From: Verrucomicrobiaceae bacterium
Lineage (GTDB): Bacteria > Verrucomicrobiota > Verrucomicrobiia > Verrucomicrobiales > Verrucomicrobiaceae
NCBI GenBank assembly: GCA_019694165.1
Contig: JAIBCL010000026.1
Span: 1 to 64,000 of the forward strand
Length of the DNA: 64,000 nucleotides
Direction of reading: 5' to 3'
Shown here: piece by piece, positions 1-64,000 of the stretch
Position numbering within the stretch: position 1 is the stretch's first letter
How the letters are laid out: the number at the start of each line of letters is the position of its first letter
Notes under the pieces: generated by a model
Seen by the model: only the letters and a program-made list of their open reading frames with translations
What the model was told of the DNA's origin: nothing
Database searches by the model: none
Made by a program: the position numbers and the translations under genes

Positions 1-419
1 ACCTTCGAGAAGGCGTAGTAGCCCGGATAGGCCGTGAGCGGATGGTTCTCGTCGATGGGCACCGGCTGCGGATAAAACCAGATGCCGAACGCCGCATCGC
101 CGCCGAAGAGAATGAACTGCTTCACACCCTGGCGACGACAGGCTTCCAGGATGTTGAAAGTGCCGCGCACGCTCACGTCGAAAAAGGTGACCGCGTCTTC
201 CTTCGTCGTCGCCAGTTGCACCACGATGTCCGCGCCGCGCACCGTCTCCTCGATCGCCTTCGGCTCCGTGATGCTGCCGCGCACGCAGGTCACATCCGCG
301 CCCTCCACCGGCGTGCGATGCACCAGCGCACGCGCCGCGATCCCTCGCCGCGCCAGCACCGACAGCACATGGTGCCCGAGTTTGCCACTGGCTCCGAAGA
401 TGGCGGCGGTCTGTTTCAT
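1..419 (-). CDS. NAD-dependent epimerase/dehydratase (3' end off window)
   Basis: The visible N-terminal 139 residues begin MKQTAAIFGASGKLG, a Rossmann-fold start with the GxxGxxG dinucleotide-binding motif. They reach YYAFSK, which matches the YxxxK catalytic pair of extended short-chain dehydrogenases. The segment between (roughly residues 60-125) has the usual epimerase order: an asparagine- or aspartate-containing VVQLA strand, then FNILEACR and an FGG strand. It probably acts in the cytoplasm on a nucleotide sugar or similar substrate, but the substrate cannot be read from this fragment. The ATG at 419 is followed at once by the motif, so the start is well supported. The gene is divergent from the AraC-type regulator at 492, with about 70 bases between them that may hold both promoters. 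Confidence 0.85.
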   Translation of the reverse strand, partial: MKQTAAIFGASGKLGHHVLSVLARRGIAARALVHRTPVEGADVTCVRGSITEPKAIEETVRGADIVVQLATTKEDAVTFFDVSVRGTFNILEACRRQGVKQFILFGGDAAFGIWFYPQPVPIDENHPLTAYPGYYAFSK

Positions 420-491
420 ACACTCATCATCAACGCCGGTTCCGACGCCAAATAATGGGTGCGCTCCGTCAACCTTTGGTATTTTCCGGCC

Positions 492-1295
492 ATGAAACAC
501 ACCCAACCGAGCGCCCTGCGTTTTCAGAAGACCTTCCTCAAACGCATCGGCGGCGGCCTCCAGCTCGGCGCGCTGTTCGACACGCTGCCCATGATCGCCT
601 TCCTCGCGAAGGACCGGCACAGCCGCTTCGTCCGCGCCAATGCGCGCACCTTGCGCATCTTCAATCTCGAGCACGAATGGCAGATGCTGGGCCGCATGGA
701 CCGCGACTTCTTCCCGCAGGAACTCGCCGCCAGCTTTGTCGATGAAGACCGCCGAGTGATGCGCAGCGGTCGCACGCACACCTATTACTCCCAGATGGTG
801 CCCGACATCCAAGGGCCGCTGAACTGGTATGTCGTCAGCGTGTCACCCCTGCGCGACACCGATGGCCAGATCTGCGGCGTCGGCCTCGTGCTTTACGACA
901 TGCACGAAGTCGGCGGCGTCGCGCAGCCCTTCCAGCAGCTCGAGCCCGCCCTGCGTCATCTGCACACACGCTTCCGCGAAGTCATCGAGACCAAACAGCT
1001 TGCCGCGCTCACCCATCTGTCCGAGCGCCAGTTCACGCGCCTCTTCAAAAAACTGCTCGGCGAGCCCCCCATGCGCTACCTCATCCGCCAGCGCATCCGC
1101 GCCGCCTGCCAGGACCTCATCACCACCGACCACACCGCCGGAGCCATCGCGCTCGAATGCGGGTTTTATGATCAGAGTGTGTTCACGCGGGTGTTTCGCA
1201 CGATCACCGGCTTCACACCTGCAGCCTATCGTCACCATCACCTCGCTTCGGGAAACGCCACCATCACCTCTCCCGTTGTTCGCAGCATCAAGTGA
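492..1295 (+). CDS. PAS-domain AraC-family transcriptional regulator
   Basis: A 267-residue cytoplasmic regulator. Residues about 20-145 look like a PAS sensor: LFDTLPMIAFLAKD, then a central helix region, then WYVVSVSPLRD and GVGLVLYDM as the last strands. Residues about 155-258 are an AraC/XylS DNA-binding domain with two helix-turn-helices: LTHLSERQFTRLFKK, then AGAIALECGFYDQSVFTRVF followed by the usual family ending TGFTPAAYR. An in-frame extension to 459 exists, but the ATG at 492 gives a normal PAS start and leaves a sensible divergent intergenic region. This PAS-AraC arrangement is known from bacteria that degrade glycans. The targets may be the divergent epimerase gene or the sulfatase and galactosidase downstream, which is inference from position only. 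Confidence 0.85.
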   Translation: MKHTQPSALRFQKTFLKRIGGGLQLGALFDTLPMIAFLAKDRHSRFVRANARTLRIFNLEHEWQMLGRMDRDFFPQELAASFVDEDRRVMRSGRTHTYYSQMVPDIQGPLNWYVVSVSPLRDTDGQICGVGLVLYDMHEVGGVAQPFQQLEPALRHLHTRFREVIETKQLAALTHLSERQFTRLFKKLLGEPPMRYLIRQRIRAACQDLITTDHTAGAIALECGFYDQSVFTRVFRTITGFTPAAYRHHHLASGNATITSPVVRSIK

Positions 1296-1353
1296 CATTG
1301 CGCGACTCGTCGGCCATCGTTGTCCGCTTCATCACAATCACGATCCCTGAACG

Positions 1354-2718
1354 TCAGCGCGACTCGGATTTCGGTCGCTTTGTGCCTTTGTTGTCTTGTT
1401 CCGGTGCATCGTAATTCGGCGAAGGCGTGTGTTCCTTGGCCATGATGGCTTCGATTTGCTGAACGATGTCGGGATGTGCGGCGGCGATGTTTTGTTTCTC
1501 GGCGGGGTCGGTTTTGAGATCGTAGAGTTCGAGCGGGGCTTTGGTTCCGAGGCGGTAGCCTTTCCAGTCGCCCATGCGCGCGGCTTGCTGGAAGAAGGGC
1601 TCGTAGATTTCAAAGTAGAGCGCTTGGTGCTGCGCTGACTGTGGCTTGCCGAGCAGCGTCGGGAGAAAGGAGATGCCATCTAATCCCGATGGTGCAGGTT
1701 GGCCGATCACGTCTGCGGCGGTGGGCAGGAAATCCATGAACGTGGTGAGCACGTCACTGGTCGAGCCGGGTTTAATCTTGCCGGGCCAGCGAGCGATGAA
1801 GGGCGTGCGCGTGCCGCCTTCGTAGAGCATGCGCTTGTAGCCGCGCAATCCTCCAGTGCTGCCAAGCGGTTCGATAAATTGCTCATTGGCACCGTTGTCG
1901 GAACTGAAAATCACCAGCGTCTTCTCATCAATGCCGAGGTCTTTCAGCTTATGCATCACGCGACCAACGTCTCGGTCCACGAGACCGACCATCGCGGCGT
2001 AACTCCTGACCTCATCGGACCACGGCTTTTGCCCAAAGACGGGATTCTCCGGGATGACGTAGTCTCCGTGCGGCGGTGTCCATGCGGCGTAGCAGAAGAA
2101 CGGGCGGCCTTTGTTTTGCTCGATGAACTTGAGTGTCTCGTTGGCGATGCGCGTGTGCGAATAGTCTTCCCAGGTGTGCTTGCCGGATTGCTGGTAAGGC
2201 ACGTCGTCGCTGTTTCGCACCAGATGGTCGGTGTAGTAATCGTGCGCGTGTTTCTGGTCGTAGTAGCCGAAGAAGACATCGAAGCCCTGCTTCTCCGCTA
2301 CGCCGGTCGTGCCCGGATTGCCGAGGCCCCATTTGCCGAATCCGCCCGTCGCGTAGCCGGCATCGTGCAGTAAACGCGCGACGGTCATTTGCTCCGGCGG
2401 CAGCGCGAGCAGGCCGACCTTGCTTTGATTAGCACGACGCAGCACATGCCCAGTGTGCTGCCCTGTCATCAAGACATTGCGTGAGGGCGCGCAGACGGCG
2501 CTGCCGCTGTAGGCGCGGGTGAACTTCATGCCATCGGTGGCGAGGCGATCAATGTTTGGCGTGCTGCCATACTTGCAGCCGTAGGCCGAGAAGTCGCCAA
2601 TGCCCGCGTCATCGGCGAGGATGAAAACGATGTTGGGCTTGGCCGATGCAGCAGCACGAATTGCGGTCGGCGATGCCAGCGTGAGCGCGATGAGAAGGGT
2701 TTGGAGGTTTCGTTTCAT
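1354..2718 (-). CDS. secreted sulfatase (formylglycine-dependent, arylsulfatase type)
   Basis: A 454-residue type I sulfatase. Residues 1-26 are a Sec signal peptide. Metal ligands are visible in FILADDAG (Asp36, Asp37), and the formylglycine site is the CxPSR box VCAPSR, Cys76. SSDNGANEQ supplies the distal metal-binding Asp-Asn pair. The C-terminal subdomain ends in the usual ELYDLKTDPAEKQNIA signature. It should hydrolyse sulfate esters, probably on a polysaccharide, outside the cytoplasm, after maturation by a formylglycine-generating enzyme not seen in this window. It lies 42 bases after the broken alpha-galactosidase on the same strand, so they were probably co-transcribed. Family certain, substrate unknown. 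Confidence 0.93.
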   Translation of the reverse strand: MKRNLQTLLIALTLASPTAIRAAASAKPNIVFILADDAGIGDFSAYGCKYGSTPNIDRLATDGMKFTRAYSGSAVCAPSRNVLMTGQHTGHVLRRANQSKVGLLALPPEQMTVARLLHDAGYATGGFGKWGLGNPGTTGVAEKQGFDVFFGYYDQKHAHDYYTDHLVRNSDDVPYQQSGKHTWEDYSHTRIANETLKFIEQNKGRPFFCYAAWTPPHGDYVIPENPVFGQKPWSDEVRSYAAMVGLVDRDVGRVMHKLKDLGIDEKTLVIFSSDNGANEQFIEPLGSTGGLRGYKRMLYEGGTRTPFIARWPGKIKPGSTSDVLTTFMDFLPTAADVIGQPAPSGLDGISFLPTLLGKPQSAQHQALYFEIYEPFFQQAARMGDWKGYRLGTKAPLELYDLKTDPAEKQNIAAAHPDIVQQIEAIMAKEHTPSPNYDAPEQDNKGTKRPKSESR

Positions 2719-2760
2719 GAGTGAAGTTTTCCTGGCCGAAGACAGACACAGCGTAACGGC

Positions 2761-4852
2761 CTATTTCCGAAACTCGATCAACCGAACGGTGTGCGGAGGC
2801 ATGGAGAGCCTGAGCTTGCCTGCATCCATCGCGACGGCAGCGCCACTCCAGAGATCCACGAGCTTGTAGTCACCGGCGGTCATTTCCAAATCCGCCAGCG
2901 ACCACGTGGTTTCACTCGCTTCATCAATCCAATTGAAGAGGCCGAACACCGTGCGGTCGGGCAGTTCGAGCTTCCAGATGCGCGGAATGTCGGCACCTGA
3001 AAAGAGGTCGAGCGGCACCGCGTGCTTGCCGTTCTTCCACACATCCAGCAATGGCTTGTGGCGATAGAGGTCGAGGCGATCTTTGGGCAGGGATTCGATG
3101 CGGTCGCCGCCGAAGATGAAACCACCCATTAGCGCCTGCACGGTGATGTGGCAGCGAGCCTCCTCGAGCGTGTATTGAGGCGAGGTGAAGAAGGCGTCGG
3201 GATCGCAGATGGCGATGTGATTGTGAATGTAATAGTTCTGCGCCACTTCGCCGGGCGAAGCGGATCATTCCCTTGTAGTCCTTGCCTTCGAGCACGTTCT
3301 CGATGGAGCCGCTGGTCTTGCCATACGTCATGTTGGCGTAGGGTTCCTCGGCGCTCTTGATGCCCGGATGATTGATGTCGTTTCCGATGCGAAGGGCATC
3401 GTAGCATTCCAGCGCGCCAAACAACCAGCCCATGCTGCGCGTGACCACAAGATAGCTCGGCAGCGCAGCGCGAATGATGCGCACCGTCTTGTTATGCGCT
3501 TGCAAGCCGGTCATCGTCGGATCAAAATGCGGCCCCTCCTCCAGACTGCCGTAGTGGTGATCCCACTTCATGAAGGTCGGCTTGTAGCTTTCCACCATCT
3601 GCTTGAACTGACCGGCCAGATACGGTGCCACATCGGGATGGCTGCCATCGAGATAAACCATGCCCTTGGTGGCAATCATGTCGTCGTCGTTCTTGCCGAT
3701 CTTTTCTTTGACGAAGGGATGGATCACCCAGTCGGCATGATCGTTCCAATACGGATCCTTCGGACTGATGCGGAACGGACTGATGTGCAGCCCAAACTTC
3801 AGCCCCATGTCGGTGATCTGATTGGAGAGATCGCGAATGCCGCGCGGGAAGTCCTTGTTCACGTAATACGATCCCGGTTCCGTCCACCAGCCGCCATCGA
3901 GCTGGATGTAGCGATAGCCCGCATCGTAAAGCTCGGCCTTCATGAAGCGCGCCGCTTTCAGCACATCCTCGGCGCTGAGAAAGCGATCATAGGAATGCCA
4001 TGAACTCCAGCCGGGCTCGAGACCATGCATCGGGCGTCCTTGCCGGATGCTTTCGCCCATGATGCGCCCCACTTCATCCAGCACCTTCGTAGGACGGCGA
4101 TCATCCCAGTAACCAATCATCACCGGATCGACCTCGACCAACCGTCCCGGATGCACGACGATTTCCTCCAGGCCCAAAGGACTGCTGCTGCGCAGCGAAA
4201 CGTTGAGCGCCCCCTCCGAAGCACTGCGCCATTCAAACGAGGTCGGCCACAGCTCACCCTTCAAGGCGGCAAAGGCCAGCGTCTGGTTCTTCGCATCGTT
4301 CTGCAAGGTCGAAACCCAGAACGCATCGCGTGCGTCTCCCGATTTCTTGGCGGACTTCAGCTCGGCCAGTTGTTTCAGCGTATAGATCCGGCCATGATCC
4401 GGAGCGCGCAAGGCTTCGACAAACACCGTCCAACCCTTCTCAGGTGTCGGCACCGACAGGTTCTGCGCATCGCCTTTCTTCGTCAGCACCCGCACACCGC
4501 CCAACTTGAAATCAGCCGATGATTTCAACGCCGCCGACACCACTGCATACGGACGCCCATTCGCCGTCTCGATGGTCAGGACAAACTCCTCAACCGGTGC
4601 CAGCCCCGAGCAGCGCAACACCTGCCGGCCATTCTCAGCCGACCACACACGCTTCGGAAACGCATCGCCATACACCCACATGCCATTGATCTTCAGCGCA
4701 AAGGTCGCTTCGGAAATCCGCACATCGCCGTCCCAGCGAAGTGAATAGTCCGCTCCTGTGGCAGCGTGCTCCACCGAAGGAGCCGCCGCGTGAACGACAA
4801 CGGTCCATGTAGTGAGGATGATGGCGAAGAGAAAGCGAGAAACGAGCGTCAT
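2761..4852 (-). pseudogene. frameshifted secreted alpha-galactosidase (GH36/GH27-like)
   Basis: Reading from the ATG at 4852 gives a signal peptide (MTLVSRFLFAIILTTW...), an N-terminal beta-sandwich region and a TIM barrel with the clan-D motif FMKWDHH. Its nucleophile would be Asp431, and the Asp of RIGNDINHPG (about residue 492) would be the acid/base. Around 3250-3260 the frame breaks. Upstream the protein reads KGMIRFA; downstream the continuation is in another frame as SPGEVAQNYYIHNH and runs as a good C-terminal barrel end and beta-domain to the stop at 2761. One or two bases gained or lost would rejoin the halves. Both halves look otherwise undamaged, so this may be a recent mutation or a sequence error. 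If intact, it would release alpha-galactose from glycans next to the sulfatase. Confidence 0.8.
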
Positions 4853-4926
4853 AAGATTGGACAGATGAAGCCACAGGCCCCTTCCCGTCGCAAAGAGGTA
4901 TCAGGGCTAATTCTAGAGAGATCAGG

Positions 4927-5166
4927 TCACACGGGGAAAGACTCTCTCGCGCTGCCAGCCTTTTTCCGCGCCAGCACATACACACCGGGGATGGTTTCAC
5001 CGCCGTCCACTCGGCTGATCGTGTCCCGCGACACACCGCACTTCATCCACAGCGCATACATGCTCAGGCCACAGCCTTCACGAAGCTACTGCAAACGCCT
5101 TGGCAAACGCTCGCGGATGCGCTCGGCGTAGGCGTTGGTGTCGCGGTTGTCCGGCACGATAGGCAT
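4927..5166 (-). pseudogene. XRE/Cro-type HTH regulator remnant with internal stop
   Basis: Translation from the ATG at 5166 gives MPIVPDNRDTNAYAERIRERLPRRLQ in two halves, then a TAG stop at 5086-5088. In the same frame it continues LREGCGLSMYALWMKCGVSRDTISRVDGGE and ends VYVLARKKAG, with a stop at 4927. The part after the stop is a recognisable XRE helix-turn-helix: LSMYALxxKxGVSRDTISRxExG is a typical recognition-helix pattern. A single base change (TAG from CAG) may be the only lesion. It lies between the DUF4838 gene and the alpha-galactosidase. A second piece with the same N-terminus lies at 10382-10504. Read-through or a sequence error cannot be excluded. Confidence 0.55.
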
Positions 5167-5244
5167 GATGGCGTGAGCAGCATTGAGGATAGGGGCAGCG
5201 GAACGGTGAGTGCAAGATTCTGCGGTAATGCGGAGGACACCCGC

Positions 5245-7707
5245 TCACCTCCCCCACAACTTCGCGAACTTCTCGGTCACATGCAGGTCATCCTTGCCCG
5301 TCGGCGAGAAGGCAGTGCGCTCGGTTTTGCCATCACGAACTCGGGTGCGGCCGAGGTTGAAGTGCCAGGGGAAGAGTTCCTTCGGTTGGGCACCGTCGAT
5401 GCCCTTGGTCGGATCAATCGTGAATGCCTCCGCTCCGACGATGGGGAGTCTCATCTCTACGCTCCAGCGGTCCGTGCCTCGATGCACGGCAACTTTGGCA
5501 CCACTACTCCAGTCCACTCCTTTGCCACCAGGAGCATGATCGAGGTCATAGACGGCTCCGGCGGGGTTGATGGACATCTCGTAGTAGCTGCGGGATGACG
5601 TTTCGATGAGCAGGGTGACGTGATCTCCTTCGAGCAGCTTTGGGTCGTCGTTTTTCGTGGTGGGGCTTTGCAGGCCCTTCATGTCCGGTTCCAGGCAGAC
5701 GATGCCGATGTGGAGTGTGCTGCCTTCGCGCTGAATCTGGAAGCTGGCGCTGGCTTTGGGCTGTGGGTCTTCTGGGCGCAGCCTTAGGAGCGGTGCGATA
5801 CGGACATCACTCCAATACGCTTTGTCCACGTTGCCATCGAGCGGCTTGCTGCCGAGTGGCTTGGCTCCGGTGTTGACGGTTTCAAGTGCTCGGTAGTCGA
5901 GGTCGGTTTCGCGTTTGCGGCTGAGTTGCACGCGCAAGGCTTCCAGCGGCTTCATGGTGTCTGAAATTTGTTGAATGCGACGACCTGGGAGGCTTGCTGG
6001 ATCAGCGGCGGCTTTGGCCTTGGCAAGCAAATCGAACGATTCGCCGATTTTCACTGCGTCGGTATTCATGTGCATCCAGTTCGCTTCGGCGTGGGAGATG
6101 AATGCCTTCATCGCCTCCGCTGCCGGGCCGAAGTAGCTAGTGCAGTAGTCCGCGAGCATCGCATTCACGTCCTGATTCGCATCCCAGTAGAGCCGCGCGG
6201 TGACGTAGAGATTAAAGTGCTCGATGGCGAGGTCGTGGTAGCCGAAGGACTGCTCCTTGCCCGCAGGATGCGCGTAAATCTCCACCTGCTCGCCGAGGCT
6301 CACGCCTTTCAGTTCGCGCAGATCGCGGCTGATCTGCTTGGTGTAATAGACCGGGCGTCCGGCCTGCTCAGGGCGTGCATTCGTGCTGAAGTCCCAGGTG
6401 ATGTATTTGCCCGAAGACAGTTTTTTGAGCCAATCCGCGCGCCATTGCTGGCGCTCCTTCCATTTCCCTTCGTCCCAGCATTCCTGCCGATGCCCAACAT
6501 CGATCAGAGCGAGGTTCGGGCTAAGTTTCTCGATCTTTACCGGCGGCTGCGTGTAGGCACCGTAGGCCAGGGCACTGACGAGACGGTCGGGATGACTGCG
6601 CTGCACCTCCAACGCCACGCGGTTGAGGTAGCCAAACACATGATCTGACATTTCTCCGCTCCATCCGCGCTCCGGCGTCTGCTGTGCGATCCATGCGGGA
6701 TCGTCTCCTCTGAGGCCGGAGTAGCCATCCACGAGGTCGATGTTATGCATCGGCTCTTGGAAGTGGTCGAACATCGCGCGGATATGCTTCACCTGTTTCT
6801 CAAAGAGCACGGGAGAGAGCAGGTCCGGCACGCCATCACCCTTGTGAGTGGTGTCACGCTTGCCGTTAATGCGCAGATACATCTCGGGATGCGCACGCTG
6901 CATCTCCTCGCGCTTGATGACAAACTTCATTCCATGGCACATCTGAGGAAAGCCCACGATCTCCGCGCCAAAGTTCACGCCGAGCCGCAGATTCCAAAGA
7001 GCACGGTCGCCGATGCCAGTGTGCTGCGTGTAGTAAACGAAGCGCCGCAGCCCGAAGTCCGGCGTCACCGCGCGATTCACCTGTGGCAACGCAATCGTAG
7101 CCACCTTTGGCACCACTTCGCCGATCTCTCCGGGTGCAAACCACCGGCAGCCGAAACCGCGCAGGAACTCATTCACGGCATTGAAGGTGCCAGCGTCATC
7201 TTGATCCCAGACATCAAGGTCAGGATGGTAAAGCTGATACAGCTCGCTCGCGGTGTTCCAAAACGTGTCGCCCGTGATCTTGTCCCATTCGGCATTCACG
7301 CGGGCTGCTTCATTGTTATCACGCTTCCGCCCCCACGGTTCGGTAGGCACGAAGTCTTTGTCAGGCCCGAGCAGCGCCAGCCAGTCCTTGCCGGAAGCCA
7401 TTCGAAATGCGCCATGCTTGAGTTCCTTCGTCGAAAGGCCCAGTTCCTCCGTGAACTTGCTCATGCCGACAAAAATCGCCATCTTCCCCTCGCTGCGCTC
7501 CGTGACGACCGGCAGCGTGGCCCCCGACATCTTCGCGAGGGTGCTTTGCAGCTCTATGGCCGCCAGCTTGGTCATCCGCGCAGGTTTCTCCGCGACGACG
7601 ATCTCTGCATTGGCTTTTCCATTCTCGATGACGAACGTATCGACCGCTCGAAGCGGAGCCAGCGATCCGAGCAAAAGTGCAGCGAAGAGTGTGGGCAGGT
7701 TTTTCAT
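5245..7707 (-). CDS. secreted DUF4838 / glycoside-hydrolase-like protein with C-terminal CBM9-like domain
   Basis: An 820-residue secreted protein. Residues 1-21 are a signal peptide. Residues about 22-120 resemble the small alpha/beta domain found before alpha-glucuronidase-like barrels (AAIELQSTLAKMSGATLPV). Residues about 150-560 match the DUF4838 barrel, with EFLRGFGCRWFAPGEIGEVVP as its hallmark stretch followed by FVYYTQH and DLVDGYSG. The last 170 residues look like a family-9 carbohydrate-binding sandwich (YWSDVRIAPLLR, DHVTLLIET, YEMSINPAGAVYD, WSVEMRLPI). It probably binds or cleaves a glycan in the periplasm or outside. The gene follows the amidohydrolase by 68 bases in the first sigma-factor operon. 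No catalytic pair can be assigned with confidence. Confidence 0.8.
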   Translation of the reverse strand: MKNLPTLFAALLLGSLAPLRAVDTFVIENGKANAEIVVAEKPARMTKLAAIELQSTLAKMSGATLPVVTERSEGKMAIFVGMSKFTEELGLSTKELKHGAFRMASGKDWLALLGPDKDFVPTEPWGRKRDNNEAARVNAEWDKITGDTFWNTASELYQLYHPDLDVWDQDDAGTFNAVNEFLRGFGCRWFAPGEIGEVVPKVATIALPQVNRAVTPDFGLRRFVYYTQHTGIGDRALWNLRLGVNFGAEIVGFPQMCHGMKFVIKREEMQRAHPEMYLRINGKRDTTHKGDGVPDLLSPVLFEKQVKHIRAMFDHFQEPMHNIDLVDGYSGLRGDDPAWIAQQTPERGWSGEMSDHVFGYLNRVALEVQRSHPDRLVSALAYGAYTQPPVKIEKLSPNLALIDVGHRQECWDEGKWKERQQWRADWLKKLSSGKYITWDFSTNARPEQAGRPVYYTKQISRDLRELKGVSLGEQVEIYAHPAGKEQSFGYHDLAIEHFNLYVTARLYWDANQDVNAMLADYCTSYFGPAAEAMKAFISHAEANWMHMNTDAVKIGESFDLLAKAKAAADPASLPGRRIQQISDTMKPLEALRVQLSRKRETDLDYRALETVNTGAKPLGSKPLDGNVDKAYWSDVRIAPLLRLRPEDPQPKASASFQIQREGSTLHIGIVCLEPDMKGLQSPTTKNDDPKLLEGDHVTLLIETSSRSYYEMSINPAGAVYDLDHAPGGKGVDWSSGAKVAVHRGTDRWSVEMRLPIVGAEAFTIDPTKGIDGAQPKELFPWHFNLGRTRVRDGKTERTAFSPTGKDDLHVTEKFAKLWGR

Positions 7708-7775
7708 GAAATTGTAGATGGAGTGAGGTTGGTGATCGTTGGGGGCTGAATGCTTGTGGAGAAAGCGATAATGGC

Positions 7776-8873
7776 TTAGCGCACCGGAGAGCTTTGCAGC
7801 GCGTCCAGCTTGTAGATGCGCCTGGCATTGCCGTTATAGAACTGCTCCAGAACAGCGCACGGCAGGTGCAGTGCTTCGACCTGGCGCTCCGCGTAGCGCA
7901 TCGTCCCTTGCCCCGCGTAGTAGTTGAAATCTTCCCGGTAGCGGGTTTCGAGCATCTGAAGGTGGCTTCGACGCTCCAGGCCGGACGGTGGTGTTACGCG
8001 ACCGAACGGCTTCCACATCACATCCAGGCCATACATGATGCGGTCCGGGTATTTGAGAAAGAAGGCACGAACCTTGTCACTGGGGTGACGGACGAGATCG
8101 CGGGCACGCGCGGCGACTTCGATGTGGAAATTGGGGAATCGCTCCAAGCGGTTGGCGATGGCATCGAGATCGTGCCCGAGGCTGGCGAGGTGTGCTCCAA
8201 TCACGACAAGCGTCGGGTGTTTCCTCATGATGTTGTCCCTCGCGGCGATGAGATCCGCATGGCTCGGCACACCAGGCTTTCCATGGAAATGCCATTCTGG
8301 ACGCTTCGAATAGTAGCTGAAATAGGGGCTGGTGGGATCGAGTGGCAGCCAAGCGTCGATTGGCTCGGCAAGGTGTGCGTGAAGCGGTTTCCCGAGCTTC
8401 GCGAGATGTGCGTAGATGGGATCAAACCGTGGATCATCCGGCAGGACGAACTTCCCATCGTGATCCTTGATCTCCATGCCGACTTCCTTCCAGATTTTCA
8501 CTCCCACAACGCCGAGAGCGAACTGCCCATCCAGCCAAGCGATCACCTTCTCAGCGTAGTCACGCCGGTCATGCCCACGCAGATCAAAAGTCGCGATGCA
8601 GGGATAAAGCTCCGGGTATTTGCGTGACAGCTCATTCGCCGCGCGATGCATCTCCTCCAGATGCCCGTCGCCTGCAGGCACACAGATGTTCACCGTGCGC
8701 ATGTTGATCCTCCGAAAGAGGTCATTCAGCGCCGGGAAGTCCTCGAAGACATGGGAGTGGACGTCGATCTTCAGCTGTTGCTCATACGTCGGGCTCTTCT
8801 CATCGCCCGCAGCGTGAGAGACAGCTGCTGAAAGCAGCAGGAGAGCGTTAAGAATCGAAGCGAAGCAACGCAT
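7776..8873 (-). CDS. secreted amidohydrolase-2 family protein
   Basis: A 365-residue TIM-barrel metallohydrolase with a signal peptide ending near SHAAG (residue 22). The first metal site is the HxH of KIDVHSHVF (His39, His41). Later barrel ligands are visible as HAHLAEP, VVIGAHLAS and the terminal YGLDVMW Asp. This order fits the Amidohydrolase_2 (2-pyrone-4,6-dicarboxylate lactonase/decarboxylase-like) superfamily. Such enzymes hydrolyse lactones or amides or decarboxylate; the substrate here is unknown, but the export signal suggests an extracytoplasmic one. It lies nine bases after the anti-sigma-like gene, so it is probably in the same operon. Confidence 0.85.
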   Translation of the reverse strand: MRCFASILNALLLLSAAVSHAAGDEKSPTYEQQLKIDVHSHVFEDFPALNDLFRRINMRTVNICVPAGDGHLEEMHRAANELSRKYPELYPCIATFDLRGHDRRDYAEKVIAWLDGQFALGVVGVKIWKEVGMEIKDHDGKFVLPDDPRFDPIYAHLAKLGKPLHAHLAEPIDAWLPLDPTSPYFSYYSKRPEWHFHGKPGVPSHADLIAARDNIMRKHPTLVVIGAHLASLGHDLDAIANRLERFPNFHIEVAARARDLVRHPSDKVRAFFLKYPDRIMYGLDVMWKPFGRVTPPSGLERRSHLQMLETRYREDFNYYAGQGTMRYAERQVEALHLPCAVLEQFYNGNARRIYKLDALQSSPVR

Positions 8874-8882
8874 GAGACTGGG

Positions 8883-9773
8883 TCAAGGGAGGGTTGATGA
8901 TTCGATGAAGGACACCTGCACGGCATCCAGGTAGTGGGGCAGCTTTGCCGGGGACTTGGCCTTATTCTTCACTCCAAAGAAAACCACCAAGCTGCGTGCC
9001 TTGCGAGGAACCTGAATGCGCAGTCCGAAACTCTGCCAGCCCATAGAGCCTGGCGTTTTGTCAAAGCCAGTGGCAGCCATCGCGATAGCTTCATCCCGGC
9101 TAGCAAACCAATCCGCGCCAAGCGCCTCCGGTGCCGCATCGACGGCATAAACGCGGATGGAGTAATGCGGCGTGCTGCTCGTATCTGCGGCGGCAAAAGC
9201 AGCGCTGACCTCGATCTCGCGTTCTTCAGCGGTGGATGGCGGCAGCGCGATGATCTGATACAGCCTCGGGAAGAGCAGAGGTGCCCCCATCTCACTCGTC
9301 TCCAGCCTCAGCATGTGATGCCCATCCTTCGGCGTGATCCCATGCTCCGCTGACACCACTTTTGCCACATCGCCCGTCCAAAGCGCTGGGCCGGGAGGAA
9401 AACCCTTCACCAAAGGCATCCGAGCATCCTCAAAGCCCGGCTGCATCATCCGTAGCGGTGTCTTCTTTAAAGCCTGCCGCTGCCCCACGAACCCAAACAC
9501 CACCGACGTGCAGAACATCCCAAACACAATCCCCGCCGCCGCAGCTGCGAGCGGACGCCAGGAGAGCCAGACGGAGCGTCGAGGCACGACTACCGACGGC
9601 TGCGATCTGCGAACTCCCGCAAGCGCGGAATCAAGATGCGTATAACGCAGAAAGTCCTGACGCACGCTCGCATCCTTTACGATGAGTGCTTCCAACTCCT
9701 GCGTCTCTTCCAGTGAAGCAACGCCTTCCAAGTAGCGGCGCATCAGTTCAAGCTCATGTTCAGTTCGATTCAT
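8883..9773 (-). CDS. anti-sigma-like single-pass membrane protein
   Basis: A 296-residue protein. Residues 1-55 are a short cytoplasmic helical region of the type that binds ECF sigma factors in this phylum (MNRTEHELELMRRYLEGVAS, DFLRYTHLDSAL). Residues about 72-96 form one hydrophobic membrane segment. The remaining 200 residues are extracytoplasmic and look like a beta-sandwich (GFEDARMPLVKGFPPG, HHMLRLETS, FVAVQVSF-like strands), with no clear FecR signature. The start overlaps the sigma gene's stop by four bases (ATGA), a strong sign of coupling. The likely role is to hold the sigma factor inactive until the outer domain senses a ligand or cell-surface state. The ligand is unknown. Confidence 0.75.
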   Translation of the reverse strand: MNRTEHELELMRRYLEGVASLEETQELEALIVKDASVRQDFLRYTHLDSALAGVRRSQPSVVVPRRSVWLSWRPLAAAAAGIVFGMFCTSVVFGFVGQRQALKKTPLRMMQPGFEDARMPLVKGFPPGPALWTGDVAKVVSAEHGITPKDGHHMLRLETSEMGAPLLFPRLYQIIALPPSTAEEREIEVSAAFAAADTSSTPHYSIRVYAVDAAPEALGADWFASRDEAIAMAATGFDKTPGSMGWQSFGLRIQVPRKARSLVVFFGVKNKAKSPAKLPHYLDAVQVSFIESSTLP

Positions 9774-10303
9774 GTCCGTTCCTCCTGCGCGAGCACCTGC
9801 TGGGTGCAGTTCATCAAGGCGATGCGAATGCGGTGCAGCGATTTATAGAGGGCCATCGCACTGCGGCCCGCCCGCGCTGCGAGTTCATCAATGCGCACCC
9901 CCGGCTTGTAGGCCTCCTCCACCAACGTGCGTTGCTCCTCCGTCAATTTGCGAAGGCAATCATTCAAAGCCCGACGCTCCGCCTCAAATGCATCCTCCGA
10001 TTCCTCGGAAGACACTGCCAGCAACCGCAGCGCCTCATCGCCAAACACATGCCGATCCCGGCGACGAGTCCGCAGAAATTCCATCGCCACAAACCGCGCC
10101 ACTCCAAACGCCCAGCGGCGAAAGTCATCCATGCTGGTGATGTCCTCAAACTTCCGCCACAGCACCGCCGCCACATCCTGCATCACCTCGCGCGAATCCT
10201 CCAACGTGGGCACCAACGACCGCACAAAGCCACGCAACGATTCCTCATGCTCCACATAGAGTCGGAGGAAGAGGTCATGGCGTTGCTGTTCGGAGTCGGT
10301 CAC
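9770..10303 (-). CDS. ECF RNA polymerase sigma factor (Planctomycete/Verrucomicrobia type)
   Basis: A 177-residue sigma-70 family protein with regions 2 and 4 only. Region 2 reads LYVEHEESLRGFVRSLV then DSREVMQDVAAVLWRKF and FRRWAFGVARFVAMEFLR. Region 4 reads CLRKLTEEQRTLVEEAY then RIDELAARAGRSAMALYKSLHRIR. The region 4 pattern with ALYKSLHRIR is characteristic of the ECF subfamily expanded in Rhodopirellula and Verrucomicrobium. It is the first gene of a minus-strand operon with the anti-sigma-like protein (4-base overlap), the amidohydrolase and perhaps the DUF4838 gene. It probably directs polymerase to these or other secreted-protein genes. Confidence 0.92.
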   Translation of the reverse strand: MTDSEQQRHDLFLRLYVEHEESLRGFVRSLVPTLEDSREVMQDVAAVLWRKFEDITSMDDFRRWAFGVARFVAMEFLRTRRRDRHVFGDEALRLLAVSSEESEDAFEAERRALNDCLRKLTEEQRTLVEEAYKPGVRIDELAARAGRSAMALYKSLHRIRIALMNCTQQVLAQEERT

Positions 10304-10381
10304 GAAACAAACATGACCAGTGCCCGCCTCATTTGCCGAAAGTTGTTTTCAGAGGGTGAAAATGGTCGGCTGATGCGACGC

Positions 10382-10504
10382 TCACGAGCCAGGGTGGGCG
10401 TTGGCCAAAGCCATCGCTTTCCGGATTTTCTGAAGCCGACGCGGCCGACGCTCGCGGATGCGCTCGGCGTAGTCGTGGGCGTCGTGATGGTCGCTTCGGT
10501 GCAT
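10382..10504 (-). pseudogene. truncated N-terminal remnant related to the XRE fragment at 4927-5166
   Basis: A 40-codon reading frame, MHRSDHHDAHDYAERIRERR then PRRLQKIRKAMALANAHPGS. It shares the block YAERIRERxPRRLQ with the start of the broken XRE gene at 4927-5166. The two DNA copies are identical over 25 bases (5107-5131 and 10448-10472). Here the helix-turn-helix part is missing. The piece lies between the start of the sigma factor gene and the 3' end of the DUF1552 gene. It is either a decayed duplicate or a very short protein; decay seems more likely. Confidence 0.45.
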
Positions 10505-10546
10505 GGATTTCCATGAACTGCCGGGGTTGGAAAGACGCTAGCTGAA

Positions 10547-11785
10547 TCACAGAGCGAGTCCATTGAGCGAGCCGGTGCTGTCGGCGAAGCGTTGATTCAT
10601 CCCGCCCGCGCTCTGGATCATCGTCAGCCACAGATCTGCCAGCGGTCGCTGGCCTTCGAAGTGGAAGTGGCCGCGTTTCCAGTTGCCTCCGGCGATGAGG
10701 ACTTCGAGGTCGCCGTAGTTGTGTTGGTCGCCGTCGCTGATGCCGCTGCCCATGATGAGCGTGGTGGTTTCGAGCAGACCGGTGGCTTTGAGGCGCTGGA
10801 CGACGTGGGCGAAGAACTCCATGTGGAAGCGGTCGATCTGCGCGAGCTTGTCCTTGGCTTCGTCGCCTTTGGTGTGCGTGAGGACGTGGTGATTCTGCGG
10901 CTTGTCGAAGATGCCGTCATACATGCGCGGATTGTCCCAACGCTCGGGATCAACGAGCAGGGTGGCGACACGAGTGAGATCGTTTTGAAACGCGTGAATG
11001 AACAGTTCTGCCATGAGCCGAAGATAGTCGCTGCGTTTCTCGGGGATGCCCGCAGGCTCGGGCAGCGTGGGTTTGCCGATGCGCTTGGCGGCGGCTTCGG
11101 CGCGCTGGATGCGCTGCTCGGTGGCGCGGACGCTTTCGAGGTATTCGCCGAGCTTGTGCCGGTCATCACTGCCGAGTCGCTTTTCCAGACTGTGTGCCTG
11201 CGCGAGCACGGTATCGAGAATGCTGCGTGACGGTCCGCCTTTGCTTTGACCAAAGAGGCGCTGGAACACAGCGCGTGGATTCTTCTCGGTGTTCGCTGCG
11301 TAGCCGGGGCCATACCAGGAGATGCACTCGAAGTATTTGGTCTCCTTGTTGTCGGTGAAATCGTTGGTGCTGAGTTCCAGTGATGGCAATGCGGTGTCCT
11401 GGCTGATTTGCTTGGCGAGGAGTTGATCGAGCGTGATGTTCGTGGGGAAGCCGCCATCCAGTATCTCCTGCGGGGCGGAGGACGTGAGCCAGCAGGATCC
11501 TGCCTGCGCATGAACACCGGTGCCGGGCACAAACTGGCGGTCGAGTCCGGTGATGAAGGTGATGTCGTCCTTCACGGACGCGAGATGTTGGAGCGTGGGC
11601 GTGAGCGAGAGCGGAGTGTGGCCGCTGATGAGCTTCTCGGGCATCATCGCCTTCTGAAGATAGCCGTTAGGCGTGTAGATGAACGCGAAGCGGCACGGCG
11701 CTGGTGTTAAAGCTTTGGCGAGGCTCTCGAAGAAGGGCAGGCCAAGCGTGACTCCAGCGGCGCGGAGGAAGTGACGGCGGTTCAT
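10547..11785 (-). CDS. DUF1552 protein with Tat-type N-terminus
   Basis: A 412-residue protein. The start MNRRHFLRAAGVTLGLPFFE is the typical twin-arginine (RRxFL) leader of DUF1552 proteins; an in-frame upstream extension to 11890 lacks such features and was not used. Diagnostic DUF1552 elements follow: FIYTPNGY, FITGLDRQ, HAQAGSCWL, SLELS, and near the end MGSGISDGDQHNYGDLEVLIAGG. The family is alkaline-phosphatase/sulfatase-like in fold, is common in planctomycetes and Verrucomicrobia, and is normally encoded beside a DUF1592-type cytochrome protein. Here the partner lies upstream at 12410-15172 but is separated from it by two opposite-strand genes. Biochemical role unknown. Confidence 0.9.
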   Translation of the reverse strand: MNRRHFLRAAGVTLGLPFFESLAKALTPAPCRFAFIYTPNGYLQKAMMPEKLISGHTPLSLTPTLQHLASVKDDITFITGLDRQFVPGTGVHAQAGSCWLTSSAPQEILDGGFPTNITLDQLLAKQISQDTALPSLELSTNDFTDNKETKYFECISWYGPGYAANTEKNPRAVFQRLFGQSKGGPSRSILDTVLAQAHSLEKRLGSDDRHKLGEYLESVRATEQRIQRAEAAAKRIGKPTLPEPAGIPEKRSDYLRLMAELFIHAFQNDLTRVATLLVDPERWDNPRMYDGIFDKPQNHHVLTHTKGDEAKDKLAQIDRFHMEFFAHVVQRLKATGLLETTTLIMGSGISDGDQHNYGDLEVLIAGGNWKRGHFHFEGQRPLADLWLTMIQSAGGMNQRFADSTGSLNGLAL

Positions 11786-11823
11786 GGGTTGCAACGTAAA
11801 GGGCTGGAGGTTAGGATTTGAGC

Positions 11824-12027
11824 ATGAGCACGACCATTGATCCGAAGCTACTGAACGACCCTGTATTCCAGCGGGTGCTCGCGGATGCATTGGCGATCCA
11901 GGATCGCTTTGCGGCTGAGCCGGTATATGCGAAGACGGGAAAAGGGCATCTCAAATCCGAAGGCGTGGAGGAACTCCGACGCATCAAGGAGGAAAAGAAG
12001 CGAACGACGGATGGGCAAGGAACATGA
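11824..12027 (+). CDS. small hypothetical protein, first gene of a two-gene cassette
   Basis: A 67-residue charged protein: an N-terminal helical part (DPVFQRVLADALAIQDRF) and a Lys/Glu-rich end (EGVEELRRIKEEKKR). A GGAGG-like ribosome site lies at 11806-11810; a TTG at 11818 in the same frame is an alternative start with better spacing. The stop overlaps the next gene by four bases (ATGA), which argues that both are translated. It starts only 38 bases from the divergent DUF1552 gene. No family recognised. The size and coupling resemble a toxin-antitoxin first gene, but nothing else supports that. Confidence 0.6.
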   Translation: MSTTIDPKLLNDPVFQRVLADALAIQDRFAAEPVYAKTGKGHLKSEGVEELRRIKEEKKRTTDGQGT

Positions 12028-12401
12028 CGCGGGATTGGCTTGCCATTTACACTTGGCAGTTCGTCACGACTCAGAACGCATTGCTTTGCGCCGCCAAGAA
12101 TGCGCTGCACAAACCCACCACTGATGGACACACTGAGACCAGGGCGCTGTGGGAGTCGCAGCATCGAAATGTCATGAGCCTGCATGAGGCTACCGACCTT
12201 TGTCGTCGCTGTCATCGCATGGCCCCCTTTTGCTTCTACAATGGAAACACCTTTTCGGCGATTATTCGCGACGTCATCATGCGTTTGCGCCTTCCTGCCG
12301 ATCAAGCCTTCGTCATTCGCAGTCTCGCCGGTCACATCGTTGCTGGTGTCGCCACGGATGAGGAGGTGCGGGCGTTTCGTGAATTTAGCGAGAGCCTGTG
12401 A
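12024..12401 (+). CDS. hypothetical protein with CxxC, second gene of a two-gene cassette
   Basis: A 125-residue soluble protein with no signal peptide or membrane segment. It has a cysteine-rich centre, LCRRCHRMAPFCFYNGNTF, which could bind a metal (CxxC plus His and a later Cys), followed by helices (DVIMRLRLPADQAFVIRS, GHIVAGVATDEEVRAF). The start overlaps the 67-residue gene by four bases. It ends eight bases before the convergent stop of the cytochrome gene at 12410. Family not recognised; the well-formed coding frame and coupling make a real gene likely. Confidence 0.65.
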   Translation: MTRDWLAIYTWQFVTTQNALLCAAKNALHKPTTDGHTETRALWESQHRNVMSLHEATDLCRRCHRMAPFCFYNGNTFSAIIRDVIMRLRLPADQAFVIRSLAGHIVAGVATDEEVRAFREFSESL

Positions 12402-12409
12402 GTGGAATC

Positions 12410-15172
12410 TCATGACCGAGTGTGGGTGAACGGATAGCTCTTCACGATCTCGATGATCACACGACTGAGTTTCCAGCCATCCGCTTTCGCGGCTTGCTCG
12501 ATCTGTTCAACGACGGGCATGTCATAGAGGGCCAGAGGTCGGGCGAGGGCGTAACTCAGCAGATGCTCGATGAAGCCGCGGGTGAACTCGTGCGGCTGTT
12601 TCATGAGATTGCCTTTGAACTCTGCGGGGCCGTCGAAGGGTTGGCCGTTCCATTCGCCTTTGGCATCGACTGGCACGGTTGCATCCATCTCGCGCCACTG
12701 GCCGACGGGATTGAAGCGCTCCAGTGCGAATCCCGGTGGATCGAGCCGGATATGGCAGGAATAGCACGCAGCCTTGTTCCGATGAGCCTCAAACTTCTGC
12801 CGGATGCTCATCTGCTGCGCGGCTTCCTTGGTGTCATTCTCAATGGCGAAAGCCACCTTCGGCTCCGTCGGTGGACGGTTGAAGATGGTCTCCAGTAGCC
12901 ACGCTCCGCGCTTCACCGGGCTCGTGCGAAAGGGCAGCGAAGTGACGATCATTGGTGCGGCCATGCTCATAAAGCCACCGCGACGAGCATCGGTGAGTTT
13001 CACGCGCTGCCAGTTGCCGGACTTGTCATTCTTGGTCTTGAGTTCGCGATTGCTGTTCGTGGCGACTGCGGCTTCGCCTTCATCAGCGCCGAGTCTGAGG
13101 CCACACAAGCGAGCGAGCTGGGGATTCAGCCAGGTGTAATCGGCGGCGAGAAAGTCCATGATGCTGCGGTCCTCGACCATCACCGTCTCAAAGAGCATCA
13201 GTGCCTCCGTGAGCGTCGCACCATGGAGCGTGCTCTTGCCTTGCGGGCCGGAGTAGAAGCTCTTGAAGAGATCGCGGTCAGGCTTGGCGGTATAGAGCTG
13301 ATCAAGACGCAACCACTGCACGGCAAATGACTCGCTGATTTCCCGGCAGCGTGCGTCCTTCAGCATGCGGCGCGCCTGCGCTTCCAGCGTGGTAGGTTCA
13401 TGCAGACGACCTGCCTTTGCCAAATCCAACAGCTCGTCATCAGGCGTGGAAGACCAGAGAAACAACGCCAGTCGTGTCGCCAGCTCCGCATCCTCTAAGG
13501 GCGATACTTTGGCACCGCCGGGAATGCCATTCGCTTCGACATAGAGAAACGAGGGGGATGCCAGCACGGCAGCGATAACCTGCCGCATGGCGTCGGCTTC
13601 AGACGCCTTGGATTTCTGTGCTGCGTCGTAGAGATTGATCAGGCTGCGCAGCTCTTCGTCCGAGGCGGCACGGCGGAAGGCACGTTCGGTGAAGGCTGCG
13701 ATTCTTTCGGAGGCAGGCACTCCTTTCTGCTGCGGAGGCGGTGAAACAGACACTCTTGTCTGTTCTCCGACTGCTGGAGCCTTGGGCTTCTCTTGAGCAG
13801 ACAGGAGTGTCTGCCTCACTCCGCTGGTGATGACCGCGATGTCATCCAGCACGAGGTAGTCGCCTTTCAACTGCGAGCCATCGACCACCAGCTTCTTGAT
13901 TCCTTCGCCTGCGTGCGCGGAGAACGAACAAAACGTGGAGCCAGCCTCTGCCTCGGCCATGTCGAGCGTCATCATGGTTTCAGTCGCATCGGTGAGCACC
14001 GCGGTGAGCTTCACGCTGCCGCTCTGTCCCTTGCGACCCATCACGCAGAAGCCCAGATGCTCCACTGCTTCGTCGAGGTCACTGCTGACGATGTCAAAGG
14101 TCAGCTCATAGCTCGGCTTGCCCTTGTCTTTGTTGGTGAGGATGGCGGGAGCAGATGCGGCCTTCACTGTGCTGAAGCTGGCGATCCACAGGTCGGCATT
14201 CGGATTGATCGTGACGCTGCGCTCTCCGAATGAACCCTTCAAGAGCCCGCCCTTGCCAGCGATGACTTTGTTCGCGAGCGGCTGCGACATGTCGAAGACT
14301 CCACCGCGTCCTTCGGTGAATGCGGTTTCGATTTGGCGGCGAAAGTCAGCGAGCGGGATGCTGTTGTTTTTTGCCTCGGCTAGAGCTGCCACATCGGGCG
14401 CGAACTTGCCAGCTAGCGGGACGATTGGGATGGAGTTTTGCTTCTTCGAGGCAACAGACGGGAGCGTCTGTTTCACGCCAATGAGATCCGCGAACACCCG
14501 GCTGCGTGCGGGAAGTTCCGGCGCGTTCACGATCTCCTGTGCGGCAGCCAGATACTTCTCCAGCATGAGCGGCGAGAAATCCATTGCATCACCCCGATTG
14601 CGATAGCCATGCTCGGCGCGGTTGTCGCCCGGCAACCCCAATTGCGGACAAAGCACCGGGTATTTGCTGCCATATTCCCGCATCACCACCTTCACCTCGG
14701 CGGGCATCTGTCCGCTGGATGGATTGAAATAGCTCTTGTCGGTAATGGGCAGGCGCTCAGGGAACATGAACACATCCATCGGCAGCGCGAAGAGGTCGCG
14801 GATGGCGTTGTTGTATTCGAGCCGCGTCAGACGCCGCAGGGCTGGCTTCCCAGGATCACGCGCACCCAGCGCCGCATCGGGACGGGCAGCGATGTCCATG
14901 ATCCACGCCATCAACTCCTGCCGCTGGGCCTCCGTCGGTTGCGACTTCTGCTTCGGCGGTGGCATTTGATGCGACTCGACCTTCTCATACACGCTCCGCC
15001 AGATGGATCGGTTCTTCATCACAGCGGCTTCGTCAGTGAACCCGGAGAGATCGAGATCGCCCTTCTTCGCATCGCCGTCATGGCATTCGAGGCAATGCGC
15101 ATCGAGGAACGCACGGAAGTCGGCGGCACACGCCACGGAGGGAAGAATGACCGCGAGCACCAGGGCCTTCAT
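12410..15172 (-). CDS. secreted DUF1587/DUF1595/DUF1592/DUF1588/DUF1585 cytochrome-type protein
   Basis: A 920-residue exported protein. The chosen ATG (15172) gives a signal peptide MKALVLAVILPSVACA and overlaps the SGNH gene by four bases; the longer in-frame start at 15445 is rejected. Residues 18-100 are a planctomycete-type cytochrome c domain with one haem site, CLECH (Cys27, Cys30, His31). DUF1587 follows (LTRLEYNNAIRDLFAL), then an inserted beta-sandwich of carbohydrate-binding type. Next come DUF1595 (FTERAFRRAASDEE), DUF1592 (LATRLALFLWSSTPDDELL), DUF1588 (RRGGFMSMAAPMIV) with a second CxxCH (CYSCHIRLDPPGF), and DUF1585 at the end. It is thought to be a periplasmic or surface redox protein working with DUF1552; the reaction is unknown. 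Palindromic repeats at 13741 and 14453 are read through in frame. Confidence 0.92.
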   Translation of the reverse strand: MKALVLAVILPSVACAADFRAFLDAHCLECHDGDAKKGDLDLSGFTDEAAVMKNRSIWRSVYEKVESHQMPPPKQKSQPTEAQRQELMAWIMDIAARPDAALGARDPGKPALRRLTRLEYNNAIRDLFALPMDVFMFPERLPITDKSYFNPSSGQMPAEVKVVMREYGSKYPVLCPQLGLPGDNRAEHGYRNRGDAMDFSPLMLEKYLAAAQEIVNAPELPARSRVFADLIGVKQTLPSVASKKQNSIPIVPLAGKFAPDVAALAEAKNNSIPLADFRRQIETAFTEGRGGVFDMSQPLANKVIAGKGGLLKGSFGERSVTINPNADLWIASFSTVKAASAPAILTNKDKGKPSYELTFDIVSSDLDEAVEHLGFCVMGRKGQSGSVKLTAVLTDATETMMTLDMAEAEAGSTFCSFSAHAGEGIKKLVVDGSQLKGDYLVLDDIAVITSGVRQTLLSAQEKPKAPAVGEQTRVSVSPPPQQKGVPASERIAAFTERAFRRAASDEELRSLINLYDAAQKSKASEADAMRQVIAAVLASPSFLYVEANGIPGGAKVSPLEDAELATRLALFLWSSTPDDELLDLAKAGRLHEPTTLEAQARRMLKDARCREISESFAVQWLRLDQLYTAKPDRDLFKSFYSGPQGKSTLHGATLTEALMLFETVMVEDRSIMDFLAADYTWLNPQLARLCGLRLGADEGEAAVATNSNRELKTKNDKSGNWQRVKLTDARRGGFMSMAAPMIVTSLPFRTSPVKRGAWLLETIFNRPPTEPKVAFAIENDTKEAAQQMSIRQKFEAHRNKAACYSCHIRLDPPGFALERFNPVGQWREMDATVPVDAKGEWNGQPFDGPAEFKGNLMKQPHEFTRGFIEHLLSYALARPLALYDMPVVEQIEQAAKADGWKLSRVIIEIVKSYPFTHTRS
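13741..13819. repeat. paired palindromic repeat inside the cytochrome gene
   Basis: Two inverted copies of a unit of about 22 bases, GTGAAACAGACACTC... on the left and its near reverse complement ending at 13819. Each copy is itself a hairpin CAGACA-N4-TGTCTG. Copies differ by T/C in the loop and at the flanking bases. The pair falls in an interdomain linker and is translated as RQTLLSA...EQTRVSV. Confidence 0.85.
14453..14476. repeat. single palindromic repeat unit inside the cytochrome gene
   Basis: One unit of the same family with compensating changes in the stem: ACAGACG-GGAG-CGTCTGT followed by TTCAC, so the outer flank GTGAAACAGACG is conserved in reverse complement. Translated in frame as KQTLPSV. 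The paired changes (A to G on one arm, T to C on the other) suggest that the hairpin itself is maintained. Confidence 0.75.
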
Positions 15173-16140
15173 TTCGCCTCCTCCGCTCGTTTCAGATTTT
15201 GCTGCAACTCGTGCGTCGTCTCCCACGCGACCGTCTCGAGATACGTCGCGGTCGCCGCATCCACCGTGGCCGTGAGCTTCATGGACATGTTCTTGAGCAT
15301 CCACTTCGGCATCTTTGCTTGATAAGCATCCGACTTGAAGGCGGCAATGCGCGCAGCCTCCGTTGCTTTCTCCGCATCGGTAGCTGCCTTCGGCAAGGCG
15401 TGCGGCCACACCGGATACGTGCGCGGCAGTTTGCCGATGGGCCACTCACCTGTGAGCGCGGCGTAGAAGCAAGCGAGGTTCAGGAACATGCCCGTGTCTC
15501 CGGGATGAGCGCTATCCTTGGGATGCTGCAAGGCAAGCGCCGGCCTCTCGCGATATACTCGCGCCCATGCCGTGCTGCATGGCGCGAAGAGCCGGATTTT
15601 GTTCCTCACCGCGAGATCAAAGATGCGCTTTCTTCCCTCGGTTTCACGTTCGGATTTGCCCCAGCCCATCTCATAGAAGATCGGCTCGCCGCCTGCCGCG
15701 CGGATGGCTTCACAATACTTCGTCACGGCCTCCGCGTGCGCGTTGCCCGTGCCGGTCGGGTCATCATCGCCCATGATGAAACGGCAGACTGTCTGAAGCA
15801 CAACGAACGATGGCTTCTCCTCACGAATCTTGTCGAGGAACGTCTGCCCCGGCTTCACGCCGTATTCGTATTTGTTGAAGCCCGGCTCGGCATAGACGCG
15901 GATGTCGCTGCCGCTGCGCCCGACAATCTCCGGCACAATCTTGGTGCCGACATGCCCGATGAATTTCCCATCTACAACCTTTGCCGCCTCGCGGGGAAAA
16001 TCGTTCCAGTAGGTGCTGCTGCTGCCTGCGAAGAGCAGGGTGAGGGGTGGTGAAGCAGACACTCTTGTCTGCTCAGAAGGCTCCGCAGACAGGAGTGTCT
16101 GCATCACGATGAGAATGCCAATGAGGATGCTCGCTTTCAT
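15169..16140 (-). CDS. secreted SGNH/GDSL-like hydrolase
   Basis: A 323-residue protein with a signal peptide (MKASILIGILIVMQTLLSA). The mature part opens with LLFAGSSSTYWNDFP, which fits the block I Gly-x-Ser of SGNH hydrolases. VVLQTVCRF and IFYEMGWG are the central strands, and HPKDSAHPGDTGMFLNLACF carries the DxxH pair (Asp-Ser-Ala-His) of block V. Such enzymes remove acyl groups, often acetyl esters, from glycans. It overlaps the genes on both sides by four bases each, so it is fully embedded in the second sigma-factor operon. A palindromic repeat pair sits exactly at the signal-peptide/mature boundary. Confidence 0.82.
   Translation of the reverse strand: MKASILIGILIVMQTLLSAEPSEQTRVSASPPLTLLFAGSSSTYWNDFPREAAKVVDGKFIGHVGTKIVPEIVGRSGSDIRVYAEPGFNKYEYGVKPGQTFLDKIREEKPSFVVLQTVCRFIMGDDDPTGTGNAHAEAVTKYCEAIRAAGGEPIFYEMGWGKSERETEGRKRIFDLAVRNKIRLFAPCSTAWARVYRERPALALQHPKDSAHPGDTGMFLNLACFYAALTGEWPIGKLPRTYPVWPHALPKAATDAEKATEAARIAAFKSDAYQAKMPKWMLKNMSMKLTATVDAATATYLETVAWETTHELQQNLKRAEEAK
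16049..16107. repeat. paired palindromic repeat at the signal-peptide end of the SGNH gene
   Basis: Two inverted units as at 13741, here with a short spacer: hairpins at 16054-16071 and 16085-16102 with flanks GTGAAG on the left and CATCAC on the right. In the gene they are read as MQTLLSA...EQTRVSA, the same frame as the pair in the cytochrome gene. Confidence 0.85.
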
Positions 16141-17711
16141 GCCTTGCCAAGTTCTCGGAGTGTGGTGCCAATGGCTTTGAGGTTCTCGATGCGCATCTCG
16201 TCGTATTCGCGTGAGATGAGGATGCCGCTGGCTCCGGCGTTGAAAGCTTGTTTGACAGCGGCCTGAAGAGAGACGGGCTGCGTGACGAAGCGTTTTTCTT
16301 TGGGGCCGCCGGGTCTACCGCTGTGGATGTTGTTCGGCACATCGACGCCGATGCCGGGAACCACGGCGCACTTGCCCTGCACGACATCCACGATGCGCTT
16401 CGTCTCGATGCCGACGTATTCGGGGTCCATGCCCCGCGAGGCGAGCTCGTCGAGCTTCGGTTGCAGCTTTGGATCGTAGCCGCGCATCGCGTAGTGCATC
16501 TCCAGCACTTGCTGAAGGCTCAACTCGGCCAGCGGTCCCTTCTTTAGCTCCTCCAGATGATACGCGAGCAGGCGCGGCGCGAGGATGTCGTGGTAGAGGA
16601 TCGGTTTGATGAAGTCCGTGTAGGGCGTGACATCCGCATAGCTCCACTGCGCGAGATAAAGCGCATCCCACGACGTGTTTTGGTGATCAAAGTGGCGGCC
16701 CACTGGCGCACTCGGTCTCGCGGCCTTCACCAGCGCGTGCGTTCGCCTGCCTTGCTCCTCGAGCGCGACCCGCCATTGATAATCCCACGCCAGAACCTCG
16801 GGAAACTTCATCAGCACACGCAGCACATGGGTAAAGATGCCATCGGCAGGCGCGGCGCCGCCCGCGCGCACCTTCGTGATGAGCGCGTGCAACTCGGCGA
16901 ATCCCTCGCGAGCACGAGCGATCCGAACGCCCTCGCGCTTTGCCCTCTCTTCGCAGTGCGTGCAGAAACAAAACGGCACCGCGCCTTTCCACAATAGACT
17001 GGACAGCGGCCCCGCTCGCTCGGCTCCCCACTGATAGCCATCGAGCGGATACGAGCGCAGCGTGTCATCCACGAGCGCATCCCAGAAGCCAATCCACTCG
17101 GGGTTGTTGCGACAAGGCTGACTCGAGACCTTGCCATCAAGCCCCACCGACATCGCTCGCTCGAAGTTCGGCACGCGACCACGCAACTCATTGCTGCCCG
17201 GCTCCAGAATCCGGGCATAGAACTTCAGCCCGCGCTTCCGAACGGCTCCACTCACCTCAGCGAACAAATCGCGGTCACCGTATTCTTCATCCGCCGACGG
17301 CTTCAGCACGCGCAAGGAAGTGTTCTTGAAGGCTGAATCATGATGCTTCAGCCAGACCCGCGTGATCTTTCTGCCGCGCTCATCTTTGATCGGCACACCA
17401 TGATCCGCATACACCTCAGGCGGACGACTGTGCGCCGCGTAGTAGCTGTGGCTGTAGAGGAAGATCGCATTCGCCCGACAGGTCGATTGAATCGTGTCCA
17501 GGCAGCGCTCCATGCCCTCGTCCAGCAAGCTATGGCCCGCGATTTGGATGCCGATGAGTGGCTTCGATGTCACCGGTTGCTCTGCAAGCGCAGGTGCAGC
17601 GATGGCAGCAGATGCGGCTTGGATGAAGCGGCGACGGGTAGTGACACAGACACTCTTGTCTGTGGCCTTCTTCAATAAACAGACAGGAGTGTCTGTGCCA
17701 CGGTGAGTCAT
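16137..17711 (-). CDS. Tat-exported TIM-barrel protein with CxCxxC motif (putative glycoside hydrolase)
   Basis: A 524-residue protein. The ATG at 17711 overlaps the FecR gene stop (ATGA). The first 24 residues come from a palindromic repeat pair; a Tat leader TTRRRFIQAASAAIAAPALA follows. The body looks like a TIM barrel: IGIQIAGHSLLDEG, NAIFLYSHSYY, GLKFYARILEPG, DGYQWGAERAG, then FCFCTHCEERAKREG with Cys248, Cys250 and Cys253, and ISREYDEMRIEN at the end. Asp224 and Glu231 are possible active-site residues. It resembles the broad GHL-type group of putative glycosidases but no numbered family was recognised. Context suggests action on the same substrate as the SGNH and cytochrome proteins. 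Confidence 0.75.
   Translation of the reverse strand: MTHRGTDTPVCLLKKATDKSVCVTTRRRFIQAASAAIAAPALAEQPVTSKPLIGIQIAGHSLLDEGMERCLDTIQSTCRANAIFLYSHSYYAAHSRPPEVYADHGVPIKDERGRKITRVWLKHHDSAFKNTSLRVLKPSADEEYGDRDLFAEVSGAVRKRGLKFYARILEPGSNELRGRVPNFERAMSVGLDGKVSSQPCRNNPEWIGFWDALVDDTLRSYPLDGYQWGAERAGPLSSLLWKGAVPFCFCTHCEERAKREGVRIARAREGFAELHALITKVRAGGAAPADGIFTHVLRVLMKFPEVLAWDYQWRVALEEQGRRTHALVKAARPSAPVGRHFDHQNTSWDALYLAQWSYADVTPYTDFIKPILYHDILAPRLLAYHLEELKKGPLAELSLQQVLEMHYAMRGYDPKLQPKLDELASRGMDPEYVGIETKRIVDVVQGKCAVVPGIGVDVPNNIHSGRPGGPKEKRFVTQPVSLQAAVKQAFNAGASGILISREYDEMRIENLKAIGTTLRELGKA
17641..17701. repeat. paired palindromic repeat at the start of the Tat TIM-barrel gene
   Basis: Hairpins at 17646-17663 and 17679-17696, with inverted outer flanks GTGACAC and GTGCCAC. 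Here the units are translated in a different frame from the other copies, as TDTPVC...TDKSVC, immediately before the twin-arginine leader. Confidence 0.85.
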
Positions 17712-19018
17712 AAGCCAGGCTCCGATTTCAGTTCAAAACGCACCACCGTGAGCTTCGTGTCTGTCTGAAGAGACGAGATCAGCGCCGACGTGATGATGTT
17801 GCCAACGGGCGACAGATGTTTTGGAGATAGCGGCTTGAACGCGCTCACAGGAACCGCCACATCGCACCAGCCATCGGCGTCGGGCTTCAATTCACTCCCG
17901 TCGACCCTTGCCTCGAAGTTGCCTCCGTATCCGCCACTCGTCTTTGATGTGAGCAGCATGATTTGGAGCGATTTGTTTTGAGTCTGCTTCAGCCGGTATC
18001 GAATCACGCTCTTGTCCCTCACCATCAGCGAGAGCGGGGGCACGAGCTGTGCCGTCCTCACGGAGATGCCAAAATGGGTGACAACCTCCCCGGATGCCTT
18101 GCGCGAGGCCACATAGGGACGCGCCATCATGCAGGCGCCATCTGAGAATCCACGCCAGTCACGTGGGGCCATGGTGTGGGTAAAATCAAAGCGCCAGTCG
18201 GCAAGCGGTTCTGGTGTGGTCGTGGAATTCAACTTCAATCCGCTGTCGAGAGATGCGACGGCGCTGCTTTTAGCCGGCACATCAATTGTGCTGCCATCGG
18301 CAAGACGTTTGAGGTTCACGAGGCCTTCGTCCACCTTCAGCAGAGTATCCTCGCTGCGTGCGGCCAGATTGAAGACGGTCCCGACCACCCGCGCCTCCGC
18401 GCTGGCTGTGCGCACCAACATCGGTTTGTCCTTTGGCTGCGGCTTCACCTGCGCAGAGAGCGATCCCTTGCGCAACACGAGCAACTTCTGCCCGTTCTCT
18501 GAGAACGACAGCTCCGAATCTCCGCTCAGGTTGAGCATGGTGCCATCGCGAAATCGAAGCGAAGCCGAAGTCGCCTCACCCACCGTTTCAATGGTGCCAG
18601 CCTTTAGTTGCTCCCCGATGGCTAGATCCGTTCGCCACTTGCCATCCTCACTCCACGAAATGGTGCCCGAGGCATCAACCAGCGCGAGCACCCGAACCTC
18701 CCGCGAGCCTACCCAAAACCAGCCTGCGGCAAGAAGCGCCAAGACCGCTGCCGCTGCCATAGGCGGACGCCACGCAAACCAGCGCGATGCGGGAGACACC
18801 ACCCGCTTCGTCTGCGGAGAAGCTGCCGCCGTGGCCCATTGCCGAACCTCGCGGCGTTTCAACGAATGCCGAAGATCACTGTGCAACAGCGCGCGATCCG
18901 CCAGATACGCGACCGCCTCGGCGTCGCCCTCGATCTGCGCCATCAGGTTGGCGCATTCCACTTCCGGCAGCGCGCCGTCCAGCATCAGGTCAATGAGTTG
19001 TCGTTCGGTGTCGTTCAT
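17708..19018 (-). CDS. FecR-domain membrane regulator (anti-sigma partner)
   Basis: A 436-residue protein starting MNDTERQLIDLMLDGALPE, chosen because its ATG follows a perfect Shine-Dalgarno and overlaps the sigma gene stop. Residues 1-60 are a short cytoplasmic helical domain. A membrane segment lies near residues 85-105 (MAAAAVLALLAAGWFWV). Residues about 110-270 form a FecR domain (WRTDLAIGEQLKAGTIETV, ASLRFRDGTMLNLSGDSELSF, VLRKGSLSAQVKPQ, VVGTVFNLAA, VDEGLVNLKR). The last 150 residues are a beta-sandwich, perhaps ligand-binding. It probably controls the ECF sigma factor encoded just upstream in response to an external signal. Confidence 0.88.
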   Translation of the reverse strand: MNDTERQLIDLMLDGALPEVECANLMAQIEGDAEAVAYLADRALLHSDLRHSLKRREVRQWATAAASPQTKRVVSPASRWFAWRPPMAAAAVLALLAAGWFWVGSREVRVLALVDASGTISWSEDGKWRTDLAIGEQLKAGTIETVGEATSASLRFRDGTMLNLSGDSELSFSENGQKLLVLRKGSLSAQVKPQPKDKPMLVRTASAEARVVGTVFNLAARSEDTLLKVDEGLVNLKRLADGSTIDVPAKSSAVASLDSGLKLNSTTTPEPLADWRFDFTHTMAPRDWRGFSDGACMMARPYVASRKASGEVVTHFGISVRTAQLVPPLSLMVRDKSVIRYRLKQTQNKSLQIMLLTSKTSGGYGGNFEARVDGSELKPDADGWCDVAVPVSAFKPLSPKHLSPVGNIITSALISSLQTDTKLTVVRFELKSEPGL

Positions 19019-19548
19019 AATACCTCCTTGGAAAGTTGCGACTGCACGCACTCGGCCAGCAGATTGCGGATGCGAAACAACAGCACGCGCACTGACGCCG
19101 CCGTGGACTGCACCGCCTCGGCCACGCGCTCCATCGAAGCATCCTCCTCATAGCGCAGCTCCAGCAACTGACGCGACTTTGCCGGCAGCTTCTCAATGCA
19201 CCGCTCCAGCGCCTCCTGCCGCGCACTGCGCTGCGGCTGCCGCTGCACCAGCGCCTCCGCGAGCTGCTCCAGCAGCGCCTCCGAGAACACCAGCTTCTCA
19301 CGCTCCTGCCTGCGGTAGTGGTCAATCACCCGTGACTTCGCCAGCCACAGCGCCCAGGCCACAAACGGACGCGCGCCATCATACTCGTCAAACCGCCGTG
19401 CCACCGTCAGCGCCACCTGCTGCACCACGTCTTCCGCATCCTGCACCGAACGCACCGCCGCGAACACATACGCCTGCACACTCGGCTCCGCCTCTCGCCA
19501 AAGCCGGGTCAGTCGCTCACGCGTTTCGATTTCGGATTCATGATTCAC
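19015..19548 (-). CDS. ECF RNA polymerase sigma factor
   Basis: A 177-residue sigma-70 family protein. Region 2: LWREAEPSVQAYVFAAVRSV, DAEDVVQQVALTVARRFDEY, FVAWALWLAKSRVIDHYRRQ. Region 4: CIEKLPAKSRQLLELRYEED, SMERVAEAVQSTAASVRVLLFRIR. As in the sigma factor at 9770 the region 4 recognition helix ends in FRIRNLL, typical of the expanded verrucomicrobial/planctomycete ECF group. First gene of a minus-strand run in which sigma, FecR, Tat TIM-barrel, SGNH and cytochrome genes all overlap by four bases. Confidence 0.92.
   Translation of the reverse strand: MNHESEIETRERLTRLWREAEPSVQAYVFAAVRSVQDAEDVVQQVALTVARRFDEYDGARPFVAWALWLAKSRVIDHYRRQEREKLVFSEALLEQLAEALVQRQPQRSARQEALERCIEKLPAKSRQLLELRYEEDASMERVAEAVQSTAASVRVLLFRIRNLLAECVQSQLSKEVL
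19022..19029 (-). promoter_or_regulatory. perfect Shine-Dalgarno of the FecR gene
   Basis: AAGGAGGT on the minus strand, three bases before the ATG at 19018. It lies inside the end of the sigma-factor gene. It fixes the FecR start and shows that the ATGA-coupled gene has its own strong ribosome site. Confidence 0.8.
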
Positions 19549-19614
19549 ACCCGTATGCCGCGCTCATCGGCGAAATGTTAACGGGGAAAAGTGAAAAAAT
19601 GCCCCCCCCTGCAG

Positions 19615-21501
19615 CTACTTCTCCTGCTTCTTGTTCATCTTCCGCTGTTCCTTTTTATCCTCGCTTCCTTTGTCCGCCTTCGGTGGCCTAGGCGCTTTGT
19701 CTGGCACCTTGTATTCGGTCGGCGGCAGCATCACTGGCGACTCCAGTTTGCCACGGTGGATTTCGATGAGGCTGAAGATGTCGTCCTTGGCATCTGTGTT
19801 CACGAGGGCGAAGTCCGCTCCCTTGGTGCCGCCCTGACGCAGCACTGCGTCTTCCACCGTGACGGTTTCGTGATGCCACTGCTTGTCGCCCTTGCCGGTG
19901 ATCTGAAGCGCGGTCTTCATGCTCGGCTTGCCGGCATCGTAATCCAGCTTCCACGTCGACCCTGCCGTCGCGTCATACCATACGACATACATCGTCATGG
20001 TCTTCGGTTGCTGGTCGCTGGAGAAGCCTTCGTGCAGCTTGAAATACATTGCGTCCTTGCCGGAAGCGTGCTCAAATCCGCGCGCGAAACGCGCGTAGAT
20101 TGGCGACGTCTTGGTGATGGGACCACCCACGCGCCAGAGCGGAATCGACGTTTCATCAGCGTCAATTTGATGAAGGAAGCGACAGTAGTTGTCCGGCCAG
20201 ATGTCCCAGCCCACGTCGTTCAAACCGGTCTGCGTGTCGCGTTGGCGGACCTGCCCCAGCAGCAGCGCGTTCTTGTCGTCCACCGTCGCGCCATACTTCG
20301 AATAGGCGGCGCAGATATTTATCATGCGCTCGGAGTTCTGCTTGGTGGCCTGTCCAAACTTGGACTCCGGATAAGCCTTCGTATCGGCAGCATCCAAGCC
20401 CTTGTGCAGAGCGCAGAAGGCATCCGTGGCGGTCTTTGGATCGATCTGCCCCGCATAGCGATTGAAGAAGTAGAAGGAGTAATCGAATCCCATCTCCTTG
20501 CTCGCTTCCATAGCTCCAGAGCTGATGTCCCAGATGCTTTGACCGTTCTGCAAGCCAGTGACCGCACCCCAGTAGAAATTGAGCGGCAGATTCACCGCAT
20601 ACATGGCACGCGTCCAAGTCTGATCCATTTCTGATCTGGCAAACAAGGGTGTGCCTTCCGTGGCGATCAATCGGTGCTGCCATGTTTCAATCTTGGTCCG
20701 CTCACCGCTCAGGTGATGACCGCGCGCACTGCCAGCCAGCTTGATGGCGACGCCGCCATGAGCGTTCTCCGTCACCCATTTCCACTCTTCGGTGAATCCT
20801 CCCTTCTTGCCCTTCTCATCGCCATCGTCGTCTGGCGTGACGTTGTTAAACATCAGAGCGATCTGAGGATTGTAAGCGCCTCCTTGGAAAGTTTTCACGA
20901 ACACATCAAACTGCCACAAGCGGAACTCGCGCCATGCTGAGGAACTCGTTGGCAAGTCATACTTCTTCTCGATGGCACTGCCTTTGTAAGCACACTCATC
21001 GCCCGTGCATCCAGTCTTCACCTGAATGAACGCGATGCGCTCCTGCTTCTCCTTGGGGTAACTGCGGATGTGCTTTCCGAACTCCGTGATCAGTCGTTGC
21101 AACAGCGATTTGTATTCCGCCGAGGGATAGAAAGGATAGACCGGCCAACTGTCGTGGATTTGGTCTTTGCACTCCACGCGGGGGACGCCCTGGGTGTAGA
21201 TCCACTCGGGCGAATCCGGCCCCACACCCAGAGAAAGATAGATGAACTGGTTTCTCCTGACCGCCGCATCCATGGACTCATCCAAGGTGCTCCAATCGAA
21301 AGCGCCCGGCTGCTTTTCCACATCCGCCCATCGTTGAGTGAATGCCAAGCCCTTCAAGAATGGGTGATCCTTCGGATCAAACGACGAACCGCGATCCCAC
21401 ACGCCAAACGCACTCGGAGGCGGCGCGGCTTTACCTGGCGTTTGAAACAGCGCAGTCATCAAGCTGATGACGCCAATGAGTCTTTGGAGCGGCGTGTGCA
21501 T
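19615..21501 (-). CDS. secreted GH42-like TIM-barrel protein
   Basis: A 628-residue exported protein. The ATG at 21501 gives a signal peptide (MHTPLQRLIGVISLMTALF); a TTG start at 21543 overlapping the sulfatase stop is possible. Residues 30-400 look like a beta-galactosidase-type barrel: GLAFTQRWADVEKQPGAFDW is the usual early strand, then FIYLSLGVGPDSPEW, IAFIQVKTGCTGDE (a candidate catalytic acid region), IALMFNN and LNFYWGAVTGLQNGQ. A beta-domain follows (MYFKLHEGFSSDQQP, MTMYVVWYDATAGS). The C-terminal 25 residues are almost all Lys, Asp, Glu and Arg. It is adjacent to and probably co-transcribed with the sulfatase at 21540. Exact GH family uncertain. Confidence 0.7.
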   Translation of the reverse strand: MHTPLQRLIGVISLMTALFQTPGKAAPPPSAFGVWDRGSSFDPKDHPFLKGLAFTQRWADVEKQPGAFDWSTLDESMDAAVRRNQFIYLSLGVGPDSPEWIYTQGVPRVECKDQIHDSWPVYPFYPSAEYKSLLQRLITEFGKHIRSYPKEKQERIAFIQVKTGCTGDECAYKGSAIEKKYDLPTSSSAWREFRLWQFDVFVKTFQGGAYNPQIALMFNNVTPDDDGDEKGKKGGFTEEWKWVTENAHGGVAIKLAGSARGHHLSGERTKIETWQHRLIATEGTPLFARSEMDQTWTRAMYAVNLPLNFYWGAVTGLQNGQSIWDISSGAMEASKEMGFDYSFYFFNRYAGQIDPKTATDAFCALHKGLDAADTKAYPESKFGQATKQNSERMINICAAYSKYGATVDDKNALLLGQVRQRDTQTGLNDVGWDIWPDNYCRFLHQIDADETSIPLWRVGGPITKTSPIYARFARGFEHASGKDAMYFKLHEGFSSDQQPKTMTMYVVWYDATAGSTWKLDYDAGKPSMKTALQITGKGDKQWHHETVTVEDAVLRQGGTKGADFALVNTDAKDDIFSLIEIHRGKLESPVMLPPTEYKVPDKAPRPPKADKGSEDKKEQRKMNKKQEK

Positions 21502-21539
21502 AAGGGTAATGCGTTTGCGAATGTGTGATGAGCAGCGGT

Positions 21540-23066
21540 TCAAGGGCGCGTGCGCGGAGATTTCTGGAGCGTGGCAAGTTTCACAGCCATCGCCTTCACG
21601 CGGTCAGCATGCGCAGAGGCGACGTTCATCTTTTCGCCTGCGTCGCCCGAGAGATCGTAGAGCTGGGATTCATTGGCGTTTGCCGTCTCAGTGCCAGTCA
21701 GTGGCTTGAATGGCTCGGCACCGGGCGCAGGCTCGATGTATTTCCAGTTTCCCTCGCGCAACGCGAGACGCTGCGAGTGCTCGATCACATACTCACGCCC
21801 GTGTGTTGAATCACCGAGCAGTGCAGCGGTCATGTCGAGCGAGTCAGGCGCATCGGCATCGCCGAGCTTCTGCCCGGCCATCGCCGCGAACGTCGCCAGC
21901 AGATCAACCTGGCTCACCATCGCATCGCTCACGCCGGGCTTCACGCGCGCAGGCCAGCGAGCGAGGAACGGCACGCGCGTGCCCGCCTCGAAGCGGCTGT
22001 ATTTGCCCCCGCGAAACTGCGCGCCAGGCTTGTGATCGCCGAGCTTCTCCACAGACTGATCTTTGTAGCCATCGTCAATCACCGGGCCGTTGTCGCTGGA
22101 GAGCATGATCAGCGTGTCCTGCGTGAGGCCATGTTTCTCGAGCGTGGCGAGCACTTCGCCGACGCTCCAGTCGAACTCCGCAATCGCATCGCCACGCGGT
22201 CCCATGCCCGTCTTGCCCACGAAGCGCTGATTCGGCACCCGCGGCACATGGATGTCGTGCGTGGCGAAGAACAGGAAGAACGGATGATCCTTCTCGCGCT
22301 CGATGAAATCCACTGCACGCTTCGTGAAGGTGTCCGCCATGTCCTCGTCCTTCCACTGCGCCGACTTGCCACCCGTGAAGTAGCCGATGCGTCCAATCCC
22401 GTTCACGACCGCCATGTTGTGCCCGTGCGACCAGTCCATCTTCAAGCTCGCGCGATCCTTCACGCCATCGAGTTCGCCGGGGAACGGGTTGTTGTAATCC
22501 ACGCGCAACGGATCGCTCGGATCGAGCCCGACCACGTTGTGATTCTCCACATACACGCACGGCACACGATCGCCCGTCGCAGCCATGATGAAGCTGTAGT
22601 CAAAACCCGTCTCATTCGGGCAAGGCGAGATCGCCTTGTTCCAGTCGAGCTTCCCGCCCTTCGCGCCAAGACCGAGATGCCACTTGCCCACCACACCCGT
22701 CGTGTAGCCAGCTTTCATCAACATCGAAGGTAAGGTCGCACGCGAGAGATCAATGATCAGCGCCGCATCGCCCGGCAGAATCTTCGTGCCCTCGCGTCGC
22801 CACGGATATTCGCCCGACAGCAACGCGAAGCGCGACGGCGTGCATGTCGCCGAAGTCGCGTAGCCGGATGTGAAGCGCAATCCCTCGCGAGCCAGCCGAT
22901 CCACATTCGGCGTCGCCACCCGCGTCGCCCCGTAGCAACCCAGGTCACCGATGCCCACGTCGTCGCCGTAAATGAGAACGATGTTGCGCGGCCGATCGGC
23001 AGCGAATGATGTGCAAGCCAGCAGAGCCAGCGATGCGAGCGATATGAGAAACGAGCGTGGCTTCAT
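21540..23066 (-). CDS. secreted sulfatase
   Basis: A 508-residue formylglycine sulfatase. The chosen ATG (23066) gives MKPRSFLISLASLALLACTSFA, a good signal peptide; an ATG 12 bases upstream (23078) is equally in frame. Metal ligands in VLIYGDDVGIGD, formylglycine Cys75 in TCTPSRFAL, KWHLGLG, and SSDNGPV as the distal metal site. It probably desulfates a polysaccharide or small sulfated sugar outside the cytoplasm. It lies 100 bases from the divergent XylR-type regulator and precedes the GH42-like gene. Confidence 0.93.
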   Translation of the reverse strand: MKPRSFLISLASLALLACTSFAADRPRNIVLIYGDDVGIGDLGCYGATRVATPNVDRLAREGLRFTSGYATSATCTPSRFALLSGEYPWRREGTKILPGDAALIIDLSRATLPSMLMKAGYTTGVVGKWHLGLGAKGGKLDWNKAISPCPNETGFDYSFIMAATGDRVPCVYVENHNVVGLDPSDPLRVDYNNPFPGELDGVKDRASLKMDWSHGHNMAVVNGIGRIGYFTGGKSAQWKDEDMADTFTKRAVDFIEREKDHPFFLFFATHDIHVPRVPNQRFVGKTGMGPRGDAIAEFDWSVGEVLATLEKHGLTQDTLIMLSSDNGPVIDDGYKDQSVEKLGDHKPGAQFRGGKYSRFEAGTRVPFLARWPARVKPGVSDAMVSQVDLLATFAAMAGQKLGDADAPDSLDMTAALLGDSTHGREYVIEHSQRLALREGNWKYIEPAPGAEPFKPLTGTETANANESQLYDLSGDAGEKMNVASAHADRVKAMAVKLATLQKSPRTRP

Positions 23067-23166
23067 AGGAACTGCCATGATGAAGCCACACGGGTCGTGA
23101 TTCCGCAAAGAGGGAACAGAGCAATTTGTGTAGATATCCGGTCTCAACAGCATAAACTCCCACACC

Positions 23167-24387
23167 ATGCCCGCCAGACGTTCTTCGCTGAAACCATCCG
23201 ACCGCAAACCCACGCGCCTTCGCTCTTCCAAATCAGAGCCACCGCACGTCGCCCTGTTGGTCGAGACTTCCTTCGGCAGCGGGCGTGACATCCTCACCGG
23301 TATCGCCCGTTACGTGCGCGAGCACGAGCCCTGGCTGCTGTTTCACGAGGCGCGCAGCATTGACCAAGAGTTGCCGCGTTGGCTCAAGAACTGGAAAGGC
23401 CACGGCATCATCGCGCGCGTGCTGACTCCCGCGATGGCAAAGGCACTGCGCCGCACATGCATTCCCGTGGTGGATGTGCTCGGCGTGGTGCCGGATGCCG
23501 GGTTTCCGCTCGTGCATGTCGATGATGAAGCCATCGGCGTCATGGCCGCCGAACACCTCATCGTGCGCGGCTTCAAGCACTTCGCCTTCTTTGGCCTCGA
23601 AGAGCGAAACTGGTCCGCCGCACGTGAACGAGCCTTTATCCACGACGCACGGCGACATGGCTTTGAGACCAGCGTGCGCCGCGTAAGCCCACGTCAGGTG
23701 AATGATGACTCATGGGAAGTGCATCAGCGTGACCTCGCGGAGTGGATCAGCAGTTTGCCAAAGCCTGTCGGCCTCATGGTGTGCAGCGATCATCGCGCCA
23801 GTCATGTGCTCGAGGCCTGCCGCCGTGCTGGCGTGCGCGTGCCTGATGATGTCGCCGTCATCGGCGTGGATAACGACCAGCCCCTTTGCAACATCTGCAA
23901 CCCACCCCTCACCAGCGTCTGGCCCAATCACGCCCTCGTCGGCTACGAAGCCGCGCGATTGCTCGACCAGATGATGCGGGGCAAGAAGCGCGTGCCCGCC
24001 CGCACGCTCACGCCGCCGAAGGAGATCGTCACACGCCAGTCCACCGACACGCTTGCGGTGCAGGACGAACTCGTCGCCAAAGCCCTGCACATCATCCGCG
24101 AGCGCGTGTGCGACGCCATCCGCATCGACGAAATCGCCGCTCTTGTTGGAGCCTCACGCAGCGTCCTGCAACGCCGCTTCCGCGCCGCCCTCGGCCGCAC
24201 GCTCAACCAGGAACTCATCACCCAACGCGTCACCGCCGCCCAGCGTCTGCTCATCGACACGCAGCTCTCGCTAGCCGATATCGCCGAGCGATGTGGCTTC
24301 CGCCATCAGGAATACATGGGCGTCGTCTTCAAAGCCGAGACCAAGCAAACGCCTGCGCAGTTCCGAAACCAGGCGAGAGAAGGATAG
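23167..24387 (+). CDS. XylR-type regulator: LacI-like sensor domain plus AraC DNA-binding domain
   Basis: A 406-residue cytoplasmic regulator. Residues 26-290 are a periplasmic-binding-protein-like sugar sensor (VALLVETSFGSGRDILTGIA, HGIIARVL, IPVVDVLG, VHVDDEAIGVMAAEHLI, FAFFGLEERNWSAARERAF, GLMVCSDHRASHVLEAC, VAVIGVDNDQPLC). The LacI N-terminal helix-turn-helix is absent; instead residues 300-400 hold an AraC/XylS double helix-turn-helix (IDEIAALVGASRSVLQRRF, LSLADIAERCGFRHQEYMGVVF). This is the architecture of E. coli XylR. It is divergent from the sulfatase/GH42-like pair and convergent with the lectin-fold gene, so it probably activates one or both in response to a sugar. Confidence 0.9.
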   Translation: MPARRSSLKPSDRKPTRLRSSKSEPPHVALLVETSFGSGRDILTGIARYVREHEPWLLFHEARSIDQELPRWLKNWKGHGIIARVLTPAMAKALRRTCIPVVDVLGVVPDAGFPLVHVDDEAIGVMAAEHLIVRGFKHFAFFGLEERNWSAARERAFIHDARRHGFETSVRRVSPRQVNDDSWEVHQRDLAEWISSLPKPVGLMVCSDHRASHVLEACRRAGVRVPDDVAVIGVDNDQPLCNICNPPLTSVWPNHALVGYEAARLLDQMMRGKKRVPARTLTPPKEIVTRQSTDTLAVQDELVAKALHIIRERVCDAIRIDEIAALVGASRSVLQRRFRAALGRTLNQELITQRVTAAQRLLIDTQLSLADIAERCGFRHQEYMGVVFKAETKQTPAQFRNQAREG

Positions 24388-24393
24388 CAGGCT

Positions 24394-25161
24394 CTATTTC
24401 AACGCCTTCTCGGTCAGCGCTTTCCGATTATCCGTCCACGCCGAATTCGGCTTCGCCTCCCAGATGCGGAACTTGCGAAAGCTCGCGGAGAGGGGCGGAA
24501 CTTTGTCGAAGCCGTTGGAGTAGCCCGTGACACCGAAGCTGATGTAAGCTTTGTCGGCGGCCACTTGTGGATGCGCGCCAATGATGGTCTGGCCATCAAT
24601 GGTGGTGACCATCTCGTTGCCTTGCACTTCGATGAGCACGGTCTTCCACTCGCCTTTCGCGATGGGTTCGTTCACTTCGCCGAAGGGCTCGTTCTGGTCG
24701 GGGCCGTCGTGATCGTGGTCATCCTTCTGCGTGGAGAATCCGTCCTTGTTGATGATGAGCCGGCAAAGATGCTCGACGCGATTCTGCGCAGGGCGCGTCG
24801 ACGTGGCGGGGCGCATCGCAGCGGGATCATCGATGCAGAAGACGATCTGGCTGCAACCATCGAGCTTCACGTCAAACTGCAGCACCGCATTCTTCCACGG
24901 CAGTGCGAAGAATGCAGCCGCGCTATGATTATCCTTCTTCATCTGATAGCCGCGCAATGCGCCATCGACGATGTCCCACTGTCCAGGATGAAACGACCAG
25001 CCGTGGGTCATGCTCGCGAGCGCGCCGCCTTTGAAGATGTCCGTCGGCATTTGCGCGAGGTCTTCGCTCGCGAGCAGCTTGCCGCGCTCAGTCATGAGTG
25101 CCTTGGGATCATCGGCGAACGTGAGGCTGGTGATGGCGAGAAGGAGGAGCGTGAGTTTCAT
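24394..25161 (-). CDS. secreted DUF1080/LamG-like lectin-fold protein
   Basis: A 255-residue protein with a short signal peptide (MKLTLLLLAITSLTFA). The body reads as a concanavalin-like beta-sandwich: WSFHPGQWDIVDGALRGYQ, AAFFALPWKNAVLQFDVKLDG, EWKTVLIEVQGNEMVTTIDG, KAYISFGVTGY, FRKFRIWEA. This pattern fits the 3-keto-disaccharide hydrolase / DUF1080 group, which binds or cleaves oxidised disaccharides and is abundant in Verrucomicrobia. It starts only three bases after the stop of the gene at 25165, so it is the last gene of that operon. Confidence 0.78.
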   Translation of the reverse strand: MKLTLLLLAITSLTFADDPKALMTERGKLLASEDLAQMPTDIFKGGALASMTHGWSFHPGQWDIVDGALRGYQMKKDNHSAAAFFALPWKNAVLQFDVKLDGCSQIVFCIDDPAAMRPATSTRPAQNRVEHLCRLIINKDGFSTQKDDHDHDGPDQNEPFGEVNEPIAKGEWKTVLIEVQGNEMVTTIDGQTIIGAHPQVAADKAYISFGVTGYSNGFDKVPPLSASFRKFRIWEAKPNSAWTDNRKALTEKALK

Positions 25162-25164
25162 GAA

Positions 25165-27519
25165 TCAGCGTAGCTTGGAATGCGAGCGCGAAAGTTCGAT
25201 GTGATGACGCATCTCGTAGAACGCGAAGTAACCAGCCGCAGTGCAGCCTTCTTCACGCGCGGCGCGGAGTTGGTGGTCGATGGCGTCGGCATCGGTTGCG
25301 TGCGAAGGATTGGCTTGGTGAATGTAGCCGAGCCCGAGCAGCGGATGAATGCGGCTCATGTCGCCGCCGAGTTCGTTCGTGGCGATGTCGCGCATCGCGT
25401 GGCACTCGGCACGAAACCACGGCGCGCTCGCCGTGTATTGACCGACGCCGACGAAGTCCATCAGGTCTTCCTTCAACCAGCGCGGCCAGTCCTGCATCGC
25501 GCGATCTTTGTCGGGCGCAAAGCGAGCCCACACGTAGCCGCCGAGATGCGCGTCGGCGCGTGCTTTGCGAATCGCAGCGCGCAGCTCGCGAACGTAATCG
25601 GTAATGCGGTCGCGCTCCCACTGAATCCAGTCGCCATCACTCTCCTTCACCGTGTTCCACGGGCGATGGCTATCGGTCTCGAAGCCCTTCGCGCAGCGCG
25701 GACAGAAGCATCCGCTGCCGGGCCGCACGTAGTCCATCGCGACGCCGGCGACCTCATAGCGCGTGACGATCTCCGTCATCATCGCAGCATGAAACGCGCG
25801 CACCTCTGGGTTCATGAAGCAATACCAACCCGTCGGTTTGCCCTTCGAGTCGAGCGCCGCCCAATCGGGATGCACCTTCAAATCCACGTCCTGTGCGATG
25901 CCGAGGATGTAACCGGCATACACTGGCACGCCGTGCTTCTTGCTCGACGCCGCTGCGGCAGCCATCACATCCCAGCCAAACGTCGCGCCCGGTGTGGCGA
26001 TGCGACTCGGGTAATAGGTCTCTTTGTTCGAGCGCGCGTGAACCACGAGCTTCGAGATGCCTGCGGCTTTCGCGTCGGCGAAGAGGTCATCCACACTCGA
26101 TGCGCCGTGGCTTTCCTTCGTGGAGAAGTCCATCGACGGATAGCCCCAGCCGAGCAGCGCCAGCTTCTCTGGCTCTGCCGTCTTCGTTTCCTTCGCGGGC
26201 GCGATGATCACCTCTTTATCTACCGACTCCTCACGGATGCCATCGGGGAAGGCGAGGCGCACCTTCATGGAAACGTTCGCGCTCTCCGCATTCGCAGGTG
26301 CAGCATCCCAACGATACTCACCCGTCGGCACGCCTGCGGCATCGGTTTGCTCGATCAAAGGCCAGGACTTGTCTCCCAGCGATGCACAAACCTTCGGGCC
26401 GAAGATCGGAACACCCGCCTTCTTCGCGTCGATGAGTTCAGGCTTTACCAGCACCGACTTGCCATCGCGGCGTGCTTCCACACTCCACTCATGAGCACTC
26501 AAGTCCGCGATGGAAAACGGAGCCGCGACACCTCGCGCTCCAAGCGAGCGACTCAACAGCTCTGTCTTGAAGACCTCCAGATACTTCGCGCGTGGCGGCT
26601 CGGTCGGATAGACGAGAAAGCCCTTCGGACAGTCCGCGAGAAACACGTAGCCACCGGGCTCCAGATGCGATGCGCCAGCGGAGAACGCATTCATTTTTAC
26701 CACCACATCGCGCTCGCCAGTCGCGCTCAGGTCGATGCGTTCATCGGTGTGAATCTGCACGACGCGACGCTGCGTGGCATTGTAGAGCGTCCAGTATTGC
26801 GAGCCCCACGCGGAGGTCAGATACACCGGCGACGACTTCTTCACGTCGATGCGCGCATCGAGTTCGAGATTGCTCATGTCGGGAGCCGTGAGGTGAAACA
26901 CCTGCGCCTTCGGCTTGAACTCCGTGAAGGCAAGCTGCGCACCATCGCCCTTGCCAGTGACCGTCATGAGCTTCGTTTCACGCGGTGGCGGAGTGAGATC
27001 GCGTGGCTTGCCCAGATAGAAATCATCGACGCACAACGCGCCTTCGTAACCCTGAAGATACAGGGCCGGACGCAGGCTCTTCACCGGCACCGGGGCCTTC
27101 CATCGAGCCTCGCGATACACCCAACTGCCGATCTCACCGGGCTCCATCTCGAAAGGTCCATACCACGACACGCTGCTGCCATCCGCCAGCTCCACACGAA
27201 TCGTGACACCGCCACGAGCACCCGCGCGCAACGGCTTTGCATCGAGCCGCACCCAAAACGCCGCCATCATGATCTCCGGCTGCGTTTGATTCACCTCAAT
27301 GACCTTCTTCGTGCTCACCGTCACATCAGCTTTGCCCGGCAGCGCCGTCATGCGCAGCGCGCCTTTGCCTGAATGCACGACCTCATGCTGAATCTCCGCG
27401 CCTGCTCCGAACGCCGATGTTTCCGTTTCAAAGTCACCATTCATGAGCCAGCTATCGGGCAATGCAGCCCAGCAGCTCGCGGTGAGAAGAGTCAGCAAAG
27501 TGGAAAGCAATCGTGTCAT
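25165..27519 (-). CDS. secreted GHL10-type putative glycoside hydrolase with N-terminal carbohydrate-binding sandwich
   Basis: A 784-residue exported protein. Signal peptide residues 1-18. Residues 20-170 resemble a CBM4/9-type sandwich (SWLMNGDFETETSAFG, GKGALRMTALPGKADV, SLRPALYLQGYEGALCVDDFY). A middle region of beta structure follows. Residues about 455-770 are a TIM barrel: LALLGWGYPSMDFS, ISKLVVHARSNKETYYPS, YAGYILGIAQDVD, GVAMDYVRPGSG, then CFCPRC (Cys604, Cys606, Cys609), YVWARFAPD and FVGVGQYTAS. It probably acts on a glycan outside the cytoplasm. It overlaps the preceding gene by four bases. Confidence 0.78.
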   Translation of the reverse strand: MTRLLSTLLTLLTASCWAALPDSWLMNGDFETETSAFGAGAEIQHEVVHSGKGALRMTALPGKADVTVSTKKVIEVNQTQPEIMMAAFWVRLDAKPLRAGARGGVTIRVELADGSSVSWYGPFEMEPGEIGSWVYREARWKAPVPVKSLRPALYLQGYEGALCVDDFYLGKPRDLTPPPRETKLMTVTGKGDGAQLAFTEFKPKAQVFHLTAPDMSNLELDARIDVKKSSPVYLTSAWGSQYWTLYNATQRRVVQIHTDERIDLSATGERDVVVKMNAFSAGASHLEPGGYVFLADCPKGFLVYPTEPPRAKYLEVFKTELLSRSLGARGVAAPFSIADLSAHEWSVEARRDGKSVLVKPELIDAKKAGVPIFGPKVCASLGDKSWPLIEQTDAAGVPTGEYRWDAAPANAESANVSMKVRLAFPDGIREESVDKEVIIAPAKETKTAEPEKLALLGWGYPSMDFSTKESHGASSVDDLFADAKAAGISKLVVHARSNKETYYPSRIATPGATFGWDVMAAAAASSKKHGVPVYAGYILGIAQDVDLKVHPDWAALDSKGKPTGWYCFMNPEVRAFHAAMMTEIVTRYEVAGVAMDYVRPGSGCFCPRCAKGFETDSHRPWNTVKESDGDWIQWERDRITDYVRELRAAIRKARADAHLGGYVWARFAPDKDRAMQDWPRWLKEDLMDFVGVGQYTASAPWFRAECHAMRDIATNELGGDMSRIHPLLGLGYIHQANPSHATDADAIDHQLRAAREEGCTAAGYFAFYEMRHHIELSRSHSKLR

Positions 27520-29165
27520 GGCGCGCGGAGAGAAGACGAAGCGATGACACCAATTTCTGCTTCCACCAACTGCAACGGCTTCGTCAGGCTCGTGGCCAGC
27601 AGCGTGACTTCGAGGTCGTTCCAGCCCGCCTGAAGCTGGCTTAATTCAACGACCGGCCACTGCACGCAAGCCTCCGTCGGTGGCGGGTGCGAGCCGTTGC
27701 CATGACGCTTGCCGGTGGTGACGACGAGTTGCTTCGCGACATCGCCCTCATGAAAGGCGTGACTGTTGATGCTCACGCGCATCGCTAGCGGAGCGAAAGC
27801 TTTGTTCGCGCCAGACAATCCGAGACGCAGACCGACGTAGCCGGGTTCAGCTTTTGCCAAGTCTTCGCCGATGAGCAATCGCAGCTTCGTCGTCTCCGCC
27901 GACTTCAACGCGACGGGCAGTTGCTTGCGATACTCGTAGCTGTCCTCGGAGTCGTGGAAGTAGCTCTGCGTGATCTGATAGCGACGATCACCGAGGTGCT
28001 CGCGTGTGAGCCCTGCATTGATCGCGGCGACCATTGGCACGCTGAAGGCGGGGAAGCTGAAGTTGAAGAGCTGAATGCCGTCCGCGCCGAGCTGGCGTTG
28101 GTTCAAGATGGAGCCGAGCACCTGCGCGGTGTCGGGATCACGCGTGACTTCTTTTGAATAGGCCACCGTGTCGTGATTCGCAACGAACGGCCAGACGTAG
28201 CCACCGCGACCGTAGATGGAACCGACGACTTGCACGCCTGCGGGCTTTGCGATGCGCACGAACTCGTCGATGGGCATGTCGTGCGACAGCGTCATCAGCG
28301 GCGATGGGATGACAACATCGACGAGCCGCTGCTGCATCCACTTCTCCACTTCGAGCCCAGACCACGCGCAGTTCTTCAGCGACGGTGGCACGCGCACAAT
28401 GAGCGACATTGCGCGCTTTTGTTTGGCGGCGCAATCGTCGAGCCGCGCACGCACCTCCTTCACCATCTCGGTGATCAGTGGCGCGCCGCGTTGCGCTTCG
28501 CCGGGTGGGAAGAAGATTTGGAAGCGATTGAAGTCCAGTTCGAAGCCATCCATCAGATCTGCGTAGCGATCCATCGCCTCGAAGATCACGGCCAGGCGAT
28601 ACGCGCGCACCTCGTCGCGAGCGTAGTTGAGCAGGTGCTTGTAGCCCGCAAAGGCGGCGACCGGCGACGTGCCAATCGTCGCATCCTGATGCTCCATCCA
28701 GAATCGCCCCGTGAGCGGATACTCCAACGGATCGCTGGTGAAGTGCCCGTCGTTCATCCGATACGACGGCACGAACTTCAGCCCCCGCTCATGCAACCGC
28801 TCGCCAACGATACGCGGCGCATCGAGTCCCGCTTCAGTGGCGATGCGACACTTCTCGATGCGCGTCTTCCACGCCGGATCGTCGCTGTATTTCGTGTGCC
28901 GCCAGCCCCAGGTGCTCGCGACTTTGGTCGGGTAATAGAGAATGTCCGAACCGGCACCGATGCTCCAGCACACCGTCTTCACCGGCAGCTTGGCTTCGTT
29001 GTCGATGAGTTCCTTGAGCTTGATGACGGAGGCTTCCGGCGTCGCGCCCCGAAACGAAAGATCGCCATCGAAGTTGTGCATCGGGCCGAGATCGGCGGCG
29101 TGAGCATGAAGCATCAGCACCACGGCGAGAGCTACTGTCGAGAGGGGAGAGATTTCGTTGGGCAC
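27516..29165 (-). CDS. secreted TIM-barrel putative glycoside hydrolase
   Basis: A 549-residue protein starting at a GTG (29165) that gives a signal peptide MPNEISPLSTVALAVVLMLHAHA. The barrel shows KTVCWSIGAGSDILYYPTK, GLKFVPSYRMNDGHF, DGFELDFNRFQIFFP, SLIVRVPPSLKNCAW, VDVVIPSPL and GSIYGRGGYVWPF. Glu and Asp in DGFELDF are likely active-site residues. A C-terminal beta-domain ends the protein (ALAMRVSINSHAFHEGD-like strands, GWNDLEVTLLA). It is the first gene of a three-gene run with those at 25165 and 24394. No GH number recognised. Confidence 0.7.
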   Translation of the reverse strand: MPNEISPLSTVALAVVLMLHAHAADLGPMHNFDGDLSFRGATPEASVIKLKELIDNEAKLPVKTVCWSIGAGSDILYYPTKVASTWGWRHTKYSDDPAWKTRIEKCRIATEAGLDAPRIVGERLHERGLKFVPSYRMNDGHFTSDPLEYPLTGRFWMEHQDATIGTSPVAAFAGYKHLLNYARDEVRAYRLAVIFEAMDRYADLMDGFELDFNRFQIFFPPGEAQRGAPLITEMVKEVRARLDDCAAKQKRAMSLIVRVPPSLKNCAWSGLEVEKWMQQRLVDVVIPSPLMTLSHDMPIDEFVRIAKPAGVQVVGSIYGRGGYVWPFVANHDTVAYSKEVTRDPDTAQVLGSILNQRQLGADGIQLFNFSFPAFSVPMVAAINAGLTREHLGDRRYQITQSYFHDSEDSYEYRKQLPVALKSAETTKLRLLIGEDLAKAEPGYVGLRLGLSGANKAFAPLAMRVSINSHAFHEGDVAKQLVVTTGKRHGNGSHPPPTEACVQWPVVELSQLQAGWNDLEVTLLATSLTKPLQLVEAEIGVIASSSLRAP

Positions 29166-29281
29166 GTTGGAGTCTAGGCTTTAGCCGACTAGCAGGCAAG
29201 AACGCCAGAGCGTTCGAGCCGAATCACCTCACTCCTCGCGCTGCGCGCATCGTCGGGAGGCGGCTAAAGCCTGGACTCCAA
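29166..29281. repeat. 116-base element with terminal inverted repeats
   Basis: Ends are near-perfect inverted repeats of about 22 bases: GTTGGAGTCTAGGCTTTAGC at 29166 and, in reverse complement from 29281, GTTGGAGTCCAGGCTTTAGC, each followed by CG. They differ at one base. The internal 70 bases contain no reading frame. It fills the gap directly before the GTG start at 29165 and 38 bases from the BNR gene stop. The form is that of a MITE or REP-like element; transcribed it would fold into one long hairpin and could act as a transcription barrier between the two genes. Confidence 0.75.
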
Positions 29282-29319
29282 CCTCCGCATTCAATGCCGG
29301 GAGTGTGCTACGGGGTGCC

Positions 29320-30681
29320 TTACTTCACTTCGGTTGGTTTGGCGGAGGATTCCGGCATGTCATACGGGAGCCGCCATACATGTTTGCCAGTGGAATCGCT
29401 GAAGTAGAGATGCGATTCGGAGAACTGGTCGGGATTGCCGTCGGCCCAAAAGGCGAAGAAGGGTTCGTGGGCGTAGCGAGGACGACGCGCGTAGTTGTGG
29501 TTGCGCGGGCTGTCGTGCGTGAGTTGGCGCGTGAGCTGCCAGGTGCTGCCGTGATCACGACTTGTCCACAAGCACATCTCGCCGCCACCACCCCAGGGCT
29601 GTGGGCCGGGGAGAGTCGGTGCGATGATGCTCCAGTCGCTGTCGTTCACCCACAGGCTACCCATGTCGTAGTTGTGATCCACGCGTGCGACCGCACCGGT
29701 TTGCCACGCCTTGCCGTCCCAGCGTGTGAGACACAGCTCACGTGGTTCATTCTCCGGTCCTGGCGCGAAGCCGTGGCTCGTGACATGCAGCAGCAGCGGA
29801 TGTCCATCGCGATCAAAGTTCAGATCGCAGGCATACATGTTCTTCTTTTGCGCCGCGTAGTCGATCACCAGCGCGGGACAGTTGATATCGCTCATCGGCA
29901 GCGTCAGCAGCGAGCCATCGATGGTGGTCCATGTCGTGCCGAAGTCGGCGGTTTGAGCGAAGTAAAGGTTCGTGCGTTTGTCCACGTCACCGCCGGGATG
30001 GTAGTTGAAAAAGGTCGCCACGAGCCCGTCGCGCAAGCCGCTCACCTGATAGTGTCCGCCCATGCCCGCGAGCTTGTGATCCTCGCTCCACACGCGGCCA
30101 TCGTTGCTCGTTTCAAAGTAGAGTTCGCGACCCTTCGTGTATTTGGTGAAGAGATTCAGCCAGCCTTTGCCTGCGACGAACCACGGCTGCGGATACGTCA
30201 TCTCCTCTTCGCTCACACGCTCGAACTCCGCGATGCTGTAGGGCTCCTTGCTCCGATACTTGAAGCCCGGACGCTTCTTCGCACGTCCGCTGACGAAGAC
30301 CCAGATGTAACCCTGGTCGTCGATCTGCAGGCTGCCGTTGTCGTGCGGATCATCCACGCCCTGCTTGTCATGCACGATCACCGGCTTCGGCACGCGGCCT
30401 GTCTTGTGATCAAAATACGACGCCATCACCAGCAGATGCCGCGCATCCTTTGAGGTCGTGCCACCGAACGTGAAGAACGTTTTGTCCACCGCCGGCGCAT
30501 ACACCGCGATGGGATTGTGGCTCGACGTGTAAGTCCCCAGCCCGCCCGAGTATTTGTCCCCATGCGGCGTCTTCTGTCCCAGTGTGAACCAAATGCCGCG
30601 ATAGCCGTCCACCGTCTTCGCGGGATCGGCAAAGGCGTGCGAGATCCCGAGGAGAGCGAGGAGCAGTGCGAGTCGTTTCAT
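29320..30681 (-). CDS. secreted BNR/sialidase-fold repeat protein
   Basis: A 453-residue exported protein. The ATG at 30681 gives MKRLALLLALLGISHAFA; the longer in-frame extension to 31146 has no signal. The body is a beta-propeller of the BNR-4 type: GYRGIWFTLGQ, HNPIAVYAPAVDKTFFTFGG, NGSLQIDDQGYIWVFVSGR, GRELYFETSNDGRVWSE, NLYFAQTADFGTTW, CLWTSRDHGSTWQ. The S/T-x-D-x-G-x-T-W Asp-box pattern recurs. Related proteins bind or cleave glycans, some as polysaccharide lyases or sialidases. Substrate unknown; the upstream 216 bases are shared with the divergent LOG-family gene. Confidence 0.85.
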   Translation of the reverse strand: MKRLALLLALLGISHAFADPAKTVDGYRGIWFTLGQKTPHGDKYSGGLGTYTSSHNPIAVYAPAVDKTFFTFGGTTSKDARHLLVMASYFDHKTGRVPKPVIVHDKQGVDDPHDNGSLQIDDQGYIWVFVSGRAKKRPGFKYRSKEPYSIAEFERVSEEEMTYPQPWFVAGKGWLNLFTKYTKGRELYFETSNDGRVWSEDHKLAGMGGHYQVSGLRDGLVATFFNYHPGGDVDKRTNLYFAQTADFGTTWTTIDGSLLTLPMSDINCPALVIDYAAQKKNMYACDLNFDRDGHPLLLHVTSHGFAPGPENEPRELCLTRWDGKAWQTGAVARVDHNYDMGSLWVNDSDWSIIAPTLPGPQPWGGGGEMCLWTSRDHGSTWQLTRQLTHDSPRNHNYARRPRYAHEPFFAFWADGNPDQFSESHLYFSDSTGKHVWRLPYDMPESSAKPTEVK

Positions 30682-30897
30682 GCAACTGAAGACGACGCGA
30701 CGCAGCGCTGACCTGTCAGGCAAATGCGTGCTGATTTGACGATTCGATCCGCTGCTTTTGCGCGTATATCTGACGCTCCTTTTGTGAGCCAGGCGGTGGC
30801 AGTGCCTGGGGCGGTAAGGTGTGCGGCCGATGCAGGAATCGACTGGCGGAGAAGCGGTGCAAGTGCGACCTGCGTGGAACCTTGAAATGAGGGCGAC

Positions 30898-31758
30898 ATG
30901 GCAACACACGACAAACAGCAGAGAACGGCTTTGGCACCCGAGGTCGAGGCTTCGGCCGAACGGGAAGATCATGTGTATTGCGGCCAGCTTGAGGACCGGG
31001 CTCTGCTCGGGGGGCCGAATGCGCGTCTTCGGGATCTGCGGCTGCTGTTCAGCATCATGCGGGATTTCCTTCGCGGGTTCCGTGCGCTTCACTTCGTGGG
31101 ACCGTGCATCACCGTGTTCGGTTCTGCACGGTTCAAGGAGGAGCATCCGAGCTACAGGCTGGCACGCGAAGCAGGCGCGGCGATCTCACGCATGGGGTTC
31201 ACGGTGATGACCGGCGGCGGTCCCGGCATCATGGAGGCGGCGAACCGCGGCGCGCGCGACGCGGGCGGACCGAGCGTGGGCTGCAACATCAAGCTGCCCC
31301 GAGAGCAAAAGCCGAACGCCTGGCTCGACCGTAGCGTGACCTTGAACCACTTCTTCGTGCGCAAGACGCTGCTGATGAAATACAGCTACGGATTCGTCAT
31401 CCTGCCGGGAGGTTTCGGCACCATGGACGAGATGTTCGAGGCGCTGACGCTCATCCAGACAAAGAAGGTGCGGAACTTTCCCATCGTCGTCATGGGCCGC
31501 GACTACTGGGGCGACCTCTGCGACTTCATGCACGGGATGATCGAGACCGGCACCATCAACGCCGGAGATCTAGATCTGATCAAGTTTACCGATTCCGTGG
31601 AAGAAGCCGTCACGCATCTGCAGGAGTACGCCGTGCGTCAGTTCGGTCTCCGGCGCAAGCGTGTGCCTCGCCAGAGCCTGCTGCTCGGGGAGAAGGGCTT
31701 GCCTGCGAAGCAGTGGCGGGGGGCCGGTGGGCGCGATGCCCACGATCATACCGCCTGA
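30898..31758 (+). CDS. LOG-family nucleotide 5'-monophosphate phosphoribohydrolase (TIGR00730)
   Basis: A 286-residue cytoplasmic protein. The core (about residues 55-235) carries the family motifs: CITVFGSARF, MTGGGPGIMEAANRGA (phosphate/ribose binding) and ILPGGFGTMDEMFE, the PGGxGTxxE signature with catalytic Glu. Enzymes of this family split N6-substituted AMP or other nucleotide monophosphates into base and ribose 5-phosphate. The first 50 residues and a basic tail are outside the family core. A GAGGG ribosome site lies before the ATG. It is 64 bases upstream of the ABC transporter genes on the same strand, but a shared function is not obvious. Confidence 0.9.
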   Translation: MATHDKQQRTALAPEVEASAEREDHVYCGQLEDRALLGGPNARLRDLRLLFSIMRDFLRGFRALHFVGPCITVFGSARFKEEHPSYRLAREAGAAISRMGFTVMTGGGPGIMEAANRGARDAGGPSVGCNIKLPREQKPNAWLDRSVTLNHFFVRKTLLMKYSYGFVILPGGFGTMDEMFEALTLIQTKKVRNFPIVVMGRDYWGDLCDFMHGMIETGTINAGDLDLIKFTDSVEEAVTHLQEYAVRQFGLRRKRVPRQSLLLGEKGLPAKQWRGAGGRDAHDHTA

Positions 31759-31822
31759 CAAGTGCTGATGCTTTCGGTTGCACGGTCGTGTACGAGGTCC
31801 TTGAATCCACCCGGCTAAAACT

Positions 31823-32770
31823 ATGCGTGCACAGATGTCCTGGCAGCGTCCTGATGGTCGGATCAATTTCCGTGAATGGCGGCTCACTCTGCCTTCCCTC
31901 GGCTGGCTGCTGGTGTTTTTCATGATCCCGTCGCTGATCATCCTTGTCATCTCCTTCCGCACGCCGGACGTCACCGGCGGCGTTGGCGGCGGCTGGACGC
32001 TGGGGAACTGGTCCGCGTGGCTTCACGCCGATGTGCGTGTACTCGCCTTGCGCACCTTGTGGGTGTCGGGTGTCACGACAGCGGTGTGTCTTGCACTGGG
32101 CATCCCGATGGCCTGGTTCATGGCGCGCTGTTCCGCCACCTGGCGCGGCGCCCTGCTGCTGCTCGTGATCATTCCGTTCTGGACAAATTTCCTCATACGC
32201 GTCTTCGCCTGGAAGGTGCTGCTGAATCAAGACGGCCTTTTCACCCGTCTCGCGCGGGTGCTGCATCTCGCGGGTGATCACGATACGCTGCTCTACAATC
32301 AGGGCGCGGTGTGGCTCGTGCTCGCGTACACGCATCTGCCCTTCGCCATTCTGCCGCTCTACGCGGCAGCGGAGAAATTTGACTTTGCGCTTCTCGAGGC
32401 GGCACGCGATCTTGGTGTGACGGCGGCGCGTGCCTTTCTGATGGTTTTCATTCCAGGAGTCAGTGCGGGAATTGGTGCCGGGGCACTCATGGTTTTTGTC
32501 TCCGTGCTGGGGAACTACATCGTGCCCGAGGTCGTCGGTGGCCATGCGTCGGACATGATCGGCAATCGGATCGCGCAGCGTGCATTTGCCGACCGGAATC
32601 TGCCGGAGGCCAGTGCGCTGGCGTCAGGACTGGCGCTCGCTGCGGTGGCGTTGTCTGTTGCGCTTTGGCGGCGGCGACCCAGGCCGGATGGGACCGATTT
32701 GACGGATGACAAAGAAGAATTCCTGGCGGATCGCCGGTCGCATCCACCTCGTCGCCGAGCTTTCCCATGA
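31823..32770 (+). CDS. potB: spermidine/putrescine-type ABC transporter permease (PotB-like)
   Basis: A 315-residue inner-membrane protein with about six membrane segments (LGWLLVFFMIPSLIILVISF, TLWVSGVTTAVCLALGIPMA, ALLLLVIIPFWTNFLIRVFAWKVLL). The cytoplasmic EAA loop reads LLEAARDLGVTAARAFLMVFIPGV, the contact for the ATPase. FWTNFLIRVFAW is characteristic of PotB. The next gene overlaps by four bases. The C-terminal basic tail (RRRPRPDGTD... to RRRAFP) is longer than usual. Confidence 0.9.
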   Translation: MRAQMSWQRPDGRINFREWRLTLPSLGWLLVFFMIPSLIILVISFRTPDVTGGVGGGWTLGNWSAWLHADVRVLALRTLWVSGVTTAVCLALGIPMAWFMARCSATWRGALLLLVIIPFWTNFLIRVFAWKVLLNQDGLFTRLARVLHLAGDHDTLLYNQGAVWLVLAYTHLPFAILPLYAAAEKFDFALLEAARDLGVTAARAFLMVFIPGVSAGIGAGALMVFVSVLGNYIVPEVVGGHASDMIGNRIAQRAFADRNLPEASALASGLALAAVALSVALWRRRPRPDGTDLTDDKEEFLADRRSHPPRRRAFP

Positions 32771-33555
32771 CGACACGCCGCATATTTTCTGGCACGATCA
32801 CCGGCTTGGTGCTGCTGTTTTTTTACGCGCCGCTTGGAGTGCTGGTGGCGAATTCGTTCAATGCCTCCCGCTTCGGCGGCACCTGGGAAGGCTTCACGCT
32901 GCATTGGTATTCGGATCTCGCGCGAAACCGGGAGGTGGTGGAGGCGTTCGAGCGCACGTTGTGGATAGCCCTGCTCGCCACGCCGGCAGCCACCGTGCTC
33001 GCCACGTTGGCGGCATTCGCATTGCACCGGTTTCAGTCGCGATTGCAGACGGCGCATCTCGTCTTTGTCCAGCTTCCGCTTGTGCTGCCGGAGGTGCTCA
33101 CAGGCTTTTCGCTGTTGCTTTTCTTCGTCTCCACCGGCTGGGGCCTGGGCATGACGGCCATCTGGGCGGCGCATGTGACCTTTTGCGTGAGCTTCGTGGC
33201 GATGATCGTCCTCGCCCGCTTGCAGGACTTTGATTTCACCCTGCTCGATGCCGCGCGTGATCTTGGCGCGAGCGGCTGGCAGGCCGCGTGGCGCGTGCTG
33301 CTGCCGTTGCTCTGGCCCGGCATCCTTGCAGGTGCGCTGCTGGCCTTCACGCTCTCCATTGACGACTTCGTCATCACGTTCTTCGTCTCCGGTCCCGGCA
33401 CCACGACGCTGCCCGTGCAGATTTACAGCATGATGAAGACGAGCCGCAGTCTGCCCGTGATAAATGCATTGTCGGCCCTGCTGCTGCTGGTTACGATCAT
33501 CCTCGTCGCCGCCAGCCAGCGGCTCACACGCCCGCACCGCCAGACATCGTCATGA
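32767..33555 (+). CDS. potC: spermidine/putrescine-type ABC transporter permease (PotC-like)
   Basis: A 262-residue inner-membrane protein with six predicted membrane segments (ITGLVLLFFYAPLGVLVANSF, TLWIALLATPAATVLATLAAFAL, LVLPEVLTGFSLLLFFV). The EAA loop is LLDAARDLGASGWQAAWRVLLPL, and SIDDFVITFFVSGPGTTTLPV is a PotC signature. It overlaps the neighbours by four bases on both sides, so the three transporter genes form one operon. Confidence 0.92.
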   Translation: MTTRRIFSGTITGLVLLFFYAPLGVLVANSFNASRFGGTWEGFTLHWYSDLARNREVVEAFERTLWIALLATPAATVLATLAAFALHRFQSRLQTAHLVFVQLPLVLPEVLTGFSLLLFFVSTGWGLGMTAIWAAHVTFCVSFVAMIVLARLQDFDFTLLDAARDLGASGWQAAWRVLLPLLWPGILAGALLAFTLSIDDFVITFFVSGPGTTTLPVQIYSMMKTSRSLPVINALSALLLLVTIILVAASQRLTRPHRQTSS

Positions 33556-34604
33556 AGAAACGCCGCTTTCTCCGCTCCCTCGCTGCCACCACCGCGCTCG
33601 CCTCCTGCGGACGCCGCCACGCGGACACTACCAGCGGAGAGGCACCCGTACTCCACCTCTACATGTGGGCGGACTACATAAAGCCCTCGCTCGTCCAGCG
33701 CTTCGAGCAGGAGAACCGCTGCCGAATCGTGATCGACACCTTTGACTCGAACGAGGCCATGTATGCGAAGCTCAAGGCCGGCGCCACCGGCTTCGACATC
33801 GCCGTGCCTTCCAGCTACATGGTGAAACTCATGAAGGAGCAGGACATGCTCGCGCCCATCGACCGCGGCATGCTGCCGAACATCGTGAACATCAGCGGCG
33901 ATGTGGCGAACAAGATCTACGACAAGCTCATGGAGCACAGCGTCCCTTATGCCGTCGGGCAGACCGTCATCGCCTGGCGAAAGGACAGGATCGAGAAGAT
34001 CGATCCCACCTGGGCCGTGTTCGAGCGGCCTGACGTGAAGATGCGCTGCACGCTGCTCAACGACATGCGCGAGACCCTCGGCGCCGCGCTCAAGGCGCTG
34101 GGCCACAGCATCAACACGCGCGATGAGCAGAAGCTCGCCGCCGCGCGTGATCTCGTGCTCAATTGGAAGAGGAACACAGCCAAGTTCGACAACGAAGCCT
34201 ACAAGACCGGCATCGACTCCGGCGAGTTCTCGCTCGTCATGGGCTACAGCGGCGACTTGTTTCAAGTCGTGAGCGACAACGAAAAGGTCGGCATCCTCGT
34301 GCCGCGCGAAGGCATCACCATGTCGTGCGATGAGTTTGTGATCCTCAAGGAAGGGCGCAATCCGCTCCTCGCCCACCAGTTCATCAACTTCATGCTCGAC
34401 GCGAAGGTCGCCGCCGAGAACATGCAGGAAATCGGCTATGTCTGCCCGAACAAGGCCGCCCTGGAGCAGGTGCCACGCTCCTTCCTGAACCACCCGGCCA
34501 TTCAAATTCCTGATGAGGTGAAGCCGAAGGTCGAAGTCATCGAAGACCTCGGCGCCGACCTGCCGAAGTGGACCAAGGTGTGGGACGAAGTGAAGGCGGG
34601 GTGA
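33552..34604 (+). CDS. potD: polyamine-type periplasmic binding lipoprotein (PotD-like)
   Basis: A 350-residue extracytoplasmic solute-binding protein. The leader ends in a lipobox ALASC, with Cys19 as the lipid anchor. The mature protein has the PotD/PotF order: LHLYMWADYIKPSLVQRFEQE, IDTFDSNEAMYAKLKAG, FDIAVPSSYMVKLMKEQDML, YDKLMEHSVPYAVGQTVIAW, LVMGYSGDLFQV and FINFMLDAKVAAENMQEIGY. It should capture spermidine, putrescine or a related amine for the two permeases. The ATP-binding subunit PotA is not encoded before, within or after the operon in this window. Confidence 0.9.
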   Translation: MKKRRFLRSLAATTALASCGRRHADTTSGEAPVLHLYMWADYIKPSLVQRFEQENRCRIVIDTFDSNEAMYAKLKAGATGFDIAVPSSYMVKLMKEQDMLAPIDRGMLPNIVNISGDVANKIYDKLMEHSVPYAVGQTVIAWRKDRIEKIDPTWAVFERPDVKMRCTLLNDMRETLGAALKALGHSINTRDEQKLAAARDLVLNWKRNTAKFDNEAYKTGIDSGEFSLVMGYSGDLFQVVSDNEKVGILVPREGITMSCDEFVILKEGRNPLLAHQFINFMLDAKVAAENMQEIGYVCPNKAALEQVPRSFLNHPAIQIPDEVKPKVEVIEDLGADLPKWTKVWDEVKAG

Positions 34605-34823
34605 GCGGATTTGCGGACGTGCTCGTGGGTGCTGGTGTGGCCCGTCACTGCGTCCGCGCGACGCTGAGAATCCTGCGCCTTGACCGGATGAATCGAAAGG
34701 CAACGTCTCGCCCATGAGGATCAAGCGCCGGATCAGGCCCGCTTGCTCTGCTTTGTGGACCACCCCCGCATTGACGCTCCCGGCCTTCCGGCTTATAGCG
34801 GCCCTCCCGTTTTTCCTGCATTC

Positions 34824-36452
34824 ATGGCCGCCAAGGAACCGAACATCGCCTGGAGATCTTTTTTCCTGCTCGTGATCGCCGCGCTCGCGCTGGCGGGCAA
34901 TTTCCGTTTTCCGCTGCTGGAGAGCCGGCCGATGCACGCGGACGAGGCGATCCTGGCGGTGAAGTACGTTGATTTCTGGAAGACGGGCGTGTTCCAGTAC
35001 GACAACAAGGACTACCACGGCCCGGGCCTGCACAATCTGACGCGCGCCTTCGGTTGGATCGCCCGATGGTCGCATCCGGATGAGCTGACGGACGCGAAGC
35101 TGCGCCTCGTGGTGGCGGTGTGCTCGATGATGCTCATCCTTCTCACCGTGCTGGCCGCGGACGGCCTCGGGAGGCTGGGCACGGCGCTGGCGATGCTCTT
35201 CATGGCGGTGTCGCCGATGAATGTGTATTACAGCCGCTACTTCATCATGGAGGTGCCGCTGGTGTTCTGGGTGTCGGTGTGTTTGTTTTCGTGCTGGCGC
35301 TACACGCAGTCGCAAAATCCAAAGTGGCTCGTGCTCGCCGGGGCGGCCCTCGGCTTCCAACACGCGACGAAGGAGACATTCATCCTGAATGCGGGCGCCG
35401 CGGTGTGCGGGTGGATCGCGGCAAAGGTGATGTGCGGCGGTTTTTCCGGTCGTCCGACGAACCGGCTGAGCCTCTCATCCGCGAGGCGCGGTGTGAGCCG
35501 ACCGTGGGTCTGGGTGCTGGTGCCGGCGCTGATCGTGTCGGTGGCGCTTTTCTCCTCCGGCTTCAAGAACTGGCAGGCGGTGAAGGACAGTGCCACGACT
35601 TTCGGTCATTACTTCACGCGCTCGGAGGGATCGGGGCACGAAAAGCCATGGCACTACTATTTTACGCTCATCTTTTGGCGGAAGGACGGCCTCGTGTGGA
35701 CGGAAGCGATGATCGGCGGCCTCGCGCTCGTGGGGATGCTCAACGCTTTCCTCGGCGCGCATCGGAACACGGCGCGACAGGCGTTTCTTGTCTTCCTGAG
35801 CATCTACTCGCTCGCGCTGCTCACGGTTTATTCCCTCATCAGCTACAAGACGCCGTGGTCCATTCTCGGCGCGCAGTATGGTCTCACCCTGCTGGCCGGC
35901 GCTGGTGGCGCGGTCATCTGGCACTGGCTGGAGTCCCGCATCACCAGAGGCATCTACTGCGCGCTGATGATCGCTGGGGTGTGGCATCTGTGCATCCAGA
36001 GCGGACGCGCCATTCACGACTACCGCGCCGACCCGCGCACGCCCTATGTGTACTCGCACACGTCCACGAATCTGCTCGAGGCCGTGGGGCGGGTGCAGCA
36101 GCTCGAAAAGCTGCGGCCCGGCGCATTTACCGTGCAAGTGATCAACCGCGACTACGGCTGGCCGCTGCCCTGGTACCTGCGCAAGCTGCCTCACGCCGGC
36201 TACCAGCCCGTGACGCCAGATCAACTCGACGCCTCGGTCATCATCGCGGACATCGACAAGCGGGCCGATGTCGAGGCGAAGCTGGCCGGGCGGGTCTACG
36301 AATCGTCCAGCATCTACGGCCTGCGGCCAAACGTGATGCTCGTGATGTTCATCGAGCAAGGTCTCTGGGATCAATTCAAGACGCAGCACATCGATCCCGG
36401 GCCATCGAAGGCCGCGGCGGCAGGAGCGACGAAGGTGCGAATGCATGAGTGA
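34824..36452 (+). CDS. Agl23-like membrane glycosyltransferase (GT39/ArnT superfamily, TIGR03663-like)
   Basis: A 542-residue multi-pass membrane protein. The start MAAKEPNIAWRSFFLLVIAA was preferred over an in-frame site 81 bases upstream. Segment one is followed by FPLLESRPMHADEAI, whose Asp-Glu in the first extracytoplasmic loop is the catalytic region of GT-C transferases. YHGPGLH, MAVSPMNVYYSRYFIMEVPLVFWV and ATKETFILN are typical of the Agl23 group. About eleven hydrophobic segments follow, then a soluble C-terminal domain (VQVINRDYGWPLPWYLRKLP). It probably moves a sugar from a lipid carrier onto an acceptor. The ApbE gene overlaps its end by eight bases. Confidence 0.82.
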   Translation: MAAKEPNIAWRSFFLLVIAALALAGNFRFPLLESRPMHADEAILAVKYVDFWKTGVFQYDNKDYHGPGLHNLTRAFGWIARWSHPDELTDAKLRLVVAVCSMMLILLTVLAADGLGRLGTALAMLFMAVSPMNVYYSRYFIMEVPLVFWVSVCLFSCWRYTQSQNPKWLVLAGAALGFQHATKETFILNAGAAVCGWIAAKVMCGGFSGRPTNRLSLSSARRGVSRPWVWVLVPALIVSVALFSSGFKNWQAVKDSATTFGHYFTRSEGSGHEKPWHYYFTLIFWRKDGLVWTEAMIGGLALVGMLNAFLGAHRNTARQAFLVFLSIYSLALLTVYSLISYKTPWSILGAQYGLTLLAGAGGAVIWHWLESRITRGIYCALMIAGVWHLCIQSGRAIHDYRADPRTPYVYSHTSTNLLEAVGRVQQLEKLRPGAFTVQVINRDYGWPLPWYLRKLPHAGYQPVTPDQLDASVIIADIDKRADVEAKLAGRVYESSSIYGLRPNVMLVMFIEQGLWDQFKTQHIDPGPSKAAAAGATKVRMHE

Positions 36453-37293
36453 GCACTTCCGCTTCCGGCACGAGGCGATGGCGACCGTCTTTGAAGTGGT
36501 CATCGCGCAGCCCGGCGTGGACGCGGGTTATGCCCGCAGCGCTGCGGATGCTGTGTTTGTCGAGATCGACAGGCTCGAGGAGGAACTCAGCCGCTTTCGC
36601 GCCACGAGCGACATCTGGCGCATCAGCCAGCTTCGTGCAGGCGAATCGGCGGCGGTCGGGCTGGCGGCCTGGGACTGCCTCTCACTGGCGAAGGCTGTCC
36701 ATGCGGAGACTGGGGGCGCGTTCGACATCACCATCGGCCCGTTGATGAACCTGTGGCGAAATGAAGACGGCTCGCCGAGACAACCGGACGAGGAGGACAT
36801 GGAGTGGGCGAGGGGGCACGTCGGCTCACACCATTTCGATCTCGATACCGGAGGCTTGCGCGTGAGCGCGAAGGTCAGCGGCCTCGTGTATGACCTCGGT
36901 GCCGTCGGCAAAGGTTATGCACTGGATCAGTGCGTGCAGGTGCTCGACGACTGGAGCATCGAGAATGCGCTCTTGAACGCGGGCGACAGCACCATCCTTG
37001 GCATCGGCGCGCCCGAGGGTGATCCTGGCTGGATCGTCACCCTCGGCGGAGATCAGGAGAAGATCGTGCGGCTCAAGGACCGGGCCATCAGCAGCAGCGG
37101 CTTTGCCGTCAAAGGCGCGCATATCATGGACCCACGCACGCTGCGTCCGGCGGCGATTCGTGAATCCCTCGTGCATGTGTCCGCGCCGACCGCAGCGCTG
37201 TCGGATGCGCTGTCCACCGCCTTCATGGTGATGACGCCCGAGGAAATCCAGGAGCTGTGCAGACGCCATCCCGGCGTGGAGATCATCGCGTAG
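36445..37293 (+). CDS. apbE: FAD:protein FMN transferase (ApbE family)
   Basis: A 282-residue protein with no obvious signal peptide or lipobox. Family features: AMATVFEVVI at the start, EIDRLEEELSRFRATSDIWRI, GAFDITIGPLMNLWR, VYDLGAVGKGYALD (the FAD-binding signature), LNAGDSTILGIG and SDALSTAFMVM, which supplies the Mg-binding Asp. ApbE attaches FMN through a phosphoester to Thr or Ser of flavoproteins. Most homologues are exported; this one may be cytoplasmic. It overlaps the glycosyltransferase gene by eight bases, so they are co-transcribed although no functional link is evident. Confidence 0.88.
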   Translation: MSEHFRFRHEAMATVFEVVIAQPGVDAGYARSAADAVFVEIDRLEEELSRFRATSDIWRISQLRAGESAAVGLAAWDCLSLAKAVHAETGGAFDITIGPLMNLWRNEDGSPRQPDEEDMEWARGHVGSHHFDLDTGGLRVSAKVSGLVYDLGAVGKGYALDQCVQVLDDWSIENALLNAGDSTILGIGAPEGDPGWIVTLGGDQEKIVRLKDRAISSSGFAVKGAHIMDPRTLRPAAIRESLVHVSAPTAALSDALSTAFMVMTPEEIQELCRRHPGVEIIA

Positions 37294-37367
37294 GCGAGGC
37301 AGCCCGCGGGCGAATCTTCATTGGCCGGCGCAAGTCGGCGGCGAGTTCCGCCACAAGGCGGGCAAAT

Positions 37368-39536
37368 TCACCACGTCCACTTCAGCCCGATGGTGCCGAG
37401 CTTCACCGATCCATTCGTATTCGGGCCGGCGCCTCCGGTGTCGTATTCGTAGCGGGCGAATGCCTCGGCACGCGGAGCGATTTTCCAGCGCAGCTCGGGA
37501 ATCACGGAGTACTCCACCTTGCGGGCCTCTTCGCGATACGCGACCTCGCCGGTGAGTGCGATGGCGACTTTTTTGGTGAGGGGCAGTGTCGAGTGGGCGA
37601 GCAGCGCGTGACGATTGATGCGGCGCGGGACCGCGTCGTACACCTCGGGCATCAGCGGGGATTCATTCGTGCCGAAAAACTCGCGCACCTCGCGGTTGAA
37701 TGTATCAGCGCGGGCGGAGAACCCCTTCACCTCAAGCGCGTAGGCGAGCCAGGTGTCCTCCTTCACGGTGAACGGATGCCAGCGGAACTGCGACTCGATG
37801 CCCGCAGCCTGTCCGATGTCGTGGCCGCCGATCGCGATCTGCCTAGCCAGCAGCGTGGCATCAATGGCGAAATGCCTGCCGAGCGGTGATGAAACATCCA
37901 CGCCCAGCGAGTGCTGGCGGCCGTCCATGGCCTCGAGCAGCAGCGTATCGCGCGCGGGATCGTTTGCCGCGAGGCGCAAGGTGGCGCCGAGGCTGTCGGG
38001 CTTCGCATACTCGGCGCTGATGCTGCCCATCACGCCGGCATTGCATCCGCCAATGAGCACCGACCCGCTCCAGTCAGCGCCAAATTGCTGCTCGATGCCG
38101 GCGGTGGCAGCGAGACGGTCACCGGTTTTCTCCGCGGGAAATAGCTTCTGCTCAAGCTCGATGCGGTCCCACGCGATGTTTGCGAGCCAGCGGCGCGCGC
38201 CCGCGCGCATCGACGCGAACGCCGAGCTGCCGCGCCAGATGCGGCCTTCGTCAAATGCACCGCTGACGAACTCGGCGGCGAGCCGGGGGAAGTGATCGCC
38301 GTGAAGATCGTCGAGCGCCTGCCGCGCTCCGGCCATCTCCTCCTCCGTGTAGAGCGAAGGCGAGAGCGCCACTTCATCGTAGGCTGCGGCGGCGGCCTTG
38401 TAGTTCCGGCTGGCGGCCAGCGCGCCGGCGTAGTCGATCTGCGAATCAAAACGCCGTGCCGCGGGGATGGCCTTCTTGATTTGCTCGTAGATGGTGGCCG
38501 CCTCGGCGTGGCGGCCTTTTGCCGCGAGCACGCCTGCATGAAGCAACTGCACGTCGGATGAGGCGGCGTTGGTTTTCACCAGTTCGTCGCAGATGCGTGC
38601 CGCCTCGGCGCAGTTTCCACTGTCGAGCGCCGCGTTTCCCTGCGCGAGAAGCTGGTTTTCGCGTTCTTCGGCCAGCACTTTCGCGGCCTTCGCGCGGTCG
38701 CCGGACGGAAGGTGTTTGTCCGCGACGACGGCGGTGAATGCCGCATGAGCCTCGTCCTTGAGTCCGGCGTCGTTCAGCGCAAAGGCCATGTCCAGCAACT
38801 GCGGGAACGGGCCGGACGATGGATCGTGTGCGCTCTTGAGCTTCCGGTAAAGTGGCACTGCCTCCGAGGGGCGGCCTGCTTCGCAGAGAAAGTCGGCGCG
38901 CAGCTCGATGGCGGCCTTGTTGTGCGGCCATTCCTTGAGCGCGGCGGCCGTGAGTTCGTCCGCGGACTTGAGGCGGTGTTTTTGCAGTGCGTCGCGCGCT
39001 TTGTCGAGCGCGACGTCGGCGGCATCAGGAGCATTGTCGCTCGCGGTCGAGCCATCCTCGGGCTTCAAAGCCGGACGATTGGTGACGAGGCCGAGCGCTT
39101 CTTCGCGACGGACGATGTCGTTGAGCGGCAGGCGTCCCGTGATCTTCGCCGCATCGTCATCGCGGTGGAGGGCCCTGAGCGCGGCGGCCTTGATGACCGC
39201 GGCATCGGAATCATCGGGGGACGTGGCGAGCGCCACGCCTGCGGCCTTCGCTGATTCCTCGTAGCGCCCGAGGCGATATTCGAGCCGGGCCAGGAGACGG
39301 TGCGCAGCGGGGCTGGAGGGATCATCCTTGAGCAGCTTGGTGAGCGCAGCGCGGCAGTCGTCATTCTGGCCGAGCTTCAGCCACAGAGCAGCCAGCCGCT
39401 CCAGTTTCTCCGCGGGCATCTTTTCGATCTGCCCGCGCGTGCCGCCAGGGCGGTCATCACCCGCGACCGGACTCAGGCAGAGCAGGGGACAGAGCACCGC
39501 GGTGACGGCGGAGCGGATGCGCATCGAGCATCTCAT
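37368..39536 (-). CDS. TPR plus outer-membrane beta-barrel protein (PelB/PgaA-like exporter C-terminal half)
   Basis: A 722-residue protein. The ATG at 39536 (or 39524) gives a signal peptide (MRIRSAVTAVLCPLLCLSPVAG). Residues about 40-420 are tetratricopeptide-type helix pairs (LWLKLGQNDDCRAALTKLL, HRLLARLEYRLGRYEESAKA, GNAALDSGNCAEAARICDEL, GVLAAKGRHAEAATIYEQI). Residues about 430-722 switch to alternating beta-strands and end SVKLGTIGLKWTW with a terminal aromatic residue, the sorting signal of outer-membrane barrels. This is the architecture of PelB and PgaA, which export polysaccharide through the outer membrane. It is last in a four-gene run with a second TPR protein and a PelA-like deacetylase. 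Confidence 0.78.
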   Translation of the reverse strand: MRCSMRIRSAVTAVLCPLLCLSPVAGDDRPGGTRGQIEKMPAEKLERLAALWLKLGQNDDCRAALTKLLKDDPSSPAAHRLLARLEYRLGRYEESAKAAGVALATSPDDSDAAVIKAAALRALHRDDDAAKITGRLPLNDIVRREEALGLVTNRPALKPEDGSTASDNAPDAADVALDKARDALQKHRLKSADELTAAALKEWPHNKAAIELRADFLCEAGRPSEAVPLYRKLKSAHDPSSGPFPQLLDMAFALNDAGLKDEAHAAFTAVVADKHLPSGDRAKAAKVLAEERENQLLAQGNAALDSGNCAEAARICDELVKTNAASSDVQLLHAGVLAAKGRHAEAATIYEQIKKAIPAARRFDSQIDYAGALAASRNYKAAAAAYDEVALSPSLYTEEEMAGARQALDDLHGDHFPRLAAEFVSGAFDEGRIWRGSSAFASMRAGARRWLANIAWDRIELEQKLFPAEKTGDRLAATAGIEQQFGADWSGSVLIGGCNAGVMGSISAEYAKPDSLGATLRLAANDPARDTLLLEAMDGRQHSLGVDVSSPLGRHFAIDATLLARQIAIGGHDIGQAAGIESQFRWHPFTVKEDTWLAYALEVKGFSARADTFNREVREFFGTNESPLMPEVYDAVPRRINRHALLAHSTLPLTKKVAIALTGEVAYREEARKVEYSVIPELRWKIAPRAEAFARYEYDTGGAGPNTNGSVKLGTIGLKWTW

Positions 39537-39629
39537 GCGGCGGCTCGCGCGAGCGATATGGCGTTGACGATATGAAACGTGGCTGGCATGGCGGCGGCCA
39601 GTTTTCACCTGCAAGGGGACGCGAGGCAA

Positions 39630-41780
39630 TCAAAAACCCCGGGCCTGCGTGATCTGCGGCTGCGGGCGCTCAGCGGCAGGCGCGGCGGGCAGCAGCACCT
39701 GCACCGCCTTCTTGTATGCGGCGGCCGCTTCTTCGTCACGGTTCTGCGCGTCGTAAATGTCGCCCAGCAGCTCCCAGGCCTGGCTGTCCTTTCCGCCTCT
39801 GGCCGTGAGGTAGAGCATCTCAAACGATTCGGCCTTTGTCGCCTCACCCACATCAAGACAAAGTCGGGCCAGGTCATGCCAAACGCGTGTCTCGCTGTGG
39901 CGTCCGTCCTTTTGCAGCGCGGTCACGATGCGCTCGCTCTCGTGCGCGCGTCCCCATTTGTCGAAGAGGAACGCCAGTTTCATCTGCAACTCAGGCAGGT
40001 CACGCAGGCAGGCTGGCGCCGGGCCGGAGAAAAGCTCGGCTTCGACCGGCACGCTGGACATTTCAGCGGCTTCGGCGATGAGCAGTTCGACGGCCGCAGG
40101 ATTTTCACGCAGGGAGGCGTCCGCGAGCAGGCGCACGGCCTCATCGTGCCCGCCTGTGGCGGCCAGCGCGCCGGCCAGCGTCACGCGCAGCGTAGTGCTT
40201 GTCGGGAACTTGGTCAGCCCTGAGCGCAGTGTCGCAATGCCGGCGGGATCGTCGCCCAAGGCTTGAAGTTTGGCTGCCAGCTCGAGATGCTCGTCGGGCA
40301 TTGATTGGCGCGAAGCACAGGCCAGGAGCCGCTGCATGGCCTCCAGAGCCTCGCGCTCGCGACCGAGCGACTCACAGAGCGCGGCACACGTCTCCTGTGC
40401 CTCGGCGTCGTCCGTGGCCTGACGGGACAGTGCCAGCCACGCCTGGGCCCCCTCCTCATAGCGCGCCAGGCGCACAAGGGCGAAGGCACGGCCTTTCTGC
40501 GACTCGACATCCTTCGCATCGAGCGCGAGCGCCGCTTCGAATGCGGCGAGAGACTTCTCCCAGTCACCGCTTTGCTGGTGAATGCGGCCGAGCTGCTTCT
40601 TGAGCGTGAAGGCATCGGCTCCACGTCGCGCGGCGGCCTCGAGATGGCCCACGGCTTCTTCCACACGGCCCTGATCAAGCAGGATGGCCGCGAGCGCCGG
40701 CTCCTTGTCCAGGTGTTTTCCGGCGGCGATGCGGTCGGCGAGGATGAGTGCAAATTCATCGCCCCGCAGCAGCTCGTCCTGCAGATCCACCACGCGGCCC
40801 CATGCCTCTTCGTCGCCGAGCAAGGCAAGACGCGCCCAGGTGTCGAATGCCAGATCACCACGCCCGGCCCACTCCTGCCAGCGGGCCATCGCGGCGGCGT
40901 ACTGCTGGTAGTCGTTGCGCGCGTCGTCATCGTGAAATGCCCGGCCATCGCGCAGCATGGCGAGCGCATCCTGCAACGTCCCGGCCTGGAAGGGCATGGT
41001 CTTGAAATGCTCGGAGATGAGATGCGCGGCCTCTGTCGTGCGGTCACCGGCATTGGCCAGCTCCACCAGGCGGCGGAGGATGGCGGGCTTCTCCTCCTCG
41101 CGTGCGGTCTCGTAGCCGCGGATGACGATGTCGAAGGCGAGGTTCGGCTGGTTTGACTCGAGTGCGAGGCGCACGCGCAGGTCGTCCAGACCTGCTGGTT
41201 TTTCAGCAGGATCGAGGCCGGCGGCGAGCGCTGCATCCAGCGCCCGGAGAGCTTCATCCGAGCGCACCGCCCACCGCCAGACCTGAATCTGCCTGCTTGC
41301 GATCTTCCACGACGGACGCACGTCGAACCAGGCGGTGAGCAGCCGCGCCGCGTCCACGGGAAACCCGAGTCCGAGCGCGCGCTTCACCAGCGCATCGGCT
41401 AGGCTGTCGAAAAACTCCGGCTCCAGCCGGTCAGCGCGCTTCATCAGCTCTTCACCGACTTCAAACGGCATTTCGGTGGCGGCACACAGGTTTCTCCGGT
41501 CGGCGCGGATGGCGGGATCATCGCGCACGGACTCATCCGTCGAATCGAGCCACGCGACGAGCTTCTCGCGGTCCGTTTGCGGAGCAGGTGCAGCGTGCGC
41601 CTGCTCGGCGAGGCGCTCCTCGGCGATCTGCTTCAAGCGTGCCGCCTGTCCGTCGTGATCAAGCCTGTTCACCAGCTCCTTGTCATTGGGTATGAACCAC
41701 CCCGCGAGCGCCAGGCAGGAGAGGATCACTCCTGCAAGACGTTTCTGGCAGATTACGGCGCGTGTTTCTATGGGGATCAT
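39630..41780 (-). CDS. membrane-anchored TPR protein (PelB N-terminal-half or PelE-like)
   Basis: A 716-residue protein with one hydrophobic segment near residues 14-30 (RLAGVILSCLALAGWFI), probably an inner-membrane anchor. The rest is a long series of TPR-like helix pairs, clearest in the second half: ALAAILLDQGRVEEAVGHLEA, RIHQQSGDWEKSLAAFEAAL, ALVRLARYEEGAQAWLAL, ALCESLGREREALEAMQRLL, LLGDIYDAQNRDEEAAAAYK. It would span or line the periplasm. P. aeruginosa PelB joins such a domain to the outer-membrane barrel in one chain; here the two parts are separate neighbouring genes, 93 bases apart. PelE is the other possibility. Confidence 0.72.
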   Translation of the reverse strand: MIPIETRAVICQKRLAGVILSCLALAGWFIPNDKELVNRLDHDGQAARLKQIAEERLAEQAHAAPAPQTDREKLVAWLDSTDESVRDDPAIRADRRNLCAATEMPFEVGEELMKRADRLEPEFFDSLADALVKRALGLGFPVDAARLLTAWFDVRPSWKIASRQIQVWRWAVRSDEALRALDAALAAGLDPAEKPAGLDDLRVRLALESNQPNLAFDIVIRGYETAREEEKPAILRRLVELANAGDRTTEAAHLISEHFKTMPFQAGTLQDALAMLRDGRAFHDDDARNDYQQYAAAMARWQEWAGRGDLAFDTWARLALLGDEEAWGRVVDLQDELLRGDEFALILADRIAAGKHLDKEPALAAILLDQGRVEEAVGHLEAAARRGADAFTLKKQLGRIHQQSGDWEKSLAAFEAALALDAKDVESQKGRAFALVRLARYEEGAQAWLALSRQATDDAEAQETCAALCESLGREREALEAMQRLLACASRQSMPDEHLELAAKLQALGDDPAGIATLRSGLTKFPTSTTLRVTLAGALAATGGHDEAVRLLADASLRENPAAVELLIAEAAEMSSVPVEAELFSGPAPACLRDLPELQMKLAFLFDKWGRAHESERIVTALQKDGRHSETRVWHDLARLCLDVGEATKAESFEMLYLTARGGKDSQAWELLGDIYDAQNRDEEAAAAYKKAVQVLLPAAPAAERPQPQITQARGF

Positions 41781-41816
41781 GTGGTGACTTGGGAGGCACC
41801 GCCTGCGGGTGTCTTT

Positions 41817-44096
41817 TCACCGGTTTGCACTCGAGATCGAGAACCGGCAGACGGGTGACATTGTAAGGCGGAGGCGGCCCTCTTTGTCAACCCGCACGCT
41901 CGACTCGTTCGATGCAATTTCGGTGTCTGTTTTCATAATCACCAGACTGCCGGGTTTGAATCCTGAGAATACCACTTCGTTCTCGCGCAGGTCGCGCACT
42001 TCGCCACGAATCTGCTTCGCTGTCACTTCTTCGAGAGTGATCTCGCCGCTGCTCGATTCCAGCCAGGGATGGGCGCCGCCGCGTGAATCAGCGCCGCGAT
42101 TGAAGTCCATCACCACCTCGCGGCGGCCGTCGGTATGCAGGTATGTTTGACCTCCCTCGACGATGAAGCCGGTGACGCCATTGCTCAGAGCAAGATTCGG
42201 AGCGCCCCATGCGGCGGGCACGCGGAAGGTACGGCAGAGGCCGCCGTTGCGCGCGATCCATCTCTTCGATCCGGCGGAGACGATGCTCGTGGCCCGGCTG
42301 TCTTTCGCGAGGCGCACGAAGTCGCGCGCCGTCACACTGTGAAGCGGCTGCGCGAGGCACCAGTCGTACACGTCCTTAAGTGCGGCCTGGCTCTCGCCGC
42401 TCTGCACGCTGTAGAAATGGTAGTACACATTCACCGGCTTCACGCGGCGTGGAGTTTCCGTGCGCTTGAAGGTGTCGATGACGAGCCGGTAGCCGCCGTA
42501 GAGCGGGCCGGTGAAGCCGTTTGTGTACACGAATTCATTCTGCACCGGCGAGTACACCTGCAGCTCGCCATCCATGAAAGTGTCCGTCGATGAAATGCCC
42601 GCGATGCCTTCCGCGCGGCGGTTGATCATCGTGTTCCCGCCGTTGAGCGCTTCGAGTCCGAGGCCGGCCACGAGGCGCAGCGCCTCGCCCGAGGGCCGGC
42701 AATTGCCCGACCAGAGAAACACTTCCAGCTTTTTGTCAGGCGGCATGAGCGTGTCCTGGATGTATTTCACCGAGCCTTCGATCTCGCGCCGCAGGTCGAA
42801 GGCGGGATATGTTTTGTCATCGGCAAACTCGAGCCAGGGCGTGGCGTAACCGCGTGCGCCTTCGAGATCGCGGCCGGGCATCCACACGAACGGGTGTGAG
42901 AAGGCGTGCGAAGCGCCGTGCACGTTCGGCAGCGCGAAGAGGCTGCGCGCGATGTCCTCGAAGCGCTGCCGGTCCGCCGGATTCTGCTCCTTCAAAAGCG
43001 CCCGCACTTCGGACTCGATGACCGAGACGGTGATGGGGAAGGGATACTTCCTCAGGAACTCGTCGCGGATGATCTCCGCGCAGGTCACGTTCAGGTGCTT
43101 CCGGCTGAGCGTCGTGAAGCCGTCGCCATCAATATGCGTGAGAAACATCCGCCGTCCGTCGCGCGTGGTCGCATCGGGCGCGGGAAACGCACCCGCCGGC
43201 AGAATGGTGGCGAGAAAGGCAAAGGGATCGATCACCGCGCGCACATCCTCCGGCGATGTCCGGAAGAAGAGATACGGCTCCAGCAGCGCGCCGCCCCACG
43301 GGGCGGTGTAGATGACATCGGAGGGTATCTCCGCGTCGCTTCGATCCGTGGCGAGGATGGAGAGCCACACCTTCGCGTCTTCCGGCGCCTGGGCGGAGAC
43401 CAGCCCCGTCGTGCGCGGACGCGGCAGCAGCGCGGCATCGACCATGGTTTTGTCCAGCGTGCGAAACTTCGCCGACTTCACTCCGGCGATGTCGGCGGTG
43501 CTGCCGCGGATGCCGAGTGCCTCCGTCAACTGTTGGCGCTTGTCGGCATTGTTTCCCGGATAGGTGCCGATGAAGAGGAGCTTCAGTCCGCGCCCGCGCT
43601 GCTTGAGGATCCAGTCCGCATAAAATCCCTCGTCCGCGAAGGGTACGTCGAGCGCCGAGTCCAGGATCACCGCGCAGACCTCCGGGGACAACTGATCCGG
43701 CGGGCGCCCCGTGCCCACGTCGTGGAATTCCATCTTGTAGCCCATCCACTCGAGCGCCATCTGCAGCATCTGCGCCGAGTACGTATCCGGCGGCCACACC
43801 GGCGAGCGGGCCGGATCGTCCGGCGCGAAGCCATACATGCAGAGCACGGTGCGGGCGACGCGCGATTCCTTGGTTGCTGCCTTTTCTTCGGCGGCGGCGC
43901 GAGCGGCCGGGGCGAGCCAGCACGATAAGAGCAGCCCCACGAGCATCAGCGCCCACGCCGCCCGCAGCCGAAGTCCGCACACTTCCGAAGCGGTTGCGCT
44001 TGATGTGCCCGGAAGCGCAGGGACTGCGGGCGGAGTACTGGCGAGTTCTGCTGCTGCGGCTGATGCAGTCACACCGTGATTCGTGTCTCGGTTCAT
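41817..44096 (-). CDS. PelA-like exported polysaccharide deacetylase
   Basis: A 759-residue protein. A hydrophobic segment near residues 46-66 (LRAAWALMLVGLLLSCWLA) follows a longer-than-usual N-terminal tail. Residues about 80-290 resemble the Rossmann-like middle domain of PelA (VLCMYGFAPDD, AVILDSALDVPF, LLFIGTYPGN). The deacetylase part begins MFLTHIDGDGF (His321 to Gly326), the metal/base motif seen in PelA-type deacetylases, and continues SHAFSHPFVWM. The C-terminal 150 residues form a beta-domain. The N-terminal glycoside-hydrolase domain of P. aeruginosa PelA is absent. It probably deacetylates a nascent amino-sugar polymer before export by the two downstream TPR proteins. Confidence 0.75.
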   Translation of the reverse strand: MNRDTNHGVTASAAAAELASTPPAVPALPGTSSATASEVCGLRLRAAWALMLVGLLLSCWLAPAARAAAEEKAATKESRVARTVLCMYGFAPDDPARSPVWPPDTYSAQMLQMALEWMGYKMEFHDVGTGRPPDQLSPEVCAVILDSALDVPFADEGFYADWILKQRGRGLKLLFIGTYPGNNADKRQQLTEALGIRGSTADIAGVKSAKFRTLDKTMVDAALLPRPRTTGLVSAQAPEDAKVWLSILATDRSDAEIPSDVIYTAPWGGALLEPYLFFRTSPEDVRAVIDPFAFLATILPAGAFPAPDATTRDGRRMFLTHIDGDGFTTLSRKHLNVTCAEIIRDEFLRKYPFPITVSVIESEVRALLKEQNPADRQRFEDIARSLFALPNVHGASHAFSHPFVWMPGRDLEGARGYATPWLEFADDKTYPAFDLRREIEGSVKYIQDTLMPPDKKLEVFLWSGNCRPSGEALRLVAGLGLEALNGGNTMINRRAEGIAGISSTDTFMDGELQVYSPVQNEFVYTNGFTGPLYGGYRLVIDTFKRTETPRRVKPVNVYYHFYSVQSGESQAALKDVYDWCLAQPLHSVTARDFVRLAKDSRATSIVSAGSKRWIARNGGLCRTFRVPAAWGAPNLALSNGVTGFIVEGGQTYLHTDGRREVVMDFNRGADSRGGAHPWLESSSGEITLEEVTAKQIRGEVRDLRENEVVFSGFKPGSLVIMKTDTEIASNESSVRVDKEGRLRLTMSPVCRFSISSANR

Positions 44097-44106
44097 CCAC
44101 CAGCCC

Positions 44107-45210
44107 TCAAATCTCCCGCGCCGCCGATCCGTCCCGTGCGGACTCGAGGCAGGCGTCCATCACCGTCTGCGTCTGGAGCGCGATCTTCGGCCAGTGCGGA
44201 TCGAGTTTCTTTGACAGCACGATCTCGGAGAAGCGGTGGAACAAATTCGCCTCCTGGGAGCGTGGCGCATTGCTCGATGGCTCGGCCGTTTCAAGCTCGC
44301 GCCGGCCCTCGATCATGTCGAACTGGCAGCCGTCGAGTTGGAAGTCGGAGTTCGTCACGCTGTAGCGTGTGTGGCCGCCCTTGAAAGGCAGCACGAAATC
44401 CGGCACGCGCAGGAAACCTTTGTCACCGCTGACCACGCCCCACTGCTGGTTCTCCGCGACGAAGGAGCAGAAAAATCCGGCCGACGCGCCTCCATCGAAC
44501 AAAAGCTCGCCGGAGAATTCCAACGGCACGGCTCCATCGGCCGCAGGCTGGCCGGCCTCCGCAAGAATGCGGCCCGTCACCCGCCGCGGCATCCGCCAGC
44601 CCATGGCCCACAACGAGAAACGGATGCAGTACCAGCCGAGATCACCCAGGCAGCCCTGCGGCTCCAGCGCGCGGTGAGTGCGGATGTTGCCGCTGATGAA
44701 TTCCTCGTCGGCATGGAAGCTGAACTGCGTGGTGATCCGCCGGATGCGGCCTACGCTCGAGGCATCGTCGAGCACCGCGCGCATTTTCTTGAGCCGCTCC
44801 GTGTGCATGAACATCACGCCGTCCATGAACTGCACGCCGTACTTTTCACAAACGGCGATCATCTCGGACACGTCCGCCACCGTGCAGCCGACCGGCTTCT
44901 CCACCAGCACATGCTTGCCCGCCTGCGCCGCGCGGATCACCCAATCCTTCCGCACGCCCGTCGGCAGCGGGATGTAAACGGCATCCACCTCCGGATGCGT
45001 GATGAGAGCCTCGTAGCTCCCCAGCGCCAGCGGCGGGGACGGATGCGGCACGGCGGACTGGCATTCCGCCACAAACTGCACGCTCTTTGCCCGATCTCGG
45101 CTCGCCACGGCCACCAGCCGGGAGTTCCCCGAGTCGAGGATGGCCTGCCAGTTCTTGCGCGAGATGGTAGCGGTGCCGAGAATGCCCCAGCGGCATGAGG
45201 TGGAGATCAT
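44107..45210 (-). CDS. Gfo/Idh/MocA-family oxidoreductase
   Basis: A 367-residue cytoplasmic NAD(P)-dependent dehydrogenase. The Rossmann domain starts WGILGTATISRKNWQAI, followed by LVAVASRD and VDAVYIPLPTGVRKDWVIRA, then HVLVEKPVG, the EKP catalytic-lysine motif of the family. The C-terminal alpha/beta domain has FHADEEFISGNIR and GCLGDLGWYCIRFSLWAMG. Substrates are usually sugars, inositols or nucleotide sugars. It ends ten bases before the PelA-like gene, so it probably serves the same polysaccharide pathway, perhaps making or modifying a sugar precursor. Confidence 0.9.
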   Translation of the reverse strand: MISTSCRWGILGTATISRKNWQAILDSGNSRLVAVASRDRAKSVQFVAECQSAVPHPSPPLALGSYEALITHPEVDAVYIPLPTGVRKDWVIRAAQAGKHVLVEKPVGCTVADVSEMIAVCEKYGVQFMDGVMFMHTERLKKMRAVLDDASSVGRIRRITTQFSFHADEEFISGNIRTHRALEPQGCLGDLGWYCIRFSLWAMGWRMPRRVTGRILAEAGQPAADGAVPLEFSGELLFDGGASAGFFCSFVAENQQWGVVSGDKGFLRVPDFVLPFKGGHTRYSVTNSDFQLDGCQFDMIEGRRELETAEPSSNAPRSQEANLFHRFSEIVLSKKLDPHWPKIALQTQTVMDACLESARDGSAAREI

Positions 45211-45756
45211 GGCGAGAGGTAGGCGAGTCCGTCCCGGCCCGCAACCTCAGCGTGCGCCCGCACACGTCCGCGCCGGGCAGGTTTTGCTTTGCCATCGGCA
45301 CCGGCTCGCGCTATCTGGCGTGCATGGCCGTCCGCGCGACTGCGCGGACGGTGCTCTTTGAAAAGTCGGGCGGCGGCCGTTGAATCCGCCGCCCGGATTC
45401 GCGGACACAGGGAAGGCCGTGGGAACCGGCCACAGTGTCGCTGCGGTATCGGGTTGCAGACTTCCATTCGCGCGATGAGCGCGGAACAAAGCCAATCGCC
45501 GGGCAAGCCGGTGGTGAAGGCGGGAGCGAGGATGCGCCGGTGGTGCGGTCTCGGATTTCAGATTCTTGATTTCAGAGACGGCCGCCGGAGCGGAAACCCG
45601 GAGTCCGAACATCTGGCCGCGAATCCTCACTCCCGCGCCGTCGGGTGACGGAGCGCGGGCCAAACTTCATCGCAACAATGAAGGGTGGGAGAATGTGCTG
45701 GTCGGGCACGCATCGTGAATGACCAGCCCGCGCTCTTGCCGCCATCTCGCAAGACC
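45211..45756. other. 546-base intergenic region between divergent genes
   Basis: It separates the oxidoreductase (minus) from the secreted propeller-like protein (plus). No convincing gene was found: frames that cross it on both strands are rich in Arg, Ala and Pro and show no domain. A perfect hairpin lies at 45328-45351. Promoters for both flanking operons should lie here, but no confident -35/-10 pair was seen. Confidence 0.6.
45328..45351. repeat. perfect 10-bp-stem hairpin in the divergent intergenic region
   Basis: CCGTCCGCGC, a four-base loop GACT, then GCGCGGACGG. It is followed by GTGCTCTTTG on the plus strand, so the T-run is too weak for a standard terminator. It may be a REP-like element or a regulatory hairpin. 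Confidence 0.6.
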
Positions 45757-47337
45757 ATGACATCATACTTCGCCGCGCCTCACGGCGCGCAGCGCATTGG
45801 ACTGCGGCAGCCCTGCTGCCGCTTTCCCGCAGCCAGCCGTGCTGGCACCGGACCTCTGAAATACGCCGCGTCGTCCGCGCGTCGCTCCCTGCTCGCGCTT
45901 GTCACGGCGTGCTTCGCTTTTGCTCCGGCGCATGAAACCTTCGCTGTGACGTGGACCTCGTTCGCCATCGACACCTTTGCCACCAGTGCCTTCCGCGCCA
46001 CCGCGCTGGCGCATCTGCCTGACGGACGATTCGCCTACGGCGTGGCCGGGCAGTTGTTCGTGCAGAACTCCTTCGGCACGGCTTCGAAGACGGTGGTGCC
46101 CGTCGGCGCGCTCGTCCTCGATCCTTCCTTCATCGCCGTGCGCGATGGCGGAAGCGCGATCGTCGGCCAGGGCGGCTACGCGGCCACGTCGAATGTGTAC
46201 TCGTTCAATCCATCACTCCCGGCATCGGGCGTGAGCACCACGCCTCTCGCCGCCCCACAGAACTATGCGGGCGTTTACTGGAAGCATCCTGTTTCACTGC
46301 GCGAGGGCTGGCTCGTCGGCGGCAGCAACGGCGTCTTTGCCGACAACAACGTCACCTTTGTCTCACTCGATGGCACGAAGGTCGGCGCAGTCACCGGCTC
46401 CGTCAGCGCCTTCAGCGGCGGCATCGCCACCGATGCGGCGGGGAATCTGTATGCCGCCACCTACGACATCGATTTCAACACGTTCGAGCCCACGCCTGAT
46501 GCGAACCGCGTTTTGAAATTCACCGCCGCGCAGGTCGATGCCGCCGTCGCCGCCATCATCGCTGGAGCACCTGCTCCGGTGCCGGTGTGGGCTTCGACGT
46601 TCATGTATCAGTTCGACAGCACGTCGAACATCGCCGTCGATTCGCTCGGCCGCGTGTGGGCCACCGGTTTCTCGGTGAACCATCTGCAGGTCTTCGATCC
46701 CGCCACGCAGAGCATGAGCCGCATCGTGCCGCAGCACGGCTCGTTTCCGGCGGGCACCGACGTGCTCTACACCGTCCGCGACTTTACGCGCTCCGGCGCG
46801 GGCTACGTGGCGTTTCTCGCACAGGACGAGAATGGTGCGGCGGGCACGAATGTGTACACCGGCTACGCGACGACGGCGAGCATCGTCATTCCTCCCGTCG
46901 ATCAATGGCGCGCGCTGAACTTCGGTGTGAGCACTCTTGCGCTCGCAAACGAGTCCTCGCTCTGGGGACCGCACGCCGATCCTGACCGCGACGGAGTGCC
47001 CAATCTCATCGAGTACGCCAGCGGCACTCCGCCCCTCGGTGCCAGCGTCACTCCGATCACGACGGGCGTGCAGGGCGGCTCGCTGCGGTTCAGCTTCGTG
47101 CGCGATCCGCTGAACACCGATCTGACATATGTCGTCGAGGTCGCGGGCGCGCTCACCGCAGGCGCGTGGCAGGAGATCGCACACAGCACCGGCGGCGCGT
47201 CCACAATTTCATCCGGCATCGGCGCGGCGGGCGTGAGCGAGGCACCCGAAGGCCCTCGCGTGCGCGTGACCGTGACCGACCCGCTCACTGGCACGGGGCG
47301 TTTCGCCCGGCTGCGCGTGATTCTCACGCCTCCCTGA
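45757..47337 (+). CDS. secreted beta-propeller-like protein with calcium-binding DxDxDG motif
   Basis: A 526-residue protein. The ATG at 45757 is preferred over a GTG at 45685; a basic tail precedes the export segment RRSLLALVTACFAFAPAH. Residues about 65-380 contain repeated short strands (LAHLPDGRFAYGVAGQLF, GWLVGGSNGVFADNN, GGIATDAAGNLYAATYD, NIAVDSLGRVWATGF) of NHL or propeller type. Near residue 405, HADPDRDGVPNLIEYASG is a dockerin/thrombospondin-3-like calcium loop, commonly followed in this phylum by a C-terminal beta-domain as here (LRFSFVRDPLNTDLTYVVEV). Likely a cell-surface or secreted protein of unknown role, paired with the next gene nine bases away. Confidence 0.72.
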   Translation: MTSYFAAPHGAQRIGLRQPCCRFPAASRAGTGPLKYAASSARRSLLALVTACFAFAPAHETFAVTWTSFAIDTFATSAFRATALAHLPDGRFAYGVAGQLFVQNSFGTASKTVVPVGALVLDPSFIAVRDGGSAIVGQGGYAATSNVYSFNPSLPASGVSTTPLAAPQNYAGVYWKHPVSLREGWLVGGSNGVFADNNVTFVSLDGTKVGAVTGSVSAFSGGIATDAAGNLYAATYDIDFNTFEPTPDANRVLKFTAAQVDAAVAAIIAGAPAPVPVWASTFMYQFDSTSNIAVDSLGRVWATGFSVNHLQVFDPATQSMSRIVPQHGSFPAGTDVLYTVRDFTRSGAGYVAFLAQDENGAAGTNVYTGYATTASIVIPPVDQWRALNFGVSTLALANESSLWGPHADPDRDGVPNLIEYASGTPPLGASVTPITTGVQGGSLRFSFVRDPLNTDLTYVVEVAGALTAGAWQEIAHSTGGASTISSGIGAAGVSEAPEGPRVRVTVTDPLTGTGRFARLRVILTPP

Positions 47338-47346
47338 CGTCCAGCC

Positions 47347-49419
47347 GTGAATCCCCACCTTCGAGAAACCCGCTGGCTCGGCGTCGCGATGATCGCGGCG
47401 CTCGGCCTCGCCTTTCTCGTGCTCACCATCGGCGGGATCGACCGGCGGATGAGTCTTCCGCATCGGGAACAGCGCGAGGATTTGGTAAAGCAGCGGAACA
47501 CAACGCGGACAGGCGCGCCCGATGTACCCGGCGAAAATGCGAGCGCGGCAGATGCCGACGAGCATGAGGCGATCAGCGAGGACGACACGCCCGAAGAACG
47601 CATTCGCAAACGCTTCGGCATGGTCAAGGTTGCGGGCGTATGGCTGCCGGCCACGCCACTGAAGAAGACCGCGCCGTCATCCGCCGGCGGAAGCTCAGGA
47701 GCGGATGTCGAAGACGGCGCGCCAAAATTTGCCGTGCCGCTGTACATCACCACCGGACGGTTGCCTGAAGGCAGGGCAGGGGAGCCGTATCGGGCGCGCG
47801 TCGAGGCCGTCGGCGGCGTGCCGCCGTATGCGTGGAGCATCGAGAGCGGCTCGCCAGCCCCGGCCGTGAAACTCGACCGAGTGAACGGTGAACTAGCCGG
47901 CACTCCCGTGGGACCGAGCACGACGACGCTCCGCGTGCGCGTCATGGATGCGGCGGGCGGGGCGGACATCGCCGAGTATCAAATGCGCGTCATCGACGAG
48001 GCGACTGCACCGACCGCCGAGCCTGCGGCCCATGGGGAGAACGTGTCATCGCGCATCGACGGGCAGCCGTCCGCGACCAAAACGGCGGGAGCGTCGAGCG
48101 AGGGCGAGCCGATGGCCGAACAGCCAGCCGAGCCGAAGGCAAAGGCCGGACCGCTGACCATCACGGCGGCAGCGCTCGCCGATGCCATGTCTGGCAAGGA
48201 GTGGTCGGCTGCCTTTTCCGCGACGGGCGGCACGCCGCCGTATGTGTGGGCGGCCGTGGGCGCGCTGCCGGAAGGACTCATGCTCTCGCCCGCAGGTCTG
48301 CTGGCCGGCACGCCGCGTGTCACCGGCGAATTCGTGATCGGGATCGCCGTGACTGACACGGGAGGGCAGAGCGCAATGCGCAGCTTCACTTTGAAGATCG
48401 CCGCGCCAGCACCGGAGAGCGTGCTCGCATTCACGGCGTTCACGAGTCTGCATCGTGTCGGATTGACGTGGGGTGTGCCGGACGATCCCTCGCTCGCGGC
48501 CGTGCGCATCATCCGCAATCCGGCGCACGCGCCCGAGAGCGCGACGGACGGCGTGCTGATCTACGAGGGGCGCGACCTGAATTTCATCGACTCAACGCCG
48601 CCGCCGGGCGGGGGCTACTACGGTGCCTTCGCCCTGAATTCCGAGGGCGCTGCATCGAAGCCATCCGTGCTCGCCGTCGCGCTGCACTCCGATATCGAGC
48701 CGTATGCGGACTCTGTCGTGTCGTGGAATCCGCTGAACGCGGATGCCTTCGGGCAAAGCGCGCTGCCCGGCATCGTGCTCGGTCCGCCGCAGGGCGGTGG
48801 CATCGGCTCAGGCTCCACTCACGTCGCGTCCCTCGGTGCGGCATCCGTCGATGATCCTGGGGGTGCGCCGTATGGCGGCGGCATCGTCGTGAGCTTCGAC
48901 AACAACGTCGCGTTCGATGGCCCCGGCCCCGACCTCACCGTCTTTGAAAACGTCTTCTACATCAAAGGAGCCACGGGCTACGATCCGAACTCGCGGCTGA
49001 TGGAACCCGCCATAGTGTCCGTGAGCCAGGACGGGCGGACTTGGTACACATTTCCCTTCGATTTCTCGCCGCGCTACGACGCCAAGACCGGCGCTCTGAA
49101 TCTGCGGCATCCCTTCGTCTATAACAAAGGCTTCGCCGGGGTGAATCCCGTGCTGGCAGATGGCTACAACGTAGATGCCACCGATCCCGCCGTCTCCGGC
49201 GGCGACAGTTTCGACCTGGCCGACCTGCATGTGCCGGGCCTCACCTGGATCCGCTACGTGCGCATTCAGTCCACCGGGGACAAATGGATGCTCGATGCCG
49301 ACGGCGAACTGGTGCGGCACTCGAACACCTCCATCTTCAGGGAAGCCTCGCGCGCCTCGAACACCGCCGGTTTCGACCTCGATGCCGTGACCGCGATTTG
49401 GCTCGATGCCGTGAAGTGA
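47347..49419 (+). CDS. membrane-anchored surface protein with putative Ig-like (He_PIG) repeats
   Basis: A 690-residue protein from a GTG start. One hydrophobic anchor near residues 12-30 (GVAMIAALGLAFLVLTIGG). After a charged linker come two He_PIG-type domains: about 130-215 (LPEGRAGEPYRARVEAVGG, GELAGTPVGPST) and about 275-355 (SATGGTPPYVWAAVGALPEG, LLAGTPRVTGEF). A fibronectin-III-like stretch follows (FTSLHRVGLTWGVPDDPS). The last 230 residues are a beta-rich domain with GGIVVSFDNNVAFDGPGPDLTVFEN, seen in bacterial surface proteins. It is likely attached to the cell envelope, with the upstream secreted protein as partner. Function unknown. Confidence 0.72.
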   Translation: MNPHLRETRWLGVAMIAALGLAFLVLTIGGIDRRMSLPHREQREDLVKQRNTTRTGAPDVPGENASAADADEHEAISEDDTPEERIRKRFGMVKVAGVWLPATPLKKTAPSSAGGSSGADVEDGAPKFAVPLYITTGRLPEGRAGEPYRARVEAVGGVPPYAWSIESGSPAPAVKLDRVNGELAGTPVGPSTTTLRVRVMDAAGGADIAEYQMRVIDEATAPTAEPAAHGENVSSRIDGQPSATKTAGASSEGEPMAEQPAEPKAKAGPLTITAAALADAMSGKEWSAAFSATGGTPPYVWAAVGALPEGLMLSPAGLLAGTPRVTGEFVIGIAVTDTGGQSAMRSFTLKIAAPAPESVLAFTAFTSLHRVGLTWGVPDDPSLAAVRIIRNPAHAPESATDGVLIYEGRDLNFIDSTPPPGGGYYGAFALNSEGAASKPSVLAVALHSDIEPYADSVVSWNPLNADAFGQSALPGIVLGPPQGGGIGSGSTHVASLGAASVDDPGGAPYGGGIVVSFDNNVAFDGPGPDLTVFENVFYIKGATGYDPNSRLMEPAIVSVSQDGRTWYTFPFDFSPRYDAKTGALNLRHPFVYNKGFAGVNPVLADGYNVDATDPAVSGGDSFDLADLHVPGLTWIRYVRIQSTGDKWMLDADGELVRHSNTSIFREASRASNTAGFDLDAVTAIWLDAVK

Positions 49420-49421
49420 GA

Positions 49422-50489
49422 TCAGCCTTCCGCCAGCGCGCGTGAGATTCTCTCCGCCGCATCGCCCGCACCGTAGAAGTCGGGATGCGCCGCCGGCGTT
49501 GAGACATTCCTGATGATGGAGAGAATCTTGTCCGGGTCGGTCCCGGCGATGTGATTCCAACCGGAACTCACCGTCTCAGTCCACTCGGATTCGTCCCGCA
49601 GCGTCACGCACGGCACATGCATCCAGTAGGCCTCTTTTTGCAGGCCGCCGGAGTCAGTGAGCACACACTTTGCCGCCGCGAGGAACTGCACCATCTCCAG
49701 GTAGCCCACCGGATCGATCACCCGGAGGTTTGGATGGGCCAGCGAGTCCTGCAAGCCGAAGGCCTCCACGCGCGCACGGCATCGCGGATGCATGGGGAAC
49801 ACCACCGGCATGCCGGCGTGTGTCAGCGCGTGCAGAAGTCCGCGCAGCGTCTTCTCATCGTCAGTGTTCGAAGCACGGTGGATGGTGGCGAGAGCGAAGC
49901 CTCGCTCCGGCAGATTCATTTTCGAGACGATCGACGGCTTGTCCCTCGCGATCTTCGCGGCGCGCAGCAAGGTGTCGCACATCAGGTCGCCGACGATATG
50001 CACGCCACGCGTGATGCCCTCGCGCGCCAGATTCTCGGCGGAGACGGGAGAGGGGCAGAAGAGCCAGGTCGAGACGTGGTCGGTGACCACACGGTTGATC
50101 TCCTCGGGCATCTCGCGGTTGAAGCTGCGCAGACCCGCCTCCACATGCGCCACGGGGATGTTCAGCTTGGCGGCGGCGAGCGCACCGGCGAGCGTGGAGT
50201 TCGTGTCGCCATACACGAGCACGACGTCGGGCTTCTGCTCGATGCACAGTTTCTCGATGCCGGCCAGCATGGCGCCGGTCATTTCTCCGTGCCGCCCGGA
50301 ACCGGCGTTCAGGTTTGAGTCCGGCTCCGGTATGCCCAGCTCCTGGAAGAAGACGTCCGACATGGCAGCGTCGTAGTGCTGGCCGGTGTGGACGAGGAAT
50401 TCGGTGTGCCCCCTCGCGCGCAGTGCCGTGCTGAGCGCGGCGGCCTTGATGAACTGCGGACGTGCGCCGACGACGGAAAGGATTCTCAT
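49422..50489 (-). CDS. wecB: UDP-N-acetylglucosamine 2-epimerase (non-hydrolysing)
   Basis: A 355-residue cytoplasmic GT-B-fold enzyme converting UDP-GlcNAc to UDP-ManNAc for envelope polysaccharides. Diagnostic stretches: VVGARPQFIKAAALS at the start, HTGQHYDAAMSDVFF, DVVLVYGDTNSTLAGAL, VAHVEAGLRSFNREMPEEINR, and near the end LTDSGGLQKEAYWMHVPCVTLRDESEW. Length matches the family. It is convergent with the surface protein (two bases between stops) and 166 bases from the divergent xylose isomerase. It may supply precursors to surface glycans such as the PelA-like cluster or the Agl23-like transferase. Confidence 0.93.
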   Translation of the reverse strand: MRILSVVGARPQFIKAAALSTALRARGHTEFLVHTGQHYDAAMSDVFFQELGIPEPDSNLNAGSGRHGEMTGAMLAGIEKLCIEQKPDVVLVYGDTNSTLAGALAAAKLNIPVAHVEAGLRSFNREMPEEINRVVTDHVSTWLFCPSPVSAENLAREGITRGVHIVGDLMCDTLLRAAKIARDKPSIVSKMNLPERGFALATIHRASNTDDEKTLRGLLHALTHAGMPVVFPMHPRCRARVEAFGLQDSLAHPNLRVIDPVGYLEMVQFLAAAKCVLTDSGGLQKEAYWMHVPCVTLRDESEWTETVSSGWNHIAGTDPDKILSIIRNVSTPAAHPDFYGAGDAAERISRALAEG

Positions 50490-50655
50490 GAGGTTGCGGG
50501 TGCTGGTGCGGGTTTCGGGGCGGTTTCTCTGGCGAGTCTTCCCGCCGCGTCAAGCAGCTCCCGGTGAAAGCCTGTCGCTTCTCCGGGGACATCATTGGCA
50601 TGGGAGGGGACTGGCTTCTTGACTTCGCGTGCCGCCCCGCTCCTTTCCAAATCCG

Positions 50656-51966
<1,311 letters not shown>

Positions 51967-52028
51967 GGAGTGATCTTCCGACGTATCGGCAGTTGCGGGG
52001 CAAATCCGGGCGACTAGTATCAGCGCCC

Positions 52029-53012
52029 ATGTCTGGCAGAAAACAAAAGAGAGTTTGTGCGCGGCTGTCGCTCGCGCTGGCATTGGTGGTGGCTGGTGCC
52101 GGCGCGGGGCTGTCGAAAGCCTCGGCGCAGTCGGCGGTGATCGCGGTGGATGCTTACAATCGGAAGGTCCATGTGGCGGCGCATGCCGGGCAGAAGCGGC
52201 CGGTCGGCGGGCTGGCAAAGATCGTGACGACGATGGTGACGCTCGATTGGGCCGAGGCATCGAAGGTGGGCGTCAATGTGCTGGCTACCGTGCCGGACTA
52301 TGCCACCCGCATCGCGGGCGTGGCATCGCCCGACCTGCAGCCTGGCGATCAGGTCACCGTGCGTGACCTCGTGTACGCCACCATGATGACGAGCGACAAC
52401 GTGGCGGCCATCACACTCGGGCATTTTGTTGGCAATGACCTCCTCCAGCGCATGGGCCGCACGGGCGATCCGTTGGAGCAGTTCGTGAAACAGATGAACA
52501 GCCTGGCGCAGCGCGAGGGGGCCACCGGCACGCGCTTCATGAATCCGCATGGCTACGAAAACACGCGCCCCACCGGCGGCTCGACCGCGGCGGACATCGC
52601 GCGGGTGGCGCTCTACGCGGCATCGCGGCCCTCGTTCCGCTTTTACACGAACCAGCCGTCGCGCGCGATCACCGTTTACCGTGGCGGCTCGAAGATCAGC
52701 GTGAATTTGAAGAACACGAACCAGCTCCTCGGCGTGGACCGCATCGATGGCATGAAGACGGGGAATACGCCCGCGTCCGGCGGCTGCGTGGTGATCACCG
52801 CCGAGCGGCCGTCCACCGTGCTCAAACAGGCCGACGGGGCCAGCGTGATCTTCCGCCACCGGATGCTCGTGGTGGTGCTCGGCTCGGCTGATCCGTTCGG
52901 CGAGGCGCGCTCGCTGCTCTATCAGGGCTGGGGTGCGTATGACCAGTGGCTGGCCGCCGGCCGCCCAGTGACGGACAAGCGGCAGATGCTCGGTGATTTC
53001 ACGGGCCGGTGA
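52029..53012 (+). CDS. S11 (D-Ala-D-Ala carboxypeptidase) homologue lacking the catalytic serine
   Basis: A 327-residue exported protein with a signal peptide ending near KASAQ. It follows the S11 penicillin-binding fold: VIAVDAYNRKVHVAAHAGQKRPVGGLAKIVTTM, LQPGDQVTVRDLVYATMMTSDN (the SxN motif), MNSLAQREGATGTRFMNPHGY, NTNQLLGVDRIDGMKTG (the KTG motif). At the SxxK box the protein reads GLAK (Gly61, Lys64), so the acylated serine is replaced by glycine (codon GGG at 52209-52211). It may bind peptidoglycan or act as a regulator instead of a peptidase. Start chosen at 52029; an in-frame extension overlaps xylA. Confidence 0.82.
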   Translation: MSGRKQKRVCARLSLALALVVAGAGAGLSKASAQSAVIAVDAYNRKVHVAAHAGQKRPVGGLAKIVTTMVTLDWAEASKVGVNVLATVPDYATRIAGVASPDLQPGDQVTVRDLVYATMMTSDNVAAITLGHFVGNDLLQRMGRTGDPLEQFVKQMNSLAQREGATGTRFMNPHGYENTRPTGGSTAADIARVALYAASRPSFRFYTNQPSRAITVYRGGSKISVNLKNTNQLLGVDRIDGMKTGNTPASGGCVVITAERPSTVLKQADGASVIFRHRMLVVVLGSADPFGEARSLLYQGWGAYDQWLAAGRPVTDKRQMLGDFTGR

Positions 53013-53048
53013 GCGCCGCGTACCGCAGTGCAGGTGTAATCCATTCAG

Positions 53049-54134
53049 ATGAGAATAGGCATCCTCAACAGCGGCGGCGACTGCCCGGGCCTCAATGCAG
53101 TCATTCACGGCGTGGTGAGCGCTGCGAGCAAGCTCGGCTGGGAGGTGGTGGGCTTCCGCGACGGCTTCGAGGGGCTGCTGCCGCCGGGTGATTACACATT
53201 GCTCGATCCCTCGCGCACCATCGGCATCATGAAGCTGGGAGGCACCATTCTCGGCACCACGAACAAAGGCCACTTCGTGGCCAAGGTGGGCGACGGGAAG
53301 GCCACCACGGTGCCCGCTGACGTGCTGGAGAAGGCGAAGGCCACGCTGCGGCATCTGGAGATCGGCGCGCTCATCATCGTCGGCGGTGACGGCAGCATGA
53401 CCACGGCGCTGCAATTGTTCCAGGAGGGCATTCCGGTCATCGGTGTGCCGAAGACCATCGACAATGACTTGGCGGCCACGGCGATGACCTTCGGCTTCAT
53501 GTCCGCGGTGGCAGCGGTGGTCGATGCACTCGACCGGCTGCACACCACCGCTGAGAGTCACAAGCGCGTGATGGTGCTCGAGGTCATGGGCCGGCACGCA
53601 GGCTGGATCGCGCTTTACGGCGGCATCGGCGGAGGTGCGGACATCATTTTGCTTCCGGAGATACCGTTTAGCATGAGGCGCGTGGCGGATGTGATCAACC
53701 GCCGTGATGCGCAAGGCCACCATAGCACCCTCGTCGTCGTGGCTGAAGGCGCGCACCTGGAGACCGGTGAGACCGTGACGAGGGAGAAAGCCGGCCCGAA
53801 GGGAGAGGACCGTCTCGGCGGCATCGGCGAGCGCGTGGCGCGCATGGCGCAGGAGCTTACCGGGAAGGAAGCGCGCGAATGCACGCTCGGCCATCTCCAG
53901 CGCGGCGGCCCGCCCACTTCGCTGGATCGCATCCTGGCGTTGCGCTTCGGCGTGAAGGCGGTGCAGCTCGTCCAGGAAGGCCGCTTCGGCCGCATGGTGA
54001 GCTACCTGCAATACAAGGTCGGTGACGTGGCCATAGAAGAAGCCGTGTCGAAGCTCCGTCTCGTAGAGAAGGACAACGATCTGGTGCAGTCTGCCCGCAG
54101 CGTGGGCATCAGCTTTGGCGATGAGATCGACTGA
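53049..54134 (+). CDS. pfkA: 6-phosphofructokinase, group III-like
   Basis: A 361-residue glycolytic enzyme. It has ILNSGGDCPGLNAVIHG, IVGGDGSMTTAL (residues 112-116 GGDGS), VPKTIDNDLAAT (134-140), EVMGRHAGWIALYGGI and GHLQRGGPPTSLDRI. Gly at the fourth position of GGDGS favours ATP over pyrophosphate; Lys in PKTIDND is typical of the pyrophosphate and mixed-substrate branches. Together these suggest an ATP-using member of the actinobacterial-type group III. Thirty-six bases separate it from the S11-like gene on the same strand. Confidence 0.92.
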   Translation: MRIGILNSGGDCPGLNAVIHGVVSAASKLGWEVVGFRDGFEGLLPPGDYTLLDPSRTIGIMKLGGTILGTTNKGHFVAKVGDGKATTVPADVLEKAKATLRHLEIGALIIVGGDGSMTTALQLFQEGIPVIGVPKTIDNDLAATAMTFGFMSAVAAVVDALDRLHTTAESHKRVMVLEVMGRHAGWIALYGGIGGGADIILLPEIPFSMRRVADVINRRDAQGHHSTLVVVAEGAHLETGETVTREKAGPKGEDRLGGIGERVARMAQELTGKEARECTLGHLQRGGPPTSLDRILALRFGVKAVQLVQEGRFGRMVSYLQYKVGDVAIEEAVSKLRLVEKDNDLVQSARSVGISFGDEID

Positions 54135-54250
54135 TCCCGTGCAGCGAGCTGCGGAGTGCGCCGCCGCGGGTTCAGCGTGATGGTACTTCGCCAGCTTTGC
54201 CGCTTGAACTCGCGCTCGACGAGCGTTTAACAAGGCGCGAATCCCCAACC

Positions 54251-55246
54251 ATGATCCTTGCCGCCCTACCTGAACCCAGCCGTCTCGGCGATGTCCTGAT
54301 GGCCTTCCTCAGCATCCTGTTCGAAGGCGCGCCTTACATCCTGGTGGGCACGATGCTCTCGGGATTCATTGATGCCTTTCTGCCCGCCGCCTTGCTTGAG
54401 CGAGTGCTGCCGAAGAACAAGGTGCTCTCCACGCTCTCGGCGGGGTTTCTCGGACTGGTCTTTCCGGTGTGCGAATGTGCGGTAGTGCCCGTCGTGAGGC
54501 GCCTGGTGCAGAAAGGCCTGCCGATGAGCTGCGCGATGACCTACCTGCTGTCCGCTCCGATCATCAATCCCATTGTGATCGTCAGTACGCTTACGGCCTT
54601 CAACAACTTCAAGCCCGGCCAGCCCAATGCGTTTCTCGACGCCTCGAATCTGCCGATGACCGTGGCGCGCATCTCTCTGGGGTATCTCGTGGCGGCGGTG
54701 ATAGGGCTCGTGCTGCTCAGGAAGAAGCCGGCCGACGTGCTGCGCGCGGAGATCGCCGCCACCGTCGAGGGCGGTGGCACCGCGAGGGCAGGGGAGCAAC
54801 TCGACTTCAACGCGCGGCTCGTCCATGCGATGCGGACGGCGATGCGCGACTTCCTCGACACGGCGGTCTATTTCTCCATCGGCGTGATGATCACCTCGGT
54901 CTTCAATACGCAGGTGGACCAGACGCAAATCCAGGCGCTCGCGGGCAATGACCTTGTGGCCGTGCCGTCGCTGATGAGCCTGGCCTTCGTGCTGGCGCTG
55001 TGCAGCACTTCGGACGCCTTCATCGCCGCGCCGATGGCCACTTTCTCGGCGGGAGCGAAGCTCGCCTTCCTCGTGCTCGGACCGATGCTGGATGTGAAGC
55101 TGATCTTCATGTACTCCTCCGTCTTCCGCCGCCGGTTCGTCGTCGCGCTGGCCGTCACGCTCTTCGTCGTCATCGGTCTGGTGAGCGTGCCCTGGGCGGC
55201 ATTTGTCAAACTCGTGCTCACTCCGCTCGGCCTGCCGGCGTATTAG
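54251..55246 (+). CDS. UPF0718/DUF318 family permease (YcgR-like)
   Basis: A 331-residue inner-membrane protein with about eight hydrophobic segments in two halves. The diagnostic features are FLGLVFPVCECAVVPVVRRLVQKGLP in the first half, with the conserved Cys-Glu-Cys, TYLLSAPIINPIVIVSTLTAF, and CSTSDAFIAAPM in the second half. Members are predicted metal or small-solute transporters and pair with DUF1980 proteins, as here: the next gene begins 24 bases on. Start taken at the ATG 54251, giving a normal amphipathic N-terminus. Confidence 0.88.
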   Translation: MILAALPEPSRLGDVLMAFLSILFEGAPYILVGTMLSGFIDAFLPAALLERVLPKNKVLSTLSAGFLGLVFPVCECAVVPVVRRLVQKGLPMSCAMTYLLSAPIINPIVIVSTLTAFNNFKPGQPNAFLDASNLPMTVARISLGYLVAAVIGLVLLRKKPADVLRAEIAATVEGGGTARAGEQLDFNARLVHAMRTAMRDFLDTAVYFSIGVMITSVFNTQVDQTQIQALAGNDLVAVPSLMSLAFVLALCSTSDAFIAAPMATFSAGAKLAFLVLGPMLDVKLIFMYSSVFRRRFVVALAVTLFVVIGLVSVPWAAFVKLVLTPLGLPAY

Positions 55247-55270
55247 TTTCAAACCGCATCCATCATCGCC

Positions 55271-56614
55271 ATGAAGACCGCACGCATCGGCATCCATCTC
55301 ACCAGCGTCCTCCTGCTCGCCCTGTGGGGCGGGGTGATGCTGTACTTTTACGCCACCGGCCGGATCGCAAAGTATTTGCAGAGCGAGGGCATCTTCCAGC
55401 CCATGGTGCTCGTCGGCGGCATCGGACTGCTGGTGCTCGCGCTTTTCAATCTGGTGACCATGGGTGCGGAGGAGGCGGACTGCTGCGACCACGATCACTC
55501 CCACGACAAGGAACACGACCACGAACATGATCACGGCTGCTGCGGAGGGCACGACAACGCCCACGAGCATGCGCATTCCCACGAGCATGGGCGAGGCTGC
55601 TGCGGCGGCCACGACCACTCACACGGCCACGAGCATCATCATGACCACAAAGGCGGCTGCTGCGGGCACGATCACAGCCACGACCATGCGCACACCAAAT
55701 CGTGCGGACACGATCACAACCATGAGCACGGTCACGGCGGCCATGCGCATGGCATTCTCGACGAAAGCGGCGCAGTGGGCCGGCTGGTGGCTGTCTTCAT
55801 CCTGGCCGTGCCGGTGACGTACGCCGCCGTCCGCACGCCGGATCAGTTCAGCATTCACACCATCACGAACAAGGGTGGCTACAGCAATGTGGTGGACGCC
55901 GCCGGTGCCGTGCAGCACTCGATCAAGAACAAGGTGCCCGCCGCAGCCCAGGCGCAGGCTGGTTCTCCGAAAGCCGATGCCACCACGCCAGCGCCTGTCG
56001 TGACAAAGGCAGACGCGCCGCCCGCACTGCCGCCTGCGGCGTCGGTCGCATTGCCTCCCGCCGCCACCACCGCGCCGGGCACGCCGCCGCCCGTGGCCAC
56101 GCTGCCGCCCGCTACCGTCGCCGGCCAGCCTCCCCCGGCTGGCACTGCGTCCGCATCGTCTGGATCCGCCCCGCCGTCGGGTGCGAAGGATTCCAAGAGC
56201 TACGGCAGCTTCACTCTGGCCGATCTCGAAGCGCAGGTGCCGAAGAGCAAGGCGGGCAATTTCATCCTCGAAGTGCCGGAGCTATACTACACGGCCGGGG
56301 ACAAGGAAGTGCAGGCCGTGCTCGCCGGCCAGCCCGTGGAGACCGTGGCCCAGGTGCTGCCCGAGAAGGTGAACAACGCCGAGGGGAAACGTCTGCGCAT
56401 TCTACGCCTGCAAATCCAATGCTGCGCTGCCGATGCGCGACCGTATTCCATCCCGGTGCAATTTGAGGACAAGGCGCCGCAGTTCAAGGACATGAGCTGG
56501 GTGAAGGTCACCGGGAAGATGAGTTACAAGCAGGAAGGCGGACAAATGGTGCCTGTCCTCGAAGCCGGTTCGATCGCGGAAACCGCTGCACCGGAAAACG
56601 CCACGGTGTATTGA
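55271..56614 (+). CDS. TIGR03943/DUF1980 permease-associated protein with a large His/Cys-rich insert
   Basis: A 447-residue protein. Two hydrophobic segments near residues 8-30 and 43-62 match the DUF1980 N-terminus; a third lies near 168-186. Between them residues 71-160 contain 33 His and 9 Cys, with Cys-Cys pairs at 71/72, 90/91, 110/111 and 130/131 in units like GCCGGHDHSH. A Pro/Ala-rich linker follows (about 220-310), then the conserved C-terminal domain (YGSFTLADLEAQ, LRLQIQCCAADARPYSIPVQF, SWVKVTGKMSY). Such proteins pair with UPF0718 permeases, often under zinc control. The insert probably binds zinc, cobalt or nickel. It lies 24 bases after the permease gene. Confidence 0.87.
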   Translation: MKTARIGIHLTSVLLLALWGGVMLYFYATGRIAKYLQSEGIFQPMVLVGGIGLLVLALFNLVTMGAEEADCCDHDHSHDKEHDHEHDHGCCGGHDNAHEHAHSHEHGRGCCGGHDHSHGHEHHHDHKGGCCGHDHSHDHAHTKSCGHDHNHEHGHGGHAHGILDESGAVGRLVAVFILAVPVTYAAVRTPDQFSIHTITNKGGYSNVVDAAGAVQHSIKNKVPAAAQAQAGSPKADATTPAPVVTKADAPPALPPAASVALPPAATTAPGTPPPVATLPPATVAGQPPPAGTASASSGSAPPSGAKDSKSYGSFTLADLEAQVPKSKAGNFILEVPELYYTAGDKEVQAVLAGQPVETVAQVLPEKVNNAEGKRLRILRLQIQCCAADARPYSIPVQFEDKAPQFKDMSWVKVTGKMSYKQEGGQMVPVLEAGSIAETAAPENATVY

Positions 56615-56762
56615 TGCCGGCGGCCAAGTCGTCCGGCACTGGGTGCAAGGAGCCGAAATACGGATGCTGATTTCGCGGATGGCGCGGAGCCTCGTCGCCC
56701 GGGCAAGTTTGCGGGCGGAATTGAAGCGCAGTGCCCGGTCTTCGGGAATCCGAACCTGCCGA

Positions 56763-57404
56763 TCAGGTTTTCTTTTGTCCTGCCCTGTTCTCGGTGCCCG
56801 CGATCAGGCGGCGGATATTCGACCGGTGCCGCACAACGACCAGTGCGCCGAGCACGATGCCGAAGCCAAGCAAAACGGCATTCCAGCGCCCCGTGCGTGC
56901 CATCTGCACAGACATCGTCACCGGCACGGCCACGGCGGCTGCGATGGAGGCGAGCGACACATATTTGAAGGCGAAAAAGCATGCCAGCCAAGCGGCGAGT
57001 GCCACCAGCATGGGCACCGGGGCGATTCCAAGGAGCACGCCCGCCGCTGTGGCCACGCCCTTGCCGCCCTTGAAGCCAAGCCATGGTGTGAACATGTGCC
57101 CGAGCACGGCGGCGAACCCGGCCGCCACCGCCGCGCCCGACATCACTGTCGTACCGACGCCTTGTCCGCCCACGAGCCACTGTGGAAGCAGCGAGGGCAC
57201 CAATCCCTTGATCATGTCGAGGATGAATACGGGAATGCCGATGCCCTTGCCGCACACACGGATGACATTTGTCGCGCCGATGTTTCCGCTGCCGTGCCCA
57301 CGGATGTCGATGCCCTTCAACCTGCCGGCGAAGTATCCGAACGGAATCGAGCCGAGGAGAAACCCGACCACGACGCATGCGATGAGTGCCACGGGAAATG
57401 ACAT
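56763..57404 (-). CDS. plsY: acyl-phosphate glycerol-3-phosphate acyltransferase PlsY
   Basis: A 213-residue inner-membrane enzyme that transfers an acyl group from acyl-phosphate to glycerol 3-phosphate, the first step of phospholipid synthesis. The family motifs are GFLLGSIPFGYFAGRL, GHGSGNIGATNVIRVCG (motif 2), and FKGGKGVATAAGVLLG (motif 3). Five or more membrane segments fit the family, as does the length. The ATG at 57404 gives MSFPVALIACVVVGFLLGS; the longer frame to 57797 is not supported. Convergent with the DUF1980 gene. Confidence 0.95.
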   Translation of the reverse strand: MSFPVALIACVVVGFLLGSIPFGYFAGRLKGIDIRGHGSGNIGATNVIRVCGKGIGIPVFILDMIKGLVPSLLPQWLVGGQGVGTTVMSGAAVAAGFAAVLGHMFTPWLGFKGGKGVATAAGVLLGIAPVPMLVALAAWLACFFAFKYVSLASIAAAVAVPVTMSVQMARTGRWNAVLLGFGIVLGALVVVRHRSNIRRLIAGTENRAGQKKT

Positions 57405-57555
57405 GCGGCCACTTAGACGTGGGCAGGGGACTGAGGCAACCGAAAGCTCCTCCCGCCGTCGCACTCGCAGGTCGCACGCGGCATCTCTGCGAGGCCGATG
57501 ATTTCCCTCAAATCGAATGATGCTTCCGCCTGGTGGGCTTCGTCTATCCGACACC

Positions 57556-58011
57556 ATGAAGATCACAACCTTGTTCATCGTCGCATCCTTCCTGTCGCTC
57601 GTCGTTGCTGCGGCTGAGGACAAACCAACGTCAACACCCGCCGTCACGCCCGATGCGAAACTGGCCAGGTCGGAGGCCGCCCGCATCGCCGAACTGGAGG
57701 CGCGCGTGTTGAATCTCGAGAAGATCATTGAAAGCCTGCGGAAGGCCGTGTCATCGCTGCCCGCCATCAAGCCGCCATCAGAGCAGGCCGCTTCCACTGA
57801 TTCCGCAGCCGTCCGCGACCGTCGGGGGCCGACCGAGGAGGACAGAAGGCGCTACGAGAGTCTCTCGGACAGCGGCAAGGAGAAGCTCCGCAGCTTTTTC
57901 CGGGATCATGCAGACGAGATCAGGAATCTGGCAGGCGACGAAGCCCGGCGGGAGTTTGTGCGGAAGGCATTCGACAAAATCGTGGCCGAGGACAAGACGG
58001 CAAAGCCGTAG
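57556..58011 (+). CDS. small secreted coiled-coil protein
   Basis: A 151-residue protein with a signal peptide (MKITTLFIVASFLSLVVAAA). Residues about 40-75 form a heptad-like coiled coil (SEAARIAELEARVLNLEKII, ESLRKAV). The end is a charged helical region (RRRYESLSDSGKEKLRSFF, EARREFVRKAFDKIVAED). It is probably periplasmic. No family recognised. Start at 57556 preferred over 57517 because it gives a clean signal peptide. Confidence 0.65.
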   Translation: MKITTLFIVASFLSLVVAAAEDKPTSTPAVTPDAKLARSEAARIAELEARVLNLEKIIESLRKAVSSLPAIKPPSEQAASTDSAAVRDRRGPTEEDRRRYESLSDSGKEKLRSFFRDHADEIRNLAGDEARREFVRKAFDKIVAEDKTAKP

Positions 58012-58081
58012 CGAAAACGGGCGTGCGGGTTTTTGAACGACCCGCTTCCTCAACTGCCTAAAGACGCATCGTCTGACTCGT

Positions 58082-59002
58082 ATGCGTAGCGGTGCCGTCA
58101 ACATTTTTTGCGCGTTCATTTTGTCTTGTGTGGGAGCTGGAAGTGCCCAGCCGCTTCCGCTGGCGGCTTCGCTTTCCGCGGGCAGTCTGACATATTCACC
58201 AACCGTATGTGCGCCGCGTTATCCATGGAAGACGGACATCGTCGCGACGGTGTTCTGGGTTGGCGAGCTGCCCACGCAGAACAATCCGGTGCCGAACACG
58301 CGCAGTTCTTGGGACTCGCGCTGGCTCCTGAACTTCGGCGGGTACGACAACCCTGATCCGGACCGACGTACCGCCGGCTTTCTTCCGGCTGGCTTTCTTC
58401 CACGGCAGAATCCATTCTATGTGGCGCTGCCCTACAATGACGTTACATCAAAGCGCACCAAGGACGAGGCCGCTCGCGTCATTCCGTGGTTCAAGGAAGC
58501 CTTTGTTCAGGACGGCAAGTCAGTGTGCCACAATCGCTGGATAGCCATACATTATCGCGGCCGTGTGTGCTTTGCGCAGTGGAGCGATTGCGGCCCTTTC
58601 ACCACATGCGATGCGCCGTATGTCTTCGGCAGCTCGCGCCCGTCGAACAAGCGCAATGCCGGGGCCGGCCTCGACATCTCGCCCGCTGTGCGCGATTTCC
58701 TGGGCTTCGCGAGCGGGGAGAAGTGTGACTGGCGCTTTGTCGATGTACTGGAAGTTGCCGAGGGTCCTTGGAAACAATTCGGTGCAAACAACCCCTTCGC
58801 GCCGCGTCAAATGCCCGACACCAAGCCGGTCTTCGCCGCTGAGTTCAAAGTGAGCACGGAGCGTCCTGTTGGCCGGAAGGCGAAGGAGTCTGACAAGATA
58901 CCCACTAGTGGCATACGCCCACCATCGGGTGGCGGTGTCCCGGGCAGGGCCCGGCTTGAGGAACTGCGCGCCGCCCGAGAGCGATGGTTCGGTGGCAAGT
59001 AG
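58082..59002 (+). CDS. secreted double-psi-barrel-like protein
   Basis: A 306-residue protein with a signal peptide ending near GSAQ (residue 23). The centre, CFAQWSDCGPFTTCDAPYVFG, and GAGLDISPAVRDFLGF follow the pattern of double-psi beta-barrels (RlpA, expansins), in which an Asp in a DCGPF loop and an Asp in the LD(I/L)SPA helix form the active site. Four Cys in the same region could form disulfides. The C-terminal 70 residues are Pro/Arg-rich and may be disordered. Function unknown; peptidoglycan or glycan binding is possible. Confidence 0.68.
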   Translation: MRSGAVNIFCAFILSCVGAGSAQPLPLAASLSAGSLTYSPTVCAPRYPWKTDIVATVFWVGELPTQNNPVPNTRSSWDSRWLLNFGGYDNPDPDRRTAGFLPAGFLPRQNPFYVALPYNDVTSKRTKDEAARVIPWFKEAFVQDGKSVCHNRWIAIHYRGRVCFAQWSDCGPFTTCDAPYVFGSSRPSNKRNAGAGLDISPAVRDFLGFASGEKCDWRFVDVLEVAEGPWKQFGANNPFAPRQMPDTKPVFAAEFKVSTERPVGRKAKESDKIPTSGIRPPSGGGVPGRARLEELRAARERWFGGK

Positions 59003-59149
59003 TGGGTTGAGTGGGGTACCCCCTCGCAGGATCGCAGTTTGCCCGGCATGTCCAAAAAAACAGCCAGCGTATCGGCCCTGTCGGGCGGCACACTGGCTGT
59101 GTGAAGGTGGGGTTGCCGGGATGGCATAGAGCGAGCGCTCCTGTGCCGG

Positions 59150-59455
59150 TCACGGACGGCGAGGCGGACCCTTGGGACCCGGGAGCACCTTGCCAGGGCA
59201 GTGGAAGAGCCGGCCGGCGCTGCGGAAATTGTGGGCGGCATGCGGCCTCTCAACACCGCAGAAGCGCGCTACAGGTCCAGGTGCGGGCGGTGGAGGCGCG
59301 GGTTTCGGGGCAGGAACGACCGGCACCGGAACTGGCACAGGGACGACCACGGCTGGACCCGGATCGGGTTTCTTCTTCGGGGGAGGAGCTGCGATCGTCA
59401 CCAAGGATGATCCGGCAACAACGGCAACGACGAGTGGTATCAGATGTGTTTTCAT
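59150..59455 (-). CDS. small secreted proline-rich protein
   Basis: A 101-residue frame starting MKTHLIPLVVAVVAGSSLVT, a good signal peptide. A Pro/Val/Ala-rich stretch follows (PPPKKKPDPGPAVVVPVPVP), then a short end with two Cys (CGVERPHAAHNFRSAGRLFHC). The signal peptide supports a real gene; the repetitive middle does not help identify it. It stands alone between the double-psi protein and the Lys-rich small protein. The 290 bases upstream hold no other gene. Confidence 0.55.
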   Translation of the reverse strand: MKTHLIPLVVAVVAGSSLVTIAAPPPKKKPDPGPAVVVPVPVPVPVVPAPKPAPPPPAPGPVARFCGVERPHAAHNFRSAGRLFHCPGKVLPGPKGPPRRP

Positions 59456-59746
59456 AGGTTTGATGGAATCGGACGGGATCATGGACGGATTCCAGCAGTT
59501 TGCGATTCAAATTTTCTTTTGGCCGGAATGTCGAGGCGGATAATCGCCTCGGCGGCATCCGTCGCCGTATCCCTCTTCGCCGTGCTGCTGAAGACGGTTG
59601 CAGATGCTGCCCGGGTAACTTTGTCTCAGATTGATTGATTGGTTCGCGCCTTGGCCGGGCGGCGTGCTCGCAATTCATCGCATAGGTGAAGCACAAAAAA
59701 TTCCGCACTTGAAATGCTCGTGCTCTAACCTAAGATCGGCCCCCGT

Positions 59747-60004
59747 ATGGCCACATCATCAAGACCGTCCGTCGATCAACTCAAACGCGCGTTGCAGATT
59801 TCCGAGCAGATTCAGAAGCTTGAAACTGAAATGGCGTCCATTCTTGGATCATCTGCCGTCTCGTCAGGAAGTTCGAAACCCGGTCCCGTCAAAAGGAAGA
59901 AATCGAAGATATCCGCTGAGGGTCTTGCCAATATCATTGCTGCTCAGAAGCGGCGCTGGGCAAAGGTCAAGAAGGAAAAGGCCAAGGCTGTCAAGCCAGA
60001 CTAG
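59747..60004 (+). CDS. small Lys-rich protein, possibly nucleic-acid binding
   Basis: An 85-residue protein. The first half is a helix (SVDQLKRALQISEQIQKLE), then a Ser/Gly linker and a basic patch (KPGPVKRKKSKISAEGLANI). It ends IAAQKRRWAKVKKEKAKAVK. The pattern (K)xSAExxxxIxAAQKxRWAKVK is known from many small verrucomicrobial proteins and from some plant DNA-binding proteins, where it is basic and helix-forming. DNA or RNA binding is plausible but not shown. Codon use and frame look genuine. Confidence 0.72.
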   Translation: MATSSRPSVDQLKRALQISEQIQKLETEMASILGSSAVSSGSSKPGPVKRKKSKISAEGLANIIAAQKRRWAKVKKEKAKAVKPD

Positions 60005-60646
60005 GCGGTGCCCGGCTGCTAACTTGACCGGCATGGGGTGCGGACGTGCTTCGCCATGTCAGTGCGGCTTCGAGCGTGGATCGAAGACGAGGCCAATGCG
60101 ATCGCATTCCTTTGAGATCGGGTCGAGAGACGTCTTTTGACTTGGCATAGTTGCTTCGTGTCAGCGAAGCGCATTGGCGTCGGCGATACATGCGGGCGTT
60201 CTGAGTGATGAAGGGTCAGGCGGTTGCACGGTGAATCGGACGCGCTGTGTTTTAGGCACGACTCCCCAAGTTTTTGCACCAGAGTGGCTTTGGTCACCGA
60301 AAGGCCCATCGAAAAATGGATGCTTCGCCAGCGTCGTTGTCGGTCAGCGCCACGTTCAGCCAGCTTTGAACTTTGATTCGAAAATGCGGCCGGGACTTTG
60401 ATGCTTTGTTTGTTGGTTTGGGAATGGGGATCGATCAACCGTAGGCATCTTCACTGTGTCAGGGCTGGCGACTCCAGGCTGGTGTTTCCGGTTCACGCTG
60501 GATCTGGCCTTCGGCATCCCAGCCGATGCCGGCAAGTAGCGCGCGCGGCGGCGGGCTGCTATCGCGCGGTTTTTTCTCGTGCTTTTCATCGACGCGTGTC
60601 TATCATCGCGGCCCGCAACAAACCATTCACTCACACCCACCATTAC
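60005..60646. other. 642-base region without a recognisable gene
   Basis: Base composition is visibly lower in G+C than the flanks, and neither strand carries a protein with domain features. Short frames at 60019-60438 (minus) and 60174-60401 (plus) look like chance. At 60539-60577 a CGCGCG...CGCGCG pair followed by six T's could be a weak terminator or attenuator before the gene at 60647. Confidence 0.5.
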
Positions 60647-61678
60647 ATGAGCAACTCACTTCCCAAACTGCACAACGCGATGTGGCCGGGCCTCGTCGGA
60701 AAAGGTGACGGCGAAGGCCAGGAACCCCCGATCAGCCTCGAGCGCATGCTCGACCTCACCGCCGCCGCGAGCGTGGGCGGTCAGAAGTTCGAAGGCATCG
60801 ACTACTTTCTTTTCCTCCCGCACACCAATCCGCAGGCCAGCGATGATGAGTTGAAGAAGATCGCCGACATGATTGGCGGCAAGGGCTTTGCCATCGGCTC
60901 CCTCGTTGCACCTGTCTGGCCCGGCACCGTGGGTGATTCCGCCATGGGTGACGACGCGGCGCAGGCCAAGTTCCTTGATGCAGTGAAGATGGCCTGCCGC
61001 ATTGCGAAGATTTTCAACCAGACCGGCCTGCGCAAGTATGGAGTCATCCGCATCGACTCCGCCGAGTTCGGGATTGCCAAATGGCGCGAGAATCCGAAGG
61101 CGAACACCGCGCGCATCATCGACACGTTCAAGAAGGCCGCCGCCATCGCCAAGGACAACGGCGAACGTCTCGCCGCCGAAGGTGAAATTTGCTGGGCGGG
61201 CATGCACTCGTGGAAGGACATGCTTGATGTGCTCGAAGGTGTCGGCATGCCCGAAACGCTCGGCTTCCAGGCCGACCTCGCACACACCTACCTCTACACG
61301 CTGGGCTACAATGCCCCCGAGCACGCCCTGCTCAAAGAGGGCTACAGCGAGGATGAATTTTACGCCGCCTACGCAAAGATGACTGACGCGCTGCGCCCGT
61401 GGACCATCGACTTCCACGTCGCGCAGAATGACGGTACCGTTCACGGCGCAGGCAGCCACGACAAAACCGGCAAGCACTGCCGCGCCGATGATCCGAACGG
61501 CAAGCTCGACATCGTGAGATGCGCCGGGTACTGGCTCAAGGACGCGGCGAAGCGCGGCATTCAGCACATCTGCTGGGATGGCTGCATGTTCCCGAACGCC
61601 GTGCTCGAGACTGCCGGCACTTGGAATACCATCCTCGCCAAGATGATCGAAGTTCGCGGCGCTCACGGCTGGAGCTGA
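60647..61678 (+). CDS. xylose isomerase-like TIM-barrel sugar isomerase/epimerase
   Basis: A 343-residue cytoplasmic protein. Metal-site residues of the xylose isomerase-like/AP endonuclease-2 superfamily are visible as [47 protein letters not shown] and [12 protein letters not shown]. It shares no close sequence with XylA at 50656. Reactions in the superfamily include sugar and hydroxypyruvate isomerisation and C-C or C-N epimerisation. The substrate is unknown. The ATG at 60647 is chosen over a longer frame starting at 60398. Confidence 0.8.
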
Positions 61679-61701
61679 TCTTTGGGAATCGCTTTCAGGG
61701 C

Positions 61702-61740
61702 AAAAGCCTCGCAGGTCAGTCTTGCGGGGCTTTTCCTTTT
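61702..61740 (+). terminator. rho-independent terminator after the TIM-barrel gene
   Basis: Stem AAAAGCCTCGCA and TGCGGGGCTTTT (61702-61713 with 61723-61734, one wobble), a nine-base loop, then CCTTTTT. It starts 24 bases after the stop at 61678 and ends 20 bases before the asparagine synthetase start. Confidence 0.8.
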
Positions 61741-61760
61741 TCTCCCCCACCCAACAACTC

Positions 61761-63692
61761 ATGTGCGGCATCTACGGTTTCGCGGGCTTCGAAGAAGACG
61801 GACTGCTGGAGAAAATGGGCCGCGTGATCCGGCACCGTGGACCGGATGGAGAAGGGGAGTACACCGCTCCTGACGGCTGTCGCTTCCGCATGGGGATGCG
61901 GCGCCTGAGTATCATCGACCTCGACACCGGCTGGCAGCCGATCTACAACGAGGACCGCTCCATCGCCATCTGCTACAACGGCGAGACCTACAACTACCTC
62001 GAACTGCGCGCGGAACTGGCAGGGCGGGGGCACGTCTTCACCACCCACAGTGACACGGAGACGCTCGTCCACGGCTACGAGGAGTGGGGAGTGGAAGGGC
62101 TGTTGCGGCGCATGAACGGCATGTTTGCGTTCTGCATCTACGATTCGCGCAAGCGGGAGTTTTTCATCGGTCGTGACCGCTGCGGGCAGAAGCCGCTCTA
62201 TTATCACCATGCCGGCGGGCGATTCATCTTCGGCAGCGAGGTGAAATCCATCCTCCAAAGCCGTCATGTACCGGCAGCTCCGAGCATCCCGGCAATCGAC
62301 GCCTTTCTCACGCTGCGAAACGTACCGGAACCGCGTACGATGTTCGAAGGCATCGAGATATTGCCGGTGGCCCACTACCTCCGCTACCAGCTCGATTCCG
62401 CCACGCTCTCTCTCCGGCGGTACTGGGAAGTGCCGCTGTTGGACGCCCGCACAGCAACTTACAAGACCGAGGCGGAGTACCTTGAAGCGCTTGAGGCGCT
62501 GTTCTTCGACTCCGTCCGCCTCTGCATGAGGAGCGATGTTCCGGTGGGTGCCTACCTCAGCGCAGGCGTCGATTCTTCGCTCACCGTCGCGGCCATGACG
62601 AAGTTCTCGTCCGACATCAACACTTACTCCATCGGCTTCGACTCGCCGGTGGATGAGACACCGGCCGCGCGCGAGACAGCTCGCTTCCTTGGCACTCGGC
62701 ATCACGAGATCATTTGCCAACCGGCGGACTTCGATCTGCTGCCAAAAATTGTCTGGCACATGGACCGGCCAGTCGGGGATGCTCTCATCATCGCCTTTTA
62801 CAAGCTCGCCCAAGGAGCGGGTCAGTATCTCAAAGTGGTTCTCGGCGGAGAAGGGGCCGATGAGGCTTTTGCCGGCTACTCATTTCAAGGAGTAATTACT
62901 AAAGTCGAGAAGCTTAGGCGGTTTTTTCCGCCGATCACGTCATTGGCGGCGCCCGTTTTTTCCTGGGTGTCGCCGGCGATTTTGAACCACTTTTTCACCT
63001 TTCCGGCAGACCTCGGCAGCCAAGGCCGGAAGCGTGTGGCTGATTTCCTGGCCGGGTACAGCCGGCGTGATCTGAACCACAACTTTAACGCCCTCCGTAC
63101 GCTCTGGAGTCAGGACGAGCGTCGGGACATTTACAGCACTGGCTTCAAGCAGCTCGCCACGGAAGCATGGATGGCCCGGGAGCCGGAGAGTAACAAAACC
63201 GGACCGTTTCTAGACCGGCTTTTGAAGCTCCAATACGACGAATGGCTGCAGGACTGGGCGCTCATCCGCCAGGACAAGAACACCATGGCGCATAGTCTCG
63301 AGTACCGGCTGCCGTTCCTCGATCATCGCTTGATCGAACTGGCCTTTACCATGCCGGCCGCGATGAAGATCAACGGCAAAATCGACAAGTATCTGGAGCG
63401 CCGCTTGGCCGACAAGATTTTCCCGCCGCACATCAGCCGGCGCGCCAAAATTCCATTCTATCTGCCAGTCGAGTATTTCCTGGACCAGCCGCAGTTTCGC
63501 CGCCTTGTGGCCGATTGTCTCAGTGAGTCCGCCGTGAAAAGCCGTGGGTATTTCGACCCGGCCCGAGTCTCGGCACTGGTCGCTGCCATGAACCGCACCC
63601 GGGAGTTCGTCTTTTGCAAGCAGGTCATGTCGCTCGTCATTCTCGAACTCTGGCACCGAGTCTTCATTGACCGGCAGTATCGTTTCGAGTGA
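61761..63692 (+). CDS. asnB: glutamine-dependent asparagine synthetase
   Basis: A 643-residue cytoplasmic enzyme. MCGIYGFAGFEED puts the glutaminase nucleophile Cys at position 2 after Met removal. The N-terminal domain continues RHRGPDGEGEY, RLSIIDLDTGWQPIYNE, CYNGETYNYLELR and NGMFAFCIYDS. The synthetase domain has YLSAGVDSSLTVAAM, the PP-loop (SxGxDS), and YSIGFDSPVDETPAARETARFLGT. The end has SLEYRLPFLDHRLIELAFTMP. The start at 61761 is fixed by Cys2. Such genes often act in surface-glycan loci as well as in amino-acid synthesis; nothing here decides which. Confidence 0.95.
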   Translation: MCGIYGFAGFEEDGLLEKMGRVIRHRGPDGEGEYTAPDGCRFRMGMRRLSIIDLDTGWQPIYNEDRSIAICYNGETYNYLELRAELAGRGHVFTTHSDTETLVHGYEEWGVEGLLRRMNGMFAFCIYDSRKREFFIGRDRCGQKPLYYHHAGGRFIFGSEVKSILQSRHVPAAPSIPAIDAFLTLRNVPEPRTMFEGIEILPVAHYLRYQLDSATLSLRRYWEVPLLDARTATYKTEAEYLEALEALFFDSVRLCMRSDVPVGAYLSAGVDSSLTVAAMTKFSSDINTYSIGFDSPVDETPAARETARFLGTRHHEIICQPADFDLLPKIVWHMDRPVGDALIIAFYKLAQGAGQYLKVVLGGEGADEAFAGYSFQGVITKVEKLRRFFPPITSLAAPVFSWVSPAILNHFFTFPADLGSQGRKRVADFLAGYSRRDLNHNFNALRTLWSQDERRDIYSTGFKQLATEAWMAREPESNKTGPFLDRLLKLQYDEWLQDWALIRQDKNTMAHSLEYRLPFLDHRLIELAFTMPAAMKINGKIDKYLERRLADKIFPPHISRRAKIPFYLPVEYFLDQPQFRRLVADCLSESAVKSRGYFDPARVSALVAAMNRTREFVFCKQVMSLVILELWHRVFIDRQYRFE

Positions 63693-63803
63693 TTTCCGTC
63701 ACGACTCATTCGAGAGAGCAGATAACTGGGAGACTGGCGCAAGAAGAAGGAGGAGAAAGGGTATTTCATACCGTCCGTGAGCCAACCCTCTTAACTACAA
63801 ACA

Positions 63804-64000
63804 ATGCATGTATGGGAAAGTTTAAAGGTGAAGACACCGGCGGGGGCCGTCGGTTACGCGCATCGAGTACTTTCGTTGCTGCTATTTTCTTCGCTGGCGG
63901 TGCCGGCAGGTATACGGGCCGCCTATGAGCAAGTGGCACCCGGGATTCTGTTCTGGCCCGGCACCTGCAACACCTATGTCATCCGCGACGGTGATGCAGC
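63804..64000 (+). CDS. possible metallo-beta-lactamase-fold protein, N-terminal part (runs off window)
   Basis: The frame from ATG 63804 reads MHVWESLKVKTPAGAVGYAH, then a hydrophobic export or anchor segment (RVLSLLLFSSLAVPAGIRAA) and YEQVAPGILFWPGTCNTYVI followed by RDGDA at the window edge. NTYVIRDGD is the usual first strand of metallo-beta-lactamase-fold hydrolases. Only 65 codons are visible, so the HxHxDH metal motif lies outside. Alternative frame 63689-63928 is closed and shows nothing. Confidence 0.55.
   Translation, partial: MHVWESLKVKTPAGAVGYAHRVLSLLLFSSLAVPAGIRAAYEQVAPGILFWPGTCNTYVIRDGDA

Follow-up and report, generated by a model that had tools for sequence, protein, structure and literature searches.

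In-frame pairs of REP hairpins in genes of Verrucomicrobiaceae, and different REP families at the same gene positions

The stretch of DNA analysed here (64 kb, hereafter the window) is contig C39 of a 7.8 Mb genome in 66 contigs (G000). It contains seven palindromic units of the form GTGnnnCAGACACTC(C/T)TGTCTG; six form three inverted pairs and the seventh stands alone, and all seven sit in frame within three adjacent minus-strand genes arranged end to end; both strands bear units (Table 1). A preliminary description of this DNA had reported palindromic units at four loci, mostly as inverted pairs, lying within coding sequence and adding no stop codon, and we find all of them, with no stop codon added by any unit. 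The reading frames are also as it described them: two of the dimers encode QTLLSA..QTRVSA, the single unit is read in the same frame (QTLPSV), and the dimer in the gene with the Tat-type leader encodes TDTPVC..TDKSVC.

Table 1. Hairpin units, their host genes and RAYT-bearing loci. Positions without a contig or locus prefix are those of the window.
Feature	Position	Strand	Basis
REP unit, dimer 1 left arm (GTGAAACAGACACTCTTGTCTG)	13741..13762	+	
REP unit, dimer 1 right arm (GTGAGGCAGACACTCCTGTCTG as minus-strand sequence)	13798..13819	-	
Probable decayed third unit beside dimer 1 (CAGGCACTCCTTTCTG, two mismatches)	13714..13729	+	
Lone REP unit, compensated stem CAGACG..CGTCTG (GTGAAACAGACGCTCCCGTCTG)	14455..14476	-	
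REP unit, dimer 2 left arm	16050..16071	+	
REP unit, dimer 2 right arm	16086..16107	-	
REP unit, dimer 3 left arm	17641..17662	+	
REP unit, dimer 3 right arm	17680..17701	-	
Host gene 1, planctomycete-type cytochrome c protein, 920 aa	12410..15172	-	
Host gene 2, secreted protein, 323 aa	15169..16140	-	
Host gene 3, Tat-type leader (RRRFIQ), 524 aa	16137..17711	-	
Dimer host, PheT, B5 domain	C50		Pfam
Dimer host, Ser/Thr kinase activation loop, between DFG and APE	C19 (L245, G000:C19:17245-17316)		Pfam
Dimer host, Type ISP restriction enzyme, C-terminal domain (Type_ISP_C)	C14		Pfam
Dimer hosts, DUF7133 proteins	C17, C41, C3		Pfam
Dimer host, DUF6797/plastocyanin protein	C32		Pfam
Stand-alone RAYT of the same genome	near G000:C50:107270-108003	reverse	
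leuS with nested RAYT, CP1 region	L024:46-3189 = G000:C22:232267-235410		
Eco57I-type methylase ORF with RAYT	L210:2-3601		
Eco57I-type methylase ORF with RAYT	L164:4573-7998	minus	
Eco57I-type methylase ORF with RAYT	L071:1479-3251		

The first host gene has the Pfam domains PSCyt1, DUF1587, DUF1595, DUF1592, DUF1588 and DUF1585, with dimer 1 in the linker just ahead of DUF1595 and the single unit behind DUF1587. In the second, dimer 2 encodes the end of the signal peptide (MKASILIGILIV-MQTLLSAEPSEQTRVSAS-PPLTLLFAG), and the orthologues are the same protein without the insert, reading MRLLTLFLFFASLAQADENALTLLFAG at this position. The third gene has dimer 3 downstream of its start codon and upstream of the RR motif; no orthologue of this gene was found in the neighbourhoods examined, and neither the 323-aa nor the 524-aa protein has a Pfam match. 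The suggestion that the units fall at places tolerant of extra residues is borne out for a linker, a signal peptide whose gene has orthologues lacking the insert, and an N-terminus ahead of a Tat motif.

Six exact 12-base palindromic cores are present in the 64 kb, against approximately 0.004 expected from base counts. A pattern search of the window allowing three mismatches gave 21 matches and shuffled sequences gave 24.6, and since this count is no higher than in shuffles, the signal is confined to units that are exact and paired. Scans for promoters and terminators found nothing exceeding shuffles, and an Rfam scan of 12400-18000 returned a single sub-threshold match, distant from the units, and none above gathering score. 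Elsewhere in the window, a degenerate hairpin pair (CGGCAGCCCTGCTGCCG / CAGCCAGCCGTGCTGG) at 45806-45846 is in frame in a 551-aa ORF and encodes the peptide RQPCCRFPAASRAG; a similar peptide is encoded at G000:C61:220091.

Counting of pairs over 23 genomic units defines a stem of 7 bp, in which columns 6-12 pair with columns 17-23. All 161 of 161 stem cells are paired, four pairs are changed on both sides, and shuffles never score as high. The copy that the preliminary description placed at 14453 has a compensated change (CAGACG..CGTCTG). The stem is preceded by a tag in which GT is invariant, the third base is G or A, and the fourth is mostly A in the copies of this genome, so that these mostly read GTGA/GTGG or GTAA rather than the canonical GTAG. 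Tags in other genomes include GTGG and GTAG, and families tagged with GTAG hold the same sites.

The census of the whole genome is based on pattern and covariance searches, together with 864 kb read directly. The pattern search finds 14 exact cores forming seven inverted pairs, and the covariance search finds 27 units (E < 1e-3): the three window dimers, dimers on C3, C14, C17, C19, C32, C41 and C50 (at C50:82263), single units at 14455 and on C6 and C23, and four units around a RAYT gene on C50. Every one of the ten clear dimers is intragenic and in frame, and the ORFs concerned are 222 aa or longer, the 222-aa one ending at a contig edge; the frame of a weaker pair on C20 is uncertain. REP dimers of other families met in the 864 kb read de novo are also mostly in frame in genes, where the coding fraction is approximately 0.87, and they include dimers in hsdS, in hsdM and in a second kinase activation loop, as well as one intergenic array. 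The location of the dimers in genes is as expected of elements that do not avoid genes when they insert and are afterwards selected for frame, a preference for genes not being demonstrated. A bias of insert length towards one class modulo 3, judged by eye, is not claimed here, as orthologous copies are not independent. The hsdS and hsdM genes belong to one type I restriction system (L375:14322-16867 = G000:C22:374322-376867), and each carries an in-frame AAGCGGCGTC..GACGCCGCTT REP dimer. The intergenic array (G000:C22:354279-354584) consists of a GGTAGGGCGGCTGGTCCTCCAGCCGCC hairpin repeat in about four tandem copies.

Beyond this genome, the CAGACA dimer is present in Ignavibacteria, Kapabacteria, Gemmataceae, Hydrogenedentes, Zixibacteria, Acidobacteria and others, and it was found in 19 of the 115 genomes searched, the genome of the window included. 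Across those genomes 24 of 41 examined copies are in ORFs of at least 200 aa, the control being 82% by this crude ORF criterion. In other phyla the dimers are mostly intergenic, with 22 of 87 in an ORF of at least 200 aa compared with 74% of control positions. The genome of the window is extreme in that each clear dimer is intragenic.

The occupied positions were compared among orthologues. At the site CRI|..|LEVL of the gene on C32 the CAGACA dimer is present in our genome and in G061, GGGCACTCYTGCCC in four genomes and GTAG-tagged CAGGCTTTCCAGCCTG in two; other orthologues hold GGAATTCC, ACGAGTTTTC, GCAGCCGTC or ACAGGCATCC dimers or a single GCAAGCTTC unit, or the site is empty. A dimer detector blind to family, run on 86 kb of coding DNA from the orthologues, reports 18 dimers, as against none in shuffles, and these dimers fall at just three alignment sites. 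The gene tree requires 14 changes of occupant and two separate origins of CAGACA, and a single vertical origin for the insert common to our genome and G061 is rejected on this tree. At column 231 of the L247 alignment (G000:C32:49688-49732) the same gene has a second in-frame dimer, of the CAGGCGTCTCGCCTG family, in our genome only; in the 29 orthologues a short QKPLPELIPQF takes its place.

Different occupants of one position are seen in other genes too. At the window dimer-1 site three lineages have CAGACA (our genome, G049 and G046), the sisters G040 and G059 (92% protein identity) do not, and G080 and G050 have a GTAG..TTGGGCTTTAGCCCAA dimer instead; the G080 orthologue has a second GTAG..TTGGGCTTTAGCCCAA dimer at the position of the window single unit. 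The same peptide is thus literally found at the same place across genera at this one window site, an outcome that the preliminary description had set against a mobile element, but recurrence explains the shared site better than inheritance because the sisters lack the insert and the silent sites of the flanks are near saturation. Two REP families in our genome fill the activation loops of Ser/Thr kinases between DFG and APE, one on C19 and one on C61 (G000:C61:382291-382399); the latter loop contains GTAGCCATCTCGCTCCGCGAGATG, and close homologues in G040 and G064 contain CAGACA.

Occupied sites lack host loop residues that are seen in empty orthologues (e.g. FEKPVQPLQGTPKAGG at alignment column 99), and therefore either the insertion was not clean or a deletion followed it. 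Many occupied copies share an ATTGA beside the tag, which empty copies lack, hinting that one REP may have replaced another in place. Inserts of the same family at the same site are mostly 0.93-1.00 identical compared with 0.58-0.81 at fourfold sites in the flanks, with a lower insert identity of 0.82-0.84 in variant L265. Identity above that of the flanks suggests constraint or homogenisation that would act at the level of the DNA.

Genes for RAYTs are present both as stand-alone genes and nested within others. There are 16 Y1_Tnp matches in our genome, and the RAYT at C50:107332 has GTAnnnCGGACACTC units on both flanks. It is the sole unit-flanked RAYT found there, and its units are the CGGACA variant, one compensated pair apart from the CAGACA unit; none in this genome is flanked by CAGACA. 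CAGACA units do flank RAYT homologues in L071 (Verrucomicrobiales), L164 (Terrimicrobiaceae), L210 (G086, same order) and L146 (Gemmataceae). The top NCBIfam model for the stand-alone RAYT is REP_Tyr_transpos (REP-associated tyrosine transposase), with a score under the curated cut-off, and the HUH and tyrosine motifs (NHVH, YIxxNP) are intact in this protein, in the RAYT within leuS, and in those of L210 and L164. Because the units flank RAYT genes, we conclude that they are REPs and that the pairs are REPINs.

The leucyl-tRNA synthetase gene on C22 (TIGR00396, 969 bits) contains a complete in-frame RAYT, bordered by AGGCGTCTCGCCT REPs that encode the peptides TGVSPV..TGETPVP; most relatives have a short loop at this position. 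Both halves of a leuS query match the C22 locus, and no second full leuS is among the matches listed for this genome. Eco57I-type methylases of three Verrucomicrobiota genomes (G086, L164 and L071) similarly carry an in-frame RAYT flanked by CAGACA REPs, with one and the same location in all three, and in L071 the nested RAYT itself bears another in-frame REP dimer.

We considered whether the inserts might be old and vertically inherited, with selection keeping the peptide or a hairpin, in RNA or DNA, whose effect is exerted at the gene, such as a pause in translation between two domains or ahead of secretion. The excess of insert identity over that of flanking fourfold sites would be expected in this case, and the sites themselves (domain borders, signal peptides and loops) would suit such a role. 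However, orthologues hold unrelated stems and peptides at one position, sisters lack the insert, and the tree calls for repeated changes; a selected peptide or a specific hairpin is not expected to be swapped for unrelated ones, although a generic effect of hairpins is possible. We therefore regard vertical maintenance as unlikely. Translational skipping of the hairpins, a ribosomal bypassing like that of mitochondrial byp elements, would leave the host proteins unaltered and could account for the occupation of essential genes (pheT, leuS) and of a kinase activation loop, but it creates no need for inserts to keep frame or to be free of stops, and all clear genomic dimers do both; we give it very little credence.

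Two classes of mobile element could also give rise to such sequences. An inverted pair with a variable spacer resembles a classical MITE, derived from a cut-and-paste transposon that has terminal inverted repeats and duplicates its target, but we see no target duplication, each of the two arms forms a tagged hairpin of its own, and the transposases flanked by units are of the HUH and not the DDE type, so that a MITE origin is highly improbable. The preliminary description had likened the units to the Rickettsia palindromic elements (RPEs), which are coding palindromes without a transposase. The resemblance holds for behaviour, with palindromes read through in frame in unrelated proteins, and RPE-4 and RPE-6 are REP-like (PMC3733652). 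It does not extend to kinship: the REP-like RPEs have a CGTC tag and are not known to flank a transposase (PMC3733652), whereas the units here have a GTR tag and flank RAYT genes. Membership of the RPEs is refuted by the lack of a CGTC tag and by hosts that are Verrucomicrobiota and several other phyla rather than rickettsial, and descent within an RPE lineage is scarcely credible.

The explanation that we favour, and hold with considerable confidence, is that the units are GTR-tagged REP hairpins of 7 bp in inverted pairs (REP dimers or REPINs) that are non-autonomous and spread by RAYTs, that the copies observed are in-frame survivors at tolerant sites, and that these sites are reused. A RAYT (TnpA_REP, an IS200/IS605-like HUH tyrosine transposase) is the probable mover, and would spread REP dimers that insert into coding and non-coding DNA alike. 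Where an insertion kept the frame within a flexible loop, linker, signal peptide or N-terminus it would survive, because none of the frames in which the units are read contains a stop, and it would be read as about 14-30 extra residues; the peptides are presumably translated and neutral. Selection would remove REP copies that are out of frame, and the few tolerant sites would then be struck again or overwritten by other REP families, such that turnover at a site may reflect fresh insertion or REP-for-REP replacement. A more far-reaching proposal is that genes of Verrucomicrobiaceae have docking sites a few codons wide, where the REP cassettes of successive RAYT families are swapped in place with the frame kept, that protein loops (kinase activation, aminoacyl-tRNA synthetase) have been rewritten repeatedly in this manner, and that some RAYT genes have become in-frame domains of essential or restriction-modification proteins. 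This is tentative, and we lean somewhat against it in this full form.

The usual view places mobile palindromes outside genes, since copies that land within them are purged. A single bacterial family here offers a natural series of empty, occupied and differently occupied sites in one gene, which allows measurement of which loops accept new sequence, of how REPs turn over, and of whether a RAYT swaps cassettes in place. The in-frame nesting of RAYTs in leucyl-tRNA synthetase and in Eco57I-type methylases indicates a way in which a selfish gene could gain protection, by residing within a gene that the cell cannot easily lose.

In-frame coding REP dimers are themselves of a known kind. REPs are usually extragenic, yet intragenic ones are known, and protein-coding GTAG REP dimers have been described, with the verrucomicrobium Opitutus terrae having the highest number (PMC3733652); the statement that no such element is recognised in this phylum is therefore incorrect. 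Our literature search, confined to open-access papers, turned up no report of family-wide turnover of REPs at the same site, of host loop residues being lost there, or of leuS or methylase genes that contain a RAYT.

The closest known elements are the GTAG-17, -19 and -20 families of Opitutus terrae, which come from the same phylum and are short tagged hairpins, often in dimers, belonging to a RAYT-linked superfamily; many lie within ORFs and code for 20-30 aa, and GTAG-20 mostly has GTGG (PMC3733652). Their consensus sequences are shown in a figure only, and the comparison with CAGACACTC covers the tag, the hairpin form, the pairing and the placing in ORFs (PMC3733652). In two Xanthomonas, different REPs are located at approximately the same recB site, a single case (PMC3733652), whereas here same-site exchange occurs in several genes and family-wide, with loss of host residues and with nested RAYTs. 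The BIMEs of Escherichia coli similarly consist of a REP and an inverted REP with a variable linker and are a substrate of TnpA_REP, but they are mostly intergenic and have other stems and another tag (PMC8266576). RPEs share the placing of palindromic DNA in frame at tolerant sites of unrelated genes, and differ in their CGTC tag, the lack of a dedicated transposase, and their sequence and hosts. The REPINs of Pseudomonas are present in numerous copies that are mostly extragenic, unlike the dozen or so dimers described here, the clear ones of which are all intragenic. The two systems are nevertheless alike in having inverted REP doublets that are dispersed by a RAYT, in Pseudomonas by direct report and here by our reading, and a RAYT bordered by its own REPs (PMC3116915).
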